64,000 bases of DNA from Sphingopyxis alaskensis RB2256 (lineage in GTDB: Bacteria > Pseudomonadota > Alphaproteobacteria > Sphingomonadales > Sphingomonadaceae). The notes beneath the pieces were generated by a model. It did not search any database and was not told where the DNA came from. It saw only the letters and a program-made list of their open reading frames with translations. Shown here piece after piece: positions 1 through 64,000 of the stretch. Every line of letters starts with the position of its first letter. Position 1 is the first letter of the stretch. Both the position numbers and the translations under genes were made by a program. The stretch covers positions 2,979,001-3,043,000 of the forward strand of contig NC_008048.1 in NCBI RefSeq assembly GCF_000013985.1, given 5' to 3'.

Positions 1-420
1 CGCGACCGCACCCGCCGCGCGCGTGCGACCGTCCATGATCGCGGCGTCGAGTTCGTTGGTGCGGTCATGGGTGAAGACCGCGCCGCGCCCCGCGTTGAAC
101 AGCGGATCATCCTCCATCAGCTCGACCGCCGCCTGCACCGCGTCGAGCGCGCTGCCGCCCTTTGCCAGCACCGCCTGCCCCGCGATCAGCGCCGCATCGA
201 TTGCCGCGCGATAGGCGGCGTCCTGCTCCGCCGTGATGCGGTCGCGGCGGATCGTGCCCGCGCCGCCATGAACGACGAGCGTCCAGCCGCCGCTCGTCGC
301 GGGAACCTCAGCCCGGTCGGTGCGCGTTTCCGCCGCTGGCGGGGCCGCGGCGTCGGCAAAGGGCTGGGGCGCGGCGGCCTGTGCGGCGGCGAGCGCGGCG
401 GCGGCGAGCGAAAGGATCAT
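1..420 (-). CDS. Isoaspartyl peptidase / L-asparaginase family, 3' end cut by window
   Basis: N-terminal 140 residues of an Ntn-hydrolase of the plant-type asparaginase/isoaspartyl dipeptidase family, which cleaves beta-aspartyl peptide bonds and matures by autocleavage before a threonine. The protein opens with an alanine-rich signal-like segment (MILSLAAAALAAAQ), then the family motif VVHGGAGTI near residue 47, and later DPLFNAGRGAVFT near residue 107, which is typical of the alpha subunit. The catalytic threonine lies beyond the window edge. The export signal suggests a periplasmic enzyme. It lies 43 nt upstream of nothing on its own strand but 44 nt downstream-facing from the amidohydrolase gene that precedes it, so the two may be cotranscribed as a peptide-salvage pair (inference). 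Confidence 0.85.
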   Translation of the reverse strand, partial: MILSLAAAALAAAQAAAPQPFADAAAPPAAETRTDRAEVPATSGGWTLVVHGGAGTIRRDRITAEQDAAYRAAIDAALIAGQAVLAKGGSALDAVQAAVELMEDDPLFNAGRGAVFTHDRTNELDAAIMDGRTRAAGAVA

Positions 421-463
421 CGTTCATTCCTTGAAGCAAGCGGGAGACGCAAAGGGTGGCGGT

Positions 464-1765
464 TCAGTCGACCACCCTGCCCCGCGCCATGACGAAATCG
501 ACCTTTTTGAGCACGCGGACGTCGGCGAGCGGATCGCTGGCCACCGCGATAATGTCGGCGCTCTTGCCCGGCGCGATGCTGCCGATCTGGTCGGCGAGGC
601 CGAGCAGATCGGCGGCGTTCACCGTCGCCGCCTTCAGCGCCTCGAGAGGCGTCATGCCGTGCTGGACCATCAGTTCGAACTCGTCGCCGTTGCGGCCGTG
701 CTTCGACACGCCGGCGTCGGTGCCGAAGGCGATCTTCACCCCGCGCGGGACGAGCTGCTCGAGGCTCTTGCCGGTGATCGAGATGCGCCACCGGATCTTC
801 GCCAGCACGTCGGGTTCATACGCGTCCGGATTGGCGGCGAGCCGTTCCTTGTACCCGTTCACGGTCGAGAGCGTCGGAACATAATAGGTTTTCGATTTCG
901 CCCATTGGGCGATCGTCGCCTCGTCGAGGATCGTGCCATGTTCGATCGAATCGGCCCCCGCCGCGAGCGCGAGGCGGATGCCGTCGGCGCCATGCGCGTG
1001 GACCGCGACCTTTTTCCCGAACAGATGCGCGGTATCGACGATCGCCTGCGCCTCGTCGTCGAACATCTGCTTGCCGAGACCCGCGCCGATCCGGCTGTTG
1101 ACCCCGCCGGTGGACGCGAATTTGATCACGTCGGCGCCGCGCCCGATCTGGAGCCGCACCGCGCGGCGGCAATCGTCGGCGCCGTTGCAGGTATTGCCCG
1201 CCCCCGCGAAGAAGGGCCGCAGCTCGTCGCGATAGCCCAGGGAACCGTCCATATGCCCGGCGCTGCCCGAGATGCTGGCGCCGGCATCGACGATGCGCGG
1301 CCCCTGCACCTTGCCCGCAAGGATCGCGTCGCGGAGCGCCAGCGTCGCACCGTCGCCGTCGCCGAGGTTGCGCACCGTCGTGAAGCCCGCGCGCAGCGTC
1401 TTCATCCCGTTCACCTCGGCGTTGAAGGCCTGCGCGGCGGGGCTGAGCGTCACTTCCTCCAGCTGGCCCGCGAGGCCGCCCGCGTCGCTCGTCAGATGGA
1501 CATGGCTGTCGATCAGGCCCGGCAGGACATATTTGTCGCTGAGGTCGATCAGCGTCGCGCCCGCCTCGGCAGGTTGGTGGCCGTCGGCGATGCTGACGAT
1601 CTTGCCCCCCTCGACAATGATCGTCGCCGCGCCGCGCGCGGGCTTGCCGGGTTCGGCGAGCAGATGCCCGGCGTGGATCACCGTGCGCGCAGGCGTCTGG
1701 GCGGCCAGCGGCGTGGCGAGCGCCGCGCCGACCAGCGCGAGCGACAAGCGATGGAAAGGCTTCAT
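464..1765 (-). CDS. Secreted metal-dependent amidohydrolase (prolidase/imidazolonepropionase-like)
   Basis: 433-residue amidohydrolase-superfamily protein with a clear Sec signal peptide (residues 1-22, ending PLAAQ). Metal-binding motifs are visible: DSHVHLTSD near residue 88, VHAHGADG near 252, a further H in SIEHGTILD near 270 and a catalytic D in FGTDAGVSKHG near 345. This group includes Xaa-Pro dipeptidases and imidazolonepropionase-related periplasmic hydrolases; the exact substrate cannot be read from sequence. It precedes the isoaspartyl peptidase gene on the same strand with a 43-nt gap, which suggests a role in breakdown of modified peptides. The start ATG sits directly before the signal peptide. 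Confidence 0.85.
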   Translation of the reverse strand: MKPFHRLSLALVGAALATPLAAQTPARTVIHAGHLLAEPGKPARGAATIIVEGGKIVSIADGHQPAEAGATLIDLSDKYVLPGLIDSHVHLTSDAGGLAGQLEEVTLSPAAQAFNAEVNGMKTLRAGFTTVRNLGDGDGATLALRDAILAGKVQGPRIVDAGASISGSAGHMDGSLGYRDELRPFFAGAGNTCNGADDCRRAVRLQIGRGADVIKFASTGGVNSRIGAGLGKQMFDDEAQAIVDTAHLFGKKVAVHAHGADGIRLALAAGADSIEHGTILDEATIAQWAKSKTYYVPTLSTVNGYKERLAANPDAYEPDVLAKIRWRISITGKSLEQLVPRGVKIAFGTDAGVSKHGRNGDEFELMVQHGMTPLEALKAATVNAADLLGLADQIGSIAPGKSADIIAVASDPLADVRVLKKVDFVMARGRVVD

Positions 1766-1805
1766 CCTGCTTCCCCTGTTATTGCACGCAGGCGGTTAAA
1801 GCCGA

Positions 1806-4169
1806 TCAGAAGCCCATCGTAAAGCGCAGCGCCGCGCCTTTGTCGTCGGGCATGGCGGCGATATGCCCCGGATCGCGGCGCCACCAGCTGTTGGCGATCA
1901 GGTCGCCGCCGAACAGCGGCAGCGCATAGCTCGCCTCGACCACCAGTTCGCGGCCGGTGGGGGCGAGGTTATAGATGCGGCGGCCGAAATCGGCGCGGCC
2001 GCTGCCATGATCATAGGCGACCGGAAGCATGAGGTCGATGCCGCCGCGCGCGACGCGCAGCGGCTGCGCGAACCGCAGCGCGGCGCGGTCGCCCGGCCGC
2101 ACCAGCCCCGCCTTGGCAATGTCGAACGAAAAGGCCGCCGACCAGAGCGCGCCCCCCGCGACGAGGCCGCGGGCGTCGGGGCGCGTCCACATCTGCCGCC
2201 AGGCGCCGCCGATTTGCCATCGGCCCGGCGCGTCGAATATCAGGCCGGCATCGCCGACCAGGCTGGTCGCACCGCCCGCGCCGAAAAAAGGGCCGAACCG
2301 CGCGCCGAGCAGGCTGTCCGATTCGCGGAGCCAGCTCGCGCCGAGCGACGGACGGAGCGGACCGAAGCGGCCGTCCCACGAAGCGCCGATACGCTGATAG
2401 CGGCTGTCGCGGCGCGCGCTATGGCCGGGGAGCGGATCGTCCTGCCACCGCGAACCCGACACGCGCCCGGATTCGGCATATATATTAATATATTGATTAT
2501 TAATGATATTATGACGAAGCAATGTCCCGATACCGGGGCTGGCCGCAAAGCCGATCCCTTCGTGCGCGGCGTCGCCGATCAGCATCGCATGGCCGCTTTC
2601 GCCGCGCTCACCCGCGAGGAGGCCACCGGTCCCGCGACCCGCCGCAAACCCGAGACGCGTGTGCGCACCGAGCCGCATCATCACCGAGGCCGCGAGGGTG
2701 CGCGCGCGTTGCGCATCATGGTAGGACAGCCCCGCGAGCGCATCGCTGCCGCCCGCGCCGGGCGCGGTGACGAGCGACAGTGCAAGCGAGCGGCTCGCCG
2801 CGCTCTGCTGGCGGACGCGCCCGCCGATCGCGCCCGACAGCTTGAAATCGGGGCGGCGCGGCGCGAGCGACTGCCCGAAATCGACATTGAAGGCGCGGCC
2901 GAAACCGTCGGTGACAATCCCCGTCGCGCCGCCCCCCGCATCGCCCATCGGGCCGCCCAACATGCCGAGCGGCGTGCCCAGCGCCACTGCGGTCGCGCTA
3001 CCCGCCAGCGTCGTCGCCCCCATCGGCTGAAAGGCGCGTGCGATGTCGAGAATGCCCTGACCATAGACGGCATCGTCGCCCGCCGCCCCCGCGTCGCGCG
3101 CCGATTGATAGAGCAGCTCGACGATCTGCTGGCTGGTCAGGTTGGGAAAGGCCTGGGCAATCAGCGCGACGGCCCCGGCGATCTGCGGCGCGGCGAAGCT
3201 GGTGCCGTTGAGCAGAAAGACAAAATTGCCCTCGGTCTTGAGCGCGCCATTTTCATAAACGCAGCATACGCCTTCGCCGAGCGCCGACAGATAGGAGGCG
3301 GCATAGGCGCCCGCGCGATTGCTGAAGCCGGAGATCGCGCCATTTTCATCGACCGAACCGGCGATGACGACCAGCCCGCCCCCGGCATCGCGCAGCCCCT
3401 GCGCAAAGCGGCCGGGATTGTTCGGGTCGTTGCCGCCCGCGGTCGTGTCGCCCTCGTTACCCGCCGACAGGATGACGATGATCCCCGCCGCGGTCGCGCG
3501 CGACACCGCGGCGCGGAGCGTCGCGCCGGGCGGATCGTCGCCGCCGAGCGAGATGTTGACGACGCGCGCCCCTGCGCTCACGGCCCGGTCGAGCCCTGCG
3601 GCGATCACGCTTTCGGGAAAGCGGCAGCCGCTTTCGTCGTTCGCCGGATCTTCGGTCGCGCAGCTTCCCGGCTGGTCGGCGCGCAGCACGAGCAGGCCGG
3701 CGTTGAAGGCGATCCCCATCGTACCCGCGTCGTTTTTTGCGCCGAGCAGCACCTGCGCGACATTGGTGCCGTGGCTGCCCTCGCCGTCGATCCCGCGCGA
3801 CCCGGCAAGGTCGGCCGACAGCGGCGAGATGCGCCCGGCAAATTCGGGGCTGTCGACGTCGATCCCGTCGTCGATTACTCCGGCCAGAACCCCCTGCCCG
3901 CTCGCCCCCGCCTGATAGGCGGTGATCGCGCCGTGGAAATTGACGCCGTCCGATCGGCGCACCTCGGCGGTGTCGAAATTGCCGACCGGCGGCGGAGTGG
4001 GTGTCGGAGTTGGCGTCGGAGCCGGGGCTGGCGGCGGGGCCGGGGTCGGCGACGGCCCCGCACCGCCACCGCCGCACGCCGCGAGCGCCAGTGAGGCGAT
4101 GCCGAGCAAAACAGGCAAAGGCTGTCCGGCCATCCGGTGGATGCGGATCCATCGCTTCGCATCGGCCAT
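1806..4169 (-). CDS. S8 (subtilisin-like) serine protease lipoprotein with C-terminal barrel-like region
   Basis: 787 residues from the chosen ATG. The N terminus has a lipoprotein signal (LASLAL-AAC lipobox, cysteine near residue 28) followed by a glycine patch and a Pro/Thr-rich linker. The subtilisin triad is visible: Asp in GVIDDGIDVDS (about residue 98), His in GSHGTNVAQ (about 133) and Ser in NGTSFAAPQIAG (about 324). The remaining ~400 residues are Gly/Ala-rich with alternating hydrophobic strands and end in RFTMGF, resembling an outer-membrane autotransporter-type domain. Longer upstream starts would translate a REP hairpin and a MITE, so they are rejected. A short AT-rich stretch (2474-2515) interrupts the otherwise GC-rich gene. 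Likely an outer-membrane-anchored surface protease; the substrate is unknown. Confidence 0.8.
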   Translation of the reverse strand: MADAKRWIRIHRMAGQPLPVLLGIASLALAACGGGGAGPSPTPAPPPAPAPTPTPTPTPPPVGNFDTAEVRRSDGVNFHGAITAYQAGASGQGVLAGVIDDGIDVDSPEFAGRISPLSADLAGSRGIDGEGSHGTNVAQVLLGAKNDAGTMGIAFNAGLLVLRADQPGSCATEDPANDESGCRFPESVIAAGLDRAVSAGARVVNISLGGDDPPGATLRAAVSRATAAGIIVILSAGNEGDTTAGGNDPNNPGRFAQGLRDAGGGLVVIAGSVDENGAISGFSNRAGAYAASYLSALGEGVCCVYENGALKTEGNFVFLLNGTSFAAPQIAGAVALIAQAFPNLTSQQIVELLYQSARDAGAAGDDAVYGQGILDIARAFQPMGATTLAGSATAVALGTPLGMLGGPMGDAGGGATGIVTDGFGRAFNVDFGQSLAPRRPDFKLSGAIGGRVRQQSAASRSLALSLVTAPGAGGSDALAGLSYHDAQRARTLAASVMMRLGAHTRLGFAAGRGTGGLLAGERGESGHAMLIGDAAHEGIGFAASPGIGTLLRHNIINNQYINIYAESGRVSGSRWQDDPLPGHSARRDSRYQRIGASWDGRFGPLRPSLGASWLRESDSLLGARFGPFFGAGGATSLVGDAGLIFDAPGRWQIGGAWRQMWTRPDARGLVAGGALWSAAFSFDIAKAGLVRPGDRAALRFAQPLRVARGGIDLMLPVAYDHGSGRADFGRRIYNLAPTGRELVVEASYALPLFGGDLIANSWWRRDPGHIAAMPDDKGAALRFTMGF

Positions 4170-4188
4170 CGCCGTTCCCCTGACTTTC

Positions 4189-4264
4189 GTCATCCCGGCG
4201 AAGGCCGGGATCTCGACCTCTGGCCTCGACGCATCGTTGAGACCCCGGCCTTCGCCGGGATGAC
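4189..4264. repeat. REP-like inverted repeat
   Basis: Two 26-nt arms, 4189-4214 and 4239-4264, are inverted copies that match at 25 of 26 positions; each contains the core CCCGGCGAAGGCCGGG. The 24-nt spacer would form a loop. This 'ATCCCGGCGAAGGCCGGGAT' style of palindrome is widespread in sphingomonad genomes. It lies in the leader of the S8 protease gene, just upstream of its start codon. Confidence 0.85.
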
Positions 4265-4288
4265 GGTCAAGATAACATCTTCCCATCT

Positions 4289-4556
4289 TAGGGTCAGGAC
4301 CCATTAATTCCCCGTTCGAGGCGTCGAAATGGCGAAGATATCGGGCCTTGGCGGGTGCAGCGGGTAGCATCGCTACCCGCAAGGCCGCGAAGGTCCGGGA
4401 TCGAAGCCATTTCGGCGTCCCTTCGGGATTTGACCGATTTTGCCCATGGCAGCGTCGAAAAGTCTTGAAATATATCCATATTCCCGCGCCTTTCCTCCTC
4501 GCCCTGAGCAAAATCGCTTCAAACCTCGAACAGGTAATTAATGAGTCCTGACCCTA
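4289..4556. mobile_element. MITE-like element with ~31-bp terminal inverted repeats
   Basis: The ends are inverted copies: the left end from 4291 reads GGGTCAGGACCCATTAATT, and the right end read inward from 4554 on the other strand reads GGGTCAGGACTCATTAATT. The match runs about 31 bp with three mismatches. A TA dinucleotide flanks each end (4289-4290 and 4555-4556), as for IS630/mariner-type insertions. The interior has no credible gene and holds nested palindromes, including a perfect 9-bp-stem hairpin at 4360-4380, so the whole element could fold into one long hairpin. It fills most of the gap between the S8 protease and the HAD phosphatase. Confidence 0.7.
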
Positions 4557-4621
4557 ACCCATAGAGGTTGCCGTCCCGTAAAACGGACGGGACGGCCTTG
4601 CCCCTCCTCCTTCCACCCCCT

Positions 4622-5311
4622 ATGCGCCGCCCCATGCCGCCGCCGCTCGACCCTATCGACAGCTGGATCTTCGATCTCGACAACACGCTCTATCCGCCTT
4701 CGGCAAAGCTGTTCGACCTGATCGACGAACGCATGGGCGCGTTCATCATGCGGTTGCTGGGTGTCGACGCGATCGAGGCGCGGCGTGTGCAGAAGCGATA
4801 TTTCCACGACCATGGCACGACGATGGCGGGGCTGATGCGCCATCACGGCGTCGATCCCGAAGAGTTTCTGCGCGACGTCCACGCGATCGACCTCGACCGG
4901 CTGACCCCCGACCCGCGGCTGCGCGCCGGGCTCGAACGGCTGCCGGGACGCAGGCTGGTCTTCACCAACGCCGACGCCGATTATGCGGCGCGCGTGCTCG
5001 AAGCGCGCGGGATCGCCGACCTGTTCGACGGCATCTGCGACATTCGCATCACCCGCTACACGCCCAAGCCGGAGGCAACCGCCTATGATGTGATGGTCGC
5101 GCACCTCGGCGTCGATCCGGTGCGGAGCCTGTTCGTCGAGGATATGGCGCGCAACCTGACGCCTGCAAAAGCGCTCGGCATGACGACCGTGTGGCTGGAC
5201 AATGGCAGCGAAAGCGGCCATCGGGACCACCTGCCCGACCATGTCGATTTCCACGCGACCGACATTGCCGACTGGCTCGACAACCTGCCTTCACCATGGG
5301 GAATCGCATGA
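4622..5311 (+). CDS. HAD-family pyrimidine 5'-nucleotidase-like phosphatase
   Basis: 229 residues from the ATG at 4622 (4634 is an alternative; neither has a strong ribosome-binding site). HAD motif I is [11 protein letters not shown] near residue 17, motif II is [12 protein letters not shown], motif III is the lysine in [12 protein letters not shown], and motif IV is [10 protein letters not shown]. This matches the YjjG/Sdt1-type pyrimidine nucleotidase subfamily common in alphaproteobacteria. The TGA stop overlaps the dapD start by 4 nt, so the two genes are translationally coupled, although no functional link to lysine synthesis is evident. Confidence 0.85.
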
Positions 5312-6150
5312 CCGCCGACCTTCAAGCCACGATCGAAGCCGCATGGGACGCGCGCGACACATTGGGCCTCGCCACGACCGGTGCGGTGCGCGAGGCGGTC
5401 GATACCGCGATCGCCGGACTCGACGATGGCAGCTTTCGTGTCGCAGAGCGCGATGCGCGCGGTACGTGGCAGGTCAACCAGTGGCTCAAAAAGGCGGTGC
5501 TGCTGTCGTTCCGCCTCAATGACATGGAGATCATCGAGGGCGGCGCCGACGGCGCGACCTGGTGGGACAAGGTGCCTTCGAAATTCGCCGGCTGGGGCGA
5601 GAATCGTTTCCGCGACGCCGGCTTTCGCGCCGTCCCCGGTTCGATCGTCCGCCGCGGCGCCTTCATCAGCAAGGGCGCGGTGCTGATGCCGAGTTTCGTG
5701 AATATCGGCGCTTATGTCGGCGAGGGGTCGATGGTCGACGCCTGGGCGACCGTGGGCAGCTGCGCGCAGATCGGCGCGAACGTCCATCTGTCGGGCGGCG
5801 CGGGAATCGGCGGCGTATTGGAACCGCTGCAGGCCGGGCCGGTGGTGATCGAGGACGGCGCCTTCATCGGCGCGCGCGCCGAGGTCGCCGAGGGCGTGAT
5901 CGTGCGCGAGGGTGCGGTGCTGTCGATGGGCGTCTATCTCGGCGCATCGACCAAGATCATCGACCGCGCGACGGGCGAGGTCTTCGTCGGCGAGGTTCCC
6001 GCTTACTCGGTCGTCGTGCCGGGATCGCTGCCCGGCAAGCCGCTACCCGACGGCACGCCCGGCCCGTCGCTTTACTGTGCGGTGATCGTCAAGCGCGTCG
6101 ACGCGCAGACGCGCGCCAAGACGGGAATCAACGAGCTGCTGCGCGATTGA
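5308..6150 (+). CDS. dapD: 2,3,4,5-tetrahydropyridine-2,6-dicarboxylate N-succinyltransferase
   Basis: 280 residues. Transfers a succinyl group from succinyl-CoA to tetrahydrodipicolinate in the succinylase branch of lysine/diaminopimelate synthesis; cytoplasmic trimer. The sequence has the N-terminal helical domain ([13 protein letters not shown]), a central left-handed beta-helix of hexapeptide repeats ([25 protein letters not shown], then [19 protein letters not shown]) and the family C terminus ending in NELLRD. Length is normal. The start ATG at 5308 overlaps the stop of the upstream phosphatase (ATGA). An in-frame ATG at 5296 is possible but lies deeper in the upstream gene. It converges on gpmA with 6 nt between the stop codons. 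Confidence 0.96.
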
Positions 6151-6156
6151 CGGGAC

Positions 6157-6843
6157 TTACCGCTCGCTGAGATAATAGCGCTCGCGCGCGCTCAGATCGT
6201 CGTTGATTTCATAAACGATCGGCTGGCCGGTCGGGATTTCGAGGCCGGTGATGTCGGCGTCCGAAATGCCCGACAGATGCTTGACGAGCGCGCGCAGGCT
6301 GTTGCCGTGCGCCGAGATCAGCACCGTTCTGCCCGCGGCAAGCTGCGGCGCGATCGCGGCTTCATAATAGGGAAGCACGCGCGCGATCGTGTCCTTCAGG
6401 CTTTCGGTCGACGGAATCGCGATGCCGGCGTAACGCGGGTCGGCGGACAGATCCCATTGCGACCCGGCTTCGAGCGGCGGCGGCGGGATGTCGAAGCTGC
6501 GGCGCCATATCCTGACCTGCTCGTCACCATGCTTGGCCGCGGTCTCGGCCTTGTCGAGCCCGGTGAGCCCGCCATAGTGGCGTTCGTTGAGCCGCCAGTC
6601 CTTCGTCACCGGCAGCCACAGGCGGCCCATTGCCTCGAGCGCGAGGTTCAATGTCTTGATCGCGCGCGTCTGGACGGAGGTGAAACAGGTGTCGGGCGCG
6701 ACGCCCTTCGCCTTCATCAGTTCGCCCGCCGCCCAGGCTTCGGCCGCACCCTTTTCGGTGACATCGACATCCCACCAGCCGGTGAAGCGGTTTTCGAGAT
6801 TCCACTGCGACTGGCCATGACGGATGAGGATGAGCTGGGGCAT
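6157..6843 (-). CDS. gpmA: 2,3-bisphosphoglycerate-dependent phosphoglycerate mutase
   Basis: 228 residues. Interconverts 3- and 2-phosphoglycerate in glycolysis/gluconeogenesis. The phosphohistidine motif LIRHGQSQWN is at residues 5-14, followed by NRFTGWWDVD and NERHYGGLTGLDK, with the second catalytic histidine in ISAHGNSLRALVKHL. The ATG at 6843 is preceded by AAAGGA at a good distance, which decides against the TTG 18 nt upstream. Convergent with dapD. Confidence 0.96.
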   Translation of the reverse strand: MPQLILIRHGQSQWNLENRFTGWWDVDVTEKGAAEAWAAGELMKAKGVAPDTCFTSVQTRAIKTLNLALEAMGRLWLPVTKDWRLNERHYGGLTGLDKAETAAKHGDEQVRIWRRSFDIPPPPLEAGSQWDLSADPRYAGIAIPSTESLKDTIARVLPYYEAAIAPQLAAGRTVLISAHGNSLRALVKHLSGISDADITGLEIPTGQPIVYEINDDLSARERYYLSER

Positions 6844-6911
6844 GTCGGATCCTTTGGACAAACGGTTTCGCCGCCCTTTAGCGCGGCTTTTCCGTAAAGG
6901 CCAACGCCCCT

Positions 6912-6941
6912 CTTGAAATGGTTTCAGCGGCTACCAGATTG
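6912..6941 (+). promoter_or_regulatory. Candidate RpoH (sigma-32) heat-shock promoter
   Basis: CTTGAAA at 6912-6918 is a perfect -35 element for RpoH promoters. After 15 nt comes CCAGATTG (6934-6941), a partial match to the CCCCATNT -10 element. It sits about 90 nt upstream of the Hsp20 start, exactly where such a promoter is expected. Confidence 0.5.
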
Positions 6942-6942
6942 G

Positions 6943-7032
6943 CCTCATCCGGCTGCCGAAACGGGGCCGGGTGGTGATCGCGGCAGGGGCCGCTGTCCCT
7001 TTGCTTCGCTTTGAAAAAGGAAGGAATGACCC
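6943..7032 (+). promoter_or_regulatory. Possible ROSE-type RNA thermometer in the Hsp20 leader
   Basis: The roughly 90-nt leader ends with TCCCTTTGCTT (6996-7006), which can pair with the AAAAAGGA part of the Shine-Dalgarno region AGGAAGGA (7018-7025), seven nt before the ATG. The UUGCU element next to a sequestered ribosome-binding site is the hallmark of ROSE elements known from alphaproteobacterial small heat-shock genes. Assignment is by pattern only; no energy calculation was possible. Confidence 0.4.
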
Positions 7033-7491
7033 ATGCGTAACAGCTTTGACTGGACCCCCTACCGCCGGTCGACCGTCGGCTTCGACCGATTGTTCGATTT
7101 CCTCGAAACCGGCGCTTCGAGCGCGGAAAATTACCCGCCGTTCGACATCGAGAAGATCGCCGAAGACCATTTCCGCATCACCGTCGCCGTCGCCGGATTC
7201 AAGTCCGACGAAATCGACATCACCGCGCAGCAGAATATGCTGACCGTCAGCGGTCGCAAAGCACCGGTTGCGGAGGGCGAGGAACGCAAGCTGCTCTATA
7301 GCGGCATCGCGACGCGCGCGTTCGAGCGCCGCTTTCAGCTCGCCGACTTCGTGCGCGTCGAACGCGCCGACCTTGCCGACGGGCTGCTGACGATCGACCT
7401 GGTGCGCGAAGTGCCCGAGGCGATGAAGCCGCACAAGATCGCCATCGGCAGCAGCGCGGCACCGGTGATCGAGGACAAGAAGGCCGCGTAA
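7033..7491 (+). CDS. Small heat-shock protein, Hsp20/IbpA family
   Basis: 152 residues. ATP-independent holdase that binds unfolding proteins under heat stress. The N terminus (DWTPYRRSTVGFDRLFDFLE) and the alpha-crystallin domain are evident: FDIEKIAEDHFRITVAVAGF, then MLTVSGRK, then the strand ending ADLADGLLTIDLVREVPE. It starts at an ATG preceded by a strong AGGAAGGA. The leader carries a candidate heat-shock promoter and thermometer, and a hairpin follows the gene, so it is probably monocistronic and heat-induced at both transcription and translation levels. Confidence 0.95.
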   Translation: MRNSFDWTPYRRSTVGFDRLFDFLETGASSAENYPPFDIEKIAEDHFRITVAVAGFKSDEIDITAQQNMLTVSGRKAPVAEGEERKLLYSGIATRAFERRFQLADFVRVERADLADGLLTIDLVREVPEAMKPHKIAIGSSAAPVIEDKKAA

Positions 7492-7516
7492 GCGACACAG
7501 GTGCTGATGAAAATGC

Positions 7517-7546
7517 GGGGTCCGGAGTATCATCCGGGCCCCCTTA
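7517..7546 (+). terminator. Candidate hairpin terminator after the Hsp20 gene
   Basis: GGGGTCCGG (7517-7525) pairs with CCGGGCCCC (7534-7542) with one G-U wobble and an 8-nt loop. It is followed by only a short CTTAT run, so it is a weak intrinsic terminator. It sits between two convergent genes. Confidence 0.45.
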
Positions 7547-7551
7547 TGCGT

Positions 7552-8019
7552 CTAGATGGCGCGCGTCATGAACCGGCTGAAAGGGTCGGGTTTGTAGCCC
7601 GCAAAAGGCTCGCAATCCGCAAAGCCATGGCGGCGATAGAGGGCGATCGCGGGTTCGAACGCCGCGCCCGACCCCGTTTCGAGGCTGAGCCGTTCAAGGC
7701 CGCGGCGCCGCGCCTCGTCCATGATATGGCTGAGCATCCGCGCGGCGACGCCCTGGCGCAGAAAGGCCTCGGCAGTGCGCATCGACTTGATTTCACCGTG
7801 CCTGCCGCCCAGCATCTTGAGCGCGCCGCAGCCCGCGAGGTCGCCACCCTTGTGGATCGACCAGAAGGTCACGTCGTCCGCGCGCAGCCCGTCGAAATCG
7901 AGGAAGTGACAGCTTCCCACGGGCGAATGGGCGAGCATCCCCGCAAAATGCGCCTCGAGCAGCGCGCGGATCCCCGCGCCCGACAGATCATCCTCGACGA
8001 TCCGCCAGGCGTCGCTCAC
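7552..8019 (-). CDS. GNAT-family N-acetyltransferase
   Basis: 155 residues with the GNAT fold: strand [21 protein letters not shown], then [27 protein letters not shown] with the acetyl-CoA pyrophosphate loop (R-x-x-G-V/A), and the C-terminal [14 protein letters not shown]. Substrate unknown. It begins at a GTG (8017-8019) that overlaps the stop of the upstream M14 peptidase by 4 nt (GTGA), so it is translationally coupled to it and is the last gene of a three-gene leftward operon. Confidence 0.88.
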
Positions 8020-9125
8020 AAAATATGGTCCAGCGTCTGAAGACAGGCATGCGCCAGCCGCTTCGACCGTTCGGGCGACCAGCCCTGAACGGGATCGGGC
8101 AGGTCACGATTGTCCTTGAACGGCATCTCGAGCGTCATCGACACCGCACCGAAGCGTTCGGCGAGCTGCGTCGTCGACATCGACAGATTCGCCTGCCCCG
8201 GCGCCGATTCGGCATAGCCGAGATCGAGCTGGAAATCGGGGGTGTTCGCGGCGAGCGCGGATTCGAACGCCTTGAACTTGTCTATCTGGTCGGGTTTCAG
8301 CGACGGAATGCCCTCGAATCCCGCGAGAAAGACCGCCGGAATCGCCTCATCACCATGGACGTCGATCGCCCAGTCGACACCGCTTTCGTCCATCGCATTG
8401 CGAACGCACAGCACTTCGGGGCTGCGCTCGGCGGTCGGATTGTCCCATTCGCGGTTGAGGTTCACGCCCGCATAGTTGGTGCGCAGATGGCCGCGGCGCG
8501 AGCCGTCGGGGTTCATGTTCGGCACGATATGGAAACGGCATTTCTGCCGGAGCGCACGCGCGTGCGGGTCGGCCGGGTCGGTGAGCATTTCGAGCGCGCC
8601 CTCCATCCACCATTCGGCCATGCTCTCGCCCGGATGCTGGCGCGCGTAGAGCCACACCTGCGTATCGCCGCTGCCCATTTCGAGGCAGTCGATCGGCTGG
8701 CCTTCGAGGCTGGTGCCAAGGCAGCGATAGGTCACGCCCTCGCATTCGGCGACCGACGCGATCAGGTCATGGTGCCGTTCCATCGAATAGGGCGCGAAAT
8801 AGGCGACCCACAGGAGCGGACCCTCGGCCGTATGCCGGATCGTCAAGGTTCCCGCATCATAGGTGGTGTCAAGGCGGAACCAGCTTTCGCGGTCATAGCT
8901 GGCGCACGCCGCATAGCCAAGCCAGCCGTCGGGATAGGCCGACGCATCGAGCCCGGTAATCGCGAGGTCGAGCGCATCGCCGACGGTGCAGGCGACGCGA
9001 AAGTGGAACCACTGGAAAAAATCCGATTCGCGATCCTTGCGGATCGACAGGCGGGCGGATGTGCCGTCAATGGCGTCCACGACGATGTTGCCGCTGTCGA
9101 AAGCGGCGTTGATGGTGATGGTCAT
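8016..9125 (-). CDS. M14-family zinc carboxypeptidase (cytosolic carboxypeptidase-like)
   Basis: 369 residues. The zinc ligands of M14 peptidases are visible: H and E in [14 protein letters not shown], and H in [34 protein letters not shown] is the substrate-binding region typical of the AGTPBP1/CCP-like subgroup, as is the N-terminal beta-sandwich domain (residues 1-120). Bacterial members are thought to remove C-terminal acidic or amide-linked residues, but substrates are unproven. Starts with the ATG at 9125, overlapping the stop of the lipoprotein gene (ATGA), and is coupled downstream to the acetyltransferase. Longer N-terminal extensions read into the lipoprotein gene and are rejected. 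Confidence 0.88.
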
Positions 9126-9748
9126 GGGACGCTGATAGTGCGTCCCGATTCGCCGGGGAAGTCCTTGAATAGGGCTTCGGCCAGTTTCGCCGCGGCAAGG
9201 CTCGGCTGGTTGGCGGGCGCCTTGACCGGGACCGCGGTCAGCGCGCGGCCTTCCCACAAGGCCTGCCCCGTTGCGGCATCGTCGATGCGCACCGACAGTT
9301 GCAGATCGACCATCCGCCGGGAACCGCCGCCGAGGTTGATCCCGACGCCCAGCCCGACGCCCGAGCCATAGCTGCCCGTCGAACCGCCGACGCCGACCGA
9401 CACGGGCGCGCGTTTGCCGACGCTTTCGTCAATCGCGCGGTCGAAGCCGATGCGGACCTTGAGCGGCGCGCGCGCGCCTTCGGGCGCGGGCGCAAGCCCC
9501 TGCAACTGCAACTGGCGCTCGACCGCGCGGCGATAGCTGTCCCATTCGAGCGAGGGCGTGGCGGTGTCCGCCATCGCGGCGGCATCGCCAAGCGGTTCGC
9601 TGTCAACGGTGTAGCGCGTTCCCGGCGTCCAGCCGGCGACGGCATTGTTGTGGAACCGGGTGACCTCGACCGGCGGAACCGCGGTAGCGCAGCCGCCGAG
9701 TGCAAGCGCCGCAGCAAAGGGCAGGGCGACGGAAAGATGACGCATCAT
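9122..9748 (-). CDS. DUF4136-like lipoprotein
   Basis: 208 residues. A lipoprotein signal peptide ends with the lipobox LALGGCATA (cysteine near residue 19), so the mature protein is membrane-anchored. The rest has the pattern of DUF4136-type proteins: [14 protein letters not shown] early, then [11 protein letters not shown], a glycine-rich stretch, and [22 protein letters not shown]. Function unknown. Tandem ATGs at 9748 and 9745 are equally plausible starts. It overlaps the M14 peptidase start by 4 nt. Confidence 0.75.
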
Positions 9749-9819
9749 GCACGCATCATGCGCCAGCATTCATGGCTTGGCAATGAACGCGATGGCGGGC
9801 GGGCGCGCCCGCCCACCCG

Positions 9820-10485
9820 TCAGCGATAGAAGATGTGATTGTCGATCTGCGCGATGCGCGTCTTGCGCCAGCCCGGCGAGACGTAGCGCGCGTGAAAGAA
9901 AAGCGCCCCCGGCGCGTGATTCTTCCAGCTGCCGTCGAGCGCGATCTGCGCGATCGCGACCGCCCTGTCCCACTGCGCGCCTTCGCGGATCGCGGGCATC
10001 CGGCCGCCGCGCACAAAGCTGAACTGGTGCTTCTGGTGAACGACGCCGCACAGGCTGGTCGGGAAGCGGCCCGATCGGGCGCGGTTGATCACGACATGCG
10101 CCACCGCGAGTTGGCCGGGAAGCGATTCGCCGCGCGATTCGAAATAGACCGCACCGGCAAGGCAGCGCAACTCGCGGTCGATCGTCGCGGGCTTCGGCGT
10201 CGCGGCGACGAGCGCGGCGAGCGAGTCGGCGGTGACCGGCGACGGGCTTTGGGTTTCGGGGGCGACTTCGCGCTGAATGTCGCTTTGTTCATCGACCGGC
10301 GCTTCGGCCTCGGTCGGCAAATCCGCCGTGTGCGCCTCGGACGCCGCGGCGCCGGGCAGGGTAATGGCGGGGAGATTGGCGTCGGCGGCAAGATCGCTTG
10401 CAAAACCGGGTTCCGCCAGAAGCAGCATGGTGGCGGCAGTCATGCCGACGGCAGCCACGCTGGCCACGTTCAGAATGCGACTCAT
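9820..10485 (-). CDS. Cell-wall hydrolase, SleB-type catalytic domain
   Basis: 221 residues. The N terminus has a hydrophobic segment (VASVAAVGMTAATMLLLAEPGFA) acting as a signal or anchor, followed by a low-complexity Ala/Pro/Glu linker of about 80 residues. The C-terminal 120 residues form a SleB/CwlJ lytic-transglycosylase-like domain: LRCLAGAVYFESRGE (catalytic Glu), GQLAVAHVVINRA, and FFHARYVSPGW. Such proteins cleave peptidoglycan and in non-sporulating alphaproteobacteria act in wall remodelling. The ATG at 10485 is preferred over a TTG 12 nt upstream. Confidence 0.88.
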   Translation of the reverse strand: MSRILNVASVAAVGMTAATMLLLAEPGFASDLAADANLPAITLPGAAASEAHTADLPTEAEAPVDEQSDIQREVAPETQSPSPVTADSLAALVAATPKPATIDRELRCLAGAVYFESRGESLPGQLAVAHVVINRARSGRFPTSLCGVVHQKHQFSFVRGGRMPAIREGAQWDRAVAIAQIALDGSWKNHAPGALFFHARYVSPGWRKTRIAQIDNHIFYR

Positions 10486-10682
10486 ATTGTCCGTCAAACA
10501 TGCGGCCGATGGACCGAAACTCTCGAAAACAGGCGGGGGACTATGGTTCGGTATCGCCGCCTGCGGTCATCGTCCGACTGCGTGTCCAATCCGTTCTCCC
10601 GGGGCATTGCAAGGGCAATGCAACCCGCGGACCGACCTTCGCGTTATCGAATGGGCGCCAATTATTGTGCGCCGCAACAAAG

Positions 10683-11018
10683 TCAAGTTAATGTGCCCCA
10701 CTCGGCGACGAGTCGTGCCGCATCTGCGATGTCCAGTTCGATGATCCACAGGTCGGGATCGGCCTTTCGCCGCCGCTCGCGATAATTTGTGCGGGATTCA
10801 AGATCATCGGGATCGTCCGGACCGACGCTTTCCCAGACATGGCCGCCGTCGATCGCAAGGCGCCGTTCGAGCAAGGGACCCGGCACGCCGCGATCGCTGC
10901 ACTGGACCAGAATGACGCCCGAGGCGTCATCGCCCCTCGCGAGAATCGTCGCGAAGCCGCCGACTGCCTCGGTACGGCGAACGAGCAGGTCGATGAGGAA
11001 GCGGCTTCTGAGGCGCAT
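10683..11018 (-). CDS. DUF1491 family protein
   Basis: 111 residues matching the DUF1491 family of small alphaproteobacterial proteins: RFLIDLLVRRTEAVGGFATILARGD near the N terminus, then an RGDDASGVILVQ strand, and a C-terminal PDLWIIELDI. Function is not established. It follows ptsN on the same strand after a 125-nt gap with strong inverted repeats. Confidence 0.8.
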   Translation of the reverse strand: MRLRSRFLIDLLVRRTEAVGGFATILARGDDASGVILVQCSDRGVPGPLLERRLAIDGGHVWESVGPDDPDDLESRTNYRERRRKADPDLWIIELDIADAARLVAEWGTLT

Positions 11019-11034
11019 ATCAGCTCGGGCCCGT

Positions 11035-11127
11035 GCGACGGCAGGGGCCGATCACCGACGCTGTCGACCTGAAGTGGGATAAACTTGAACCGTGACGGCA
11101 GATGAGGCGCCCCTGCCGTCGCAGGGG
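11035..11127 (-). repeat. Overlapping inverted repeats between ptsN and the DUF1491 gene
   Basis: GCGACGGCAGGGGC (11035-11048) is a perfect 14-nt inverted copy of 11109-11122. The right arm can instead form a local 6-bp hairpin, CCCCTG (11110-11115) with CAGGGG (11122-11127). The two foldings exclude each other. No U-tract follows, so this is not a classic terminator. Confidence 0.5.
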
Positions 11128-11143
11128 CCCGGCTGATTTATTG

Positions 11144-11608
11144 TCAGGCCGCGTCACGCGCTTCGCTGTCGGCGAGGAGCGCGTAGAGCGCCTCGTCGTT
11201 CTTCGCGCCGCGCAGCCGTTCGGCGATCGCTTCGTTGCGCAGCATCCGCGACACGCCGGCCAGCGCCTTCAGATGGTCGGCACCGGCATCGAGCGGCGAG
11301 AGCAGAACAAAGAGCAGGTCGACCGGCAGGCCATCGACAGCATTGAAGTCGATCGGCCGCGCGAGCTGGAGGAACAGGCCGCGCACGCCGCCGAGGTCGG
11401 CCATCTTGGCGTGGGGCAGCGCGATGCCGCGACCGAACCCTGTCGAGCCGAGCCGTTCGCGTTCGAGCAAGGCTTCGCTCACTTCGCCGGCGTCGAGACC
11501 CAGCGAGCGACTGGCCAGATCGCCGACGAAGGGAAACAGCGCCTTTTTCGAATCGATATGGACGTGCGCGCGCACCGTCGCCGGATAGAGAAGAGAAGAA
11601 AGATTCAT
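11144..11608 (-). CDS. ptsN: PTS IIA-like nitrogen-regulatory protein PtsN (EIIA-Ntr)
   Basis: 154 residues. Phosphoacceptor of the nitrogen PTS (PtsP-PtsO-PtsN), which regulates rather than transports. The phosphorylated histidine is in GIALPHAK near residue 68, preceded by ERERLGSTGFG; the C terminus has LSPLDAGADHLKALAGVSRML. The chosen ATG at 11608 gives the usual family length; longer readings add an unrelated N-terminal extension. It lies 149 nt downstream of hpf on the same strand, the usual hpf-ptsN association. Confidence 0.93.
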   Translation of the reverse strand: MNLSSLLYPATVRAHVHIDSKKALFPFVGDLASRSLGLDAGEVSEALLERERLGSTGFGRGIALPHAKMADLGGVRGLFLQLARPIDFNAVDGLPVDLLFVLLSPLDAGADHLKALAGVSRMLRNEAIAERLRGAKNDEALYALLADSEARDAA

Positions 11609-11757
11609 CGTCGGATCAAATCTTGTAAAACGCCGGACACCGCCAGAAACAAGGGCTGGCAAGCGATCGCGGATCTGTCGTGGCAGGCCCGCCGCCATCC
11701 GGGCTTCGGGCATCGTTGGGCGCGGCCCTTAAGCCGGATGGCGAAGAAAATCCAGTC

Positions 11758-12333
11758 CTATCGTGGTTCGACCCAGCCGATCGTCCCGTCGTCGCGGCGA
11801 TAGACCATATTATGCGCGCCGGTCTTGCTGTTGACGAACAACAGCGCGTTGGTGTTGCGCAAATCGAGCATCATCACCGCGTCGGAGACGCTGCTGTTGG
11901 GGATGTCGACGCGCGTTTCGGCGATGATCGCCGGCGCGTCGCCCGCCTCGTCTTCCTCGGTTCCCGGATCGAAAACGGTGTAGCTGGCATTATCCTCGAT
12001 CTCGTCGATCGTCGGCGAAGGTTCGGCCGGCCCGTTGTTGCGATCCTTCAATCGTCGCATATAGCGCCGCAGCTGCTTTTCGATGCGATCGGCCGCGCCC
12101 TCGAAGGCCACATGCGCGTCCTGCGCCTGACCATGCCCTTTCAGCACCAGTCCCTGCATGACATGCGCGACGATATCGCACTGGAAACTGTCGTGCGGGC
12201 CTTTGCCGAAGGTCGCGTGGGCGCTGATCGCGCGCGAAAAATATTTGTCGGCAATCGCGTTCATCCGGTCCGCAACATGCGCCTGCAGCGCTTCGCCGGT
12301 TTCGATCTGGTGGCCAGAGACGCGGATTTCCAT
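11758..12333 (-). CDS. hpf: Ribosome hibernation-promoting factor, long form
   Basis: 191 residues. Binds the 30S subunit and drives 100S ribosome dimer formation in stationary phase. The N-terminal domain (MEIRVSGHQIETGEALQAHV ... RRYMRRLK) is followed by an acidic linker (residues ~100-130) and the C-terminal dimerisation domain (AVMMLDLRNTNALLFVNS, then YRRDDGTIGWVEPR), which defines the long form. GGAG lies upstream of the ATG. Between dnaQ and ptsN on the same strand. Confidence 0.94.
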   Translation of the reverse strand: MEIRVSGHQIETGEALQAHVADRMNAIADKYFSRAISAHATFGKGPHDSFQCDIVAHVMQGLVLKGHGQAQDAHVAFEGAADRIEKQLRRYMRRLKDRNNGPAEPSPTIDEIEDNASYTVFDPGTEEDEAGDAPAIIAETRVDIPNSSVSDAVMMLDLRNTNALLFVNSKTGAHNMVYRRDDGTIGWVEPR

Positions 12334-12378
12334 TTTTCTTCTCCTTCTATGGCCGGCGCGACGACGATGGGGGAGTCG

Positions 12379-13074
12379 TCACACCGTATCGAGCCACAGT
12401 GGCTGGTTGAGCCCTGCGACAAACTCGGCGTGGCGTGCGAGTTCAGCAGCCGACGCCATATGGGGTCTGGGTTCGCGAAAGGGCCGCGCCGGATCGCGCC
12501 GAGCGGCCAGCAGGCTCGCGGTCGGCAACGCCGCCGACGAGGATGCGAGGCCAAGGCCGATCTGCCGCCCGCCGGTCATCTCGATATAAAGGTGCGCGAG
12601 CAGTTCGGCGTCGAGCAGCGCGCCATGCTTGATGCGGTGGCTGCGGTCGATGCCATAGCGGGTGCAGAGCGCGTCGAGGCTGTGCTTCGCGCCGGGATGG
12701 AGCTTCCGGGCCATCTGGACGGTACAGCACATGCGCGCCATGTCGAGCGGGGGACGCCCGATCCGTTCCAGCTCGGCATTGACGAAGCCGAAATCGAACG
12801 CGGCATTGTGCGCAATCAGCGGCGCGTCGCCGAAAAAGTCGAGCAGTTCGTCGACGCGCGCCGCAAAGAGCGGCTTGTCCGACAGAAACTGGCTCGACAG
12901 GCCGTGAACCGCCTCGGCGGCGGCGGGCATGTCGCGCTCGGGGTTGAAATAGGCATGGAAGGTGACGCCCGTTTCGCGGCGGTCGATCAGTTCGACACAT
13001 CCGATTTCGACCAGCCGGTCCCCGTTCCTGGGATCGAAACCCGTGGTTTCGGTATCGAAGATAATCTCGCGCAT
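12379..13074 (-). CDS. dnaQ: DNA polymerase III epsilon subunit (3'-5' proofreading exonuclease)
   Basis: 231 residues. The exonuclease motifs are in order: Exo I FDTETTGFDP (residues 6-15), Exo II LIAHNAAFDFGFVN near 95, and the final DnaQH-type motif RIKHGALLDAELLAHLY near 160. The C-terminal ~55 residues are the variable polymerase-binding tail. It follows coaE by 19 nt in the leftward origin-flanking operon, the same arrangement known from the Caulobacter origin region. Confidence 0.95.
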   Translation of the reverse strand: MREIIFDTETTGFDPRNGDRLVEIGCVELIDRRETGVTFHAYFNPERDMPAAAEAVHGLSSQFLSDKPLFAARVDELLDFFGDAPLIAHNAAFDFGFVNAELERIGRPPLDMARMCCTVQMARKLHPGAKHSLDALCTRYGIDRSHRIKHGALLDAELLAHLYIEMTGGRQIGLGLASSSAALPTASLLAARRDPARPFREPRPHMASAAELARHAEFVAGLNQPLWLDTV

Positions 13075-13093
13075 CGAAATAATAATCTGGACC

Positions 13094-13717
13094 CTATCGG
13101 GCGTGGAAACAAGAGGCGATGAAGCGAATCTGACGCTGTGTTTCGCTTTTCGGGCGGCCCGTCTCGATGATGAAATCGGCGCGCGCGCGCTTGACGCGGT
13201 CGGGCACCTGGAGGCGGCGGATCGCCTTGAGTTTCGCGGCGGTCATGCCAGGGCGGCGCATCACGCGCCGCCGCTGCAGCCATGCGGGCGCCGAGACGAC
13301 GGCGATCGCGCCGACGCGCCGCCAGCCGCCCTTTTCGAACAACAGGGGAATGTCGAGCACGACGACATCGCGCGCGCGGTGCCGGGCGAGAAAGCGTTTC
13401 TGCGCCCGGAAAACCGCCGGATGGACGATCGCTTCAAGCGCGGCGAGCTCGTGCGTGTTGCCGAGCACGCGGGCACCGAGTTTCTGCCGGTCGACGCCCT
13501 GCGGGCCGGTGGTTCCCGGAAAGCGTGCCTCGATCGCCGCGACCAGCGCGCCGCCCGGACCCTGCAATCGGTGCACCTCGGCGTCGGCGTCGAAGACGGG
13601 GACGCCCACGCGCTCGAACATCGCCGCCGCGGTCGATTTGCCCATGCCGATCGAGCCGGTGAGGCCGAGCAGGAAGGGACGGCGAAGCGGCAGGAGCGGG
13701 CGCTTGAAATGGCTCAT
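13094..13717 (-). CDS. coaE: Dephospho-CoA kinase
   Basis: 207 residues. Phosphorylates dephospho-CoA in the last step of coenzyme A synthesis. Walker A loop GLTGSIGMGKST at residues 18-29, then FDADAEVHRL, EAIVHPAVF and VVLDIPLLFE, all typical. The N terminus is about 14 residues longer than the E. coli enzyme. The ATG overlaps the aroE stop by 4 nt. Confidence 0.95.
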   Translation of the reverse strand: MSHFKRPLLPLRRPFLLGLTGSIGMGKSTAAAMFERVGVPVFDADAEVHRLQGPGGALVAAIEARFPGTTGPQGVDRQKLGARVLGNTHELAALEAIVHPAVFRAQKRFLARHRARDVVVLDIPLLFEKGGWRRVGAIAVVSAPAWLQRRRVMRRPGMTAAKLKAIRRLQVPDRVKRARADFIIETGRPKSETQRQIRFIASCFHAR

Positions 13718-14538
13718 GCCACCAGCAGCGCGCGCAGTTCGTCGTCGCGCCCCTCGGGCGGCGGCGCGCCGAAGAAGAGTTCGAAGGCCAGCGCCGCCTG
13801 CCCGATCAGCATGTCGAGCCCGTCGACCGTGTCGAGCCCGCGCGCCTCGGCGGCCTTGAGGAGCCCGGTCCGGAGCGGCGAATAGACCAGGTCATAGACG
13901 ATCGCATCGTCCGGCAGCGGCGACAGGTCGAGGTCGAGCGGCGGCTGGCCCGCCATGCCGAGACTGCTTGCATTGACCAGCAGTCGCACCGGCGGCAGTG
14001 CGGCATCGAGCGCGACGACATCGCCCTTGAGGCCAAAGGTGGCGAGCAGTCCCATGGCCTTCAGCGGACTGCGATTGAGGATCGCCACCTTGCCGACCTT
14101 CGCCCGCGCCAGCGCGAACAACACCGCGCGCGCGGCGCCGCCGGCACCGACGACAGCGATCGGCGCGCCCTCAAGATCCAGCTCCGCGAGCGGCGAATAG
14201 AAACCCGCAGCATCGGTATTGGTGCCGATCAGCGATCCATCGGGCTGGCGAACGATCGTGTTCATCGCGCCGATCGTGCCGCGAATATCGCCCGGATCAT
14301 CGACGAGGTCCATGACTGCCGCCTTGTGCGGCATGGTGACGTTGCACCCGCGCCAGCCGGGGTCGGCCCGTCGCTCGGCGATATAGGCGGCAAGCGCGTC
14401 GGCCTTTACATGCGCGCGGCGGTAATCGCCCTCCATACCCAACGCGTCGAGCCAGAACCCGTGGATCAGCGGCGATTTCGACTGGGCGATCGGATCTCCG
14501 ATCACCTCGGCGAAGGGGGAGGCATAGGGGTGGCTCAT
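13714..14538 (-). CDS. aroE: Shikimate dehydrogenase
   Basis: 274 residues. NADPH-dependent reduction of 3-dehydroshikimate in the aromatic amino acid pathway. Substrate-binding SKSPLIHGFW (residues ~19-28), catalytic lysine in NVTMPHKAAV, catalytic Asp in NTDAAGF, nucleotide-binding VGAGGAARAV, and LDMLIGQAALAFELFFG near the C terminus. The start at 14538 overlaps the stop of maf, and its own stop overlaps coaE; both overlaps are 4 nt. Confidence 0.96.
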   Translation of the reverse strand: MSHPYASPFAEVIGDPIAQSKSPLIHGFWLDALGMEGDYRRAHVKADALAAYIAERRADPGWRGCNVTMPHKAAVMDLVDDPGDIRGTIGAMNTIVRQPDGSLIGTNTDAAGFYSPLAELDLEGAPIAVVGAGGAARAVLFALARAKVGKVAILNRSPLKAMGLLATFGLKGDVVALDAALPPVRLLVNASSLGMAGQPPLDLDLSPLPDDAIVYDLVYSPLRTGLLKAAEARGLDTVDGLDMLIGQAALAFELFFGAPPPEGRDDELRALLVA

Positions 14539-15131
14539 TGCGGCGCCAGTCCGGTCGCGCGCAGCCATGTCAGCAAAGGCAGCATCGGCATGCCGATGAT
14601 GGTCCAGGGGTCGCCCTCGACCCGGTCGAACAATTGCACGCCCGCTCCCTCGATCTCGTAACAGCCGACGGTCCAGCGGATGCTGTCCCAGTTTTGCGCC
14701 ACATAGTCGGCGATGAAGGCATCCGACAAGGGGCGGATCCAGAGCTTCGCCTCGCCGATCGCGCGCCATATCGGGGCGCCATCGCGGGCGGCGACCGCCG
14801 CGCTGAACAACCGGTGGCGCCTCCCCGCCATGCGGCGCAGATGGTCGGCAGCTTCCTCCGGGGTTTCAGGTTTTGCGAGCATCGAGCCGTCGTCGAGCGC
14901 CAGCGTGGAATCGGCGCCGATCACGGTGACGCCCGGAAGCCGCGACGCGATTTTGACCGCCTTCGCCTCGGCGAGCGCGTCGGCGATGTTGCGCGGCGTC
15001 TGCCCCGCCGCACGCAGCGAGGCGGTGAGCATTTCCTCATCGACATGCGCAGCGGTCGTCTCGAACGCCAGCCCGGCGGCGCGCAGCATCGCGGCGCGGC
15101 CGCTGCTTTGCGAGGCAAGGATCAGGGTCAT
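14535..15131 (-). CDS. maf: Maf-family nucleotide pyrophosphatase
   Basis: 198 residues. Maf proteins hydrolyse non-canonical or modified nucleoside triphosphates as a house-cleaning step. The N-terminal motif LILASQSSGRAAMLRAAG, the central VIGADSTLALDD and AKPETPEEA, and YCYEIEGAGV-type C-terminal motif (VGCYEIEGAGVQLF) are present. SQSSGR replaces the more common SxSPRR, which could reflect YceF-type subfamily preference. Coupled by 4-nt overlaps to ppsR and aroE. Confidence 0.92.
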   Translation of the reverse strand: MTLILASQSSGRAAMLRAAGLAFETTAAHVDEEMLTASLRAAGQTPRNIADALAEAKAVKIASRLPGVTVIGADSTLALDDGSMLAKPETPEEAADHLRRMAGRRHRLFSAAVAARDGAPIWRAIGEAKLWIRPLSDAFIADYVAQNWDSIRWTVGCYEIEGAGVQLFDRVEGDPWTIIGMPMLPLLTWLRATGLAPQ

Positions 15132-15940
15132 GCGCTGGCGCGGTCCTCGACGAGCTTGATCACCGCCGCGGCGGTTTCCTCGATCGAGCGGCGCGTGACG
15201 TCGATCACCGGCCAGCCGTTGTCGGCAAACATGCGCCGCGCAAAGGCAAGCTCGGCCTTCACCCGTTCGTCGTCGACATAGCTCGTCTCCGGCGCCTGGT
15301 TCAAAGACAGCAGCCGGTTGCGCCGCACCTGCACCAGCCGGTCGAGTCCCGTGGTAAGCCCGACAACCATCGGGCGTTTCAAGTTGAACAGCGCGCTCGG
15401 CGGCGGCGATTCGGGGACGATCGGGATATTCGCGGTCTTGAATCCGCGGTTGGCGAGATAGATGCTCGTCGGTGTCTTCGACGTGCGCGACACGCCGGCG
15501 AGGATGATGTCGGCCTGCTCCCAATTTTCCCATCCGATGCCGTCGTCGTGCGCAACGGTGAACTGGATCGCCTCGACGCGCGCGAAATAGGCGGCATCGA
15601 GCACATGCTGCCGGCCGGGGCGCGCCTTGGCCTCCTGTCCCAGCATCCGCGAGAGCGCGTCGGTCACCGCGTCGAGCGCGGCGACCGTCGGCAGGTCGAG
15701 CATTCGCGCCCGGCGTTCGAGACTGCTGCGCAGTTCGCCATTGACGAGGGTGAAGAGGATCATGCCGGGGCTCGCCCGCACTTCGGCCATGATCCGGTCC
15801 AGATGCGATTCGGAGCGGACCATCGGCCAGAAATGGCGCACCACCTCGACATCGTCGAACTGCGCGATCGCCGCCTTGGCGATATTTTCGAGCGTTTCGC
15901 CCGTGGAATCGGATATGAGGTGCAGGTGGAGGCGGCTCAT
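15128..15940 (-). CDS. ppsR: Pyruvate, phosphate dikinase/PEP synthase regulatory protein (DUF299 kinase-pyrophosphorylase)
   Basis: 270 residues of the DUF299 family: bifunctional enzymes that inactivate PEP synthase or PPDK by ADP-dependent phosphorylation and reactivate them by phosphorolysis. N-terminal HLHLISDSTGETLENIAKAA is diagnostic, and the P-loop-like GVSRTSKTPTSIYLANRG sits near residue 145. First gene of the leftward operon; its start faces the putative origin. In Caulobacter and Rickettsia a conserved gene is found at this position opposite hemE. Confidence 0.9.
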   Translation of the reverse strand: MSRLHLHLISDSTGETLENIAKAAIAQFDDVEVVRHFWPMVRSESHLDRIMAEVRASPGMILFTLVNGELRSSLERRARMLDLPTVAALDAVTDALSRMLGQEAKARPGRQHVLDAAYFARVEAIQFTVAHDDGIGWENWEQADIILAGVSRTSKTPTSIYLANRGFKTANIPIVPESPPPSALFNLKRPMVVGLTTGLDRLVQVRRNRLLSLNQAPETSYVDDERVKAELAFARRMFADNGWPVIDVTRRSIEETAAAVIKLVEDRASA

Positions 15941-15998
15941 CGCACCACCATGGCGGAAAGCCCCGGAAAAAGGCAATGCCGGATGATCGAAATCGGGC

Positions 15999-16007
15999 TG
16001 TGGATAA
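15999..16007 (-). promoter_or_regulatory. Perfect DnaA box
   Basis: TGTGGATAA, the reverse complement of the consensus TTATCCACA. It lies 59 nt from the ppsR start within the putative origin. Confidence 0.75.
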
Positions 16008-16080
16008 GTTTTCGTATAAGCGCAGGGACAGGTTCGGGACGAGCGATCCATCCCCGCCACTGCCGATTCCGCTGCCATAT

Positions 16081-16089
16081 TTATCCACA
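16081..16089 (+). promoter_or_regulatory. Perfect DnaA box
   Basis: TTATCCACA, identical to the consensus. It is followed closely by two degenerate copies at 16101-16109 and 16113-16121, giving a small cluster. Confidence 0.75.
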
Positions 16090-16277
16090 AGGAATGAATC
16101 TCGTCCACAACCTGTGAATAGGGTGAATATGGTCTGCCGACTCCCCGATCCTGGCCGGATGAACCGGAGTCAAGCTGTTGGCAAAACGGGTGGCCCAGCC
16201 TAAAGCCCGGCTTATCTTTTGACCTACAACCATCACAATCATCTTTAAAACTATATGATGAGAGAAAGAGGGGCCGC

Positions 16278-17306
16278 GTGAAGGCGTCACCGAAGAAGCT
16301 GCTCGCGACGTTGCGCGGAGCGCGGCACGAGCGAACGCCGCTCTGGCTGATGCGCCAGGCCGGGCGCTATCTTCCCGAATATCGCGCCCTTCGCGAGAGC
16401 AAGGGCGGATTCCTCGAGCTGTGCTACGATCCCGAAGCCGCCGCCGAAGTCACGTTGCAGCCGATCCGCCGCTTCGGTTTCGACGGCGCGATCCTTTTCT
16501 CCGACATTCTCGTCATCCCGCACGCGCTCGGCCAGCATCTGTGGTTCGAGGCGGGCGAAGGTCCGCGGCTTGCGCCGCCGCTCGTCGATGGCGCCTTGGC
16601 GTCACTCGAAGCCGCGCCGCAGCGCCTCGATCCCGTCTATGCGACGGTCGCGCGCGTCGCAGCCTCGCTGCCGCCCGAAACGACCTTTCTCGGCTTTGCG
16701 GGCAGCCCGTGGACCGTCGCGACCTATATGGTCGCGGGACGGGGATCGAAGGATCAGGCGGCGGCGCGGCGGATGGCCTTCGCCGACCCGGCCGCGTTCG
16801 GCGCCATCATCGATGCGATTGCCGATCTGACCGTGACCTATTTGTCGGGCCAGATCGAACAGGGCGTCGACGCGGTGCAGCTTTTCGACAGCTGGGCGGG
16901 CAGCCTCAGCCCCGCGCAGTTCGAACAATGGGTGATCGCCCCCAATGCCGGAATCGTCCGCCGTCTGAAGGCGCTGCACCCTGACACGCCGGTGATCGGC
17001 TTTCCGAAGGGCGCGGGGGGCAAGCTTCGTGCCTATGCCGAAGAAACCGGCGTCGATGCGATCGGCCTCGACGAAACGGTCGATCCGACATGGGCCGATG
17101 CCGCCTTGCCGTCACAGCTGCCCGTCCAGGGCAATCTCGACCCGCTCGCGCTCGTTGCGGGTGGTGCGGCGCTCGATGCCGCGATCGACCGCATCCTTGC
17201 GGCTTTTCCGTCGCGCCCCCATATCTTCAATCTGGGCCACGGGATCGTTCCCGACACCCCGGTTGCCCATGTCGAACATCTCATCAAGCGCGTTCGCGGC
17301 GGATAA
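16278..17306 (+). CDS. hemE: Uroporphyrinogen decarboxylase
   Basis: 342 residues. Decarboxylates uroporphyrinogen III to coproporphyrinogen III in heme synthesis. The signature WLMRQAGRYLPEYR lies at residues ~22-36; other family motifs are AILFSDILVIPHALG, GFAGSPWTVATYM, LFDSWAGSLSP and FNLGHGIVPDTP. It starts at GTG 16278 just after an A/G-rich stretch; no ATG in frame precedes the conserved region. First rightward gene from the putative origin, with hemJ one nucleotide downstream. Confidence 0.96.
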   Translation: MKASPKKLLATLRGARHERTPLWLMRQAGRYLPEYRALRESKGGFLELCYDPEAAAEVTLQPIRRFGFDGAILFSDILVIPHALGQHLWFEAGEGPRLAPPLVDGALASLEAAPQRLDPVYATVARVAASLPPETTFLGFAGSPWTVATYMVAGRGSKDQAAARRMAFADPAAFGAIIDAIADLTVTYLSGQIEQGVDAVQLFDSWAGSLSPAQFEQWVIAPNAGIVRRLKALHPDTPVIGFPKGAGGKLRAYAEETGVDAIGLDETVDPTWADAALPSQLPVQGNLDPLALVAGGAALDAAIDRILAAFPSRPHIFNLGHGIVPDTPVAHVEHLIKRVRGG

Positions 17307-17307
17307 T

Positions 17308-17757
17308 ATGGCAGACTGGGCAGGATTTCTGGGGGCGACGATGCTTTGGGTCAAAGCCGCGCATATCATTTTCGTGATTTTCCTGATGGCCGGCCTGTTC
17401 ATGATGCCGCGCTTCTTCGTTTATCACCAACAGGCGATGGTCGGGTCCGACGAGGACAAGAAATGGATCGAGCGCGAGGACCGGCTGCGGCGGATCATCC
17501 TGAACCCGTCGCTGGTCATCGTCTGGATCTTCGGGCTGATGCTCGCCTTCAACGGCAATTATTGGCGCGAAACCTGGTTCATCGCCAAATTGATCCTCGT
17601 GCTCGCGCTGTCGGGTTATCACGGCTGGCTGATCGGCTATTTCAAGACGCTCAGCAAGGGCGAGCGGCCGCTCACCGAAAAACAGCTGCGGATGCTCAAC
17701 GAGGTTCCCGGCGTCGCCGCGGCGATCATCGTCATCCTTGCCGTTGTCCGGCCCTGA
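17308..17757 (+). CDS. hemJ: Protoporphyrinogen IX oxidase HemJ (CopD-like membrane protein)
   Basis: 149 residues with four predicted transmembrane helices. Oxidises protoporphyrinogen IX to protoporphyrin IX in bacteria that lack HemG/HemY. The conserved histidine is in MLWVKAAHIIFVIFLMAGLF, followed by PRFFVYHQQA and the lysine-containing WFIAKLILVLALSGYHGWL. The ATG at 17308 is two bases after the hemE stop, so the two heme genes form an operon. Confidence 0.92.
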   Translation: MADWAGFLGATMLWVKAAHIIFVIFLMAGLFMMPRFFVYHQQAMVGSDEDKKWIEREDRLRRIILNPSLVIVWIFGLMLAFNGNYWRETWFIAKLILVLALSGYHGWLIGYFKTLSKGERPLTEKQLRMLNEVPGVAAAIIVILAVVRP

Positions 17758-17782
17758 ATCGCTGTCTTCGAGCGCAGCCCGA

Positions 17783-17809
17783 TTGACTTGAACCCGGCTG
17801 GACTATAGG
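17783..17809 (+). promoter_or_regulatory. Candidate promoter for rho
   Basis: TTGACT at 17783-17788 and TATAGG at 17804-17809 resemble housekeeping -35 and -10 elements. Spacing is only 15 nt, shorter than optimal. A start just downstream would give a leader of about 140 nt. Confidence 0.35.
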
Positions 17810-17820
17810 GGCCGGTCGAT

Positions 17821-17905
17821 CCCGCATCCCAAGCGGGCGGCGCGTCCCCCGCGCCGATGCTATCGTGATCGGCCGTCCCCCGGCCGGATAGGCACCCGGC
17901 GGTGC
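17821..17905 (+). promoter_or_regulatory. Rho leader: four consecutive short hairpins with mostly C-rich loops
   Basis: CCCGC/GCGGG at 17821-17837 (loop ATCCCAA), GGCGCG/CGCGCC at 17839-17855 (loop TCCCC), GGCCG/CGGCC at 17871-17885 (loop TCCCC) and GCACC/GGTGC at 17892-17905 (loop CGGC). Rho binds C-rich single strands and autoregulates in E. coli by attenuation in its leader, so a regulatory role is plausible. Confidence 0.45.
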
Positions 17906-17953
17906 AACGAATTAAGTCCGATTATCTCCCGAATATTGATCCGGAATCCATCC

Positions 17954-19210
17954 ATGCACTTGAAAGAACTCAAAACAAAATCGCCCGCGCAGCTCGTCGA
18001 AATGGCCGAGGAACTGGGCGTCGAGGGCGCATCGACGATGCGCAAGCAGGATCTGATGTTCTCGATCCTGAAGGAGCTCGCCGAAGAGGGCGAGGAAATC
18101 ATCGGGTCGGGGACGATCGAGGTACTGCCCGACAGCTTCGGGTTCCTGCGCTCGTCCGAGGCCAATTATCTCGCCGGTCCCGACGACATCTATGTCTCGC
18201 CGAACCAGGTCCGCAAATATGGCCTGCGTACCGGCGACACCGTCGAGGGCGAGATTCGTGCGCCGCGCGATGGCGAACGCTATTTCGCGCTCACCAAGCT
18301 GATCAGCGTCAATTTCGACGATCCCGACGTCGTGCGCCACCGCGTCAATTTCGATAACCTCACACCGCTCTATCCGAACCAGAAGCTGTCGCTCGACACC
18401 GTCGATCCGACGGTCAAGGACAAGTCGGCGCGCGTCATCGACCTTGTCAGCCCGCAGGGCAAGGGGCAGCGCGCGCTGATCGTCGCGCCGCCGCGCACCG
18501 GCAAGACGGTGCTCTTGCAGAATATCGCCAAGGCGATCACCGACAACCACCCGGAAGTTTACCTCATCGTCCTCCTCGTCGACGAACGGCCCGAGGAAGT
18601 CACCGATATGCAGCGCAGCGTGAAGGGCGAGGTCGTTTCCTCCACCTTCGACGAACCCGCGACGCGCCACGTCCAGGTCGCCGAAATGGTGATCGAAAAG
18701 GCCAAGCGTCTCGTCGAGCACAAGAAGGATGTCGTCATCCTGCTCGATTCGATCACGCGCCTCGGTCGTGCCTACAACACCGTCGTCCCTTCGTCGGGCA
18801 AGGTGCTGACCGGCGGCGTCGACGCCAATGCGCTGCAGCGGCCGAAGCGTTTCTTCGGCGCCGCGCGCAACATCGAAGAGGGCGGTTCGCTGTCGATCAT
18901 CGCCACGGCGCTGATCGATACCGGCAGCCGCATGGACGAGGTCATCTTCGAAGAGTTCAAGGGCACGGGTAACAGCGAAATCGTGCTCGACCGCAAGGTT
19001 GCCGACAAGCGCATCTTCCCGGCGCTCGACGTCGGCAAGTCGGGCACGCGCAAGGAAGAATTGCTCGTTGAAAAGGACAAGCTCTCGAAAATGTGGGTGC
19101 TGCGCCGCATCCTCATGCAGATGGGCACCGTCGACGCAATGGAGTTCCTGCTCGACAAGATCAAGGATTCGAAGACAAACGAGGATTTCTTCGATTCGAT
19201 GAACCAATAG
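17954..19210 (+). CDS. rho: Transcription termination factor Rho
   Basis: 418 residues, the usual length. Hexameric RNA-dependent ATPase that ends transcription. N-terminal Rho_N domain [22 protein letters not shown], cold-shock-like RNA-binding domain with [33 protein letters not shown], Walker [13 protein letters not shown], Walker [18 protein letters not shown], and Q-loop/R-loop [20 protein letters not shown]. The ATG at 17954 is chosen over a TTG six codons earlier. Located in the origin-proximal cluster. Confidence 0.97.
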
Positions 19211-19232
19211 GCACGGGGCGGGTTAAGTGATC

Positions 19233-19955
19233 ATGCTGGATATTTTGATGCAGGCCGGCGTGCACGCCGGCGGATTTGGCGGACCCGCGGGCATGTGGGA
19301 CGCGATCGTCCACGATTTTTCGAACATCACCGAACCCGCGGCCTTCGCCGCCTTCCTGCAGGTGTTGATGATCGACATCGTGCTCGCGGGCGACAATGCG
19401 ATCGTCGTCGGCGCGCTCGCGGCGGGACTTCCCGCCGACCAGCGGCGCAAGGTTATCATCATCGGTGTGCTAGCAGCGCTCGTGCTGCGCGTCGCCTTTG
19501 CTCTCGTCGTGACGCAGCTGATGCAGATCGTCGGGCTGATCTTCGTCGGCGGGCTGCTGCTTATCTGGGTGGCGTGGAAGATGTGGCGCGAACTGCGCGA
19601 CGGCGCGCATTCGGCGGGGTCGCCCGAAGTCGTCGGCGACGAACATTCGGGCCTCAAGCCCGCCAAGAGCTTTGCCGGTGCCGCCTGGGCGGTTGCCGTC
19701 GCCGACGTCAGCATGAGCCTCGACAATGTGCTGGCGGTCGCGGGCGCGGCGCGCGATCACCCCGGCATCCTGATCGTCGGCCTGATCTTCGCGGTCGCAT
19801 TGATGGGTATCGCAGCCAACATCATCGCCAAATATATCGAGCGCTATCGCTGGATCGCCTATCTCGGCCTCGCAGTGATCGTCTATGTCGCGATCAAGAT
19901 GATCTACGAAGGCTGGATCGACCCCGGCGTCGGCATCGGCACGCTTTTCGGCTGA
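19233..19955 (+). CDS. TerC/YjbE-family integral membrane protein
   Basis: 240 residues with about seven predicted helices. TerC family motifs: MIDIVLAGDNAIVVGALAAGL in the first core helix and VADVSMSLDNVLAVAGAA in the repeat, each with the conserved Asp-Asn of putative metal transporters. Members have been linked to Mn2+ export (YkoY/YceF class) and tellurite resistance; this one is unassigned. It starts 22 nt after rho; the GTG at 19227 and ATG at 19233 are both possible. An imperfect inverted repeat follows the gene. Confidence 0.88.
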   Translation: MLDILMQAGVHAGGFGGPAGMWDAIVHDFSNITEPAAFAAFLQVLMIDIVLAGDNAIVVGALAAGLPADQRRKVIIIGVLAALVLRVAFALVVTQLMQIVGLIFVGGLLLIWVAWKMWRELRDGAHSAGSPEVVGDEHSGLKPAKSFAGAAWAVAVADVSMSLDNVLAVAGAARDHPGILIVGLIFAVALMGIAANIIAKYIERYRWIAYLGLAVIVYVAIKMIYEGWIDPGVGIGTLFG

Positions 19956-19961
19956 ATCTCT

Positions 19962-20018
19962 TCGGTGAATCGAGTCTTTTCGGTCACAGTTTGACTCAAA
20001 ATGGATTCGGTTCACCGA
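19962..20018 (+). terminator. Imperfect inverted repeat after the TerC-family gene
   Basis: TCGGTGAA (19962-19969) pairs with TTCACCGA (20011-20018), and GAGTC (19972-19976) with GACTC (19993-19997), giving a bulged hairpin. It may stop transcription from the origin-proximal cluster; no U-run follows. Confidence 0.35.
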
Positions 20019-20078
20019 TTGAGGGATTCTCTTTCCGCAAATTTGTGAGAGTATCCTCCAGTCGGAGGAGGTCGGTTC

Positions 20079-20324
20079 ATGGACCAGCTACAAGCCGAGG
20101 TTGATCGCAATTACGATTGGTTTCAGCGTAACTTGAAAACTTTCCTTGTCGATCATGATGGGGATTATGCAGTGTTGCGTGGCGAAGCGGTGCAGGGATT
20201 TTATCAATCGCCCGGCGAGGCATTGCGGACTGCACTCGCTCAGTTTCCCGATCGAATTTTTTCGATTCAGCAAGTCGTCGATGAACCTCTCGATTTAGGA
20301 TTTCTATCGCTTGCCGTCGATTGA
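20079..20324 (+). CDS. Small DUF5678-like protein
   Basis: 81 residues: MDQLQAEVDRNYDWFQRN at the start, then LVDHDGDYAVLRGEAVQGF, and FSIQQVVDEPLDLGFLS at the end. The pattern (aromatic N-terminal helix, H-x-G-x-Y-A-V-L-R strand, spaced alanine helix) resembles DUF5678-type proteins that often precede retropepsin-like genes. A GGAGGAGG sits about 9 nt before the ATG. Base composition is clearly less GC-rich than the surrounding genes. It overlaps the next gene by 14 nt. Function unknown. Confidence 0.65.
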   Translation: MDQLQAEVDRNYDWFQRNLKTFLVDHDGDYAVLRGEAVQGFYQSPGEALRTALAQFPDRIFSIQQVVDEPLDLGFLSLAVD

Positions 20325-20733
20325 GGGTCGACACGACGGGCGACGCATCGTCACCGATGTTGCGGTGTTAGCCGCGGAAAATCCGGCGGACCTCAGCCAT
20401 GTGATCGGTCGAGCGCTGATCGATACCGGCGCCACGAGCAGTGGGGTTGGGCCAACTATCGTCACGCAACTTGGTTTGCGGAGCTACGGAAAGAGGCCGC
20501 TCGGATCTGCGACCGACGAACGCATGATGCCTTATTATTTTTTTCGGTTGGGTTTCCTTGGGTATCGCGACGCAAATGGAATGATCGAAACACACGCATT
20601 TCCTTATGTTCTAGGTGAGTGTGACGGGTTCGGCTGGCCGATGGCGCGTCATTTTGACGTCATTATCGGAATGGATATCCTCGGGAAATGTCGGTTTACA
20701 GTCGATCTCAATTTTTGGTCGATCGAGTTCTGA
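20311..20733 (+). CDS. Retropepsin-like aspartic protease
   Basis: 140 residues with the single-domain aspartic-protease signature GRALIDTGATSSGVGPTIVTQLGL near residue 34, and the closing motif HFDVIIGMDILGKCRFTVD, typical of retropepsin/DDI1-like bacterial proteases. No signal peptide, so cytoplasmic. The start is taken as TTG 20311, with AGGA 10 nt upstream inside the preceding gene; translation is then coupled to it. Low GC relative to neighbours suggests transfer. Role unknown; bacterial members are thought to act as dimers. Confidence 0.75.
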   Translation: MPSIEGRHDGRRIVTDVAVLAAENPADLSHVIGRALIDTGATSSGVGPTIVTQLGLRSYGKRPLGSATDERMMPYYFFRLGFLGYRDANGMIETHAFPYVLGECDGFGWPMARHFDVIIGMDILGKCRFTVDLNFWSIEF

Positions 20734-20786
20734 CAATAGAGTTGTGGGATGCTTGAAGCCTCCCGTCTATTTCCCATCTCTCGGAC

Positions 20787-21188
20787 ATGTCCGCTCTCCA
20801 CATGACCCGCGTCGCCGTCGGCTGTTCCGATTATCCGGCGCTGGAGGCGCGCATTGCCACCTATGCAAAGGATGGTGAGATCCGTTTTACGACGCGCTTC
20901 AAGCCCAAACGCGCCGACGAGCTGATCGGCGGCAGGCTGCATTTCATCGTCAAACATATGCTCGTCGCGTGCGTGCAAATCCTGCGCTTCGACGATCGCA
21001 GCGACGGGCGGGTCGATATCGTCTGTGTCGCCGACCTCGAGCGCGTGCATCCGCAGCCGAAGCGCGCGCATCAGGGATGGCGCTATCTGGCCGATGCCGA
21101 CGCGCCCAAGGGGCTGGAGGATGGAAGCGGCATCGACGAGCTGCCGCCCGAACTCTATCGCGAACTCGCCGGGCTCAGCCTGATCTAG
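20787..21188 (+). CDS. DUF1489 family protein
   Basis: 133 residues matching DUF1489: HMTRVAVGCSDYPALEARIA at the start, TRFKPKRADELIGGRLHFIVKHMLVA in the middle and PQPKRAHQGWRYLADADAPKGL later. Conserved in alphaproteobacteria, function unknown. A second ATG at 20802 is equally possible. Its TAG stop overlaps the stop of the convergent SnoaL-like gene within a CTAG palindrome. Confidence 0.85.
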   Translation: MSALHMTRVAVGCSDYPALEARIATYAKDGEIRFTTRFKPKRADELIGGRLHFIVKHMLVACVQILRFDDRSDGRVDIVCVADLERVHPQPKRAHQGWRYLADADAPKGLEDGSGIDELPPELYRELAGLSLI

Positions 21189-21583
21189 CCCGCCTGCGCC
21201 GCGAGCATCGCGGCCATTTTTTCCCAGACCTTGTTGATGGCCTTGAGCGGGCGCACCATCACCTTGAAATCCTCGATTTTGCCCGCGTCGTTCCAGCGGA
21301 TGATGTCGACGCCGTTGATCTGAATGCCGTCGAGCTCGGTCTGAAATTCGAGGCAAGCCTGATCGCCATCGACGATTTCGCGCAAATAGCGGAAATGCTC
21401 GCCGCCCAGAACGTGGCTCGCCGCGTGGAGATAGGCGAAAACCTTGTCGCCGCCTTCCTGCGGGGTGTGGACGACCGGCGAATGAAAGACCGCATCGTCG
21501 GCGAGCAAGCTCCGCAACCGCTGCGGATCGCCGCCGTCCGCCATATAGGCGTGCCAGGCGGTGAGGCCGGGATGCGCGCTCAT
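21185..21583 (-). CDS. SnoaL/NTF2-like protein
   Basis: 132 residues with the cone-shaped NTF2/SnoaL pattern: LTAWHAYMADGGDPQRLRSLLADDAVFHSPVV, then ACLEFQTELDGIQINGVDIIRWNDAGKIEDFKVMVRP. Members are small enzymes or binding proteins; no substrate can be inferred. Its start overlaps the stop of the dienelactone hydrolase gene by 4 nt, so both are cotranslated. Confidence 0.8.
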   Translation of the reverse strand: MSAHPGLTAWHAYMADGGDPQRLRSLLADDAVFHSPVVHTPQEGGDKVFAYLHAASHVLGGEHFRYLREIVDGDQACLEFQTELDGIQINGVDIIRWNDAGKIEDFKVMVRPLKAINKVWEKMAAMLAAQAG

Positions 21584-22278
21584 GCCAGATGCTCGGCGAA
21601 AAAGGCGCGGGTGCGAGCGTCGGCGAGCCTCGCGCCTTCGTCGTTGCGGCGATTGCCCATCGTCGCGGCGAAACCATGGTCGAGGCCCGGATAATCGTGG
21701 AGCGTCACCTTCGGATGCGGATCGAGGGCGTCGTGAATCCGTTTTTGCGCGTCATGGTCGACCAGATGGTCCGCGGTCGGGATATGGAGCATCAGCGGAT
21801 TGGCGATCGCATGGCTTTCGTTGAGCATCTGGTCGATCATCACCCCATAATAGCCCACCGACGCATCGACGTCGGTGCGTGCTGCCGCCATATAGGCGAG
21901 GCGGCCGCCGAGGCAGAAGCCGACGCAGCCGACCTTGCTCGCCCCCTGGCTGTGGAGCCAGCGGATCGCCGCTTCGATGTCCTTCACCCCGTCGTCGGCG
22001 TCATATTGACCAAAATAGCCGAAAGCCTCGTTGAGTTCGGCCTCGATGTCGGGATCGAGCTCAACGCCGGGGGCGAAACGCCAGAAAATGTCGGGGGCGA
22101 TCGCCAGATAGCCCTCGGCCGCCCAATCGTCGCATTTCTGGCGGATGCCCGCGTTCACCCCGAAGATTTCGGGGATGACGATGATCGCACGCGAGCTGTC
22201 GGCGTCGGGGCGCGCGACATAGGCGGGAATCCGGTTCGTCCCGTCGAGCGCGGGGATGGTCATATTCGTCGCGGGCAT
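21580..22278 (-). CDS. Dienelactone hydrolase family protein
   Basis: 232 residues, alpha/beta hydrolase. Nucleophile Cys in GCVGFCLGGRLAYMAA near residue 121, Asp in PTADHLVD and His in GLDHGFA, the Cys-His-Asp triad of dienelactone hydrolases. The N-terminal IPAYVARPDADSSRAIIVIPEIFGVNAGIRQKCDDWAAEGY is typical. No other aromatic-degradation genes are adjacent, so a carboxymethylenebutenolidase role is uncertain. Paired with the SnoaL-like gene. Confidence 0.88.
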   Translation of the reverse strand: MPATNMTIPALDGTNRIPAYVARPDADSSRAIIVIPEIFGVNAGIRQKCDDWAAEGYLAIAPDIFWRFAPGVELDPDIEAELNEAFGYFGQYDADDGVKDIEAAIRWLHSQGASKVGCVGFCLGGRLAYMAAARTDVDASVGYYGVMIDQMLNESHAIANPLMLHIPTADHLVDHDAQKRIHDALDPHPKVTLHDYPGLDHGFAATMGNRRNDEGARLADARTRAFFAEHLA

Positions 22279-22383
22279 GGCGGAAGCTCTCCTGACTCTT
22301 GCTTCTTGGCGGTGAAAGCGCGAAGCTAGCGGCGCCGCGGCTATGGCTCAAGCGGCATACCATGACCGGGGCGGAGACAGGCG

Positions 22384-22677
22384 ATGAAAATCCATATCGA
22401 GATCGATTGCACTCCCGAAGAGGCGCGGCGGCTGTTCGGCCTTCCCGACCTCGAACCGCTCCACGATATTTATCTCGATCGCGTCAGGGAACTGATGGCC
22501 AAGGGCATCACGCCCGAGATGGTGCAGGCGATGGTCAAGACATGGGTTCCGATGGGCGAAAGCGGGCTGGGGCTCGTCCAGTCGCTGCTCGGCCAGTTCG
22601 GCGGCGGGCTGATGGGTGGTGCGGCGAAAAATGGCGATGCGGGTGACGACAAGCCCGCCAAGGGACGCAAGAGCTGA
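22384..22677 (+). CDS. DUF6489-like small protein upstream of mnmE
   Basis: 97 residues: MKIHIEIDCTPEEARRLFGLPDLEPLHD at the start, an amphipathic helix, VQAMVKTWVPMGESGLGLVQSLLGQF, and a charged tail (KPAKGRKS). The N-terminal motif matches a small alphaproteobacterial family of unknown function. Its stop TGA at 22675-22677 overlaps the probable CTG start of mnmE, so translation is probably coupled. Confidence 0.75.
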   Translation: MKIHIEIDCTPEEARRLFGLPDLEPLHDIYLDRVRELMAKGITPEMVQAMVKTWVPMGESGLGLVQSLLGQFGGGLMGGAAKNGDAGDDKPAKGRKS

Positions 22678-24005
22678 ACCAAACACCCCCAAGCGACACG
22701 ATTTTCGCGCTATCGAGCGGGATACCGCCGGCGGCGATTGCGGTCGTGCGCATCAGCGGCATCGATGCCGCCAAGGCTTTACAGGCACTGGCGGGGCGCC
22801 TCCCCACACCCCGCCGCGCATCGCTCGCCCGGTTGACGGACACCGACGGCGGGGCGCTCGATCATGCGCTCATCCTCTGGTTTCCGGGGCCAGCGACCGC
22901 GACCGGCGAAGACCTCGCCGAACTGCACCTGCACGGCGGACGCGCGGTGGTTGCGGCGGTCGAAGCGGCGCTGGCGGCGATGCCGGGACTGCGGCGTGCC
23001 GAAGCGGGTGAGTTTACGCGGCGGGCGTTTGCGAATGGGCGGATCGATCTGGCCGAGGCCGAGGGGCTCGCCGACCTGCTCGCCGCCGAAACCGAGAGCC
23101 AGCGTGTGCAGGCGCTGGATCATGCGAGCGGGCATGTGTCGCGCGCGGTGGCGGGGTGGCAGGCGCGGCTACTCGCGCTGATGGCGGCGGCCGAGGCCGA
23201 ACTTAACTTCGCGGATGAGGATGACGTCGAAGTTGGCGAAGGTGTCGCGCAGCGCGTGTCGGAGGGGATGGCGGCCCTGGCGGGGGAGCTCGGCGAGTGG
23301 CTGGCGCGGCCGGCGGCGGAGGTGATTGCCGAGGGGCTGTCGGTGGTGATCGCTGGGCCGCCGAACGCAGGTAAATCTACTCTTATCAATGCTCTAGCTC
23401 AGAGGGAGCTGGCGATCGTGTCGCCGGTCGCCGGGACGACGCGCGATGTGATCGAAACGCCGCTCGCGCTGGACGGAATTGCAATGCGCTTTTCGGATAC
23501 TGCCGGCCTGCGCGGCGAAAGTGCCGACGCGATCGAAATGATTGGAATCGATCGCGCGAAGGCGGCAGTGGAGGGTGCGGACATCCTGTTGTGGTTGGGC
23601 GCGCCGAAGGAGGCGCCCGAGCATCCTCGCACGATCCTGATCGCCGCGCAGGCCGACCGCTGGCGCGGCGATGCCGCGGCCGAAGCCGAGGCCGCGCACT
23701 GCGATCTTATATTGTCCGCCGCCACGGGGGAGGGGATGGACCGGTTGCACACGATGATCGTCGAGATGGCGCGAACCTTATTGCCGCGCGAGGGCGAGGC
23801 TACGCTCCGGCAGCGACAGCGTGATGCGCTCGCCGAGGCAAAGGGGTGGCTGGAAGTTGAGACGGGATCGCGCGAGGCGGGCGATCTGATCCTGCTGGCC
23901 GAGCGGCTGCGGCTTGCCGGGGCCACGCTGGACCGTATCACCGGGCGCGGGGGCGTTGAAGATATGCTCGACACGCTGTTTGGGCGATTCTGCATCGGCA
24001 AATGA
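22674..24005 (+). CDS. mnmE: tRNA uridine-5-carboxymethylaminomethyl modification GTPase, probable CTG start
   Basis: 443 residues from the CTG at 22674. With MnmG it modifies U34 of certain tRNAs. The conserved N terminus (DTIFALSSGIPPAAIAVVRISG) begins before the first in-frame ATG/GTG/TTG (GTG at 22746), and an in-frame stop lies at 22644-22646. Within 22647-22745 no standard start exists; CTG 22674 overlaps the upstream stop as CTGA, with AGGGA eight nt before it. GTPase motifs GPPNAGKSTLIN, GTTRDVIE and DTAGLRG are intact, as is the C-terminal CIGK. If annotated from 22746 it would lose a conserved beta strand. Confidence 0.92.
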   Translation: MNQTPPSDTIFALSSGIPPAAIAVVRISGIDAAKALQALAGRLPTPRRASLARLTDTDGGALDHALILWFPGPATATGEDLAELHLHGGRAVVAAVEAALAAMPGLRRAEAGEFTRRAFANGRIDLAEAEGLADLLAAETESQRVQALDHASGHVSRAVAGWQARLLALMAAAEAELNFADEDDVEVGEGVAQRVSEGMAALAGELGEWLARPAAEVIAEGLSVVIAGPPNAGKSTLINALAQRELAIVSPVAGTTRDVIETPLALDGIAMRFSDTAGLRGESADAIEMIGIDRAKAAVEGADILLWLGAPKEAPEHPRTILIAAQADRWRGDAAAEAEAAHCDLILSAATGEGMDRLHTMIVEMARTLLPREGEATLRQRQRDALAEAKGWLEVETGSREAGDLILLAERLRLAGATLDRITGRGGVEDMLDTLFGRFCIGK

Positions 24006-24021
24006 CGTTCCACGTGAAACA
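24006..24021. other. parS-like ParB-binding site 1
   Basis: CGTTCCACGTGAAACA, one base off the palindromic chromosomal parS consensus at its first position plus one arm difference. It lies right after the mnmE stop codon. Confidence 0.75.
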
Positions 24022-24080
24022 TCGTGCAGATCGCAGCGCAGTGGATTCGCCGTCGGCTTTACGCTAAGGGCGCCCCGATC

Positions 24081-25940
24081 ATGCACAGCAGCGCAACATT
24101 CGATGTCATCGTCGTTGGCGGTGGACATGCCGGGACCGAGGCTGCCGCGGCCGCGGCGCGGCTGGGCGCGCGGGTGGCGCTGGTCAGTTTCGACCCGACG
24201 CTGATCGGAACGATGTCGTGCAACCCGGCGATCGGCGGGCTCGGCAAGGGCCATTTGATGCGCGAGGTCGACGCGCTCGACGGGTGGATGGCGCGCGCGG
24301 CCGACGCCGCCGCGATCCATTACCGGATGCTCAACGCATCGAAGGGTGCGGCGGTGCAGGGTCCGCGCATCCAGGCCGATCGCAAGCTCTATCGCGCCGC
24401 GATCCAGACGCTGCTGGCAGCGGAGGAGGGGATCACGGTCGTTGCAGGCGAAGCGGCGGCTCTGCGACTATCCAACGGGGGGCGGATCGCAGGACTCGAT
24501 CTCGCCGACGGGACGGCGCTCACGGCGCGCGCGGTTGTGCTCGCGACGGGTACTTTCCTCGGCGGACGACTGTTCCGCGGCGAAGAACGGATGGAGGGTG
24601 GCCGGATCGGCGAAGCGGGGTCGCACCGTCTCGCCGGGCAGCTTCGCGCCGCCCACCTGCCGATGGCGCGGCTCAAGACGGGCACGCCGCCGCGCCTCGA
24701 TGGCCGCACGATCGACTGGGCGCGGTTGCAGGAACAGCCGTCGGATGGCGGACGCTGGACCTGTTCCACGTGGAACAACGCGCGGACGGTGCCGCAGATT
24801 TTCTGCGCAATCACGCGCACCAACGCCGAATCGCACCGGATCATCGCCGAAAACCTGCATCGCTCGCCGCTCTTTACCGGCGCGATCGGTGCGGCGGGGC
24901 CGCGTTATTGCCCGTCGATCGAGGACAAGATCCACCGCTTTGCCGATCGCGACGGGCATCAGGTGTTTCTGGAGCCCGAGGGGCTTGATACGCATCTGGT
25001 CTATCCCAATGGCATTTCGACTTCGCTGCCCGCCGATGTGCAACTGGCGATGCTGCGCACGATCGAGGGGCTGGAGGCGGTCGAGATGGTCGTGCCCGGC
25101 TATGCGGTCGAATATGACCATATCGACCCGCGTGCGCTCGACCGGACGTTGCAGGTGCGCGCGATGCCGGGGGTCTGGTGTGCGGGACAGATCAACGGCA
25201 CGACGGGATATGAGGAGGCCGCGGCGCAGGGGCTGGTCGCGGGCGCCAATGCCGCGCTCGCCGTGCAGGGGCGCGAGCCGCTGATCCTCGACCGGAGCGA
25301 ATCCTATATCGGGGTGATGGTCGACGACCTGGTGTTGCAGGGCGTGACCGAGCCGTACCGGATGCTCACCGCGCGCGCCGAATATCGGCTGCGGCTGCGC
25401 GCCGACAATGCGGCGACCCGGCTGACGCCGAAGGGGATTGCACTGGGGCTGGTGCGGCCGGCGACCGCGGCGCTGTTTGCCAGGAGGATGGCCGAGCGGG
25501 CGCGGGCCGGGGCGCTGCTCGAAGCGCCGGTGGCGACCGCCGATTATGGGGCGATCGGCTTGCCGCTGCCCGGCGACGGGATCGCGCGGCGGCGAATCGA
25601 CCTGTTGCGCTTTCCCGGTGCGACGGTCGAGCGGTTGACGATTCTGGTTCCCGAGATCGAATCGATCGATCGCGCGATCCTGTCCGAAGTCGTCGAAGAT
25701 GCGCATTATGCGCCCTATATCGCGCGGCACGAAGCCGAGCTGCGCGCGCTCGCAGCAAATGAGGCGATCCTGCTCGATCCCGCGCTCGACTATGCCGCGA
25801 TCGGCGGCCTGTCGCGCGAAATGGTCGAGCGGCTGAGCAAGGCACGCCCCGAAACGCTGGGACAGGCGGCGCGAATTGATGGCGTGACGCCCGCGGCGCT
25901 GACGGCGATCATGGTGCATAGCCGGCGGCGCGCGGCCTGA
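24081..25940 (+). CDS. mnmG: tRNA uridine-5-carboxymethylaminomethyl modification enzyme MnmG (GidA)
   Basis: 619 residues. FAD-dependent partner of MnmE. Dinucleotide-binding [23 protein letters not shown] at residues 6-28, then [44 protein letters not shown], and the late [17 protein letters not shown] and [13 protein letters not shown], all family hallmarks. The ATG at 24081 aligns with other family starts; a GTG at 24024 would add 19 residues. A perfect parS palindrome is embedded in the coding sequence at 24772-24787. Confidence 0.96.
24772..24787. other. parS-like ParB-binding site 2 (inside mnmG)
   Basis: TGTTCCACGTGGAACA, a perfect 16-bp palindrome. It codes for CSTWN in mnmG, so the site is accommodated within a conserved gene. 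Confidence 0.8.
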
Positions 25941-25964
25941 ATCGGCGAAGACAGGTTCTGGAAT

Positions 25965-25995
25965 CTCACGCAAAGGCGCAAAGGCGCGAAGAAGG
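25965..25995 (+). repeat. Short direct-repeat segment (CAAAGGCG motif)
   Basis: CGCAAAGGCG occurs twice in tandem, embedded in CTCACGCAAAGGCGCAAAGG and followed by CGCGAAGAAGG. It resembles dispersed repeat fragments seen between sphingomonad genes; only one copy is in this window. Confidence 0.35.
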
Positions 25996-26034
25996 ATGAT
26001 AATCCCGCATCGTGCGGATGGTGGAAAGAACGAT

Positions 26035-26697
26035 GTGAGCGCTGCCGAACTCTTGAAGGATGAACGCGCTGCACGCGGCTGGCTGACGCAGGCGTTTGCG
26101 CCTTCGACCGAACAATGGGCGCAGATCGAGCGCTTTGTCACGATGCTGATTGCCGAGAATGCGAAGCAGAATCTGATCGCCGCGTCGACGATCCCGGCCA
26201 TCTGGGCGCGGCATATTGCCGACAGCGCGCAGTTGCTGGCGCTCGATACGCGTGAGGGCGAGGGACTCTGGATCGACCTGGGCAGCGGGCCGGGGCTTCC
26301 GGGCCTTGTCGTCGCGATTCTGTCGGAGCGGCCGATGCTGCTCGTCGAATCGCGGCGCCGCCGCTGCGATTTCCTGCGCGCGGTTGTGGCCGAGCTGGCG
26401 CTGGACCATGTCGAGGTCGCCGAGGCGCCGCTCGAGCGCGTGGCAACGCGCCCGGCGGCGACGATCAGCGCGCGCGCCTTTGCTCCGCTCGACCGGCTCA
26501 TCGACTTATCCGCGCGTTTTTCCACCGAATCGACGCGCTGGCTGCTGCCAAAGGGGCGAAATGCGGTTAAGGAACTGGCGTTGCTGCCCGAGCCATGGCA
26601 GAGAATGTTTCACGTGGAACAGAGCCGCACCGACGCCGAAAGCGGCATTTTGGTCGGCACGGGGCGTATCGCGCCGAAAAAGCGAGGGAAAGCATGA
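26035..26697 (+). CDS. rsmG: 16S rRNA (guanine-527-N7) methyltransferase
   Basis: 220 residues from GTG 26035, which is preceded by GGAAAG; an in-frame ATG at 25996 lies at the edge of the repeat and is less likely. SAM-binding motif WIDLGSGPGLPGLVVA near residue 82, with NLIAASTIPAIWARHIADSAQL upstream and ISARAFAPLDRLIDL downstream. Stop overlaps the parA start by 4 nt. A parS site lies in its 3' part. Confidence 0.94.
   Translation: MSAAELLKDERAARGWLTQAFAPSTEQWAQIERFVTMLIAENAKQNLIAASTIPAIWARHIADSAQLLALDTREGEGLWIDLGSGPGLPGLVVAILSERPMLLVESRRRRCDFLRAVVAELALDHVEVAEAPLERVATRPAATISARAFAPLDRLIDLSARFSTESTRWLLPKGRNAVKELALLPEPWQRMFHVEQSRTDAESGILVGTGRIAPKKRGKA
26606..26621. other. parS-like ParB-binding site 3 (inside rsmG)
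   Basis: TGTTTCACGTGGAACA, one base from the perfect palindrome. It lies 73 nt before the parA start, in the rsmG coding sequence (reads FHVEQ). Confidence 0.8.
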
Positions 26698-27476
26698 TCC
26701 GCATTGCCGTGGCAAACCAGAAGGGGGGGGTCGGCAAGACGACGACTGCGATCAATCTGGCGACCGCGCTCGCGGCGACGGGCTGGCGGACGCTGATTAT
26801 CGACCTCGACCCGCAGGGTAATGCGTCGACCGGCCTCGGCATCAAGCAGTCGCAGCGCGAATGTTCGAGTTACGAACTGCTGCGCGGCGATGCGGGCGTC
26901 GCCGAATGCGCGATACCGACCGCGGTGCCGCGGCTCGACATCGTCAGCGCGACGGTCGATCTGTCGGGCGCCGAGATCGAACTGATCGAATATCAGGATC
27001 GGCTCCACCGGCTGCAGAAAGCGCTGTCGGGCGCCGAAGCGGGGCAATGGGATATTTGCCTGATCGACTGTCCGCCGTCGCTGGGGATGCTGACCTTGAA
27101 CGCGCTCATCGCCGCCGAATCGCTGATCGTGCCGCTGCAATGCGAATTTTTCGCGCTCGAGGGGCTGAGCCAGCTGCTCACGACGGTCGAGCGCGTGCGC
27201 GAGCGCTTCAACCAGAAACTGTCGATCCTCGGCGTCGCGCTCACCATGTTCGACCGCCGCAACCGGCTGACCGACCAGGTGTCCGACGATGTGCGCGAGG
27301 TGCTGGGGCCGGTGGTGTTCGACACGGTGATCCCGCGCAATGTGCGCCTGTCCGAGGCGCCGAGCCATGGGCTTCCCGCGCTGATCTATGACCATCGCTG
27401 CGCCGGGTCGGCGGCCTATATCGCGCTCGCGCGCGAGATGATCGACCGGCTTCCCGAGATTCGCAAGGCGGCATAA
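26694..27476 (+). CDS. parA: Chromosome partitioning ATPase ParA (Soj)
   Basis: 260 residues. Deviant Walker A motif ANQKGGVGKTTTAINLA at residues 7-23, Walker A' IIDLDPQGNASTGLG and Walker B-type CLIDCPPSLGMLTLNALIAA. Forms DNA-bound gradients that move ParB-parS complexes after origin replication. Starts at ATG 26694 (ATGA overlap with rsmG) and ends directly against the parB start. Confidence 0.96.
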   Translation: MIRIAVANQKGGVGKTTTAINLATALAATGWRTLIIDLDPQGNASTGLGIKQSQRECSSYELLRGDAGVAECAIPTAVPRLDIVSATVDLSGAEIELIEYQDRLHRLQKALSGAEAGQWDICLIDCPPSLGMLTLNALIAAESLIVPLQCEFFALEGLSQLLTTVERVRERFNQKLSILGVALTMFDRRNRLTDQVSDDVREVLGPVVFDTVIPRNVRLSEAPSHGLPALIYDHRCAGSAAYIALAREMIDRLPEIRKAA

Positions 27477-28436
27477 ATGTCTGATAAAAAGGAAGAAAAC
27501 GCCGTAACACCGCCCCGCAAACGCCCATCGGGACTGGGCCGCGGGCTGAACGCGCTGTTCGGCGATGTCGCGGTCGAGGCGCCGGTGCTCGCGACGCCGG
27601 GCGGTGCGGCGCGCGCCGCGCCGGTCGCGGGCGATGCGGTGCAGCATATAGCCGTCGGCGCGATTCGCCCGCTGCCAGGTCAGCCGCGCCGCCATTTCGA
27701 CGAGGCGGCGATCGCCGAACTCGCCGATTCGATCGGCTCGCGCGGCTTGCTGCAGCCGATCATCGTGCGCCGGTCGCCCGATGGTGAGGGTTTCCAGCTT
27801 GTCGCGGGCGAACGCCGCTGGCGCGCGGCGCAGCGCGCGGGGTTGCACCAGATCCCGGCGCTCGTGCGCGAGCTCGACGACGCCGCGACCTATGAGATTG
27901 CGCTCGTCGAAAATATCCAGCGCCAGGATCTGAACGCGATCGAAGAGGCGAGCGCCTATCGCCGGTTGATCGAGGATTTCGGCCATAATCAGGAGGCGCT
28001 GGCGAAGCTGGTCGGCAAGTCGCGCAGCCATGTCGCGAACCTGATGCGCCTGCTCGACCTGCCGCAAGCCGTGCAGGCGCTCGTCGGCGACGGATCGCTC
28101 GCGATGGGGCACGCGCGCGCGCTGATCGGCGCCGACGACCCCGAAGCGATTGCGCGGCGGGTGGTCAGGGACGGGCTGTCGGTGCGCGCGGTCGAGGCGC
28201 TGGTGCGCGCGGGCAAGGAGGGCGGACGCAAGGCGCCGCTCGAATATAAGAGCATCGACGGCGTCGGCGGACGCGACCCCGACATCGTTGCGGTCGAGCG
28301 CCATCTGTCCGAACTGCTCGGCATCGCCGTCGCGATCCAGTATGCGGGCGGCGGCAAGGGTGCGTTGACGCTGAAATTCGCGTCGCTCGACCAGCTCGAC
28401 ATGATCTGCCAGCGGCTGAGCGGCGAGGGCATCTGA
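27477..28436 (+). CDS. parB: Chromosome partitioning protein ParB (Spo0J)
   Basis: 319 residues. N-terminal RPSGLGRGLNALFGD is the ParA-stimulating peptide. The CTPase/ParB domain has QPRRHFDEAAIAELADSIGSRGLLQPIIV and VAGERRWRAAQRAGL, followed by ENIQRQDLNAIEEASAYRRL and the helix-turn-helix LVGKSRSHVANLMRLLDLP. C-terminal dimerisation region FASLDQLDMICQRL. ATG immediately follows the parA stop. Its targets are the three parS-like sites 0.9-3.5 kb upstream. Confidence 0.96.
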   Translation: MSDKKEENAVTPPRKRPSGLGRGLNALFGDVAVEAPVLATPGGAARAAPVAGDAVQHIAVGAIRPLPGQPRRHFDEAAIAELADSIGSRGLLQPIIVRRSPDGEGFQLVAGERRWRAAQRAGLHQIPALVRELDDAATYEIALVENIQRQDLNAIEEASAYRRLIEDFGHNQEALAKLVGKSRSHVANLMRLLDLPQAVQALVGDGSLAMGHARALIGADDPEAIARRVVRDGLSVRAVEALVRAGKEGGRKAPLEYKSIDGVGGRDPDIVAVERHLSELLGIAVAIQYAGGGKGALTLKFASLDQLDMICQRLSGEGI

Positions 28437-28768
28437 TATTTCGGGTCACGCAGCGGCACACGGCACCCGACGATCAAACACTCTCCATCGCTGCGCGAAT
28501 CGAACGGTCGCCGACCCGTTGGCGCGGTGGCTCAAACTGTATCAAGCCGGGTCTTCATGGGCGTGGCGACACCGTTAGTTCCTCCGCATATGAATGCTAA
28601 TCATTTGTTTTACAAAGATTATCATTCGACACGACGGGCAATTCCCAATGCGTTGTTAACCATGATTGCTGGCAAAGCCTGAACGGCTCGGCGCCTAAGA
28701 GGGTCGGCGAATGGGGTGGGATTTCCATTCGGATTTTTGACCATTTACGAGATCAAGGGACCAATCAT
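28437..28768. other. Non-coding gap upstream of the surface-fibre operon
   Basis: 332 nt without a credible gene. The second half is AT-richer (around 28590-28670) and contains TTAACCAT at 28656-28663, identical to a CtrA half-site as known in Caulobacter. It presumably holds the promoter of the DUF4402 gene; no confident -35/-10 pair was found. Confidence 0.4.
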
Positions 28769-29266
28769 ATGCGCACCACTGGAATGAAGCGCGCCCTGCT
28801 GGGCGCCGCGATTGCTGTTTTCGCCATGAACGCCCCGGCGGCGCATGCGGCGACCGCGACGGGGACGGCGACCGCCAAGATCCTGCGCCAGATCACGCTC
28901 ACCAACACCAGCGACCTGCAGTTCGCGACGATCATCAGCGGGGCGACCGCCTCGACCGTTGCGGTATCGACTGCCGGCGCGGCCACCTGTGGCGCGGGGC
29001 TGACCTGTACCGGTACGACGACGGCGGCCAATTTCAACGTGCAGGGCACCGAAGGCGCGGTCGTCGTGGTTGGCGGCGATGCGAATGTGACGCTGAACGG
29101 CTCGCTCGGCGGCACGATGACCTCGACGCTGAGCTATTCGTCGCCGACGATCACGCTCGGCGCGACGGGCGGCAGCTTCCAGGTCGGCGGCACGCTGAAC
29201 GTCGGTGCCAACCAGACGGCGGGCGACTATAGCGGCACGTTCAACGTCACCGCCAACTATCAGTAA
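28769..29266 (+). CDS. DUF4402 secreted protein (candidate surface/fimbrial subunit)
   Basis: 165 residues with a Sec signal peptide (residues 1-27, ending AAHAA). The mature part matches DUF4402: ATATAKILRQITLTNTSDLQFATIISG at the start, Thr/Gly/Ala-rich strands, and the terminal YSGTFNVTANYQ with an alternating beta pattern like pilin subunits. First gene ahead of a PapD-like chaperone and usher-like protein, which suggests it is the exported subunit. A strong terminator follows, so chaperone/usher expression may be lower. Confidence 0.85.
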   Translation: MRTTGMKRALLGAAIAVFAMNAPAAHAATATGTATAKILRQITLTNTSDLQFATIISGATASTVAVSTAGAATCGAGLTCTGTTTAANFNVQGTEGAVVVVGGDANVTLNGSLGGTMTSTLSYSSPTITLGATGGSFQVGGTLNVGANQTAGDYSGTFNVTANYQ

Positions 29267-29308
29267 GGGGGCGGGGGTCGGCGGGCCCCGGTCCGCCGTA
29301 ACGCCAAG

Positions 29309-29339
29309 CGGCCGCCGGGATCGACCCGGCGGCCGTTTT
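29309..29339 (+). terminator. Strong intrinsic terminator after the DUF4402 gene
   Basis: CGGCCGCCGGG (29309-29319) and CCCGGCGGCCG (29325-29335) form a perfect 11-bp stem with a 5-nt loop, followed by TTTTC. It lies 43 nt after the DUF4402 stop and before the chaperone gene. Confidence 0.9.
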
Positions 29340-29469
29340 CATTTGCGCGGTGTGGCCGCAGCGTGGTTAGCAAAATATCAACCATGTTGGGCGAAGCAGG
29401 GGGCGACCAACCGACGGGGGCAAGGACCAGCCAGCCTCCGACACGCCAACGATTGTGGGGATCGTATCC

Positions 29470-30294
29470 ATGCTGCGCCTTTTCAAAGCCTTTCGCCTGC
29501 TTGCCGTGGGCGCGCTCGTCGCGCTGTCCGTGCCTGCGCACGCCGCGGGCGATCTGCTCGTCGCGCCGACGCGCATCATCCTCGACGGATCGCGCGGGAC
29601 CGAGGTTGTGCTGAGCAATATCGGCGCCGAACCCGCGACCTACCGGATCAGCCTCGAGATCAAGCGGATGACCGCCGCGGGCGGGCTCGCCGAAATCGCC
29701 GAAGCCGATGCGAACGACGTCGAAAGGGCGGCGCTGAGCATGATCGCCTTCAGCCCGCGCCGCATCACCCTGCCGCCGAATCAGCCGCAGGTCGTCCGCG
29801 TCGGCGTACGCGTTCCCGAAGGGACGCCGCCGGGTGAGTATCGCGCGCACATGCTGTTCCGCGCGGTGCCCGACGCGGTCGCCGCAACCGCCGCGCCCAA
29901 ACCCGCGAGCGCGGGCGTGTCGATCGCGCTGACGCCGATTTATGGCATCACCATCCCGGTGATCGTGCGCGTCGGCGACCTGGGCGCGGAGGCGGCGATC
30001 GGCAAGGCGTGGGTGAGCGAGAGCGACGAGGGCGCGGCGTTCAATTTCGACCTGACGCGGACGGGCAACCGCTCGGTCTATGGCGATATCGAGGTGACGC
30101 GGCCGGGGGTGGCCGAGCCGCTGCTCGTCGCGCGCGGCATCGCGGTCTATCCCGAAGTCGCCGGGCGCCAGGTGTCGCTGCGCGTGCCCGACGATGTCGC
30201 GGCGAAGCTCAAGGGGCCGGTGCGCATTCGTTATACCGAGGATCGCGAAATCGGCGGCGGCACGATCGACGAGGCCGAGCGGGTGGTGAAGTGA
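29470..30294 (+). CDS. PapD-like periplasmic fimbrial chaperone
   Basis: 274 residues. Signal peptide ends SVPAHAAG. The immunoglobulin-like domain begins LLVAPTRIILDGSRGTEVVLSNIGAEPATYRISLEIKR, and the G1-strand-like motif FSPRRITLPPNQPQVVRVGVR with the following PEGTPPGEYRAHMLF is characteristic of the family. It should hold subunits in the periplasm. Start ATG 29470 is preceded by GGGGA; a GTG 15 nt upstream is rejected. The usher-like gene follows after 31 nt. Confidence 0.88.
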   Translation: MLRLFKAFRLLAVGALVALSVPAHAAGDLLVAPTRIILDGSRGTEVVLSNIGAEPATYRISLEIKRMTAAGGLAEIAEADANDVERAALSMIAFSPRRITLPPNQPQVVRVGVRVPEGTPPGEYRAHMLFRAVPDAVAATAAPKPASAGVSIALTPIYGITIPVIVRVGDLGAEAAIGKAWVSESDEGAAFNFDLTRTGNRSVYGDIEVTRPGVAEPLLVARGIAVYPEVAGRQVSLRVPDDVAAKLKGPVRIRYTEDREIGGGTIDEAERVVK

Positions 30295-30325
30295 GCGGAT
30301 AGGGTAGAGCAGCGCGGACCGGACG

Positions 30326-33124
30326 ATGATCCGTGCGGACCGTTGCCGATGGCTGTCGGCGGTGTTCGCCGCGCTGGCGCTGGTCGGGGCGATGCTCTCC
30401 GCTGGCGCGCAGGCCGTTGAAAAAAAACCACTTTCCATTCCGGGGGAGGGCTGGACGCCGAACGAGGACGACAGCTGGCTGTTCGACATACGCTCGGGCC
30501 GGTATCGGCTTGGCGACGGGGTGCGAGGGTATCAGACGCCGCAGGGGATTTGCGTCGACCTCGGCGATGTCGTGCTCGCACTCGACCTCGCGGTGCGCGT
30601 CGACAAGAAGTTGCGCCGCGCAACCGGCTGGGTGTTCGACGAGCGGCGCAGCCTGACAATCGACCGCGAGACGGGCGAGGTGCAGGCGGGGAGCGCGCGG
30701 TATCGCCTCGACGCGACGACGATCCGCGACACCGCGGCGGGCTGGTGCGTCGATCTGGACAGCCTGAACCAGTGGCTCGGCGTGCCGCTCGCGGCTGATC
30801 TGTCAAACGCGGTGCTGCGCGTCGACAGCAAGGACAAGCTGCCCTTCCAGCTCGCCGCCGAACGCCGCGCACGCGCCGCCGCGATCCGCCCGCAGGCGAG
30901 CTTCGACCTCGCCAGCCTGCCGCAGGCGGCGCGGCCGTACCAGGCGTGGGCAACCCCCGCGGTCGATGTCGTCGCTTCGGCGGGCGCGGCGTCGGACAAG
31001 CGCGGCGGTTCCCATGTGCAGGCGCGCTACGAGATTTTCGCGGCGGGCGAGCTTGCGGGTCAGAGTTTCGACGCGCGGCTGTCGTCGGACAATGAGGGCG
31101 TGCCCGACAGCCTGAGGATGCGGCTTTATCGCACCGATCCGCAGGGGCAGCTGCTCGGACCGCTGAAGGCAACGCATTATGGCGTCGGCGACGTGAGCCT
31201 GCTCTCGACGGGGATCGTCGCCGCGTCGGCGGCGGGGCGCGGCGCGGTGATGACCAACCGCCCCGTCGAGCGACCCGACGCCTTCGACAAGACCGATTTT
31301 CGCGGCGACCTGCCCGCGGGCTGGGACGCCGAGCTGTATCGCAACGGCCAGCTGCTCGCTTTCACGACGCCGACCGGCGACGGCCGCTACGAGTTTATCG
31401 ACGTGCCGCTGCAATATGGTGCCAACCGCTTCGAGATCGTGCTCTATGGCCCGCAGGGGCAGATCCGCCGCGAGATCCGGCAGGTTCAGGTCGGCATGGA
31501 TTCGATCCCGCCGCAACAGACCTGGTATTGGGCGGGTTTCGCGCAGGAGGACACCGATCTTTTCAGTTTCGCCAACCGGCGGCGCGGAGCATTCCATCGC
31601 GGCTGGCGCGGGTCGCTGGGGATCGAGCGCGGGCTCGACACGCGCACGTCGATCGCGGCCCACGCGCACAGCCTGCTGATCGAAAATGTTCGCCGCAACT
31701 ATGGCGAGCTAGCGCTGCGCCGCTCGATCGGGGCGACCCTGCTCGAAATCGGCGTGGCGCAGGCTGATGACGGCGGCGGCGCGGCGCGGGCGAGCTGGCT
31801 CGCCAACTTTGGCGAAACCTATCTCCGCGCCGACGCGATGCGCGGCTGGGGCGGGTTTGTGTCCGATCGATTCGTTAACAATATCAATGCGATCACATCG
31901 CTCTCGCTCGATCAGTCGGTCAAGCTGGGGCGCACGATGCTGCCGCTGCATTTCGACCTGCGCCATGTCGAGCGCCGCTCGGGGTTCGACAGCCTCGAGG
32001 CGAGCGCGCGCGCGTCGGCGACCTTCCGCGCGCTGACCTTCACCGGCCAGCTCGACTGGAGCCGGACGAAGGCGCCCGTCGGCCCCGACCCGCCCGACAA
32101 TCTGACCGCCAGCCTGCTCGCCAACGCGCGCATCGGGCGTGTTCGCGTCAGGGGGGAGGCGCGCCTTGCGCTGGCGGGTGACGGCGGCGATACGCGCCTG
32201 GCGCTGATCGGCGAGTGGGCGGCAGGCGCCGATGCCGAATGGCGCGCCGAACTCGGTTATGACCGCGGCCTCGCGCGGGCCCGTGCGGGCCTTGGTTATA
32301 CACGCCGTTTCGATAAATTGCAGCTGAGCGGCTTTGGCGAAGTCGCGAGCGATGGCTCGGTCGCGGCGTCGCTGTCGCTCGCATTCAGTTTCGGGCCGAA
32401 AAGCGGCGGCGGTTGGCGCGTGTCGAGCGAGAAGCTCGCGAGTCGCGGCCAGGTGATCGCCGAGGTGTGGATGGACGAGAATGGCGATGGCGTGCGCCAG
32501 GCGCACGAAGCCGCGCTGCCGGGCGTGCCGCTGACCGCCGGCCATGCGCGCGCCGACGCCGCGACCGACGCCGCTGGGCAGGGGACGATCGACGGACTCG
32601 AACCCTTTCGTCCGGTGCTCATCGGCATCGATGCGGGCAGCCTGCCCGACCCCTATGTCCAGCCCGCGCTGCCGGGGGTCGTCGTCACGCCGCGGCCGGG
32701 GGTCGCGACGCGCGCTCGGCTGCCGATGACCGCCGCTGGCGAGATCGAGGGCATCGCGCGCCGCGACGGCGGCAACCCGGTCGAGGGGCTGCTCGTCGAG
32801 CTGATCGACGCCGAAGGCCGCGTGCGCGCGGCGACGGTGACCGAATTCGACGGCTATTTCCTGTTCGAAGGCGTGGCGTACGGGCGTTACAGGCTGCGAC
32901 CGAGCAAGGCGTCGGCGGCGGCGTTGCGGCTCGACGCCCGGTTTACGATAGATGCGGCGCCGGGCAAGGCGACCCCGCGCGTGCGGCTGGGCACGCTGAT
33001 GCTGAAACCGGCGCGGCGCGCGATTGTGGCGGGGGATGACGATGAGAAGCGCGATCGCCACCCGCTCAACGCAACAATGTTACCAGCGCGTCCCATTCGC
33101 CATCCACCCTCCGCCAGCCCATAA
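30326..33124 (+). CDS. Usher-like outer-membrane protein with C-terminal carboxypeptidase-regulatory-like domain
   Basis: 932 residues. Signal peptide to about residue 30 (LSAGAQA). An N-terminal domain (30-190) precedes a long beta-rich region (about 215-690), with YGVGDVSLLSTGIVA, PTGDGRYEFIDVPLQYGANRFEIVLYGPQGQIR and KLQLSGFGEVASDGSVAASLSLAFSF recalling usher/intimin-like barrels. VWMDENGDGVRQAHEAALPGVPLTAG (from ~711) looks like an SdrD-B-type repeat, and EGIARRDGGNPVEGLLVELIDAEG (from ~807) with FDGYFLFEGVAYGRYRLRPS is a carboxypeptidase-regulatory-like beta sandwich. It does not show classic FimD motifs. Likely exports the DUF4402 subunit with the upstream chaperone. Confidence 0.75.
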   Translation: MIRADRCRWLSAVFAALALVGAMLSAGAQAVEKKPLSIPGEGWTPNEDDSWLFDIRSGRYRLGDGVRGYQTPQGICVDLGDVVLALDLAVRVDKKLRRATGWVFDERRSLTIDRETGEVQAGSARYRLDATTIRDTAAGWCVDLDSLNQWLGVPLAADLSNAVLRVDSKDKLPFQLAAERRARAAAIRPQASFDLASLPQAARPYQAWATPAVDVVASAGAASDKRGGSHVQARYEIFAAGELAGQSFDARLSSDNEGVPDSLRMRLYRTDPQGQLLGPLKATHYGVGDVSLLSTGIVAASAAGRGAVMTNRPVERPDAFDKTDFRGDLPAGWDAELYRNGQLLAFTTPTGDGRYEFIDVPLQYGANRFEIVLYGPQGQIRREIRQVQVGMDSIPPQQTWYWAGFAQEDTDLFSFANRRRGAFHRGWRGSLGIERGLDTRTSIAAHAHSLLIENVRRNYGELALRRSIGATLLEIGVAQADDGGGAARASWLANFGETYLRADAMRGWGGFVSDRFVNNINAITSLSLDQSVKLGRTMLPLHFDLRHVERRSGFDSLEASARASATFRALTFTGQLDWSRTKAPVGPDPPDNLTASLLANARIGRVRVRGEARLALAGDGGDTRLALIGEWAAGADAEWRAELGYDRGLARARAGLGYTRRFDKLQLSGFGEVASDGSVAASLSLAFSFGPKSGGGWRVSSEKLASRGQVIAEVWMDENGDGVRQAHEAALPGVPLTAGHARADAATDAAGQGTIDGLEPFRPVLIGIDAGSLPDPYVQPALPGVVVTPRPGVATRARLPMTAAGEIEGIARRDGGNPVEGLLVELIDAEGRVRAATVTEFDGYFLFEGVAYGRYRLRPSKASAAALRLDARFTIDAAPGKATPRVRLGTLMLKPARRAIVAGDDDEKRDRHPLNATMLPARPIRHPPSASP

Positions 33125-33206
33125 ACCCGGCGCCCTGTTAACCAGTTTTTATCCATGATTGGCCACAGCGGGGGTGCGCATGAATTTGCCTGTGGGGAAC
33201 AATCGA

Positions 33207-34742
33207 ATGTCCGAAGCCCTTGGTTCACAAAACCACCCGACGAAGGTTGACGTGGCGATCATCGGCGCGGGACCGGCCGGCCTCACCGCCGCCTATCTGC
33301 TGACCAGGCAGGGCTATGGCGTGACGGTGATCGAAAAGGATCCGACCTATGTCGGCGGGATCAGCCGCACGGTCGAACATGAGGGCTTTCGTTTCGACAT
33401 CGGCGGGCACCGCTTTTTCTCCAAAAGCCGCGAAGTCGTCGATCTGTGGAACGAGATTCTGCCCGACGACTTCATCGAGCGCCCGCGGATGAGCCGCATC
33501 TATTATGAGGGCAGGTTTTACAGTTATCCGCTGCGCGCGTTCGAGGCGCTGTGGAACCTCGGCGTCGTGCGGTCGACCTTGTGCATGATGAGCTACGCCA
33601 GGGCGAAGCTGCTGCCGAAGAAGACGGTGCGCAGTTTCGAGGACTGGACGATCAACCAGTTCGGGAACAAGCTTTATTCGATCTTTTTCAAGACCTATAC
33701 CGAAAAGGTGTGGGGAATGCCGTGTGACGAAATGTCGGCCGACTGGGCGGCGCAGCGCATCAAGGGGCTTTCGCTCGGCGGCGCAGTGATCGACGGGCTG
33801 AAACGCAGCCTGGGGCTCAACAAGAAGCCCAATGACGGCATGGCGACCAAGACCTTGCTCGAAACCTTCCGTTATCCGCGGCTCGGGCCGGGCATGATGT
33901 GGGAGGCGGCGGCGCGCAAGGTCGTGGCGGGCGGCAATCATCTGCTGATGGGCCACAGCTTCAAGCAGCTGACGCAGGACCAGAAAACCGGGCGCTGGCG
34001 GATGACCGCGACCGGGCCCGACGGCGATGTCGTGATCGACGCGGGCCATGTCATCAGCTCGGCGCCGATGCGCGAACTGGCGGCGCGCATCCATCCGCTC
34101 CCGGCCTGCGCGCTGACCGCGGCGCCCAAGCTCAATTACCGCGACTTCCTGACCGTCGCGCTCAAGATTCGGTCGGAGGATCTGTTCCCCGACAACTGGA
34201 TCTATATCCACGACAGCCAGGTGCGGGTCGGCCGGGTGCAGAACTTCCGCAGCTGGTCGCCCGAAATGGTCCCCGATCCGGCGATCGCCTGCGTCGGCCT
34301 CGAGTATTTCTGTTTCGAGGGCGACGGACTCTGGTCGTCGAGCGACGCCGATCTCATCGCCCTGGCGACGAAGGAAATGGCGATCCTTGGCCTGTGCAAG
34401 GCCGAGGATGTCGTCGGCGGCGCGGTGGTGCGGCAGGAAAAGGCCTATCCCGTCTATGACGATGACTATGCCGCGCATGTCGAGACGATGCGGTCCGAGC
34501 TGGAGGCGCGGTATCCGACGCTGCACATGGTCGGGCGGAACGGCATGCACCGCTATAACAACCAGGATCATGCGATGATGACGGCGATGCTGACCGTGCG
34601 CAACATCGTCGCCGGCGAGAAGCTTTACGACATCTGGGGCGTCAACGAGGACGCCGAATATCATGAAAGCGGCACCGAGGGTGAACGCGCCGCGCTGGCG
34701 TCGGTGCGCGACGTCCCGGCGCGCGTCGCCAGGGCCGCCTGA
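33207..34742 (+). CDS. FAD-dependent oxidoreductase, UDP-galactopyranose-mutase-like
   Basis: 511 residues. FAD-binding motif VAIIGAGPAGLTAAYLLTRQGYGVTVIEKD at residues 16-45, then GGISRTVEHEGFRFDIGGHRFFSKS. FKTYTEKVWGMPCDEMSADWAAQRIKGLSL is typical of UDP-galactopyranose mutase relatives and protoporphyrinogen-oxidase-like sugar flavoproteins. GRNGMHRYNNQDHAMMTA closes the FAD site. Start ATG 33207 has GGGGA before it; ATG 33180 is an alternative. The downstream GtrA and GT-C genes suggest a role in preparing sugar nucleotides for envelope glycans (inference). Confidence 0.85.
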   Translation: MSEALGSQNHPTKVDVAIIGAGPAGLTAAYLLTRQGYGVTVIEKDPTYVGGISRTVEHEGFRFDIGGHRFFSKSREVVDLWNEILPDDFIERPRMSRIYYEGRFYSYPLRAFEALWNLGVVRSTLCMMSYARAKLLPKKTVRSFEDWTINQFGNKLYSIFFKTYTEKVWGMPCDEMSADWAAQRIKGLSLGGAVIDGLKRSLGLNKKPNDGMATKTLLETFRYPRLGPGMMWEAAARKVVAGGNHLLMGHSFKQLTQDQKTGRWRMTATGPDGDVVIDAGHVISSAPMRELAARIHPLPACALTAAPKLNYRDFLTVALKIRSEDLFPDNWIYIHDSQVRVGRVQNFRSWSPEMVPDPAIACVGLEYFCFEGDGLWSSSDADLIALATKEMAILGLCKAEDVVGGAVVRQEKAYPVYDDDYAAHVETMRSELEARYPTLHMVGRNGMHRYNNQDHAMMTAMLTVRNIVAGEKLYDIWGVNEDAEYHESGTEGERAALASVRDVPARVARAA

Positions 34743-34767
34743 GCGTTTGGCCGGAGGGGCAGGCGCG

Positions 34768-35199
34768 ATGCAATCCATGCTCAAGCTGATCGCATTGGTG
34801 CGCCGCCGCGAAGGGCGCTGGCTCAACTATCTGCTTGCCAGCGCGCTCGCGCTCGGCAGCGATGCGGGGCTGTTCCTGCTGCTGCTCGACGCGGGGCTCG
34901 GGCCGGTTCCGGCGTCGGCGACCGGATATTGCGCGGGCATCCTCGTCCACTGGGTGATTTCGAGCCGCCTCGTCTTTGCCGATGGCGCCGCGGCGCGCGG
35001 CACGGGTGAGCGGCATCGCCAGAAACTTCTGTTCGTCGGCTCGGCGCTCGTCGGCCTTGGGGTTACGACCGCGATCGTCGGCGGCGGCAGCGCGCTGGGG
35101 ATCGACCCGCGGCTCGCCAAGCTCGCGGCCATCGTCGTGAGTTTCCAGACCACCTATCTGCTGCGCCGCCATATCGTGTTCCGGGCCGCTTCGGCATGA
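34768..35199 (+). CDS. GtrA-like family membrane protein
   Basis: 143 residues, four helices: LNYLLASALALGSDAGLFLLLLDAG, SATGYCAGILVHWVISSRLVF, KLLFVGSALVGLGVTTAIVGGGSALG, and KLAAIVVSFQTTYLLRRHIVFR. GtrA proteins flip polyprenyl-linked sugars during O-antigen or arabinogalactan decoration. GGAGGGG precedes the ATG, and the next gene overlaps by 4 nt. Confidence 0.88.
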   Translation: MQSMLKLIALVRRREGRWLNYLLASALALGSDAGLFLLLLDAGLGPVPASATGYCAGILVHWVISSRLVFADGAAARGTGERHRQKLLFVGSALVGLGVTTAIVGGGSALGIDPRLAKLAAIVVSFQTTYLLRRHIVFRAASA

Positions 35200-37034
35200 G
35201 CGAGGCGGCGGTAACGCCGCCGGACGGGATCCGGCTCGGCCGCTGGTTCACTCCGGCGCGGATCGCCCTGGTCGTCTGGGGGCTGATGAGCCTGATCGCG
35301 ATCGCGGCGAACTGGCAGGCGATTGGCGCGCTCAAGCTTGGCGACACCGACGACGCGATGCGCATGGCGCAGGTGCGCGACCTGCTCGCGGGGCAGGGGT
35401 GGTGGGATCTCACGCAATATCGGGTCAATCCGGCGGGCGGCGGTGTGGTGATGCACTGGTCGCGCCTGGTCGATGCGCCGCTGGCGGCGGGCATCCTGCT
35501 CTTGAAACCCCTGTTCGGGCAGGTGACGGCCGAACGCATCGTGATGGCCGTCTGGCCGCCGCTGCTCGGCGCGGCGTTGAGCATCGCGTGCGCGCTCGGC
35601 TATCGCAACCTGTCCGACCGCCGCATCGCCTATGTTGCGCCGCTGTTCCTGATCATGTCGGCTTATATTCTTGTCCAGTTCCGGCCGCTGCGTGTCGATC
35701 ATCACGGCTGGCAGATATTGCTCGCGATGCTGATGATGGGACAGGCGCTGCGCCCAGCGTCGTGGCAGGCGGGACTACTCGGCGGATTCTTCGCGGCCGC
35801 GCTGCTCGCGGTGTCGATTGAGGGGCTGCCGATCGTGACGCTGTTCGCCGCGCTCGCGGCACTGCGCTGGGCGCTGCATGGCCGCGGCGACGAACGTGCG
35901 CGACTTTGCGGCTATATGGGCGCGCTCGCCGTCGGCGCGATCCTGTTCCAGTTCGCCACGCGCGGGCCTGCGGGCCTTATGGGCACCTGGTGCGATTCGC
36001 TTTCGGCGCCCTATATGGCGGCGTTCGTTGCGGCGGCAATGGTGGTTTTCGCTGCGGTGCGCGTCGGCCCGACGCATGTGCCCGCGCGTTTGCTGTTGCT
36101 CGCTTTCGGTGGCGTCGCCGCGGCGGGCGCGCTGGTGTGGACCGAACCGCTCTGCGCGAAAGGCCCCTTTGCCACGCTCGATCCCATCGTCTTTGACCTC
36201 TGGTATCGCAACGTCACCGAAGGCCGGCCGCTCTGGACCGCGAAGGCGCACGACATGATTCATGTCCTTGTGCCCTCGCTCGTCGGGATCGCGGGCGCGC
36301 TGCTCGCGTGGCGCAGTGCGAAGGCGGCGGACGACCGGCGGAACTGGGCGACGGTGATTGCCGCGCTGTCGGCCGCCGCCACGCTGTCGCTGTTCGTTTT
36401 CCGCAGCGTGTCGACCGCGCATCTTTTCGCGCTGCCCGGCTGCGCGTGGCTTGGCCTGCGCGCCTGGGCGTGGGCGCGCACCATTCGCTCGATCGGACCG
36501 CGCATCCTTGCCTCGGCGATGGCCGCGCTGACGTTGCCGCTGCTCGGCGGCATGGCGGTGGCGGCGCTGCTCAGCCTTGCCGTGCCCGCTCTGCAAAAGG
36601 CGGAGGGGCGTGCCGCGGCCAGGGTCGCCGGCACCGACGGCTATCGCACCGACTGCCTTGACCCAACGGCCATCGCCGACCTCAACCGCCTGCCGCCCGC
36701 GACATTGTTGACCCCGATCGACCTTGGCGCCCCGCTCGTCTTCTGGACGCCGCACCGGCTGGTCGCGACGCCGCATCACCGCAACAGCGAGGCGATGGCC
36801 GACACGATCCGCGCCTTTGCGGGCGACCCGGCGCGCGCCGAGGCGCTGGTGCGGCGGCAGCGGGCGACGCTGATCGTCGTTTGCCGCACCGCCAATGATT
36901 TCAACAAATATCGCCATGCGCGCCAGGATGGGCTCGCCGCGCAGCTTTATGCCGGAACCCCGCCGGCGTGGCTCGAAGCGGTGCCGATCACCTCGCGCGC
37001 GGGGCTGGCGCTCTGGCGCGTGAAGCCCGAGTGA
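35196..37034 (+). CDS. GT-C-fold membrane glycosyltransferase (PMT/STT3-like)
   Basis: 612 residues with about 12-13 predicted helices and a soluble C-terminal portion. The first luminal loop carries GDTDDAMRMAQVRDLL, comparable to the DxD-type acidic motif of GT-C transferases, with YRVNPAGGGVVMHWSRLVDAP and RPLRVDHHGWQILLAML resembling STT3/PMT features. It would transfer sugar from a polyprenyl carrier on the periplasmic face. Coupled to the GtrA gene by an ATGA overlap and follows a UGM-like flavoprotein, supporting one glycan-assembly locus. Donor and acceptor unknown. Confidence 0.75.
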   Translation: MSEAAVTPPDGIRLGRWFTPARIALVVWGLMSLIAIAANWQAIGALKLGDTDDAMRMAQVRDLLAGQGWWDLTQYRVNPAGGGVVMHWSRLVDAPLAAGILLLKPLFGQVTAERIVMAVWPPLLGAALSIACALGYRNLSDRRIAYVAPLFLIMSAYILVQFRPLRVDHHGWQILLAMLMMGQALRPASWQAGLLGGFFAAALLAVSIEGLPIVTLFAALAALRWALHGRGDERARLCGYMGALAVGAILFQFATRGPAGLMGTWCDSLSAPYMAAFVAAAMVVFAAVRVGPTHVPARLLLLAFGGVAAAGALVWTEPLCAKGPFATLDPIVFDLWYRNVTEGRPLWTAKAHDMIHVLVPSLVGIAGALLAWRSAKAADDRRNWATVIAALSAAATLSLFVFRSVSTAHLFALPGCAWLGLRAWAWARTIRSIGPRILASAMAALTLPLLGGMAVAALLSLAVPALQKAEGRAAARVAGTDGYRTDCLDPTAIADLNRLPPATLLTPIDLGAPLVFWTPHRLVATPHHRNSEAMADTIRAFAGDPARAEALVRRQRATLIVVCRTANDFNKYRHARQDGLAAQLYAGTPPAWLEAVPITSRAGLALWRVKPE

Positions 37035-37041
37035 AAGCGCG

Positions 37042-37527
37042 TCAGGCGGGGCGGAAGCGCAGCGCCGCGCCGTTCATGCAATAACGCTTGCCGGTCGGTT
37101 TCGGGCCGTCGTTGAAGACATGGCCCAGATGACCGCCGCAGCGCCGGCAATGCACCTCGGTGCGCGGATAACCGAGGTCATGGTCGGTCGCGGTGCCGAT
37201 CGCGCCCTTCAGCGGCGCCCAGAAACTCGGCCAGCCGGTGCCGCTGTCATATTTGGTCCTGCTCGAATAAAGCGGCAGCGCGCAGCCCGCGCAGACGAAT
37301 GTTCCGGCCCGCTTTTCCTTGTCGAGCGGGCTGGTGAAGGGGCGCTCGGTCGCCGCCTCGCGCAGCACGCGATATTCCAGCGGCGACAGGCGCTTTTTCC
37401 ACTCGGCTTCGGACAGGCGCCAGCCCGGCTCCGCCCCGGGCCGCGCCGATTTGGCGAACAGCATCGGCGCGGCGATGATGCTGCCGCCGAGCGCCAGACC
37501 GCCCAGAAGATAACGTCGCGGAATCAT
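37042..37527 (-). CDS. msrB: Peptide-methionine (R)-S-oxide reductase with Tat-type signal
   Basis: 161 residues. Repairs methionine-R-sulfoxide. The N terminus MIPRRYLLGGLALGG looks like a Tat or membrane signal, so the enzyme is probably periplasmic. MsrB motifs: zinc-binding CAGC and CRRC pairs, SGTGWPSFW, and the catalytic cysteine in RYCMNGAALRF. Convergent with the GT-C gene, 7 nt between stops. Confidence 0.94.
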   Translation of the reverse strand: MIPRRYLLGGLALGGSIIAAPMLFAKSARPGAEPGWRLSEAEWKKRLSPLEYRVLREAATERPFTSPLDKEKRAGTFVCAGCALPLYSSRTKYDSGTGWPSFWAPLKGAIGTATDHDLGYPRTEVHCRRCGGHLGHVFNDGPKPTGKRYCMNGAALRFRPA

Positions 37528-37582
37528 GTCACCTCTCCTGCCCCCCTATACGGCGGAAACAGGCGCATGGTTTCACTCGCGG

Positions 37583-38839
37583 TCAATATCGTTCGAGTTC
37601 GACCGGCAGGTGTCGATAGCCATGGACGAAGCACGCATGGACGCGCTGGGGCTCGCCGACGACGTTGACGCGCAGGCGGCGCTTCTGCATCTCCGAAATC
37701 AGCGTCGTAAGCTGCAGTTCGGCGACGCGCGCGCCGACGCAGCGGTGGATGCCATAGCCGAAGGCAAGGTGGCGGCGCGCATTTTCGCGGTCGACGATGA
37801 TGCGGTCGCCGTCGGGAAAGATGCTTTCGTCGCGGTTCGCCGAGGCATACCAGAGCGCGATCTTGTCGCGCGCCTTGATCTGGTGGCCGAACAGTTCGGT
37901 GTCCTCCATCGCGGTGCGGCGCATGTGCGCGAGCGGCGTCTGCCAGCGGATGATCTCGTGCATCGCATTGACCGCCAGTTCGGGATCGTGGTTCGCCTCC
38001 AGCTTGGCGCGTTCCTCGGGAAAGCAGTGCAGGCCATAGGCATAGGCCGACATCGAGTTGCGCGTCGTGTCGTTGCCGCCGACGATCAGCAGAATGAGAT
38101 TCCCCATGAACTCCTCATGGCTCATATGGCTCATCGCATCCGACTGAAGCATGATCGAGATGAGGTCGTGCTTGCCCGGATTCCTGGCCTTGTGGTCCCA
38201 CAACTCCTTGAACGCCGCGCCCATTTCAAAGGCGGTCGCGAGCCGCGCCTGCCGTTCTTCGAGCGTGTTGAAGCTTTCGATGTCGCCGAGCGCGTCGGAC
38301 CAGGCGGTCAGCCTGTGGCGGTCGGCCCAGGGAAAGTCGAACAGGATCGCGAGCATGTCGGTGGTCAGCTCGATCGACACTTTCTCGACCCAGTCGAACG
38401 CCTCGCCGACGGGCAGGGTGTCGATCAGCGCGGCGGTGCGCGCCTGCGTGTCGGCGCGCATCCGCTCGATCTCCGACGGACCGAAGGCGGGGGCGACGGT
38501 GCGGCGCTGCGCGGTGTGCTGCGGCGGGTCCATCGCGATGAACATCGGCATCGGGATCTCGCCCTCTTTCAGATGCTCGACCCCGTCGCCGGCGACGGTG
38601 ATGCCGCCATATTCCCAGCTCGAGGAGAAAATCTTCGGCAGCGCCTCGATATGCTGGATCGGTTTGTACGTCGTCACCGACCAATAGGGGCCGAACTTCG
38701 ATTCGGGGCAATAATAGATGGGTGATTCGGCGCGCAACTGGCGCATCGGTTCCTGCCAGCGATCCTCGCTCCACAGCTCGGCGCGGCTGACGTCGAGCGG
38801 ATTGACGGTTTCGGGGGCGATGCGAATCTGGGTGGCCAC
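37583..38839 (-). CDS. Cytochrome P450, CYP153-like
   Basis: 418 residues. Oxygen-activation helix LLIVGGNDTTRNSM, ExxR in HEIIRWQTPLAHMRR, and heme ligand FGYGIHRCVGARVAELQL near residue 360. FGPYWSVTTYKPIQHI and MPMFIAMDPPQHTAQRRTVAPAF resemble the CYP153 alkane/terminal-hydroxylase family. No ferredoxin or ferredoxin reductase gene is adjacent, so electron partners must be elsewhere. Substrate not assignable from sequence. Confidence 0.88.
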   Translation of the reverse strand: MATQIRIAPETVNPLDVSRAELWSEDRWQEPMRQLRAESPIYYCPESKFGPYWSVTTYKPIQHIEALPKIFSSSWEYGGITVAGDGVEHLKEGEIPMPMFIAMDPPQHTAQRRTVAPAFGPSEIERMRADTQARTAALIDTLPVGEAFDWVEKVSIELTTDMLAILFDFPWADRHRLTAWSDALGDIESFNTLEERQARLATAFEMGAAFKELWDHKARNPGKHDLISIMLQSDAMSHMSHEEFMGNLILLIVGGNDTTRNSMSAYAYGLHCFPEERAKLEANHDPELAVNAMHEIIRWQTPLAHMRRTAMEDTELFGHQIKARDKIALWYASANRDESIFPDGDRIIVDRENARRHLAFGYGIHRCVGARVAELQLTTLISEMQKRRLRVNVVGEPQRVHACFVHGYRHLPVELERY

Positions 38840-38924
38840 GGAAAGCTCCTCTCGGGTGGCCGTCTCGGCGCGGCCGATTCCGTTTCAGAATGCCACTATT
38901 TACAGCTTTGTCAATCGACGGACT

Positions 38925-40169
38925 TCAGGCGCCCCTTGTCCGCCGCCAGAATTGCCAGTGGCCGCCGCCGCTGAGAACGCCCGCGCGGAACAGGCGCACC
39001 GCGATCCAGATTACCAGCGCGACCCACAGCGCCTGCCAGCCGAGGGCGAGCAGATGGATCCCCTTCTCGTCGTCCGTCGCGGCGCGCGCCGCCATGGCGA
39101 GCGGCGAGGACAAGGGGAAGATTTGCGCAAAGCGGGCAAGGCCGCTGTCCGGCGCGCTCGCCGCGGCCGCCGACAGGCTGAACATGCCGACCTGAAAGAT
39201 GGTGATCGGCAGGCTCAGCATCTGGATCTCGCGCACCGTCGCCGCCTGGGCGCCGACGCCGAGGAAGACGGCGCCGAGCAGCAGGAAGGACATGACGAAA
39301 TACCCAAAGCCGATAGCCAGGAAAAAGGGCCATCCGGTCGCGGGCATCGACGCCAGCGCCCCCGCGGCCTTGCCCGCCGCCGCGAGCGTCGCAGGGTCGA
39401 CCTGCGTCGCGGCGATCAGTCCGGCGCCCAGGGCCATCGCCAGCCAGAAGGCGATGAACAGCACCGCGACGCCGAGGAAGCCGAGCAGCTTGCCCAGAAA
39501 GACGCTTTCGAGCGGCACGGCGGCGGCAAGGATTTCGATCACCTTGTTACCCTTCTCTTCGGCGAGTGAACTCACCGTCTGTCCGGCGAGCAGCAGCGTC
39601 AGGAGGAAGATGACGAACACCGCGCCGAAGCCCAGCGATTGCTGCATCGCGATGCTCGATCCGGCGCCTTGCAGGCTTTCGAATCGCGGCTCGACAGGGG
39701 GGACCGCGCCCGCGACGCGATCCCGCCGCACCTCGTTCGCCAGCAGGGCAAGATAGCGGCCCGAGCTTCCCTCGGCGTTGCGCTCGACGATAAGTGGCGT
39801 TTCGATCGGTCCGCTCATTACGGCATGGGTATCGGCGCCCTTTTCGCGTGCAACCGCGCGCGGATCGGGCGCAGCCGGGCCGGCAATACGCACTTCGAGC
39901 AGCGGGGGCGCGCCGCCGCCGCGCAAACCATCGCGCAGCCGCCGGTCGGCGGCACGCAGCGCTGCGGCATCGGCTGCATCGACGATCGCCACGATTCGCT
40001 CGGCGCCGCGTGCGCTGTCGGCGAGCTGCGACGCGCCGACACCGCCGGCGAGGCCCATCGCGACCATGAACAGCGGCGCGAGAAGGAAAAGGAGGAAGGC
40101 CGGGGTTGCGACGATCGCCAGAAAGTCGCGCCGCGCAACCACCAGGATATTTTTCAGGAACGGGGTCAC
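38925..40169 (-). CDS. ABC transporter permease (NatB-like exporter)
   Basis: 414 residues. N-terminal NILVVARRDFLAIVATPAFLLFLLAPLFMVAMG helix, a large extracytoplasmic loop (~residues 45-190), then helices ending with IQMLSLPITIFQVGMFSLSAAA. The architecture is the NatB/ABC-2 type permease. GTG start at 40169 overlaps the stop of the ATPase gene (GTGA). Works with that ATPase; substrate unknown (sodium or drug export in relatives). Confidence 0.85.
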   Translation of the reverse strand: MTPFLKNILVVARRDFLAIVATPAFLLFLLAPLFMVAMGLAGGVGASQLADSARGAERIVAIVDAADAAALRAADRRLRDGLRGGGAPPLLEVRIAGPAAPDPRAVAREKGADTHAVMSGPIETPLIVERNAEGSSGRYLALLANEVRRDRVAGAVPPVEPRFESLQGAGSSIAMQQSLGFGAVFVIFLLTLLLAGQTVSSLAEEKGNKVIEILAAAVPLESVFLGKLLGFLGVAVLFIAFWLAMALGAGLIAATQVDPATLAAAGKAAGALASMPATGWPFFLAIGFGYFVMSFLLLGAVFLGVGAQAATVREIQMLSLPITIFQVGMFSLSAAAASAPDSGLARFAQIFPLSSPLAMAARAATDDEKGIHLLALGWQALWVALVIWIAVRLFRAGVLSGGGHWQFWRRTRGA

Positions 40170-41122
40170 GCGCTTGCCTCCTCGATCGCGTCCCCGGTGG
40201 CGTCGGCGTCGAAACCCGCATCGACCTGCCGCACGATATGGACAAAGGCGTCGTGCAGCGCGGGGCGGCTGATCGACAGGCCGCTGACTCCATGGCCGCT
40301 CGCGGTGATCCGCGCCAGCAGGGGCTCGACATGCTTGTCGTCGATCGTGAAATGCCAGGCATCGCCGCTGTGTTCGGCGTTCGTCGGCAGACAGGTCGCG
40401 ATTGCAGCGGCATCGACCGATTCGCGCGGTGTATAGCGCACCTGCATCGGCAGCAGCGCGCGCGCTTCGTCGACCGTGCCCTCGAAGCGCCGCGCCGAGC
40501 GCGCGATGACCGCGATGCGGTCGCACAGCCGCTCGGCGTGCGCCATCACATGCGTCGAGAAGAGGATCGTCGCGCCGCGCGCCTGTTCGCGCCGGACGAG
40601 CATCTCGAGCCGCTCCTGATTGACGGGATCGAGCCCCGAAAAGGGCTCGTCGAGGACGATGAGGTCGGGGGCGTGGACGATCGATCCGATCAGCTGAACC
40701 ATCTGCGCCATGCCCTTCGACATCTTGCGGATCTTTTCGTCGATCACGCGCTCCAGCCCCAGTTCGGCCATGAAAGCGGCGGCGCGGCGGCGGCCCTCCG
40801 ACCAGTCGAGCCCGCGCAGCGCCCCCATGAAGGCGATCGCCTCGCGCGCTTTCATGCCCGGATAGAGCCCACGCTCTTCGGGCAGATAGCCGATGCGACC
40901 ACGCACGCTTTGCGGTTTCAGCCCGCCGAACAGGCGACTCGTCCCTTCGTCGGGGTCGATGATGCCCAGCATCATCCGCAGGCTGGTCGTCTTGCCCGCG
41001 CCATTGGGGCCGAGAACGCCATAGATGCTGCCCGCCGGCACCGCCAGGCTGACGTTATCGACCGCCTTGAAATTGCCGAAATATTTGGTGAGGCCGTTCG
41101 CCTCGACGCTGAAATCGCTCAA
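40166..41122 (-). CDS. ABC transporter ATP-binding protein (NatA-like)
   Basis: 318 residues. Walker [18 protein letters not shown], signature [21 protein letters not shown], Walker [16 protein letters not shown] and switch [11 protein letters not shown]. The C-terminal ~90 residues are a NatA-type extension. Starts at a TTG (41120-41122); no ATG or GTG in frame upstream. Immediately upstream of and coupled to the NatB-like permease. Confidence 0.9.
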
Positions 41123-41189
41123 ATGCTGGTCCCCGATCGTCGCTCCCGCAGACTATGGCACGCTGCGATGGCTCGCGTATAGAGCGCCG

Positions 41190-42242
41190 ATGGTTGCCGA
41201 AGCCTTGCCTTCCCTCGAAACCCGCCTGGAGGCGGCCGCACGCGCGCAGGGTTTCGTGGCTTTCGGCATCGCCGCTGCCGACGCCGCGCCGCAAACGGCC
41301 GCGCGTTTGCGGCAGTGGCTCGCCGACGGACACCACGGCGGGATGATCTGGATGGAAAGCCGCGCCGAGCAGCGTGGATCGCCCAGGGGACTTTGGCCCG
41401 CGGTCCGCTCGGTGGTCGCGCTCGGCATGAGCTATGCCCCCGCGCTCGATCCGCTCGCGCTCGCCGACCAGCCGGACCGCGGCCGCATTTCGGTCTATGC
41501 GCAGGGCGCCGACTATCATGACGTCGTCAAAAAGGCGCTGAAGGCGACCGCGCGCTGGCTCGTTGCCGAGGCCCCGGACGCCGAGGTCAAGGTGTTCGTC
41601 GACACCGCACCGGTGATGGAAAAGCCGCTCGCGGCGGCGGCGGGGCTCGGCTGGCAGGGCAGGCACAGCAATCTCGTCAGCCGCGAGCATGGCAGCTGGT
41701 TGTTCCTGGGGGCGATTTACACGACACTCGACCTTGCGCCCTCGCGGGCCGGCCGCGACCGCTGCGGCAGTTGCACGGCGTGCCAGCAAGCCTGCCCGAC
41801 CGACGCCTTTCCCGCGCCCTATCGGCTCGATGCCCGGCGCTGTATCTCCTATCTCACGATCGAGCATGACGGGCCGATCCCGGACGAGTTCCGCCGCGCC
41901 ATAGGCAATCGCATCTATGGCTGCGACGATTGCCTCGCCGTGTGTCCGTGGAACAAATTTGCAGGCGCGGCGCACCGCCACCGCGCCTTTTTGCCGCGCG
42001 CCGAACTCGCGGCGCCGTCGCTTGCCGACCTGCTCGCGCTCGACGATGCGGGATTCCGCCAGGTCTTCGCCGGCTCGCCGATCAAGCGGATCGGGCGCGG
42101 GCGCATGGTGCGCAACGCGGCGATCGCGGCGGGGAACAGCGGCGATGCGCGCTTCGTCCCCGCGCTTCAAAGGCTGGCCGACGATGAATCGCCGATGGTC
42201 GCCGACGCCGCGCGCTGGGCGCTTGGCGAACTAGGGTCCTGA
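41190..42242 (+). CDS. queG: Epoxyqueuosine reductase QueG
   Basis: 350 residues. Cobalamin and Fe-S enzyme that reduces epoxyqueuosine to queuosine in tRNA. Two ferredoxin-like [4Fe-4S] motifs: [12 protein letters not shown] and [51 protein letters not shown] is the cobalamin-site region. The last codons and stop lie in a palindrome (42231-42248) that matches the ends of the MITE near 4.3 kb. Confidence 0.95.
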
Positions 42243-42248
42243 CCCTAG
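42231..42248. repeat. Palindrome resembling the end of the 4.3-kb MITE family
   Basis: CTAGGGTCCTGACCCTAG is a near-perfect palindrome; its reverse strand begins CTAGGGTCAGGACCC, matching 13-14 nt of the terminal repeat of the MITE at 4289-4556. It carries the queG stop codon and abuts the second MITE, so it may be a remnant end. Confidence 0.55.
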
Positions 42249-42517
42249 AGCGCGATGACATGATATTGACCCACCGTGATTGCCCCCTGAAGTTCGTCGG
42301 CAAGAAGCGTCTCGCAGGACGGGCTGGTTGCCCGGACCAGAGACGCGCCGCTGTCCGGCGGGCTTCAGGGGGCAACCCCTCCGGGGCGGGTCGATTTTGG
42401 CCGATTGCCACGTTGCTCGTCGGGCGCGATGTCCCGCATCGCGCCGCTCCTCGCGCCTCGCACTCGGCCAAAATCGCCTCCGTCACGGTGGATCAATATC
42501 ATGTCATCGCGCTCTAG
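42245..42517. mobile_element. MITE-like element with 35-bp terminal inverted repeats
   Basis: The left end 42245-42279 and right end 42483-42517 are inverted copies matching at 34 of 35 positions; each begins CTAGAGCGCGATGACATGAT. The 203-nt interior has no gene and includes further self-complementary segments. A TA is found just inside each CTAG end, consistent with TA-targeting transposases. It sits exactly between convergent queG and a lipoprotein gene and provides the latter's TAG stop. Confidence 0.8.
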
Positions 42518-42888
42518 CGCCGTAGCGCCTCGGCGCAACTGTTCACGTCGGCGTTGCGACCGTCGGGCACGCGCGCATCGACATGGGTGGCAACGGGATC
42601 GGCGCCCGCGCGCGGGGCATAGAAATAAATGTCGAGGATGCAGCGCGGTCCCGCGAACTGCAGCTTGCGCCCCGCGCCTTCGGTCACGTCGAGTCGCGGC
42701 TTGCCGAACATCCGCCCGACCGCGTCGACGCTGCTGCCGATCAGCGCGTTGTTCTGCACCGGTCGCACGACGGGCGGGGTCGCGGCGGCGGGCGGGGTCG
42801 CGGCGGGGCGCGGGATCGTCGGGCCCGCGCATGCGCCGAGCGTCAGGGCCAGGCCCGCAGCGGCAGCCAACCGTCTATTATTGGTCAT
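42514..42888 (-). CDS. Small putative lipoprotein
   Basis: 124 residues. Lipobox in GLALTLGACAGPT (cysteine near residue 20), then a Pro/Ala-rich linker and a compact C-terminal domain with LIGSSVDAVGRMFGKPRLDVTEGAGRKLQF and CILDIYFYAPRAG; the family appears restricted to sphingomonads as far as can be judged. The stop codon TAG (42514-42516) lies in the terminal repeat of the MITE, so the original C terminus may have been altered. It overlaps the upstream EI24-like gene by 11 nt. Confidence 0.7.
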   Translation of the reverse strand: MTNNRRLAAAAGLALTLGACAGPTIPRPAATPPAAATPPVVRPVQNNALIGSSVDAVGRMFGKPRLDVTEGAGRKLQFAGPRCILDIYFYAPRAGADPVATHVDARVPDGRNADVNSCAEALRR

Positions 42889-43567
42889 TTTTCTTGTTCC
42901 CGTCGCCGAGGTGCAGCATGTGGACGGCCATAGCGGCGCTGAGCAGCGGCGCCAACAAATTGGCGACGGGCATCGCAAAGCCTGCGGCGGACAGCAGGCC
43001 GAGCGGCCAGCGCGCGCTGCGGCCGAAGCGCGGGCGACCCGGATGGCGCGCGAGCACCATCGCCTCCAGATCGCGGCCCAGCAGCAGCGCGTTGACGAGC
43101 AGCGCAAGGATCGGCGTGCCGATGCCGGTGACGAGCAGCAGGATATAGAGCGGCAGCGCGAGCAGATTGCCGCCGATCAGCCGGCCGAGCGACGCCAGCG
43201 CGAGGCGGATGTTCTGGCCCCAGCCGACATCGACCGCGCGCGCCGCGGCGGCGGGATAATGGCGCCCCTCGACATCGGCGACGATTGCGTCGGCGAACAG
43301 GCCGATGACGATGATCGCGACCGCGCGAAACAGCAGCCAGCCCCCCGCGAGCAGACCAAGGACGGCGAGGATGCTCGCCAGGTCGCGCGTCGCCGCATCC
43401 AGCCAGCTCCAATGTTCGAGCGCCCAGCGCGCGCTGAAAAAGATCGCGGCGCCCGACAGCGCGAGGAGCAGCAAGGTGAGCGCCAGGCTCTGCGCAAGGA
43501 TGGCGCGCGCGCGCGGGCTGGCAAGGTCGCGGATCGCGAGCAGGAAAGCGTGGAGCGCGCGGGTCAT
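42878..43567 (-). CDS. EI24/CysZ-like membrane protein
   Basis: 229 residues, about five helices. HAFLLAIRDLASPRARAILAQSLALTLLLL at the start, AGGWLLFRAVAIIVIGLFADAIVADVEGRHYP, then RLIGGNLLALPLYILLLVTGIGTPILALLVNALLLGRDLEAMV, which matches the EI24 domain family (CysZ-type sulfate permeases among them). Function in sulfate uptake is not supported by neighbours. Overlaps the lipoprotein gene. Confidence 0.75.
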   Translation of the reverse strand: MTRALHAFLLAIRDLASPRARAILAQSLALTLLLLALSGAAIFFSARWALEHWSWLDAATRDLASILAVLGLLAGGWLLFRAVAIIVIGLFADAIVADVEGRHYPAAAARAVDVGWGQNIRLALASLGRLIGGNLLALPLYILLLVTGIGTPILALLVNALLLGRDLEAMVLARHPGRPRFGRSARWPLGLLSAAGFAMPVANLLAPLLSAAMAVHMLHLGDGNKKNDQ

Positions 43568-43676
43568 CGCCGCTCGATGGTCGGCACGGGGCGCAGCGTC
43601 AAGCGCCCGTGCTTGCGTTCGTTCGTCGCGGCCCCTAAAGGCGCGCGCAGCTTTTCCCTTCAGCACAGGATTATTC

Positions 43677-44675
43677 ATGGCCGCCACCGCCCGTTTCGAT
43701 GTCGTCGCGATCGGCAATGCAATCGTCGATGTCCTTGCCCGCGCCGACGATGCGCTGATCGAGGCCGAGGGGCTGACCAAGGGGTCGATGCGGCTGATCG
43801 ATGGCGCCGAGGCCGAGCGCCTCTATGCCGCAATGGGCCCGGCGATCGAAATGTCGGGCGGGTCGGCGGCGAACACGCTCGCGGGCATGGCGGCGCTCGG
43901 CGAACGCTGTGCCTTCATCGGGCAGGTCGCCGACGACCAGCTCGGCGCGGTATTCACCCACGATCTGCGCGCGCTCGGCGTCGCCTATGAAACCCCGGCG
44001 CTCAAGGACGGCGCGCCGACCGCGCGCTGCCTGATCCTTGTCACCCCCGACGGGCAGCGGACGATGAACACCTTTCTGGGTGCGAGCCATTTGCTCGATC
44101 GGGTGATGATCGACGAGGCGTGGATCGCCGACGCCGAAATCCTCTATCTCGAAGGCTATCTCTGGGATCCGCCGCTGTCGCGCGCGGCGATGCGGCGCGC
44201 GATCGACGTCGCGCGCGCAGCAGGGCGCAAGGTCGCCTTCACCCTCTCGGACGCCTTCATCATCGAGCGCCACGGGCCCGATTTCCGCGCGCTGATCGCC
44301 GAGGGGCTGTTCGACATCCTCTTTGCGAACGAGGTCGAAATCCGCGCGCTCGCCGAAACGCAGGATTTCGAGGCGGCGGTCGCCAGGATCGCGCCGCAGG
44401 TGCCTTTGCTCGTCGTCACGCGCGGCTCGCACGGCGCGCTGGCGATCCAGGGCGGCGTCCGCACCGAAGTCCCCGCCGAACCCATTGAAACGGTCGTCGA
44501 TACCACGGGCGCGGGCGACCTGTTTGCTGCCGGATTTCTGTCGGGCCTCGCCGAGGGGCGCCCGATCGCCGATTGCCTGACGATGGGTGCGGTGTGCGCG
44601 CGCGAGATCATCGCGCAGGTCGGGCCGCGTGCGCAGACCGACCTCAAGGCGAAGGTCGCTGCGCGACTGGGATAG
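43677..44675 (+). CDS. PfkB-family sugar/nucleoside kinase (adenosine kinase-like)
   Basis: 332 residues. N-terminal VVAIGNAIVDVLARADD, substrate lid MSGGSAANTLAGMAALGERCAFIGQVADD, and the C-terminal anion hole DTTGAGDLFAAGFLSGLA with the catalytic Asp. The sequence matches the alphaproteobacterial adenosine-kinase-like PfkB group. AGGA precedes the ATG at 43677. Monocistronic in appearance and divergent from the EI24-like gene. Confidence 0.9.
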   Translation: MAATARFDVVAIGNAIVDVLARADDALIEAEGLTKGSMRLIDGAEAERLYAAMGPAIEMSGGSAANTLAGMAALGERCAFIGQVADDQLGAVFTHDLRALGVAYETPALKDGAPTARCLILVTPDGQRTMNTFLGASHLLDRVMIDEAWIADAEILYLEGYLWDPPLSRAAMRRAIDVARAAGRKVAFTLSDAFIIERHGPDFRALIAEGLFDILFANEVEIRALAETQDFEAAVARIAPQVPLLVVTRGSHGALAIQGGVRTEVPAEPIETVVDTTGAGDLFAAGFLSGLAEGRPIADCLTMGAVCAREIIAQVGPRAQTDLKAKVAARLG

Positions 44676-44698
44676 GACCCGAAAGTGGTCGCAGGTGG

Positions 44699-44733
44699 CT
44701 CCCCAATCGTCGCTGTCGCGCAGCGACGGGGAG
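44699..44733. repeat. REP-like hairpin downstream of the PfkB kinase gene
   Basis: CTCCCC (44699-44704) pairs with GGGGAG (44728-44733), and TCGCTG pairs with CAGCGA inside it. GGTGGC flanks both sides. Likely a dispersed repeat; it may also act as a bidirectional transcription stop between convergent genes. Confidence 0.5.
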
Positions 44734-44773
44734 GTGGCAGCCCGCTCACCGCCCCGAAGCCGCCGTCTGACTG

Positions 44774-46300
44774 TCAAACCGCCACGACCTTGTCCGGCGG
44801 GTGCTTCTTGAACAGCTCGCGGTCGGCGGGGCCGAAGCCGCGCGTCCAGATCAGCCAGCCATAGATGCCGAGGATGACGGGGACGCCGATCAGCAGCTCG
44901 GCCCATTCGGGAAGCTGCGTCGCGCCCCAGCCGAGCACCGTGGCGCCGGTGGTCGCCCAGACGAGCGCCCAGCGCAGGCTGTTCACCGGCGCGCCAAGGA
45001 TGTGCGAGAGGAGGCGCGCCTTGACCAGCGACGCAAAGCCGAGCGCGATCATCAGCGCGAGCGCGACCGCCGCGGCATAATAGATCGGCGGCAAGCCCAT
45101 CGACTGCGCGATCAGGATCAGTGCGACGCTGAGCGCCGCCTGCAGCGCGAGCGTCGCGATGCTGATGAGCAGGTTGCGGTGGCGCGCGACATAGACGAGC
45201 GCCGCTTCGCTGACCACGGCGGTGGCAGCGACGACCTCGGCGGCGAGCAGGAAGGCGAGCGCGGCGGTGCCGCTCACAAACTCGGGACCGACGAGCCCCA
45301 TCACCGCCTCACCGGGAATGCCGAGCGCCAGCGCGACCCCGGCTTGCGCGGCGATGATCCAGAAGCCGACCTGGCTCACCTGCGCCGCGACCGCGGAAAG
45401 CCGCTTTTCGGCGAGATTGCGCGTGATGACGGGGCCGAGAATCGGCTCGAAGCTCGTCTTGAGCTTTTGCGGCAGCGAGGCGACCTGCTGCGCCATATAA
45501 TAGATGCCGTAGATCGTCGGCGAGGTGAACTGGCCAAGGATGAAGAGGTCGAGGCGGCGTGTCCCCCATTCGATCGCGTCGGCGGCGGCGAGCGGGGCGT
45601 TGCGCCGCGCCAGCGTGATGAGCTGCGCGGGGTGCGGTCGCCATACGCCCGGCCCTCCGAAATGGCGGACCATCGGGATGAGCGCGGTCAGGAAGGCGCC
45701 GAGCATCGCCGCGGCATAGGACAGCATCAGCCCGTTTTCGGCCGACACGAACCAGAATCCCGCCGCCGCGGCGCTGATCACCCACGGTTCGACGATCGCG
45801 CGCGCGCGCACCGTGGCGCCGATGTCGAACTTGTAGGCGCACGCGGCCAGGGCGATGTCGGTCCCCGCGATCACAAAGACGAGGCACGCCATCCAGCGGT
45901 CGATTTCGTTGATGTTGCCCGCGGGATACATGAGCTGCGGCAGCAGGAGGAGCAGCACCGATCCCGCGGCCGAGGCCAGGAACGCCACGAACATGCCGTC
46001 CCAGACGACGGTGCGCTGGTCGGCGCCGGGCGCGCTCAGCTGTTCGGCGAGGCCGCGCTTGAGGCCGAGCGTCGCGAGCTGCGCGACAAGTTCGATGACC
46101 AGCACCGCAAAGGCGAAACGCCCGACCGCTTCGGGCCCGTACCAGCGGCCCGCGACATAGAGAAAGGGCAGGCGCGCGACGAGGCGCAGGATGAAGCCGA
46201 AAAAGTTGGTGCGCCCGCCCTTGGCAAGCGCAACGGTGTCGGCGTCCTGCGGCGATGCACGGGGCGAAAGGGGCGCGGCTGCGCTGTCCGTCTGGCTCAA
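44774..46300 (-). CDS. Lipopolysaccharide/polysaccharide flippase (Wzx/MATE-like)
   Basis: 508 residues with about 12-14 predicted helices. NFFGFILRLVARLPFLYVAGRWYGPEAVGRFAFAVLVIEL is the Wzx-type N terminus; APLAAADAIEWGTRRLDLFILGQF and YYMAQQVASLPQKLKTSFEPILGPVI are typical of the oligosaccharide flippase family. It starts at a TTG (46298-46300) after a GAGG; no ATG gives the full N terminus. No other polysaccharide genes are adjacent. Confidence 0.82.
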   Translation of the reverse strand: MSQTDSAAAPLSPRASPQDADTVALAKGGRTNFFGFILRLVARLPFLYVAGRWYGPEAVGRFAFAVLVIELVAQLATLGLKRGLAEQLSAPGADQRTVVWDGMFVAFLASAAGSVLLLLLPQLMYPAGNINEIDRWMACLVFVIAGTDIALAACAYKFDIGATVRARAIVEPWVISAAAAGFWFVSAENGLMLSYAAAMLGAFLTALIPMVRHFGGPGVWRPHPAQLITLARRNAPLAAADAIEWGTRRLDLFILGQFTSPTIYGIYYMAQQVASLPQKLKTSFEPILGPVITRNLAEKRLSAVAAQVSQVGFWIIAAQAGVALALGIPGEAVMGLVGPEFVSGTAALAFLLAAEVVAATAVVSEAALVYVARHRNLLISIATLALQAALSVALILIAQSMGLPPIYYAAAVALALMIALGFASLVKARLLSHILGAPVNSLRWALVWATTGATVLGWGATQLPEWAELLIGVPVILGIYGWLIWTRGFGPADRELFKKHPPDKVVAV

Positions 46301-46376
46301 GCCTCGCGCCCCTTCTGCTGATCCCCGGCGGGCATCCTAGCGCGGCGGGAAGGGGCAGGCAATCGGTGGAAATCTG

Positions 46377-47369
46377 TCATTGCCCTTCGGGTCGCAGCGG
46401 GCGGCTGAGCAGGGCCTGAATGGCGTCGGCGACGCGCATCTCGCCCGCGACGAGGCGCGCGACGGTGTCGGTGATCGGCATGTCGACCCCGTCGGCACGC
46501 GCCGCAGCGGCGACGACCGGGGCGCTGAATGCGCCCTCGGCGATCGTGCGCCGGTCGGCCATCAGCGTCTCGATCGCCTCGCCGCGTCCCAGTCCCTGAC
46601 CAAGCGCGAAATTGCGCGAATTGGCGGAGGTGCAGGTGAGCACGAGGTCGCCGAGCCCGGCGAGACCCGCGAGCGTTTCGGCCTTTGCCCCGCGCGACAG
46701 GCCGAAGCGCGTCATTTCGGCAAAGCCCCGGCTGATCAGCGCCGCGCGCGCGTTGAGCCCGAGTCCCGCCCCTTCGACGATGCCGCACGCGATCGCGAGG
46801 ATGTTCTTGACCGCCCCGCCGATTTCGGCGCCGATCACGTCGGTCGACACATAGGGGCGGAAATGCGGGCGCGCGAGCGCCTGCGCAAGCTCGGTGGCGA
46901 GCGCGGGGTCGGCGGCGGCGAGCGTGATCGCGGTCGGCAGGCCGGCGGCGACTTCATGCGCAAAGGTCGGGCCCGACAGCACCGCGTGCGGGCGACCGGG
47001 CGCCAGGTCGCGCGCCATGTCGACCGGGAAGGCGAAACTGCCCGCCTCCATCCCCTTGCTGCAAAAGACCAGCGGCGCGTCGCCCGGCGGCAGTTCGGTG
47101 AGCACGGCGCGCAGATAGGGCACGGGGACGACGACCAGCAGCGCGTCGAGATCGGTCATCGCCGCCAGATCGGTGGTGGCGGTGAGCGACGAGGAGAGCG
47201 GCGCGCCGGGAAGGAAGACCGGATTGCGATGCTCGGCATTGATCGCGGCGACCACATCGGCCTCGCGCGCCCACAGGCGCACCGGCGCGCCATCGGCGGC
47301 GAGGAGCTGCGCCAGCGCGGTGCCCCACGCTCCGCCGCCGACAATGCCGAAATTGCGATACGACGTCAT
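46377..47369 (-). CDS. gpsA: Glycerol-3-phosphate dehydrogenase [NAD(P)+]
   Basis: 330 residues. Makes sn-glycerol-3-phosphate for phospholipids. NAD(P) motif [21 protein letters not shown] at residues 7-27, [24 protein letters not shown], the catalytic lysine in [13 protein letters not shown], and [20 protein letters not shown]. Its ATG overlaps the tsaD stop (ATGA). Confidence 0.96.
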
Positions 47370-48400
47370 GCTTTCACTCCCGCGCCGCGCACTGCTTCGG
47401 CTGCGGGGTCGAGCGGCCAGCGCGGGCGCGCCGCAGTATCGAGCGGGTCGGTCAGCCCCGCGGCAAAGCGTTCGGCGCCCGCCCAGGCGATCATCGCGCC
47501 ATTGTCGGTGCAGAGCCACAGCGGCGGCGCGACGAAGGGCTTGTCGAAGCGCGCGGCGAGGTCGGTGAGCGCGGTGCGGATCGCGCCATTGGCCGCGACG
47601 CCGCCCGCGACGACGAAGGCCCTGGCATCGGGGCACGCCGCGAGCGCGCCGCGGCTGCGATCGACGAGGCAGTCGACGACGGCCTGCTGGAACGAGGCAG
47701 CGAGATCGGCAACGTCATGGGTTCCGCTCGCCGCGGCGCGCGCGACCGCGCTTTTCAGCCCGGCAAAGGAGAAATGCGGCTCGGCGCTGCCGACGAGCGG
47801 GCGCGGCAGCGGCACGGCGTGCGGGTCGCCTTCGGCCGCGATGCGTTCGACCGCGGGACCACCCGGATAGCCGAGGCCGAGCAGCTTGGCGGTCTTGTCG
47901 AACGCCTCGCCCGCGGCATCGTCGATCGTGGTGGCGAGACGGCGATAATCGCCGACGCCCTTTACGAGCAGCAACTGGCAATGCCCGCCCGAGACGAGCA
48001 GCAGCAGATAGGGAAAGTCGAGGGTCGGATCGGCGAGCCGCGGGCTGAGCGCATGGCCCTCGAGATGGTTGACCGCGATCAGCGGCTTGTTCGCGGCGTG
48101 CGCCAGCGCCTTGCCGGTGACGAGGCCGACCATCACCCCGCCGATCAGCCCCGGCCCGGCGGTCGCTGCGATCGCATCGACGTCGGCGAGCGTCACGCCC
48201 GCGTCATCGAGCACGCCTTCGACGATCGGCGCGAGCCGGTCGACATGCGCGCGCGCGGCGATTTCGGGTACCACGCCGCCATAGGGCCGGTGTTCGGCCT
48301 CCTGTCCCGCAACGCGGTGCGCGAGGACGCGCCGGTCGCCGGTGACAAGCGCCGCTGCCGTTTCGTCGCAGCTCGATTCGAGGCCGAGGATCAGGGTCAT
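47366..48400 (-). CDS. tsaD: tRNA N6-adenosine threonylcarbamoyltransferase
   Basis: 344 residues. Catalyses the last step of t6A37 formation in ANN-decoding tRNAs. [15 protein letters not shown] at the start, metal ligands in [14 protein letters not shown], and [44 protein letters not shown]. Divergent from hemC with 63 nt between starts; this tsaD/hemC divergence is common in alphaproteobacteria. Confidence 0.96.
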
Positions 48401-48463
48401 ATTGTCGCGCGTTCCTTTACCCGCCCCTTTATCGGAAGGGCAAGCCGCGCTAGCAGCAGCCGG

Positions 48464-49411
48464 ATGAACGAGCTTGCGACCCCCGACAACCCGCTTCGCA
48501 TCGGCACGCGCGCCTCGCCGCTGGCGATGGCGCAGGCGCATATGGCGGCGGCCGCTCTGATCGCGGCGCACGGGCTCGCCATGGCGGCGCTCGAAATCGT
48601 GCCGATGACCGCGACGGGCGACCGGATTCAGGATCGCGCGCTCGCCGAGGTTGGCGGCAAGGCGCTGTGGACGCGCGAGCTTGACGCCGCGCTCGATGCG
48701 GGGACGATCGACGTCGCCGTCCATTCGCTCAAGGATGTCGAAACGCTGCGCGACGCGCGCTTTTTCCTGGGCGCGATGCTCGAGCGCGCCGATCCGCGCG
48801 ACCGGCTGGTGGTGCGCGAGGGGATTGCCGCGCAAAAGATTTCCGAGCTGCCGCACGGCGCCCGGCTGGGGACGAGCAGCCCGCGGCGCGCGGCGCAGGT
48901 GCGGCGGCTGCGCCCCGATCTCGACACGGTGTTGCTGCGCGGCAATGTCGCGACGCGGCTCGCCAAGCTCGCCGCGGGCGAGGCCGACGCGACCCTGCTC
49001 GCCGCGGCGGGGCTCGAACGGCTGGGGATGCACGACATCGGCGCTGTGCAGGGCACGGAACTGCTGCTGCCGGCGGCGTCGCAGGGCGCGATCGGCATCG
49101 AATGCCGCGCCGACGACGCGGCAACCATCGCGCTGCTCGCCGCGATCGACCATGCGCCGACGCATCGCGCCGTCGCCGCCGAACGCGCCCTGCTCGCGGT
49201 GCTCGGCGGCGATTGCCGCTCGCCGGTCGCGGCCTATGCGGAGTGGCAGGCGGACGGCGTTCTCCGCCTCGATGCAGAGATTTTCTCCGAAGATGGCGCC
49301 GATCATGTCGCGGGGCATGTCATCGTCACCGACGCCGGGGTCGTCGCGGCGCTGGGGCATCGGCTGCTGGCCGAAGCGCCGCCGAGCATCCGGCGGTTGT
49401 TCGCGACATGA
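48464..49411 (+). CDS. hemC: Hydroxymethylbilane synthase
   Basis: 315 residues. Polymerises porphobilinogen to hydroxymethylbilane. [16 protein letters not shown] near the N terminus, [41 protein letters not shown], and the dipyrromethane-binding cysteine in [15 protein letters not shown] overlap with hemD. Confidence 0.96.
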
Positions 49412-50097
49412 GCGACGGCGCGCCGCTGATCGTCACGCGCCCCGAACCGGGCAATGCGGCGACGGTCGCGCGTGCGCGTGCGCTGGGTTTTGATGTTCAT
49501 GCGATGCCGCTGTTCGCCGCGCGGCCGCTCGACTGGACCCCGCCCGACGCCGCCGATTTCGACGCGCTGCTGCTGACCAGCGCCTTTGCCGCGCGGCTCG
49601 CCGGGCCGGGGCTGGGCGCGCTCGCATCGCTTCCCGCCTATGCCGTCGGCCCGGCCACGGCGGAGGCCGCGCGAGCGGCGGGGCTGACCGTCGCGATGGC
49701 CGGGGCGGCTGGCGCCGAGCGGCTTCTTGACGACATGACATCATCTGAAATCGCGCGAATCCTGTGGCTTTGCGGGCGCGACCGAACGGCGCTTCGGGTT
49801 GGCGACGCGATGCTGGCGCCGCTGCCCTGTTATGCGGTCGATCCGGTCGACCCGCCCCCGGCGTGGAGCGCGCTGATCGCGGCGCCGGCGATATTGCTCG
49901 CGCATTCGGCGCGCGCGGCGGAGCGGGTTGCAGCACTGGCGGGGACGGCGCGCGGGCATCTGTCGCTGGTGGCGATCAGCGCGGCGGTCGCGCAGGCTGC
50001 GGGTGCGGGGTGGCGCGTCTGTGCCGTGGCGGCGGAGGCGAATGATGCCGCAATGTTGGCACAGGCGCGCGCTTTGTGGCACAAGGGTGCGAAATAG
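49408..50097 (+). CDS. hemD: Uroporphyrinogen-III synthase
   Basis: 229 residues. Closes the tetrapyrrole ring with D-ring inversion. The family is poorly conserved; the pattern [30 protein letters not shown] at the start, [31 protein letters not shown] and [32 protein letters not shown] is typical. Position directly after hemC supports it. Confidence 0.9.
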
Positions 50098-50116
50098 GGT
50101 CGTTCGAAAGAGACAT

Positions 50117-51025
50117 ATGGCAATCGACAATCTCGATACTTCCTCGTCCGTGGGCGAGGCGGTCCCCGCACGGGGGCTATCGTTTCGAGCCCTCGCCATC
50201 GCCGCCTTTCTGGCGCTTCTGATCGGGGTCGTGGGGGGCGGATGGGCGGTGAACCGCTGGTTGACCGACGCCAGCGCTCCGGCGGCGCGGACGGCGGCGA
50301 CGCCGAAGGCCGGGGTCGATCCGCTGCTGATCGCGGGCGATGCGGTCAAGGCGGCCGAAGCGGGGGCGCCGCTCGTCATTGCTCCGGTCGATGGCGCCGG
50401 TGCGCTGGCGGCGCGCGTCGCCGAGCTCGAACAGCGGTTGTCACGCATCACGCTCCAGGCCGAGTCGGCGTCGGGCAATGCGTCGCGCGCCGAGGGGCTG
50501 CTCGTCGCTTTTGCCGTGCGCCGCGCGCTCGACCGCGGATTGTCGCTCGGCTATCTCGATGCGCAGCTTCGCCTGCGTTTCGGCGACGATCAGCCCAATG
50601 CGGTCAAGACGATCATCGATACCTCGCGCGATCCGGTGACGCTCGAACAATTGCGCACGCAGCTCGATGCCCTCGCGCCGCAGCTCGTCGGTCGCAGCAG
50701 CGAATCGGGCGGCAGCTTGTGGACCGGACTGCGCCGCGAACTCGGCGAATTGTTCGTTGTGCGCGCGGCGGGCACGCAGTCGCCCCGCGCGTCTGAACGG
50801 CTCGACCGCGCGCGCCGCTACCTCGCCGCCGGACAGGCCGACAAGGCGATTGCCGAGGTCGAGGCAATGCCCGGCGTCGACGCCGCGGGCGAATGGCTGA
50901 TCGACGCGCGCCGTTATCACGAAGCACGGCGCGCGCTTGACCTGATCGAGACCGCGGCGATATTGGAACCGCGCGACAGCCCTGCTGCCGCGCTGGCCGA
51001 AAAAACGGCCGCCCCGACCCCGTAG
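50117..51025 (+). CDS. Mitofilin/Mic60-like membrane protein
   Basis: 302 residues. One N-terminal transmembrane helix ([27 protein letters not shown], residues ~23-50), an Ala-rich linker, a coiled-coil-prone segment ([22 protein letters not shown], ~95-120), and a C-terminal helical region with [16 protein letters not shown] motif ([15 protein letters not shown]) and [34 protein letters not shown]. The last part matches the Mic60/mitofilin signature region. In alphaproteobacteria such genes often sit next to hemC/hemD and are linked to inner-membrane shaping. It follows hemD by 19 nt. Confidence 0.78.
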
Positions 51026-51072
51026 CGCGCATTCCTTCAAGGGGTGCCGCCGTCTTTAGGAAAGCCCTTTCC

Positions 51073-52275
51073 ATGGCCCTCGCCGATCCGCAGCGCATCG
51101 AAGCGCTCGACCCGCTCGATCCCCTCGCGCTCGATGCACAGCTGAGCGAGGAGGAGCGGATGATCCGCGACGCCGCGCGCTCCTATGCGGAGGGCGAACT
51201 GCTCCCGCGCGTGACCTCGGCCTTTCTCGACGAACGCTTCGACCGTGAAATCATGTCGGAAATGGGTCGGCTCGGACTGCTCGGCGCGACGATCGATCCC
51301 GAATATGGCGGCGCGGGGCTCAATTATGTCTCCTACGGGCTGATCGCGCGCGAGGTCGAGCGCATCGATTCGGGATACCGCTCAGCCTGTTCGGTGCAGA
51401 GCAGCCTCGTGATCCATCCGATCAACGCCTATGGCAGCGAGGAACAGAAGCGCAACTTCCTGCCCGGACTGACTTCGGGCGAACTCGTCGGCTGCTTCGG
51501 CCTGACCGAACCCGACGCCGGCAGCGATCCCGCCGGGATGCGCACGCGCGCCGAAAAGATCGAAGGCGGCTATCGCCTCAAGGGCGCGAAGATGTGGATC
51601 ACCAATTCGCCGATCGCCGACGTCTTTGTCGTGTGGGCGAAGTCCGACGCGCACGGCGGCGCGATCCGCGGCTTCCTGCTCGAAAAGGGGATGAAGGGCC
51701 TGTCGGCGCCGAAGATCGAGGGCAAGGTGTCCTTGCGCGCGTCGGTCACCGGCGAGATCGTCATGGACGGCGTCGAGGTCGGCGAGGATGCGCTTCTGCC
51801 GCACGTATCGGGGCTCAAGGGGCCATTCGGTTGCCTCAACCGCGCGCGCTATGGCATCGGCTGGGGCGCGATGGGCGCGGCGGAGTTCTGCTATGAAGCG
51901 GCGCGCAATTATACGCTCGAGCGCAAGCAGTTCGGGCGCCCGCTCGCCGCGAACCAGATCGTGCAGTTGAAGCTCGCCAACATGCTCACCGAGATCGCGC
52001 TTGGCACCCAGGCGGCGCTGCGCGTCGGCCGGCTGATCGACGAAGGGCATCTGGCCCCCGACATGATCAGTTTCCTGAAACGCAACAATTGCGGCAAGGC
52101 GCTCGACATCGCGCGCACCGCGCGCGACATGCACGGCGGCAACGGCATTTCGGCCGATTATCATGTCATCCGCCACGCGGTGAATCTCGAAACGGTGAAC
52201 ACCTATGAAGGGACGCACGACGTCCACGCGCTGATCCTTGGCCGGGCGATCACGGGCATTTCGGCCTTTGCCTGA
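51073..52275 (+). CDS. gcdH: Glutaryl-CoA dehydrogenase
   Basis: 400 residues, acyl-CoA dehydrogenase fold. [24 protein letters not shown] at the start, [68 protein letters not shown], and catalytic Glu in [21 protein letters not shown]. These motifs fit glutaryl-CoA dehydrogenase, which oxidises and decarboxylates glutaryl-CoA to crotonyl-CoA in lysine/tryptophan breakdown. The next gene overlaps it and encodes a class III CoA-transferase that could activate glutarate. Confidence 0.9.
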
Positions 52276-53395
52276 TCCGAAACCGCTGGAGGGCATCCGC
52301 GTCGTCGAGCTGGCGCGGGTGCTCGCGGGCCCGTGGTGCGGGCAATTGCTCGCCGATCTGGGAGCCGAGGTGGTCAAGGTCGAACGGCCGGGCGCGGGCG
52401 ACGACACGCGCGAATGGGGGCCGCCCTTCGTCACCGGCGACGATGGCGAGCATCTCGGCGCCGCCTATTACCACAGCTGCAACCGCGGCAAGCGCAGCGT
52501 CGCCGTCGATATTGCGAGCGCCGAAGGGCAGGCCGAGGCGCGCGCGCTGCTCGCCGATGCCGATGTCGTCATCGAAAATTACAAGGTCGGCGGGCTCGCC
52601 AAATATGGCCTCGACCCCGCGGCGCTGCGCGCCGATTTTCCGCGGCTGATCGTCTGCTCGATCACCGGCTTCGGACAGACCGGCCCCTATGCGCACCGTG
52701 CGGGCTATGACTATATCATCCAGGCGATGAGCGGCTTCATGTCGCTGACCGGCGAGCCCGACGGGCCGCCGCAAAAGGCGGGGATCGCCTATGCCGACAT
52801 TTTCACCGGTCTCTATTCGGCTGTGGCGGTGCTCGCGGCGTTAAGGCGGCGTGACGTCACGGGATCGGGCGCGCATATCGACATGGCGCTGCTCGATTCG
52901 CAGGTGGCGGTGCTCGCCAATCAGGCGGCCAATTTTCTCGCGAGCGGCGTCGCGCCGAAACGAATGGGCAATGCGCATGCCAATGTCGTTCCCTATCAGG
53001 TCTTTGCCACCGCCGACGGTCAGCTGGTGATCGCGGTGGGCAACGACGCGCAATATCGCAGGCTCTGCGCGATTCTGGGCGTGCCCGAATGGGGCGCGGA
53101 TTCGCGCTTTGCCACCAATGCCGCGCGGCTGGCGAACCGCGACGAACTGATCCCGCTGCTTGCGGCGAAGATTGCGACCTGGGAGGCGCAGCCGCTGTCG
53201 CTGGCGCTCGAGGCCGAGGGTGTGCCCGCGGGGCCGATCAACGACCTCGCGCAGCTGTTCGCCGACCCGCAGGTGATCGCGCGCGGGATGCGTTTCCGCC
53301 CCGACGGCGCGGCGATCGACGGCGTGGCCAGTCCGATCGTCATTGACGGCGAACGCATGGTCGCGTCGGGCGGAGCGCCGCGGCTGGGTGACTGA
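52268..53395 (+). CDS. CaiB/BaiF-type class III CoA-transferase
   Basis: 375 residues from the TTG at 52268, which overlaps the gcdH stop by 8 nt; a TTG at 52238 would lie deeper inside gcd[39 protein letters not shown] is the family N terminus; catalytic Asp is probably in [42 protein letters not shown] and [13 protein letters not shown] are typical. With gcdH it may act as a succinyl-CoA:glutarate CoA-transferase (inference). Confidence 0.85.
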
Positions 53396-53437
53396 CGCCG
53401 GGTTTCGGCCGGACCTGGCCGTCGCCGCGTCCCCAAC

Positions 53438-53520
53438 CCGTTCGCATCGAGCGAAGTCAAGATGCCTCTCGGGCTAGGCTTGATGCCGATGGGTGTCTCG
53501 ACTTCGCTCGACACAAACGG
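53438..53520. repeat. REP-like inverted repeat, copy A
   Basis: The left arm begins CGTTCGCATCGAGCGAAGTC at 53439 and the right arm contains GTGTCTCGACTTCGCTCGAC ending ACAAACGG at 53520. The arms are near-inverted copies. A close relative is at 61704-61784. The 431-nt gap from 53396 to 53826 holds this repeat, a terminator hairpin and no credible gene. Confidence 0.8.
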
Positions 53521-53769
53521 AAAGCGGGAACGGTCCGCTAACCACGCAAGTCCGACATCCACCGCCAAAAAAACGCTGTCCTACATGGCTCGGCTGTGCC
53601 AGCGTTCGTGTCGGCTCCTTCAATATGTGGACAAAAAAGCGGCCACTGCCCGGCTTATGGGTGCGGGCAATATCCGCGCGCGACATGGTCGGCGGGGCGC
53701 GGCAAACGGGCCGCCGCACAAGGCTGACCTTTCCTGACCTTTGGAAATGATTTCGCCGCCCCTGCGCAG

Positions 53770-53797
53770 AAAAAAGGGGCGCCGCTATGGACGCCCC
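53770..53797 (-). terminator. Intrinsic terminator of the TonB receptor gene
   Basis: Read on the minus strand: GGGGCG (53797-53792) pairs with CGCCCC (53781-53776), followed directly by TTTTTT (53775-53770). It lies 30 nt after the receptor stop codon. Confidence 0.8.
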
Positions 53798-53826
53798 TTC
53801 CCCCCCCTGGGCATTGAATGCGCCGG

Positions 53827-56187
53827 TCAGAACTTGACCGTGCCCGTGACGAAAACCTGCCGCGGGTTGCCGTAGAAGGCGGTGAGCGTGCCCTCGGTGC
53901 CGAGTGCCGAGCGCGGCAGGCCGTTGGCGCCGAGGGCCGGGACGCCCGTTACGGGATCGACGACGATGAAGGTATAGCCCGAGGTCTTGTACTTCTTGTT
54001 CGTCAGATTCTTGCCGAACAGCCCGAGGCTCCAGCGATCGTCGGGCGCGGTATAGACCAGGCTCGCATCCCACAGCGCAAACCCCTTCTGGTCGATATAG
54101 GGGTTCGGGATTTCGAACTGGTGGGTCTTGCTGCGATAGGACAGCGTCGTGCCGAAGCGGATCTCGCCGTCGCCGACCGGGGTCGAATAGGCGAGCGTGC
54201 CGCTGGCGGTCCATTTCGGCGTGTTCTGCACCTCGCGGAAATCGGCGACATCGGTGGGTACGCCGCCGATGTTGGTGACATATTCCTTATATTGCGCGTC
54301 GATATAGCCCAGCGCGGTCGACAGCGTCAGCCGATCGCCGGCCGCCGCCATATCTTCGGCAAGGCGCGCGCGGCCTTCGAACTCCAGCCCCTTGAAAGTC
54401 GCCTTGCCCGCGTTCGAGACGACGCCGCAGAAAGTCGGCAGGCCGCCGACGGTGCAGGCAACCGAACCCGGAATCTGGACGTCCGAATAATCGGCGTAGA
54501 AGGCCGCGAGCGCGACGTTGACCGCGCCGTCCATCAGGCTGCCCTTGTAGCCGACTTCATAGCTGTCGACCTGTTCGGGAAGGAAGCTCAGGAAGGACGC
54601 GACCTCGGCATCGGTCGGGCTGCCCGGAATGGCGGCCGGTGCGTTGACGCCGACGCCGCGCGGATCGAAGCCGCCGCCCTTGAACCCCTGCGAATAGCTG
54701 GCGTAGAAATTATGGTCGCTCGTCGGCTGATATTGGAGCGAGACGCGCGGGGTGAACTTGTTGAACTTGCGGCTGCCGTCGAAATTGGTGCTGGGTGCGC
54801 CGAAGGGCACGCCCGCGCCGCCGAAGACGGGCGATCCGCCGCCGAGATAATTCTGGCGCAGGATCGACGCGGTGCGCTTGTCCCAGGTGTAGCGGCCGCC
54901 GACCGACAGGCTGAACTGATCGCTGAAATCATAGGTGAAATCGCCGAAGACGGCGAAGGTCGTGGTATCGACATCGGCCTCGGTAAAGGCGGTCAGCCCG
55001 GCAAAGGTGTTGAAGATGCGGACGTCGAACAAGGTGTCGGCGGTCGCGTCGAGATAATAGAAGCCGAGCAGGCCCTTCAGGCGATCGCCCTCATAAAGCA
55101 GCTGGAGTTCCTGGCTGATCTGTTCGTTGAAATAAAAGCCGGGGACATCGACGTCGACCGCGGGCAGCGCGTCGAAATCGATCGGGGTCGCCGACTTGTC
55201 CTTGCGCCACGCGCTGATCGACCGCAGCGTCACCGTGTCGCTGAGCTCGGCGGATACGTTCATGGCGAGGCCATAGGCCTCGATCTCCTGTTTGGGGTCG
55301 TTCAGGCCGCCGCGGGTGTCGAAGACATTGTCGAGGACGGGGGCGCCCGTCGCGAGGCTGGGGATCAGGCGGTGGCCGCCGCGCGGCGCGCTCTTGTCCT
55401 TGGTATAATCGCCCGAAATGCGGATGAGCACCGGCTCGCCATAGCCGCCAAGCTCGACCGTGCCGCGCCCGGCCCAGACGTCCTTGTTGTAGTTTTCGAG
55501 CCCGTTGGTCAGATTGTCGCCGAACCCGCCGCGCGACAGCCGCGCCCCCGCGACGCCGACGCGGAGCAGGTCGCTGACCGGCGCGCTGGCGCTGACCACC
55601 AGGTCGGCCTGGTCATAGCTGCCATAGGTGCCCTTGATCCTCAGCGAAAACTCCTGCGGCAGCGGCTTGGTCACATATTTGACCGCGCCGCCGATCGTGT
55701 TGCGGCCATAAAGCGTGCCCTGCGGCCCGCGCAGCACCTCGATCCGCTCGACCTCGTAAATGTCGAGCACCGCGGCCTGCGGGCGGTTGAGGTATACATC
55801 GTCGAGATAGATGCCGACGCCCTGTTCGAAGCCCGAAACCGGATCCTGCTGCCCGACGCCGCGGATGAAGGCGCTGAGCGTCGAATTGGTGCCGCGCGAC
55901 GCCTCCAGCGTCGTGTTCGGCGTCGTCGCGCCGATGTCGGTGATGTCGATCGCGCCCGCCTTGGCCAGCGCGTCACCCGAATAGGCGGTGATCGCGACCG
56001 GCACGTCGATCAGCCGCTCGTCGCGACGGCGCGCGGTGACGATGATTTCATTGTCGCCGCTATCCTCGCTGGCACCGGCGGGTTCGACGCCAGCGTCCTG
56101 CGCGATGGCGGCAGGAGCGAAGGCGAGCACCGAAAGCGTGCTGGTGGCAAGGATGGCGCGGCGCAGCGTGCGAGCGAAAGGACGCAT
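53827..56187 (-). CDS. TonB-dependent outer-membrane receptor
   Basis: 786 residues. Signal peptide ends LAFAPAAIAQ. TonB box-like region followed by NEIIVTARRRDERLIDVPVAITAYSG (plug domain start); plug motifs GVGIYLDDVYLNRPQAAVLDIYEVERIEVLRGPQGTLYGRNTIGGAVKYVTK; the barrel ends VFVTGTVKF with a C-terminal Phe. Resembles sphingomonad receptors of the FecA/IroN superfamily without siderophore-specific genes nearby; substrate unknown. GGGAG precedes the ATG. Divergent from a TetR gene with a palindrome midway, suggesting substrate-responsive repression. Confidence 0.92.
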   Translation of the reverse strand: MRPFARTLRRAILATSTLSVLAFAPAAIAQDAGVEPAGASEDSGDNEIIVTARRRDERLIDVPVAITAYSGDALAKAGAIDITDIGATTPNTTLEASRGTNSTLSAFIRGVGQQDPVSGFEQGVGIYLDDVYLNRPQAAVLDIYEVERIEVLRGPQGTLYGRNTIGGAVKYVTKPLPQEFSLRIKGTYGSYDQADLVVSASAPVSDLLRVGVAGARLSRGGFGDNLTNGLENYNKDVWAGRGTVELGGYGEPVLIRISGDYTKDKSAPRGGHRLIPSLATGAPVLDNVFDTRGGLNDPKQEIEAYGLAMNVSAELSDTVTLRSISAWRKDKSATPIDFDALPAVDVDVPGFYFNEQISQELQLLYEGDRLKGLLGFYYLDATADTLFDVRIFNTFAGLTAFTEADVDTTTFAVFGDFTYDFSDQFSLSVGGRYTWDKRTASILRQNYLGGGSPVFGGAGVPFGAPSTNFDGSRKFNKFTPRVSLQYQPTSDHNFYASYSQGFKGGGFDPRGVGVNAPAAIPGSPTDAEVASFLSFLPEQVDSYEVGYKGSLMDGAVNVALAAFYADYSDVQIPGSVACTVGGLPTFCGVVSNAGKATFKGLEFEGRARLAEDMAAAGDRLTLSTALGYIDAQYKEYVTNIGGVPTDVADFREVQNTPKWTASGTLAYSTPVGDGEIRFGTTLSYRSKTHQFEIPNPYIDQKGFALWDASLVYTAPDDRWSLGLFGKNLTNKKYKTSGYTFIVVDPVTGVPALGANGLPRSALGTEGTLTAFYGNPRQVFVTGTVKF

Positions 56188-56282
56188 GAAAGTCTCCCAA
56201 TGACGGGCGGCCCCTCGCCACCCCTGCTTTCGTTGAGCCTGGAGCTTGCCAAGCCGTCGCACAGTCAATAATGAAAGCTGAA

Positions 56283-56298
56283 CCAAGTTTCAACTTGG
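56283..56298. promoter_or_regulatory. Candidate TetR operator in the divergent promoter region
   Basis: CCAAGTTTCAACTTGG: two 7-bp arms with a 2-nt centre. It lies 95 nt from the TonB receptor start and 92 nt from the TetR start, near the midpoint of the 203-nt intergenic region. Confidence 0.6.
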
Positions 56299-56390
56299 AA
56301 TGTGCGCCGATCTTTTTTTGCTTGCCAGTGGTGCAGAAATGCCACGATTGAGCAGGCGGGCGGGCCGAATGAAGGGGAGGCGGAAGCACC

Positions 56391-57026
56391 ATGGATCAAC
56401 CGCAGGCCGCACCAGGCGGAGGCGCGAGCGAAGCGCGCGACAAGACGCCGCGCACCGAACGCGGGCGCCGCACCCTGCGCAAGCTGCTCGATGCCGCGGC
56501 GGTCGAGTTCGGCGAGCGCGGCTTTCACGAGGCGTCGATCAGCGCGATCACGCGCCGCGCCGGGACCGCGCTCGGCAGTTTCTATACCTATTTCGATTCG
56601 AAGGAGGAAATCTTCCAGGCGCTCGTGCGCTATATGAGCGAGCAATTGCGCGACCATGTGACGCCGCGCGTTCAGGCCGCCCCCGACGAGATCCGCGCCG
56701 AACGCATCGGGCTCGAATCCTATCTCGGCTTCGTGCGCGAGCATAAGGAGATTTACCGCATCATCGATGAGGCCGAGTTCGTCGATTACGAAAGCTATCG
56801 CCGCCACTATGAAACGACGGTCGAGCGCATCCGGCAGCGACTGGAGGCCGGCGCCGCGCGCGGCGAAATCCGCGCCGACGTCGGCGAAATCCACGCCTGG
56901 GCGATCGGCGGCATGAACGTGTTTCTGGGGATGCGTTACGGGCTGTGGGACACCGACAGCGACATTTCCGAAATTGCGCGGATCGCGAATGATATGCTGG
57001 CCAATGGCTTAAAAAAAAGAGATTGA
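56391..57026 (+). CDS. TetR/AcrR-family transcriptional regulator
   Basis: 211 residues. TetR helix-turn-helix in the N-terminal part: TLRKLLDAAAVEFGERGFHEASISAITRRAGTALGSFYTYFDSKEEIFQALV (residues ~28-80). The C-terminal ligand domain (SYLGFVREHKEIYRIIDEAEFVDYESYRRHYE) is that of the fatty-acid/acyl-type regulators, but the ligand is not known. Divergent from the TonB receptor; probably represses it and itself through the shared palindrome. Confidence 0.9.
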   Translation: MDQPQAAPGGGASEARDKTPRTERGRRTLRKLLDAAAVEFGERGFHEASISAITRRAGTALGSFYTYFDSKEEIFQALVRYMSEQLRDHVTPRVQAAPDEIRAERIGLESYLGFVREHKEIYRIIDEAEFVDYESYRRHYETTVERIRQRLEAGAARGEIRADVGEIHAWAIGGMNVFLGMRYGLWDTDSDISEIARIANDMLANGLKKRD

Positions 57027-57056
57027 AGGCCCGGTGGCCACTTACAGGGATATGCG

Positions 57057-57569
57057 ATGCCTTACGCTCAATCAGCGCGAATGACTTTTGCCAACATGCT
57101 CGGCACGCTCGACCATCTTGTCGGCAAGGCTATAGATGCCAAGATGCCGGACGACGTGCTGAGGGCACAGCTGACCGAGGATATGTTCCCGCTCGAGCTT
57201 CAGTTCCGCGTCGCTTTGAACCAGGTGCTTCTGGCCCTCAATCAAGTCGGTGGAACGACGGTCCCGCTCGAAGAAACCACGTACACGTCGCTTGCAGAGG
57301 TTCGTCAGCGGATTGCCGCGGTCCGCGCGCTCGTTGATCAGACCGATCCTGCTCGATGGGCGGACGCCGAAGCAAAGGTCGATCTGACATTGCCGAATGG
57401 CGTGCGCTTTGTGATGTCCTCCGAAGAGGATGTTCGCGACTGGATCATGCCGAACTTCTATTTTCACGTGACGATGGCGTACGCCTTGCTGCGCGATGCG
57501 GGGCTGGCCATCGGCAAGATGGATTTCATCCCGCATATGGCCCGCCACAAGGTGTCGGCCGCGGACTAG
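57057..57569 (+). CDS. DUF1993 family protein
   Basis: 170 residues. MTFANMLGTLDHLVGKAIDAKMPDDVL near the start, EDMFPLELQFRVALNQVLLALNQVGG, and MPNFYFHVTMAYALLRDAGLAIGKMDFI at the end match DUF1993, a DinB-like helical-bundle family with a conserved histidine (FYFHVTMAYALLR). Function unknown. A start at ATG 57081 is possible. Base composition is slightly AT-richer than neighbours. Confidence 0.85.
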   Translation: MPYAQSARMTFANMLGTLDHLVGKAIDAKMPDDVLRAQLTEDMFPLELQFRVALNQVLLALNQVGGTTVPLEETTYTSLAEVRQRIAAVRALVDQTDPARWADAEAKVDLTLPNGVRFVMSSEEDVRDWIMPNFYFHVTMAYALLRDAGLAIGKMDFIPHMARHKVSAAD

Positions 57570-57616
57570 CGGCGGATCCGCTACGCTCCCGTCGCTGTTG
57601 CCTGCGACTTGGGGAC

Positions 57617-58204
57617 TTAGCCTCGCGCGATCAGGAAAATCGCATGTTCGGCGCGCCAGCTTGCGGCGGCGTCGCTCGTCGGCTTGTCGCCCGACAGGTG
57701 CCAGACACGCTCGACCCGGATACCACGCGCGCGGACGAGGTCGCGAAAATCGCTGACCGTCACATGGTGGATGTTCGGCGTTTCGTACCAGGCGACGGGG
57801 AGCAGCCGCGTCACCGGCATCCGGCCGTTCCACAGGAGCGCGAGCCGCACGCGCCAGTGCGCGAAATTGGGAAAGCTCACGAAAGCGCGCGGCGCGATGC
57901 GCAACAGTTCCTCGACGACGCGGTCGGGGCGCTCGGTCGTCTGCAACGTCTGCGACAGGATCGCATAATCGAACGCGCCGTCGGGATAGTCGGCGAGGTC
58001 GCGGTTCGCGTCGCCCTGCACCACCGATTGCCCGCGCGCGATCGCCGCGGTGACATTCGCCGGATCGATCTCCAGCCCGCGCGCGTCGACACCCTTGGCG
58101 CCGAGCGCGACCATCAACTCGCCGTCGCCGCAGCCGACGTCGAGCACGCGCGCCCCCGCCGGAACGGCATCGGCGATGATCGCCAGATCGGGACGCAGCG
58201 CCAT
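57617..58204 (-). CDS. metW: Methionine biosynthesis protein MetW
   Basis: 195 residues, class I SAM-methyltransferase-like fold: VLDVGCGDGELMVALGAKGVDARGLEID near residue 20 and DYAILSQTLQTTERPDRVVEELLRI. MetW acts with MetX in homoserine acylation in proteobacteria. Its ATG overlaps the last base of the metX stop (TGATG), so the two are coupled. Confidence 0.93.
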   Translation of the reverse strand: MALRPDLAIIADAVPAGARVLDVGCGDGELMVALGAKGVDARGLEIDPANVTAAIARGQSVVQGDANRDLADYPDGAFDYAILSQTLQTTERPDRVVEELLRIAPRAFVSFPNFAHWRVRLALLWNGRMPVTRLLPVAWYETPNIHHVTVSDFRDLVRARGIRVERVWHLSGDKPTSDAAASWRAEHAIFLIARG

Positions 58205-59325
58205 CAGCGTCCGCCCCCGAGCGCGCCCGCGACGATCCGGTCGAGCGCGGGGACATCGAGGAGGAAGCTGTCGTGCCCGAAGGGCGCCGACAGCTCGACG
58301 AAGCTTGCCGCCGCGCCGACGCTTTGCAGCGCCTGGACGATGCGGCGCGATTCGGCGGTGGGGTAAAGCCAGTCGGTGTCGAAGCTGACGAGCGTGAAGC
58401 GCACATCCTTCGCCCCCGCAAAGGCGCCCGCAAGGCGACCATCGTGCGGTTCGGCAAGGTCGAAATAGTCCATCGCGCGCGTGATATAGAGATAGGCGTT
58501 GGCGTCGAAGCGGTCGGTGAAGGCCAGCCCCTGATGCCGCAAATAGGATTCGACCTGAAAATCGGCATCGAAACCAAAGCTCTTGATCGCGCGCGCCTGC
58601 AGGCGGCGGCCGAACTTTTCGGTCAGCCCGGCTTCGGACAAATAGGTGATGTGCGCCGCCATCCGCGCGACCGCGAGCCCCTTGGTCGGCGCGCGCGCGC
58701 TGCCATAATATTGGCCGTCCTGCCAGTCGGGGTCGGCCATGATCGCCTGGCGCCCGACCTCGTGAAACGCGATATTCTGTGCCGAATGGCGTGCCGCGCT
58801 GGCGATGACGATCGCCGAGCCGAGCCGATCGGGAAAGGCCGCGGCCCAGGCGAGCGCCTGCATCCCGCCCATCGATCCGCCGACCACCGCGTGCAGCCGC
58901 GCGATACCGAGATGATCGAGCAGCATCGCCTGCGCGCGCACCATGTCACCGATGGTGATGACGGGAAAGGCCATGCCGAGCGGCGCGCCGGTGGCCGCGT
59001 CGGGGCTCGCCGGCCCGCTCGACCCCATGCAGCTGCCGAGCACATTGGCGCAAATGACGTGGAAACGGTCGGTGTCGATCGGCTTGCCGGGACCGACCAT
59101 GCGCGCCCACCAGCCGGGCTTGCCCGTCGCGGGATGGTCGCTCGCGACATATTGGTCGCCGGTGAGCGCGTGGCAGATGAGCACGGCGTTCGACTTGTCG
59201 GCGTTGAGCGCGCCATAGCTTTGCCAGGCGATCGTCACCGAAGGCAGGCTTTGTCCGCTGTCGAGCGGCAGCGGCGCCTGAATCGTCACGCTTTGATGCT
59301 GGATTTCGTGCAACCGGCTCGCCAT
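58204..59325 (-). CDS. metX: Homoserine O-acyltransferase MetX
   Basis: 373 residues. Acylates homoserine at the start of methionine synthesis; whether the donor is acetyl-CoA or succinyl-CoA depends on residues not assessable by eye. Alpha/beta hydrolase fold with nucleophile Ser in [15 protein letters not shown] (~150), Asp in [17 protein letters not shown] and His in [26 protein letters not shown] is typical. Followed directly by metW. Confidence 0.94.
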
Positions 59326-59431
59326 GGGAAGGCGGGGCTAAGCGGGCGAAGGGGGCGTGTCAACGATGCGCGCGCAGAGATCGGGGGCTGGATTATTCGC
59401 GCGGCGACGCAGAGCCGCCCAGGATTTGATT

Positions 59432-59578
59432 CACGCGGAGACGCGGAGACGCGGAGAAATGAAGCCAGCCGCGAACCGGCCGTCGATCCGCGGTTTCACC
59501 CACGACCGCGGCGTAGCCGGAAAAGGGGGCCATTCGGCCCCGAACGATATCCTCCGCGTCTCCGCGTCTCCGCCTGAG
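59432..59578. repeat. Tandem CGCGGAGA repeats in inverted arrangement
   Basis: CACGCGGAGACGCGGAG and a third GCGGAG unit at 59432-59456 are mirrored by CTCCGCGTCTCCGCGTCTCC within 59552-59578. The 342-nt gap between metX and hisC (59326-59667) holds this and additional smaller palindromes; no gene is seen. Confidence 0.65.
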
Positions 59579-59667
59579 CCTTTTCCGTTCCTCTTCGCAC
59601 TCCGCGCCTCTACGCGAATCCCATCAACAAACTGGACTTGGCGGCCTTAGCCGTTAAACGCCCCCGC

Positions 59668-60783
59668 ATGACCGACGCGACCCCCACCCTGACGCCCAAG
59701 CCGTGGATCAGCGGCATCGCCCCCTATGTGCCCGGCAAGTCGGCGGGCGCCGACGGCCGCCCGCTCATCAAGCTGAGCGCGAACGAAAATCCGCTCGGCA
59801 CGGGGGAGAAGGCGCGCGCGGCCTTTGCCGCGGTGCAGTCGGCGCCCGACGCGCTGTCGCGCTATCCCGATCCGGGGTCGGTCGAATTGCGCGCGGCGAT
59901 CGCCGCCAAATATGGGCTCGACCCCGACCGGGTGATCTGCGGCAACGGCTCGGACGAACTGTTGCACCTCGCCGCCGGGACCTATGCCGGGCCGGGCGAC
60001 GAGATTCTTTATGTCCGCTATGGCTTTGCGGTCTATGAAATCGCCGCGCGGCGCGTCGGCGCAGTGCCGGTCGAGGCCGACGACCGTGATTTTGCAACCG
60101 ATGTCGATGCGTTGCTCGCCGCGGTGACCGACAGAACGCGCGTCGTCTATCTCGCCAATCCGAACAATCCGACGGGGACGCTCGCGACGCGCGAAGAAGT
60201 TGGGCGGCTTTACGCCGGGTTGCCCCAAAATGTGCTGTTCGTGATCGACCAGGCCTATGCCGAATATCTGACGCCGGACGAAGACGACGGCGGGCTGGAG
60301 CTGGCAAAGACCCGGCCCAATGTCTTTGTCACGCGCACCTTCTCCAAAATCCACGGGCTTGCTGCCGAGCGCATCGGTTGGGGTTATGCGAGTGCCGATG
60401 TGATTGCGGCGCTGCACCGCATCCGCCTGCCGTTCAACGTCACCCGCGCCGGGCAGGCGGCGGCGGTCGCGGCGCTCGGCGACGATGATTTCGTGAACCG
60501 CAGCCGCGCGCATAATGCCCGCTGGCGCGCCTGGCTGGCGGCGGAACTGGAGAGCCTGGGCAATCATGGCGTGCGCGTCGTCCCGTCGGCGACCAATTTC
60601 CTGCTCGTGCTGTTCGAGGGCGCGGTGAGCGCCGAGACCGTCTATCACCGGCTGATGGACGCGGGCTATATCGTCCGCTGGCTCCCCGGACAGGGGATTC
60701 CGCAGGCGCTGCGCATGACGATCGGCACCGAGGACGAGACGCGCGGGCTTGCGACGGCAATCCGCGCCGCGCTCGCCGGTTGA
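59668..60783 (+). CDS. hisC: Histidinol-phosphate aminotransferase (aromatic-acting class likely)
   Basis: 371 residues. PLP class I/II aminotransferase: [60 protein letters not shown], and the PLP lysine in [20 protein letters not shown]. Its coupling to a prephenate dehydrogenase gene (TGATG) suggests it may also transaminate aromatic keto acids, as in other alphaproteobacteria where one HisC serves both pathways. Confidence 0.93.
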
Positions 60784-61685
60784 TGGCGATCGGGCGCGTC
60801 GCGATCGTCGGGCTGGGCCTGATCGGCTCGTCGGTCGCGCGCGCGGTGAAGGCGCGGCTGCCCGGCGTCGCGGTGGCGGGTTATGACGCGAGCGATGCGG
60901 TGCGCGTCGAGGCGCGCGCGCTGGGTTTCTGCGACGCGGTCGCCGACGGGGCCGCTGCGGCGGTGGCCGACGCCGACCTGGTCGTGCTTGCGGTGCCCGT
61001 CGGGCGGATGGCCGATGCCGCAGCGGCGATTGCGCCCGGACTGAAAGCTGATGCGATCATCTCCGACGTCGGATCGTCGAAGGCCGGGGTCGCCGCGGCG
61101 CTGGCCAAGGCCTTGCCCGATCACGCCGTCATTCCCGCGCATCCGGTTGCGGGGACCGAGAACAGCGGGCCCGCCGCGGGCTTTGCGACGCTGTTCGATG
61201 GGCGCTGGTGCATCGTCACCCCGCCCGCGGGCGCGCCGCAGGACGCCGTGACGGCGGTGACGTCGTTCTGGCAGGCGCTCGGCGCGCGGGTCGAGACGAT
61301 GGACGCGGCGCATCACGACATGGTGCTCGCGGTGACGAGCCACCTGCCGCACCTCATCGCCTATACGATCGTCGGCACCGCGAGCGAGCTCGAAGAAGTG
61401 ACCGAGAGCGAGGTCATCAAATATTCGGCGGGCGGATTCCGCGACTTCACGCGCATCGCGGCGAGCGACCCGGTGATGTGGCGCGACGTCTTTCTCGCCA
61501 ACAAGGACGCCGTGCTCGCAACGCTCCAGCGCTTCAACGAGGATCTGACCGTGCTCCAGCAGGCGATCCGTCGCGGCGACGGCGCGCGGCTGGAGGAATG
61601 GTTCACGCGTACGCGCGCGATCCGGCGCTCGATCATCGAACAGGGGCAGGATGATGCGGCGCCCGACTTTGGGCGGAAGCACTAG
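60783..61685 (+). CDS. Prephenate/arogenate dehydrogenase
   Basis: 300 residues. Oxidative step of tyrosine synthesis. NAD motif VAIVGLGLIGSSVARAVKA at the N terminus, DLVVLAVPVGRMADAAA, DVGSSKAGVAAALAK, HPVAGTENSGP with the catalytic His, and HHDMVLAVTSHLPHLIAY. GGFRDFTRIAASDPVMWRDVFLANKD is the C-terminal signature. Coupled to hisC. Confidence 0.92.
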   Translation: MAIGRVAIVGLGLIGSSVARAVKARLPGVAVAGYDASDAVRVEARALGFCDAVADGAAAAVADADLVVLAVPVGRMADAAAAIAPGLKADAIISDVGSSKAGVAAALAKALPDHAVIPAHPVAGTENSGPAAGFATLFDGRWCIVTPPAGAPQDAVTAVTSFWQALGARVETMDAAHHDMVLAVTSHLPHLIAYTIVGTASELEEVTESEVIKYSAGGFRDFTRIAASDPVMWRDVFLANKDAVLATLQRFNEDLTVLQQAIRRGDGARLEEWFTRTRAIRRSIIEQGQDDAAPDFGRKH

Positions 61686-61703
61686 GCAGCCACAGACCGA
61701 GGA

Positions 61704-61784
61704 CCCGTTCGTATCGAGCGAAGTCGAGATACGCTTGCTCAGCCCGTGCCATCGCGTGTCTCGACTTCGCTCGACACAAACGGG
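61704..61784. repeat. REP-like inverted repeat, copy B
   Basis: Arms of 31 nt at 61704-61734 and 61754-61784 are inverted copies matching at 28 of 31 positions, with the core TCGAGCGAAGTCGAGA and a 19-nt spacer. Related to the copy at 53438-53520. Located between two convergent genes. Confidence 0.85.
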
Positions 61785-61786
61785 AT

Positions 61787-62518
61787 TCAGAGGGCCACGT
61801 TGCTTTCCAGCAACGCCTCGGGCGGATTGAGCGCGTTGATCGCGGCGCGCACGCGCTCCTCGGCCTCCTCGCGCGGCAGGCCGGGGGGGATGGTTTCGCC
61901 GATCCGATAGGTGATCGTGCCCGGCCATTTGACCCAGCGGCGCGGCGGATAGGCGACGCCGCTGTCGACCGCGACGGGAATGACGGGCACGCCGAGCAGG
62001 CGGTACATGCCGGCAAAGCCGGGACGAAGCTGTGGCGCCTGCCCATGCGGAACGCGTGTGCCTTCGGCGAAGAGGACGAGCGGGCGGCCCTTTGCGAGCG
62101 CGGCCTTCGCCGCGCCGAGCATCGCACGCATCGCCTTGCCGCCACCGTCGCGGTCGACGGGGATCAGTCCATAAAAACGCGCCGCCTGCCCCCAGACGGG
62201 GATCGCGAACAGCTCTTCCTTCGCAAAGACCGCGGGGTGGCGGAACAGTATCGGCTGCTCGATCGTCTCGAACGCGCTTTCATGCTTGAAGACATAGAGC
62301 ACCGGCGTATCGGACATCGCGCCTTCGATGACGATCCGCTGGCCGAGCACGAAGCGGCAGATCAGCCGGTGAAAGCGCGCCCAGACGCGCACGAACCAGA
62401 TCGTCGCACGGTGCGAGATCGGCAGCATGACGACGGCGCCGATCGATGCGACGCTGCTCATCAGGACGAAGAGCAGCCAGAAGAGGATCGAGCGGAGCAA
62501 GGCGATGGTGTAGCGCAT
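61787..62518 (-). CDS. plsC: 1-acyl-sn-glycerol-3-phosphate acyltransferase
   Basis: 243 residues, membrane-associated. Acylates lysophosphatidic acid to phosphatidic acid. N-terminal helix SILFWLLFVLMSSVASIGAVVML; catalytic motif KHESAFETI, where the usual H-x4-D is H-x4-E as in many alphaproteobacterial members; FAEGTRVPHG is the second motif and GVPVIPVAVDSG the fourth. Confidence 0.92.
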   Translation of the reverse strand: MRYTIALLRSILFWLLFVLMSSVASIGAVVMLPISHRATIWFVRVWARFHRLICRFVLGQRIVIEGAMSDTPVLYVFKHESAFETIEQPILFRHPAVFAKEELFAIPVWGQAARFYGLIPVDRDGGGKAMRAMLGAAKAALAKGRPLVLFAEGTRVPHGQAPQLRPGFAGMYRLLGVPVIPVAVDSGVAYPPRRWVKWPGTITYRIGETIPPGLPREEAEERVRAAINALNPPEALLESNVAL

Positions 62519-62529
62519 TGGCGCCGCTC

Positions 62530-63060
62530 CTAAAGCCCGAGCAGGCCGCCCGCCAGCCCCGCGAGATATTTGTGATATTCGCGGAACAGCGTCGCCAGAT
62601 TGGGTTGGCTACGCACCGCGTCGGTTACGATCGTGACATCGCGACCCACCGCGCGGCCGATTTCATATTCGGCGCGGCGCATGTGCCAGTCGGTTGTGAC
62701 GAGCCGGATGCTCTTGTACTTGCGCCGCTTGGCCCATGCCGCGACCTCGGTGGCGTTCGAGCGTGTGTCCTCGGCGTCGAACCCCAGCGCGATACAGCAG
62801 TCGAACAACGCCACCGGACGCCCATATTCGGCGGCAAGCTCGCGCGGCTTGACCTCGCGCGCGACGCCGCTGATCAGGAGGCGCTTCGCGTCGCCGGCCT
62901 CGAGCCGTTCGAGCGCACGGTCGATGCGGCCCGGACCGCCGGTGACGACGACGATCGCGTCCGTCTTCTGCGGCGGCGCGGGCAGCGGCAGGAGCAGCGC
63001 GAACCAGGCGAAGCCCAGCACCCAGACGAGGAACAGCAGCGAGATCAGGCGCTTGATCAT
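62530..63060 (-). CDS. YdcF/DUF218 family protein
   Basis: 176 residues with an N-terminal transmembrane helix (ISLLFLVWVLGFAWFALLLPLP) followed by the DUF218 domain: TDAIVVVTGGPGRIDRALERLEAG, LLISGVAREV, GFDAEDTRSNATEVAAWAKRRKYKSIRLVTTDWHMRRA. Related to the ElyC/SanA-type envelope proteins. Overlaps the ftsX stop by 4 nt; plsC follows 11 nt downstream. Confidence 0.9.
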   Translation of the reverse strand: MIKRLISLLFLVWVLGFAWFALLLPLPAPPQKTDAIVVVTGGPGRIDRALERLEAGDAKRLLISGVAREVKPRELAAEYGRPVALFDCCIALGFDAEDTRSNATEVAAWAKRRKYKSIRLVTTDWHMRRAEYEIGRAVGRDVTIVTDAVRSQPNLATLFREYHKYLAGLAGGLLGL

Positions 63061-63962
63061 AGCATCTTCTTCAGCGCGGCGAGCAGCGTCTGGCGCGCCG
63101 TCAGGGCAGCGAGCGCGATAGCCAATAGCGGCAGCGCCAGCAAGAGCGCCCAGCCGGTGACGCCAAGCGAGGCGGTCGCGGCGAGCCCGGCGGTCACTCC
63201 CGACCATTGCCAGCCGACGAGCAGCATGATCGCCGCCGCGACCAGACTGCCGAGCGCAATGCCATAGGCGGTGTCGATCGCGATCCGGCGCTGGAACAGT
63301 CGCGCGATCTGGCGGTCGGTCGCGCCGATCAGGTGCAGCATCTCGATCGTCGCAAAATGCGTGCCGAGCGCGGCGCGCGCGGTCATGATCACCACCGCGG
63401 CGCTGGCGAGCGCCATCAGGACGACGAGCCCGGCGGCGATCCACGCGAGCGAACGGATCAGCCGCGCGACGGGACTTAGCCATTCGGCATGGGCGATGAT
63501 CCGCGCGCCCGGCGCCTCGCGCGCGACGAGTGTTTCGAGCGCCTTCATCGCTCCCGCGCGGTCGTCGCCGACGAAGTCGATGTCGACAAGCGCCGGGAGC
63601 GGGAGTGACGCCAGCACCGGGTCGTCGCCTTCGGTGCGGCCGAACCATTGGCCGAGCATCGCCTGCAATTCCTCGCGCTCGACCGCGCGCGCCGCGCGGA
63701 CGAAGGGGGCGGCGCTGGCGGCGCGGCGGAGCGCCGCCGCCTGCGCGGCGCGCGTCACGGGATTGGCGGTGACGATCTGGACGGTGACGCGGCCCGCAAT
63801 CGCATCGCCGATCGCATTGGCCGATCGCGCGAGCCCGATCCCCGCGGCGGCGGCGAGCAGGGTCAGCATCATCAGGATTGCGATGATCCACGGCGTCGGC
63901 CCCGACAGGCGGCGGTCGGGGAGCAGGCGGCGGTGCTGGACGGGAACGCGGGGGATGATCAT
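63057..63962 (-). CDS. ftsX: Cell-division ABC transporter membrane subunit FtsX
   Basis: 301 residues. Four helices: WIIAILMMLTLLAAAAGIGLA, WIAAGLVVLMALASAAVVIMTA, AIDTAYGIALGSLVAAAIMLLVGW, and GWALLLALPLLAIALAALTA. The large periplasmic loop (residues ~50-180) and HFATIEMLHLIGATDRQIARLFQRRI are FtsX features. With FtsE it activates septal peptidoglycan hydrolases. ATG at 63962 preferred; the frame stays open beyond it. Confidence 0.9.
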   Translation of the reverse strand: MIIPRVPVQHRRLLPDRRLSGPTPWIIAILMMLTLLAAAAGIGLARSANAIGDAIAGRVTVQIVTANPVTRAAQAAALRRAASAAPFVRAARAVEREELQAMLGQWFGRTEGDDPVLASLPLPALVDIDFVGDDRAGAMKALETLVAREAPGARIIAHAEWLSPVARLIRSLAWIAAGLVVLMALASAAVVIMTARAALGTHFATIEMLHLIGATDRQIARLFQRRIAIDTAYGIALGSLVAAAIMLLVGWQWSGVTAGLAATASLGVTGWALLLALPLLAIALAALTARQTLLAALKKML

Positions 63963-63969
63963 GCCCAAA

Positions 63970-64000
63970 TCACGCCCTGTTCGCCGGCGGATAGCGCAGC
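63970..64000 (-). CDS. Possible 3' end of ftsE
   Basis: On the minus strand the last in-frame segment reads LRYPPANRA and stops at 63970-63972, 7 nt before the ftsX ATG. ftsE normally precedes ftsX, but only about 9 residues are visible, and another reading frame ends on the ATGA at the ftsX start; neither can be proven here. Confidence 0.3.
   Translation of the reverse strand, partial: LRYPPANRA

Follow-up and report, generated by a model that had tools for sequence, protein, structure and literature searches.

The ppsR-hemE gap as predicted chromosomal replication origin of Sphingopyxis alaskensis RB2256

CtrA sites are a hallmark of the Caulobacter replication origin. Views diverge on how widely such sites occur: one account does not see them in origins besides those of Caulobacter and possibly Rickettsia (PMC4468827), and a contrary one describes them as predicted in Wolbachia and others (PMC1914354). 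The earlier note on the DNA studied here had stated that the Caulobacter origin lies beside hemE, and hemE and COG1806 are indeed given as its borders (PMC1914354). Within Sphingopyxis, Ori-Finder has put the origin of S. granuli near hemE, an alignment across the genus is reported to show that DnaA boxes and a DUE are conserved, and it has been stated that the DoriC entry for the S. alaskensis origin should move to the hemE region (PMC4741004, 2016). Since this location has already been proposed for S. alaskensis, the origin prediction followed up here is very probably correct but known.

The genome consists of two contigs with 3,373,713 bases in total. The chromosome, C2, comprises 3,345,170 bases, the length given for strain RB2256 / DSM 13593 (PMC5989583, PMC5405348). 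The other contig, C1 (L006), amounts to 28.5 kb by subtraction and represents a second replicon; 3 kb of it match a Novosphingobium plasmid at 93.8% (nickel-dependent hydrogenase gene). The window, i.e. the whole stretch of DNA analyzed, is 64 kb long (C2:2979001-3043000). It contains the gap that very probably serves this Sphingopyxis as its only chromosomal oriC. Its position between hemE and the COG1806/DUF299 gene ppsR is that of hemE-type alphaproteobacterial origins. The flanking genes diverge as the earlier note had described, ppsR being encoded on the minus and hemE on the plus strand (Table 1). PF03618, the family of PpsR, was formerly called DUF299. The minus strand continues beyond ppsR with genes for Maf, AroE, CoaE and a DnaQ-like exonuclease, and a DUF299-maf-aroE-coaE-dnaQ series is presumably also present at the Caulobacter origin on the flank away from hemE. 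The dnaA gene resides at C2:125-1534, 350 kb from the gap, and the deposited record begins at dnaA.

Table 1. Features of the proposed origin and its surroundings (window positions; C2, chromosome)
Feature	Position	Strand	Remarks
ppsR-hemE intergenic gap, proposed oriC	15941..16277 (C2:2994941-2995277)	.	box, GANTC and stability evidence; length kept in relatives
ppsR (kinase/pyrophosphorylase), left flank	15128..15940	-	PF03618, E 3.3e-94
hemE, right flank	16278..17306	+	TIGR01464, above its cut-off
DnaA box 1, exact consensus TTATCCACA	15999..16007	-	box with ≤1 mismatch in this column in 52/75 aligned gaps
DnaA box 2, exact consensus TTATCCACA	16081..16089	+	box with ≤1 mismatch here in 11/75 rows
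DnaA box 3, degenerate TCGTCCACA, 2 mismatches	16101..16109	+	≤1 mismatch in 27/75 rows
DnaA box 4, degenerate CTATTCACA, 2 mismatches	16113..16121	-	≤1 mismatch in 34/75 rows
Four GANTC (CcrM-type) sites, starts 16065, 16096, 16139, 16167	16065..16171	.	
Putative hemE promoter, TTGGCA, 17-bp spacer, TAAAGC	16178..16206	+	sequence reading; both elements conserved in aligned relatives
Candidate duplex unwinding element, least stable, AT-rich	16211..16270	.	A+T content and stability
Three parS-like sites	24007-24020, 24763-24776, 26607-26620 (C2:3003007-3005620)	.	sole genome matches at ≤1 mismatch
parA and parB	26691..28436	+	

Several DnaA boxes, two exact and two degenerate, are found in the gap, as is typical of hemE-type origins. 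The two perfect boxes announced by the earlier note are present at 15999-16007 and 16081-16089, and the two weaker ones it mentioned correspond to 16101-16109 and 16113-16121 with two mismatches each. Box 1 stands alone toward ppsR, while boxes 2 to 4 assemble in the middle of the gap and are followed by a promoter-like pair, an unstable stretch and hemE. The observed two exact boxes per 337 nt compare with an expectation of 0.0003 from the composition of the window and of 0.0023 from that of the gap itself, and two were never reached when the gap was shuffled 1000 times with its dinucleotides preserved. The whole genome contains six exact boxes, and the two in the gap, with starts 82 bp apart, form the only close pair among them. 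When read backwards, the same pattern yields 11 genome matches as compared to these six, and the DnaA box is thus not common overall. In a weighted scan for box clusters that covered 736 kb, the remaining chromosome being searched for exact boxes only, the gap ranked first (score 10, next 8, with weights of our own choice). Counting only boxes with at most one mismatch gives three for a cluster at dnaA and two for the gap.

The arrangement recurs in related organisms. The hemE neighbourhoods of the 80 top-ranking matches, out of at least 593, were compared, and ppsR is situated divergently upstream of hemE in 74. Three loci provided no gap (L026 ends before ppsR, and no ppsR was seen in L032 and L084). 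Three others (L041, L060, L062) lack a ppsR match, yet a gap of similar length precedes hemE, measuring 319-342 bp when bounded by the end of the maf match. Of the 78 usable gaps, window included, those of L082, L083 and L086 were excluded (hemE identity 57-58%), giving 75 Sphingomonadales-like gaps, a few of them from records whose titles name no order and two titled Microvirga (L038) and Bacillus (L052). Their median length is 316 bp (range 271-427), and 63 of the 75 fall within 290-360 bp. Together they contain 55 exact boxes versus none in 20 shuffled sets and 173 boxes with at most one mismatch versus 4.7 after shuffling, sums that are inflated by relatedness. An exact box is absent from 38 of the 75, and at least one box with no more than one mismatch occurs in 72. 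Across the 74 related loci, 52 exact boxes reside in 24.5 kb of gap sequence as opposed to 11 in 723 kb outside. Box strengths are not fixed: in four aligned, Sphingopyxis-like close relatives they are swapped, with TTGTCCACA at box 2 and exact TTATCCACA at box 3. A box with at most one mismatch is furthermore present near box 2, in the column of 16069, in 14/75 aligned gaps.

An AT-rich, unstable stretch as expected of a hemE-type origin lies next to hemE. The AT-rich block that the earlier note had seen near 16229-16270 corresponds to the 42-mer with the highest A+T content in the gap (71%), which starts at 16228 and ranks third among separate places in the window. Starting at 16211, the gap has a 50-bp segment, its least stable, that is exceeded in instability by just 23 of 63,951 window positions. 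The most AT-rich 40-mer begins no more than 70 bases from hemE in 66 of the 78 gaps. A conserved purine-rich stretch ahead of the hemE start probably serves as ribosome-binding site, and the promoter-like pair, itself within the proposed origin, precedes the candidate unwinding region.

The position of the terminus bears on the question whether replication might instead start at dnaA, the gap being merely a promoter region for hemE and ppsR under DnaA control, which we consider very improbable. With the E. coli dif pattern, the genome yields a single match at up to two mismatches (C2:1314814-1314834). It lies 8 kb from the antipode of the gap, nearly opposite as expected of a functional bacterial oriC, versus 358 kb from that of dnaA, and the arms from gap to dif measure 1,664,885 and 1,680,285 bases. 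In 11 of 12 family genomes, hand-picked from 59 because hemE, dnaA and a dif-like match share a single contig that makes up at least about 80% of the genome, dif is nearer to the hemE antipode than to the dnaA antipode. The median offsets are 3.9% (hemE) and 15.9% (dnaA) of the contig, with all contigs assumed to be circular, even in those genomes that consist of several. The exception, G033, carries dif opposite dnaA and speaks for an origin there. Where a genome offered several dif-like matches, the one of the family form was chosen; that of G007 is less similar to this form. Omitted were G015, G026 and G045 (large single contig, dif-like match absent), G057 (sole match departing from the family form), G052 (contig covering about 76% of its genome) and G002, in which dnaA is on another contig and dif, about 320 kb from the hemE antipode of that contig, fits poorly.

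KOPS-like octamers (plus to minus strand) have counts of 14 to 24 over the 286 kb to the left of the gap and of 14 to 3 over the initial 100 kb of C2; from hemE to dnaA they number 41 to 20, the polarity expected of an origin at hemE. Two-arm fits were run on 64 sampled stretches (516 kb). For the octamers, the best origin is at 2.99 Mb. For GC skew, the error is 338 without a switch, 217.0 at the optimum (2.66-2.72 Mb), 217.7 at 2.99 Mb and, much worse, 270-284 at dnaA, clearly favouring hemE over dnaA. The optimum of the TA-skew fit lies at another place, and this fit does not distinguish between hemE and dnaA. Together with the antipodal dif site, octamer polarity and GC-skew fit support the assignment of oriC to the gap made in the earlier note, and the parS cluster, which that note put about 8 kb from the origin, is located 7.9-10.5 kb from the centre of the gap. 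The GC-skew minimum suggested there as a check gave a mixed result. The nearest dip of the cumulative curve over contiguous 736 kb, at 2,984,379 (+56), is indeed only 11 kb left of the gap, but the minimum, at 2,742,908 (-75), is 252 kb to the left and another shallow dip occurs by dnaA, so that the curve neither refutes nor confirms the origin. From 3.089 Mb to the end of the record, skew is negative in 17 of 26 ten-kb bins, which is unexpected for an origin at hemE. The signal is weak, and GC skew was therefore rejected as decisive on its own. Gene orientation as a whole does not discriminate between the sites: by crude gene calls, 126 of 205 genes left of the gap are on the minus strand, as expected (79 on plus), from hemE to dnaA the expected plus strand carries only 156 of 289, and right of dnaA just 20 of 65 are on plus, against co-orientation under either origin.

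The case for dnaA draws on its shallow skew dip, with slightly negative skew ahead of the gene, and on three consecutive one-mismatch boxes at its stop codon (C2:1532-1576), more boxes of this quality than the gap offers, albeit with the lower weighted score of 8 versus 10. However, the least stable 50 bp of C2:1401-1800 are far more stable than those of the gap (-1.435 versus -1.158 kcal/mol per step). Moreover, at least two boxes with no more than one mismatch occur in the 3' flank of dnaA in just 3 of 30 family loci (30 of 59 matches), as opposed to 25 of 30 within 350 bases before hemE (30 of 58 matches), the two samples representing different genome sets. According to PMC8116508, dnaA is not conserved near the origin in Sphingomonadales. 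The three boxes at the stop codon (L089:1532-1576) lie outside the window; Sphingopyxis locus L190 has two at the same place, and L205, the third family locus with at least two boxes, has them further downstream. This small cluster in Sphingopyxis is a mildly new observation and perhaps constitutes a DnaA-titration or autoregulatory site. Elsewhere on C2, weak Bac_DnaA matches occur in identically scoring pairs (426262 and 1302632; 440983 and 856660) and are probably repeated insertion-sequence helper genes of an apparently IstB-like kind.

Least probable of all is an origin at a third place, with the boxes in the gap devoted only to transcriptional control of hemE and ppsR: the conserved promoter-like pair and purine-rich stretch, the extended skew plateau between 2.74 and 2.98 Mb and the GC-fit optimum at 2.66-2.72 Mb, by a narrow margin, leave room for it, but the scanned 736 kb contain no box cluster of equal weighted score, the genome has no second close pair of exact boxes, and dif antipode and parS both indicate the gap.

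With the ppsR-hemE gap taken as the origin, its sites for regulatory proteins deserve attention. Sites of the type TTAA-N7-TTAA with at most one mismatch are absent from the gap, and it does not resemble a Caulobacter-like, CtrA-controlled origin in this respect. Over the 75 gaps such full sites stay at chance level (5 versus 5.0 in shuffles), and the CtrA half-site TTAACCAT is found 0 times in the gap and 7 times over the 75 versus 13.9 in shuffles. An IHF site also belongs to the description of hemE-type origins. A loose IHF motif with two mismatches allowed matches five times in the gap versus 3.1 after shuffling, a count equalled or exceeded by 219 of 1000 shuffles, and 312 times over the 75 gaps versus 202 (sd 12). 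GANTC sites behave differently. Within the gap alone, four sites are unremarkable, as 70 of 1000 shuffles reach four and denser places exist elsewhere in the window; the densest GANTC cluster of the window has six starts in 200 bp (19954-20153). Over the 75 gaps, the motif totals 344 versus 103 in shuffled sets, an about threefold enrichment. Its density is 14.0 per kb in gaps versus 1.9 in the rest of the same loci and 4.6 in other ORF-free stretches, of which just 4.6 kb were examined. The column of 16139 is occupied in 50 and that of 16167 in 24 of the 75 aligned gaps. The genome encodes GcrA and also a protein with a RAMA domain as in CcrM, which may thus be CcrM itself.

It is conceivable, if rather unlikely, that Sphingomonadales origins are controlled by methylation of the conserved GANTC cluster by CcrM, possibly read by GcrA, in place of direct CtrA binding. 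If so, a hemE-type origin with strong DnaA boxes would be limited to one firing per cycle by hemimethylation after passage of the fork. Two statements in PMC8116508 count against this reading: CtrA reportedly affects replication in Sphingomonas melonis, and intergenic GANTC enrichment is described for most alphaproteobacterial chromosomes. A limited literature search, including PMC8116508 and PMC2877005 as far as their text was available, returned no description of a GANTC cluster at a Sphingomonadales origin, and the conserved GANTC-rich, CtrA-site-poor anatomy can be called mildly new.

Judging from sequence and conservation, DnaA would bind the two strong boxes and spread onto the two weak ones beside box 2. 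The resulting filament may open the AT-rich stretch just ahead of hemE, the likely order being DnaA assembly on boxes 2-4, opening and helicase loading. As the unstable stretch would fall in the transcribed hemE leader, transcription might aid opening; for Caulobacter, a promoter has been proposed to play a role, but the means by which RNA synthesis stimulates replication are described as unclear (PMC4468827). Two forks would then travel to dif, which is positioned almost exactly half a chromosome away, and ParB bound to the parS cluster, 8-10 kb off, may organize the new origins, as genes and sites suggest. More speculatively, the conserved GANTC sites would stay hemimethylated on new DNA until their methylation by CcrM, and this state might limit re-initiation or tune hemE transcription.

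Our analysis provides independent evidence for where this marine oligotroph starts replication, a matter of consequence for growth estimates from read depth and for gene-dosage studies, and the family comparison speaks for hemE rather than dnaA as a marker of the origin in the family. The gap resembles Cori of Caulobacter crescentus in its boundary genes hemE and COG1806, its DnaA boxes and an AT-rich stretch of about 40 bp (PMC1914354). It differs from Cori, for which five CtrA sites are described (PMC1914354), in having none at up to one mismatch, and it features two exact DnaA boxes, whereas only moderate G-boxes and very weak W-boxes are reported for Cori (PMC4468827). The Rickettsia origin shares the boundary genes hemE and COG1806 and is set apart by predicted CtrA sites and, in R. 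prowazekii, by a region of about 82% A+T (PMC1914354). The closest counterparts are the predicted origins of Sphingopyxis granuli TFA and other Sphingopyxis, which occupy the same place and, as far as described in PMC4741004, show no essential difference from the S. alaskensis gap.
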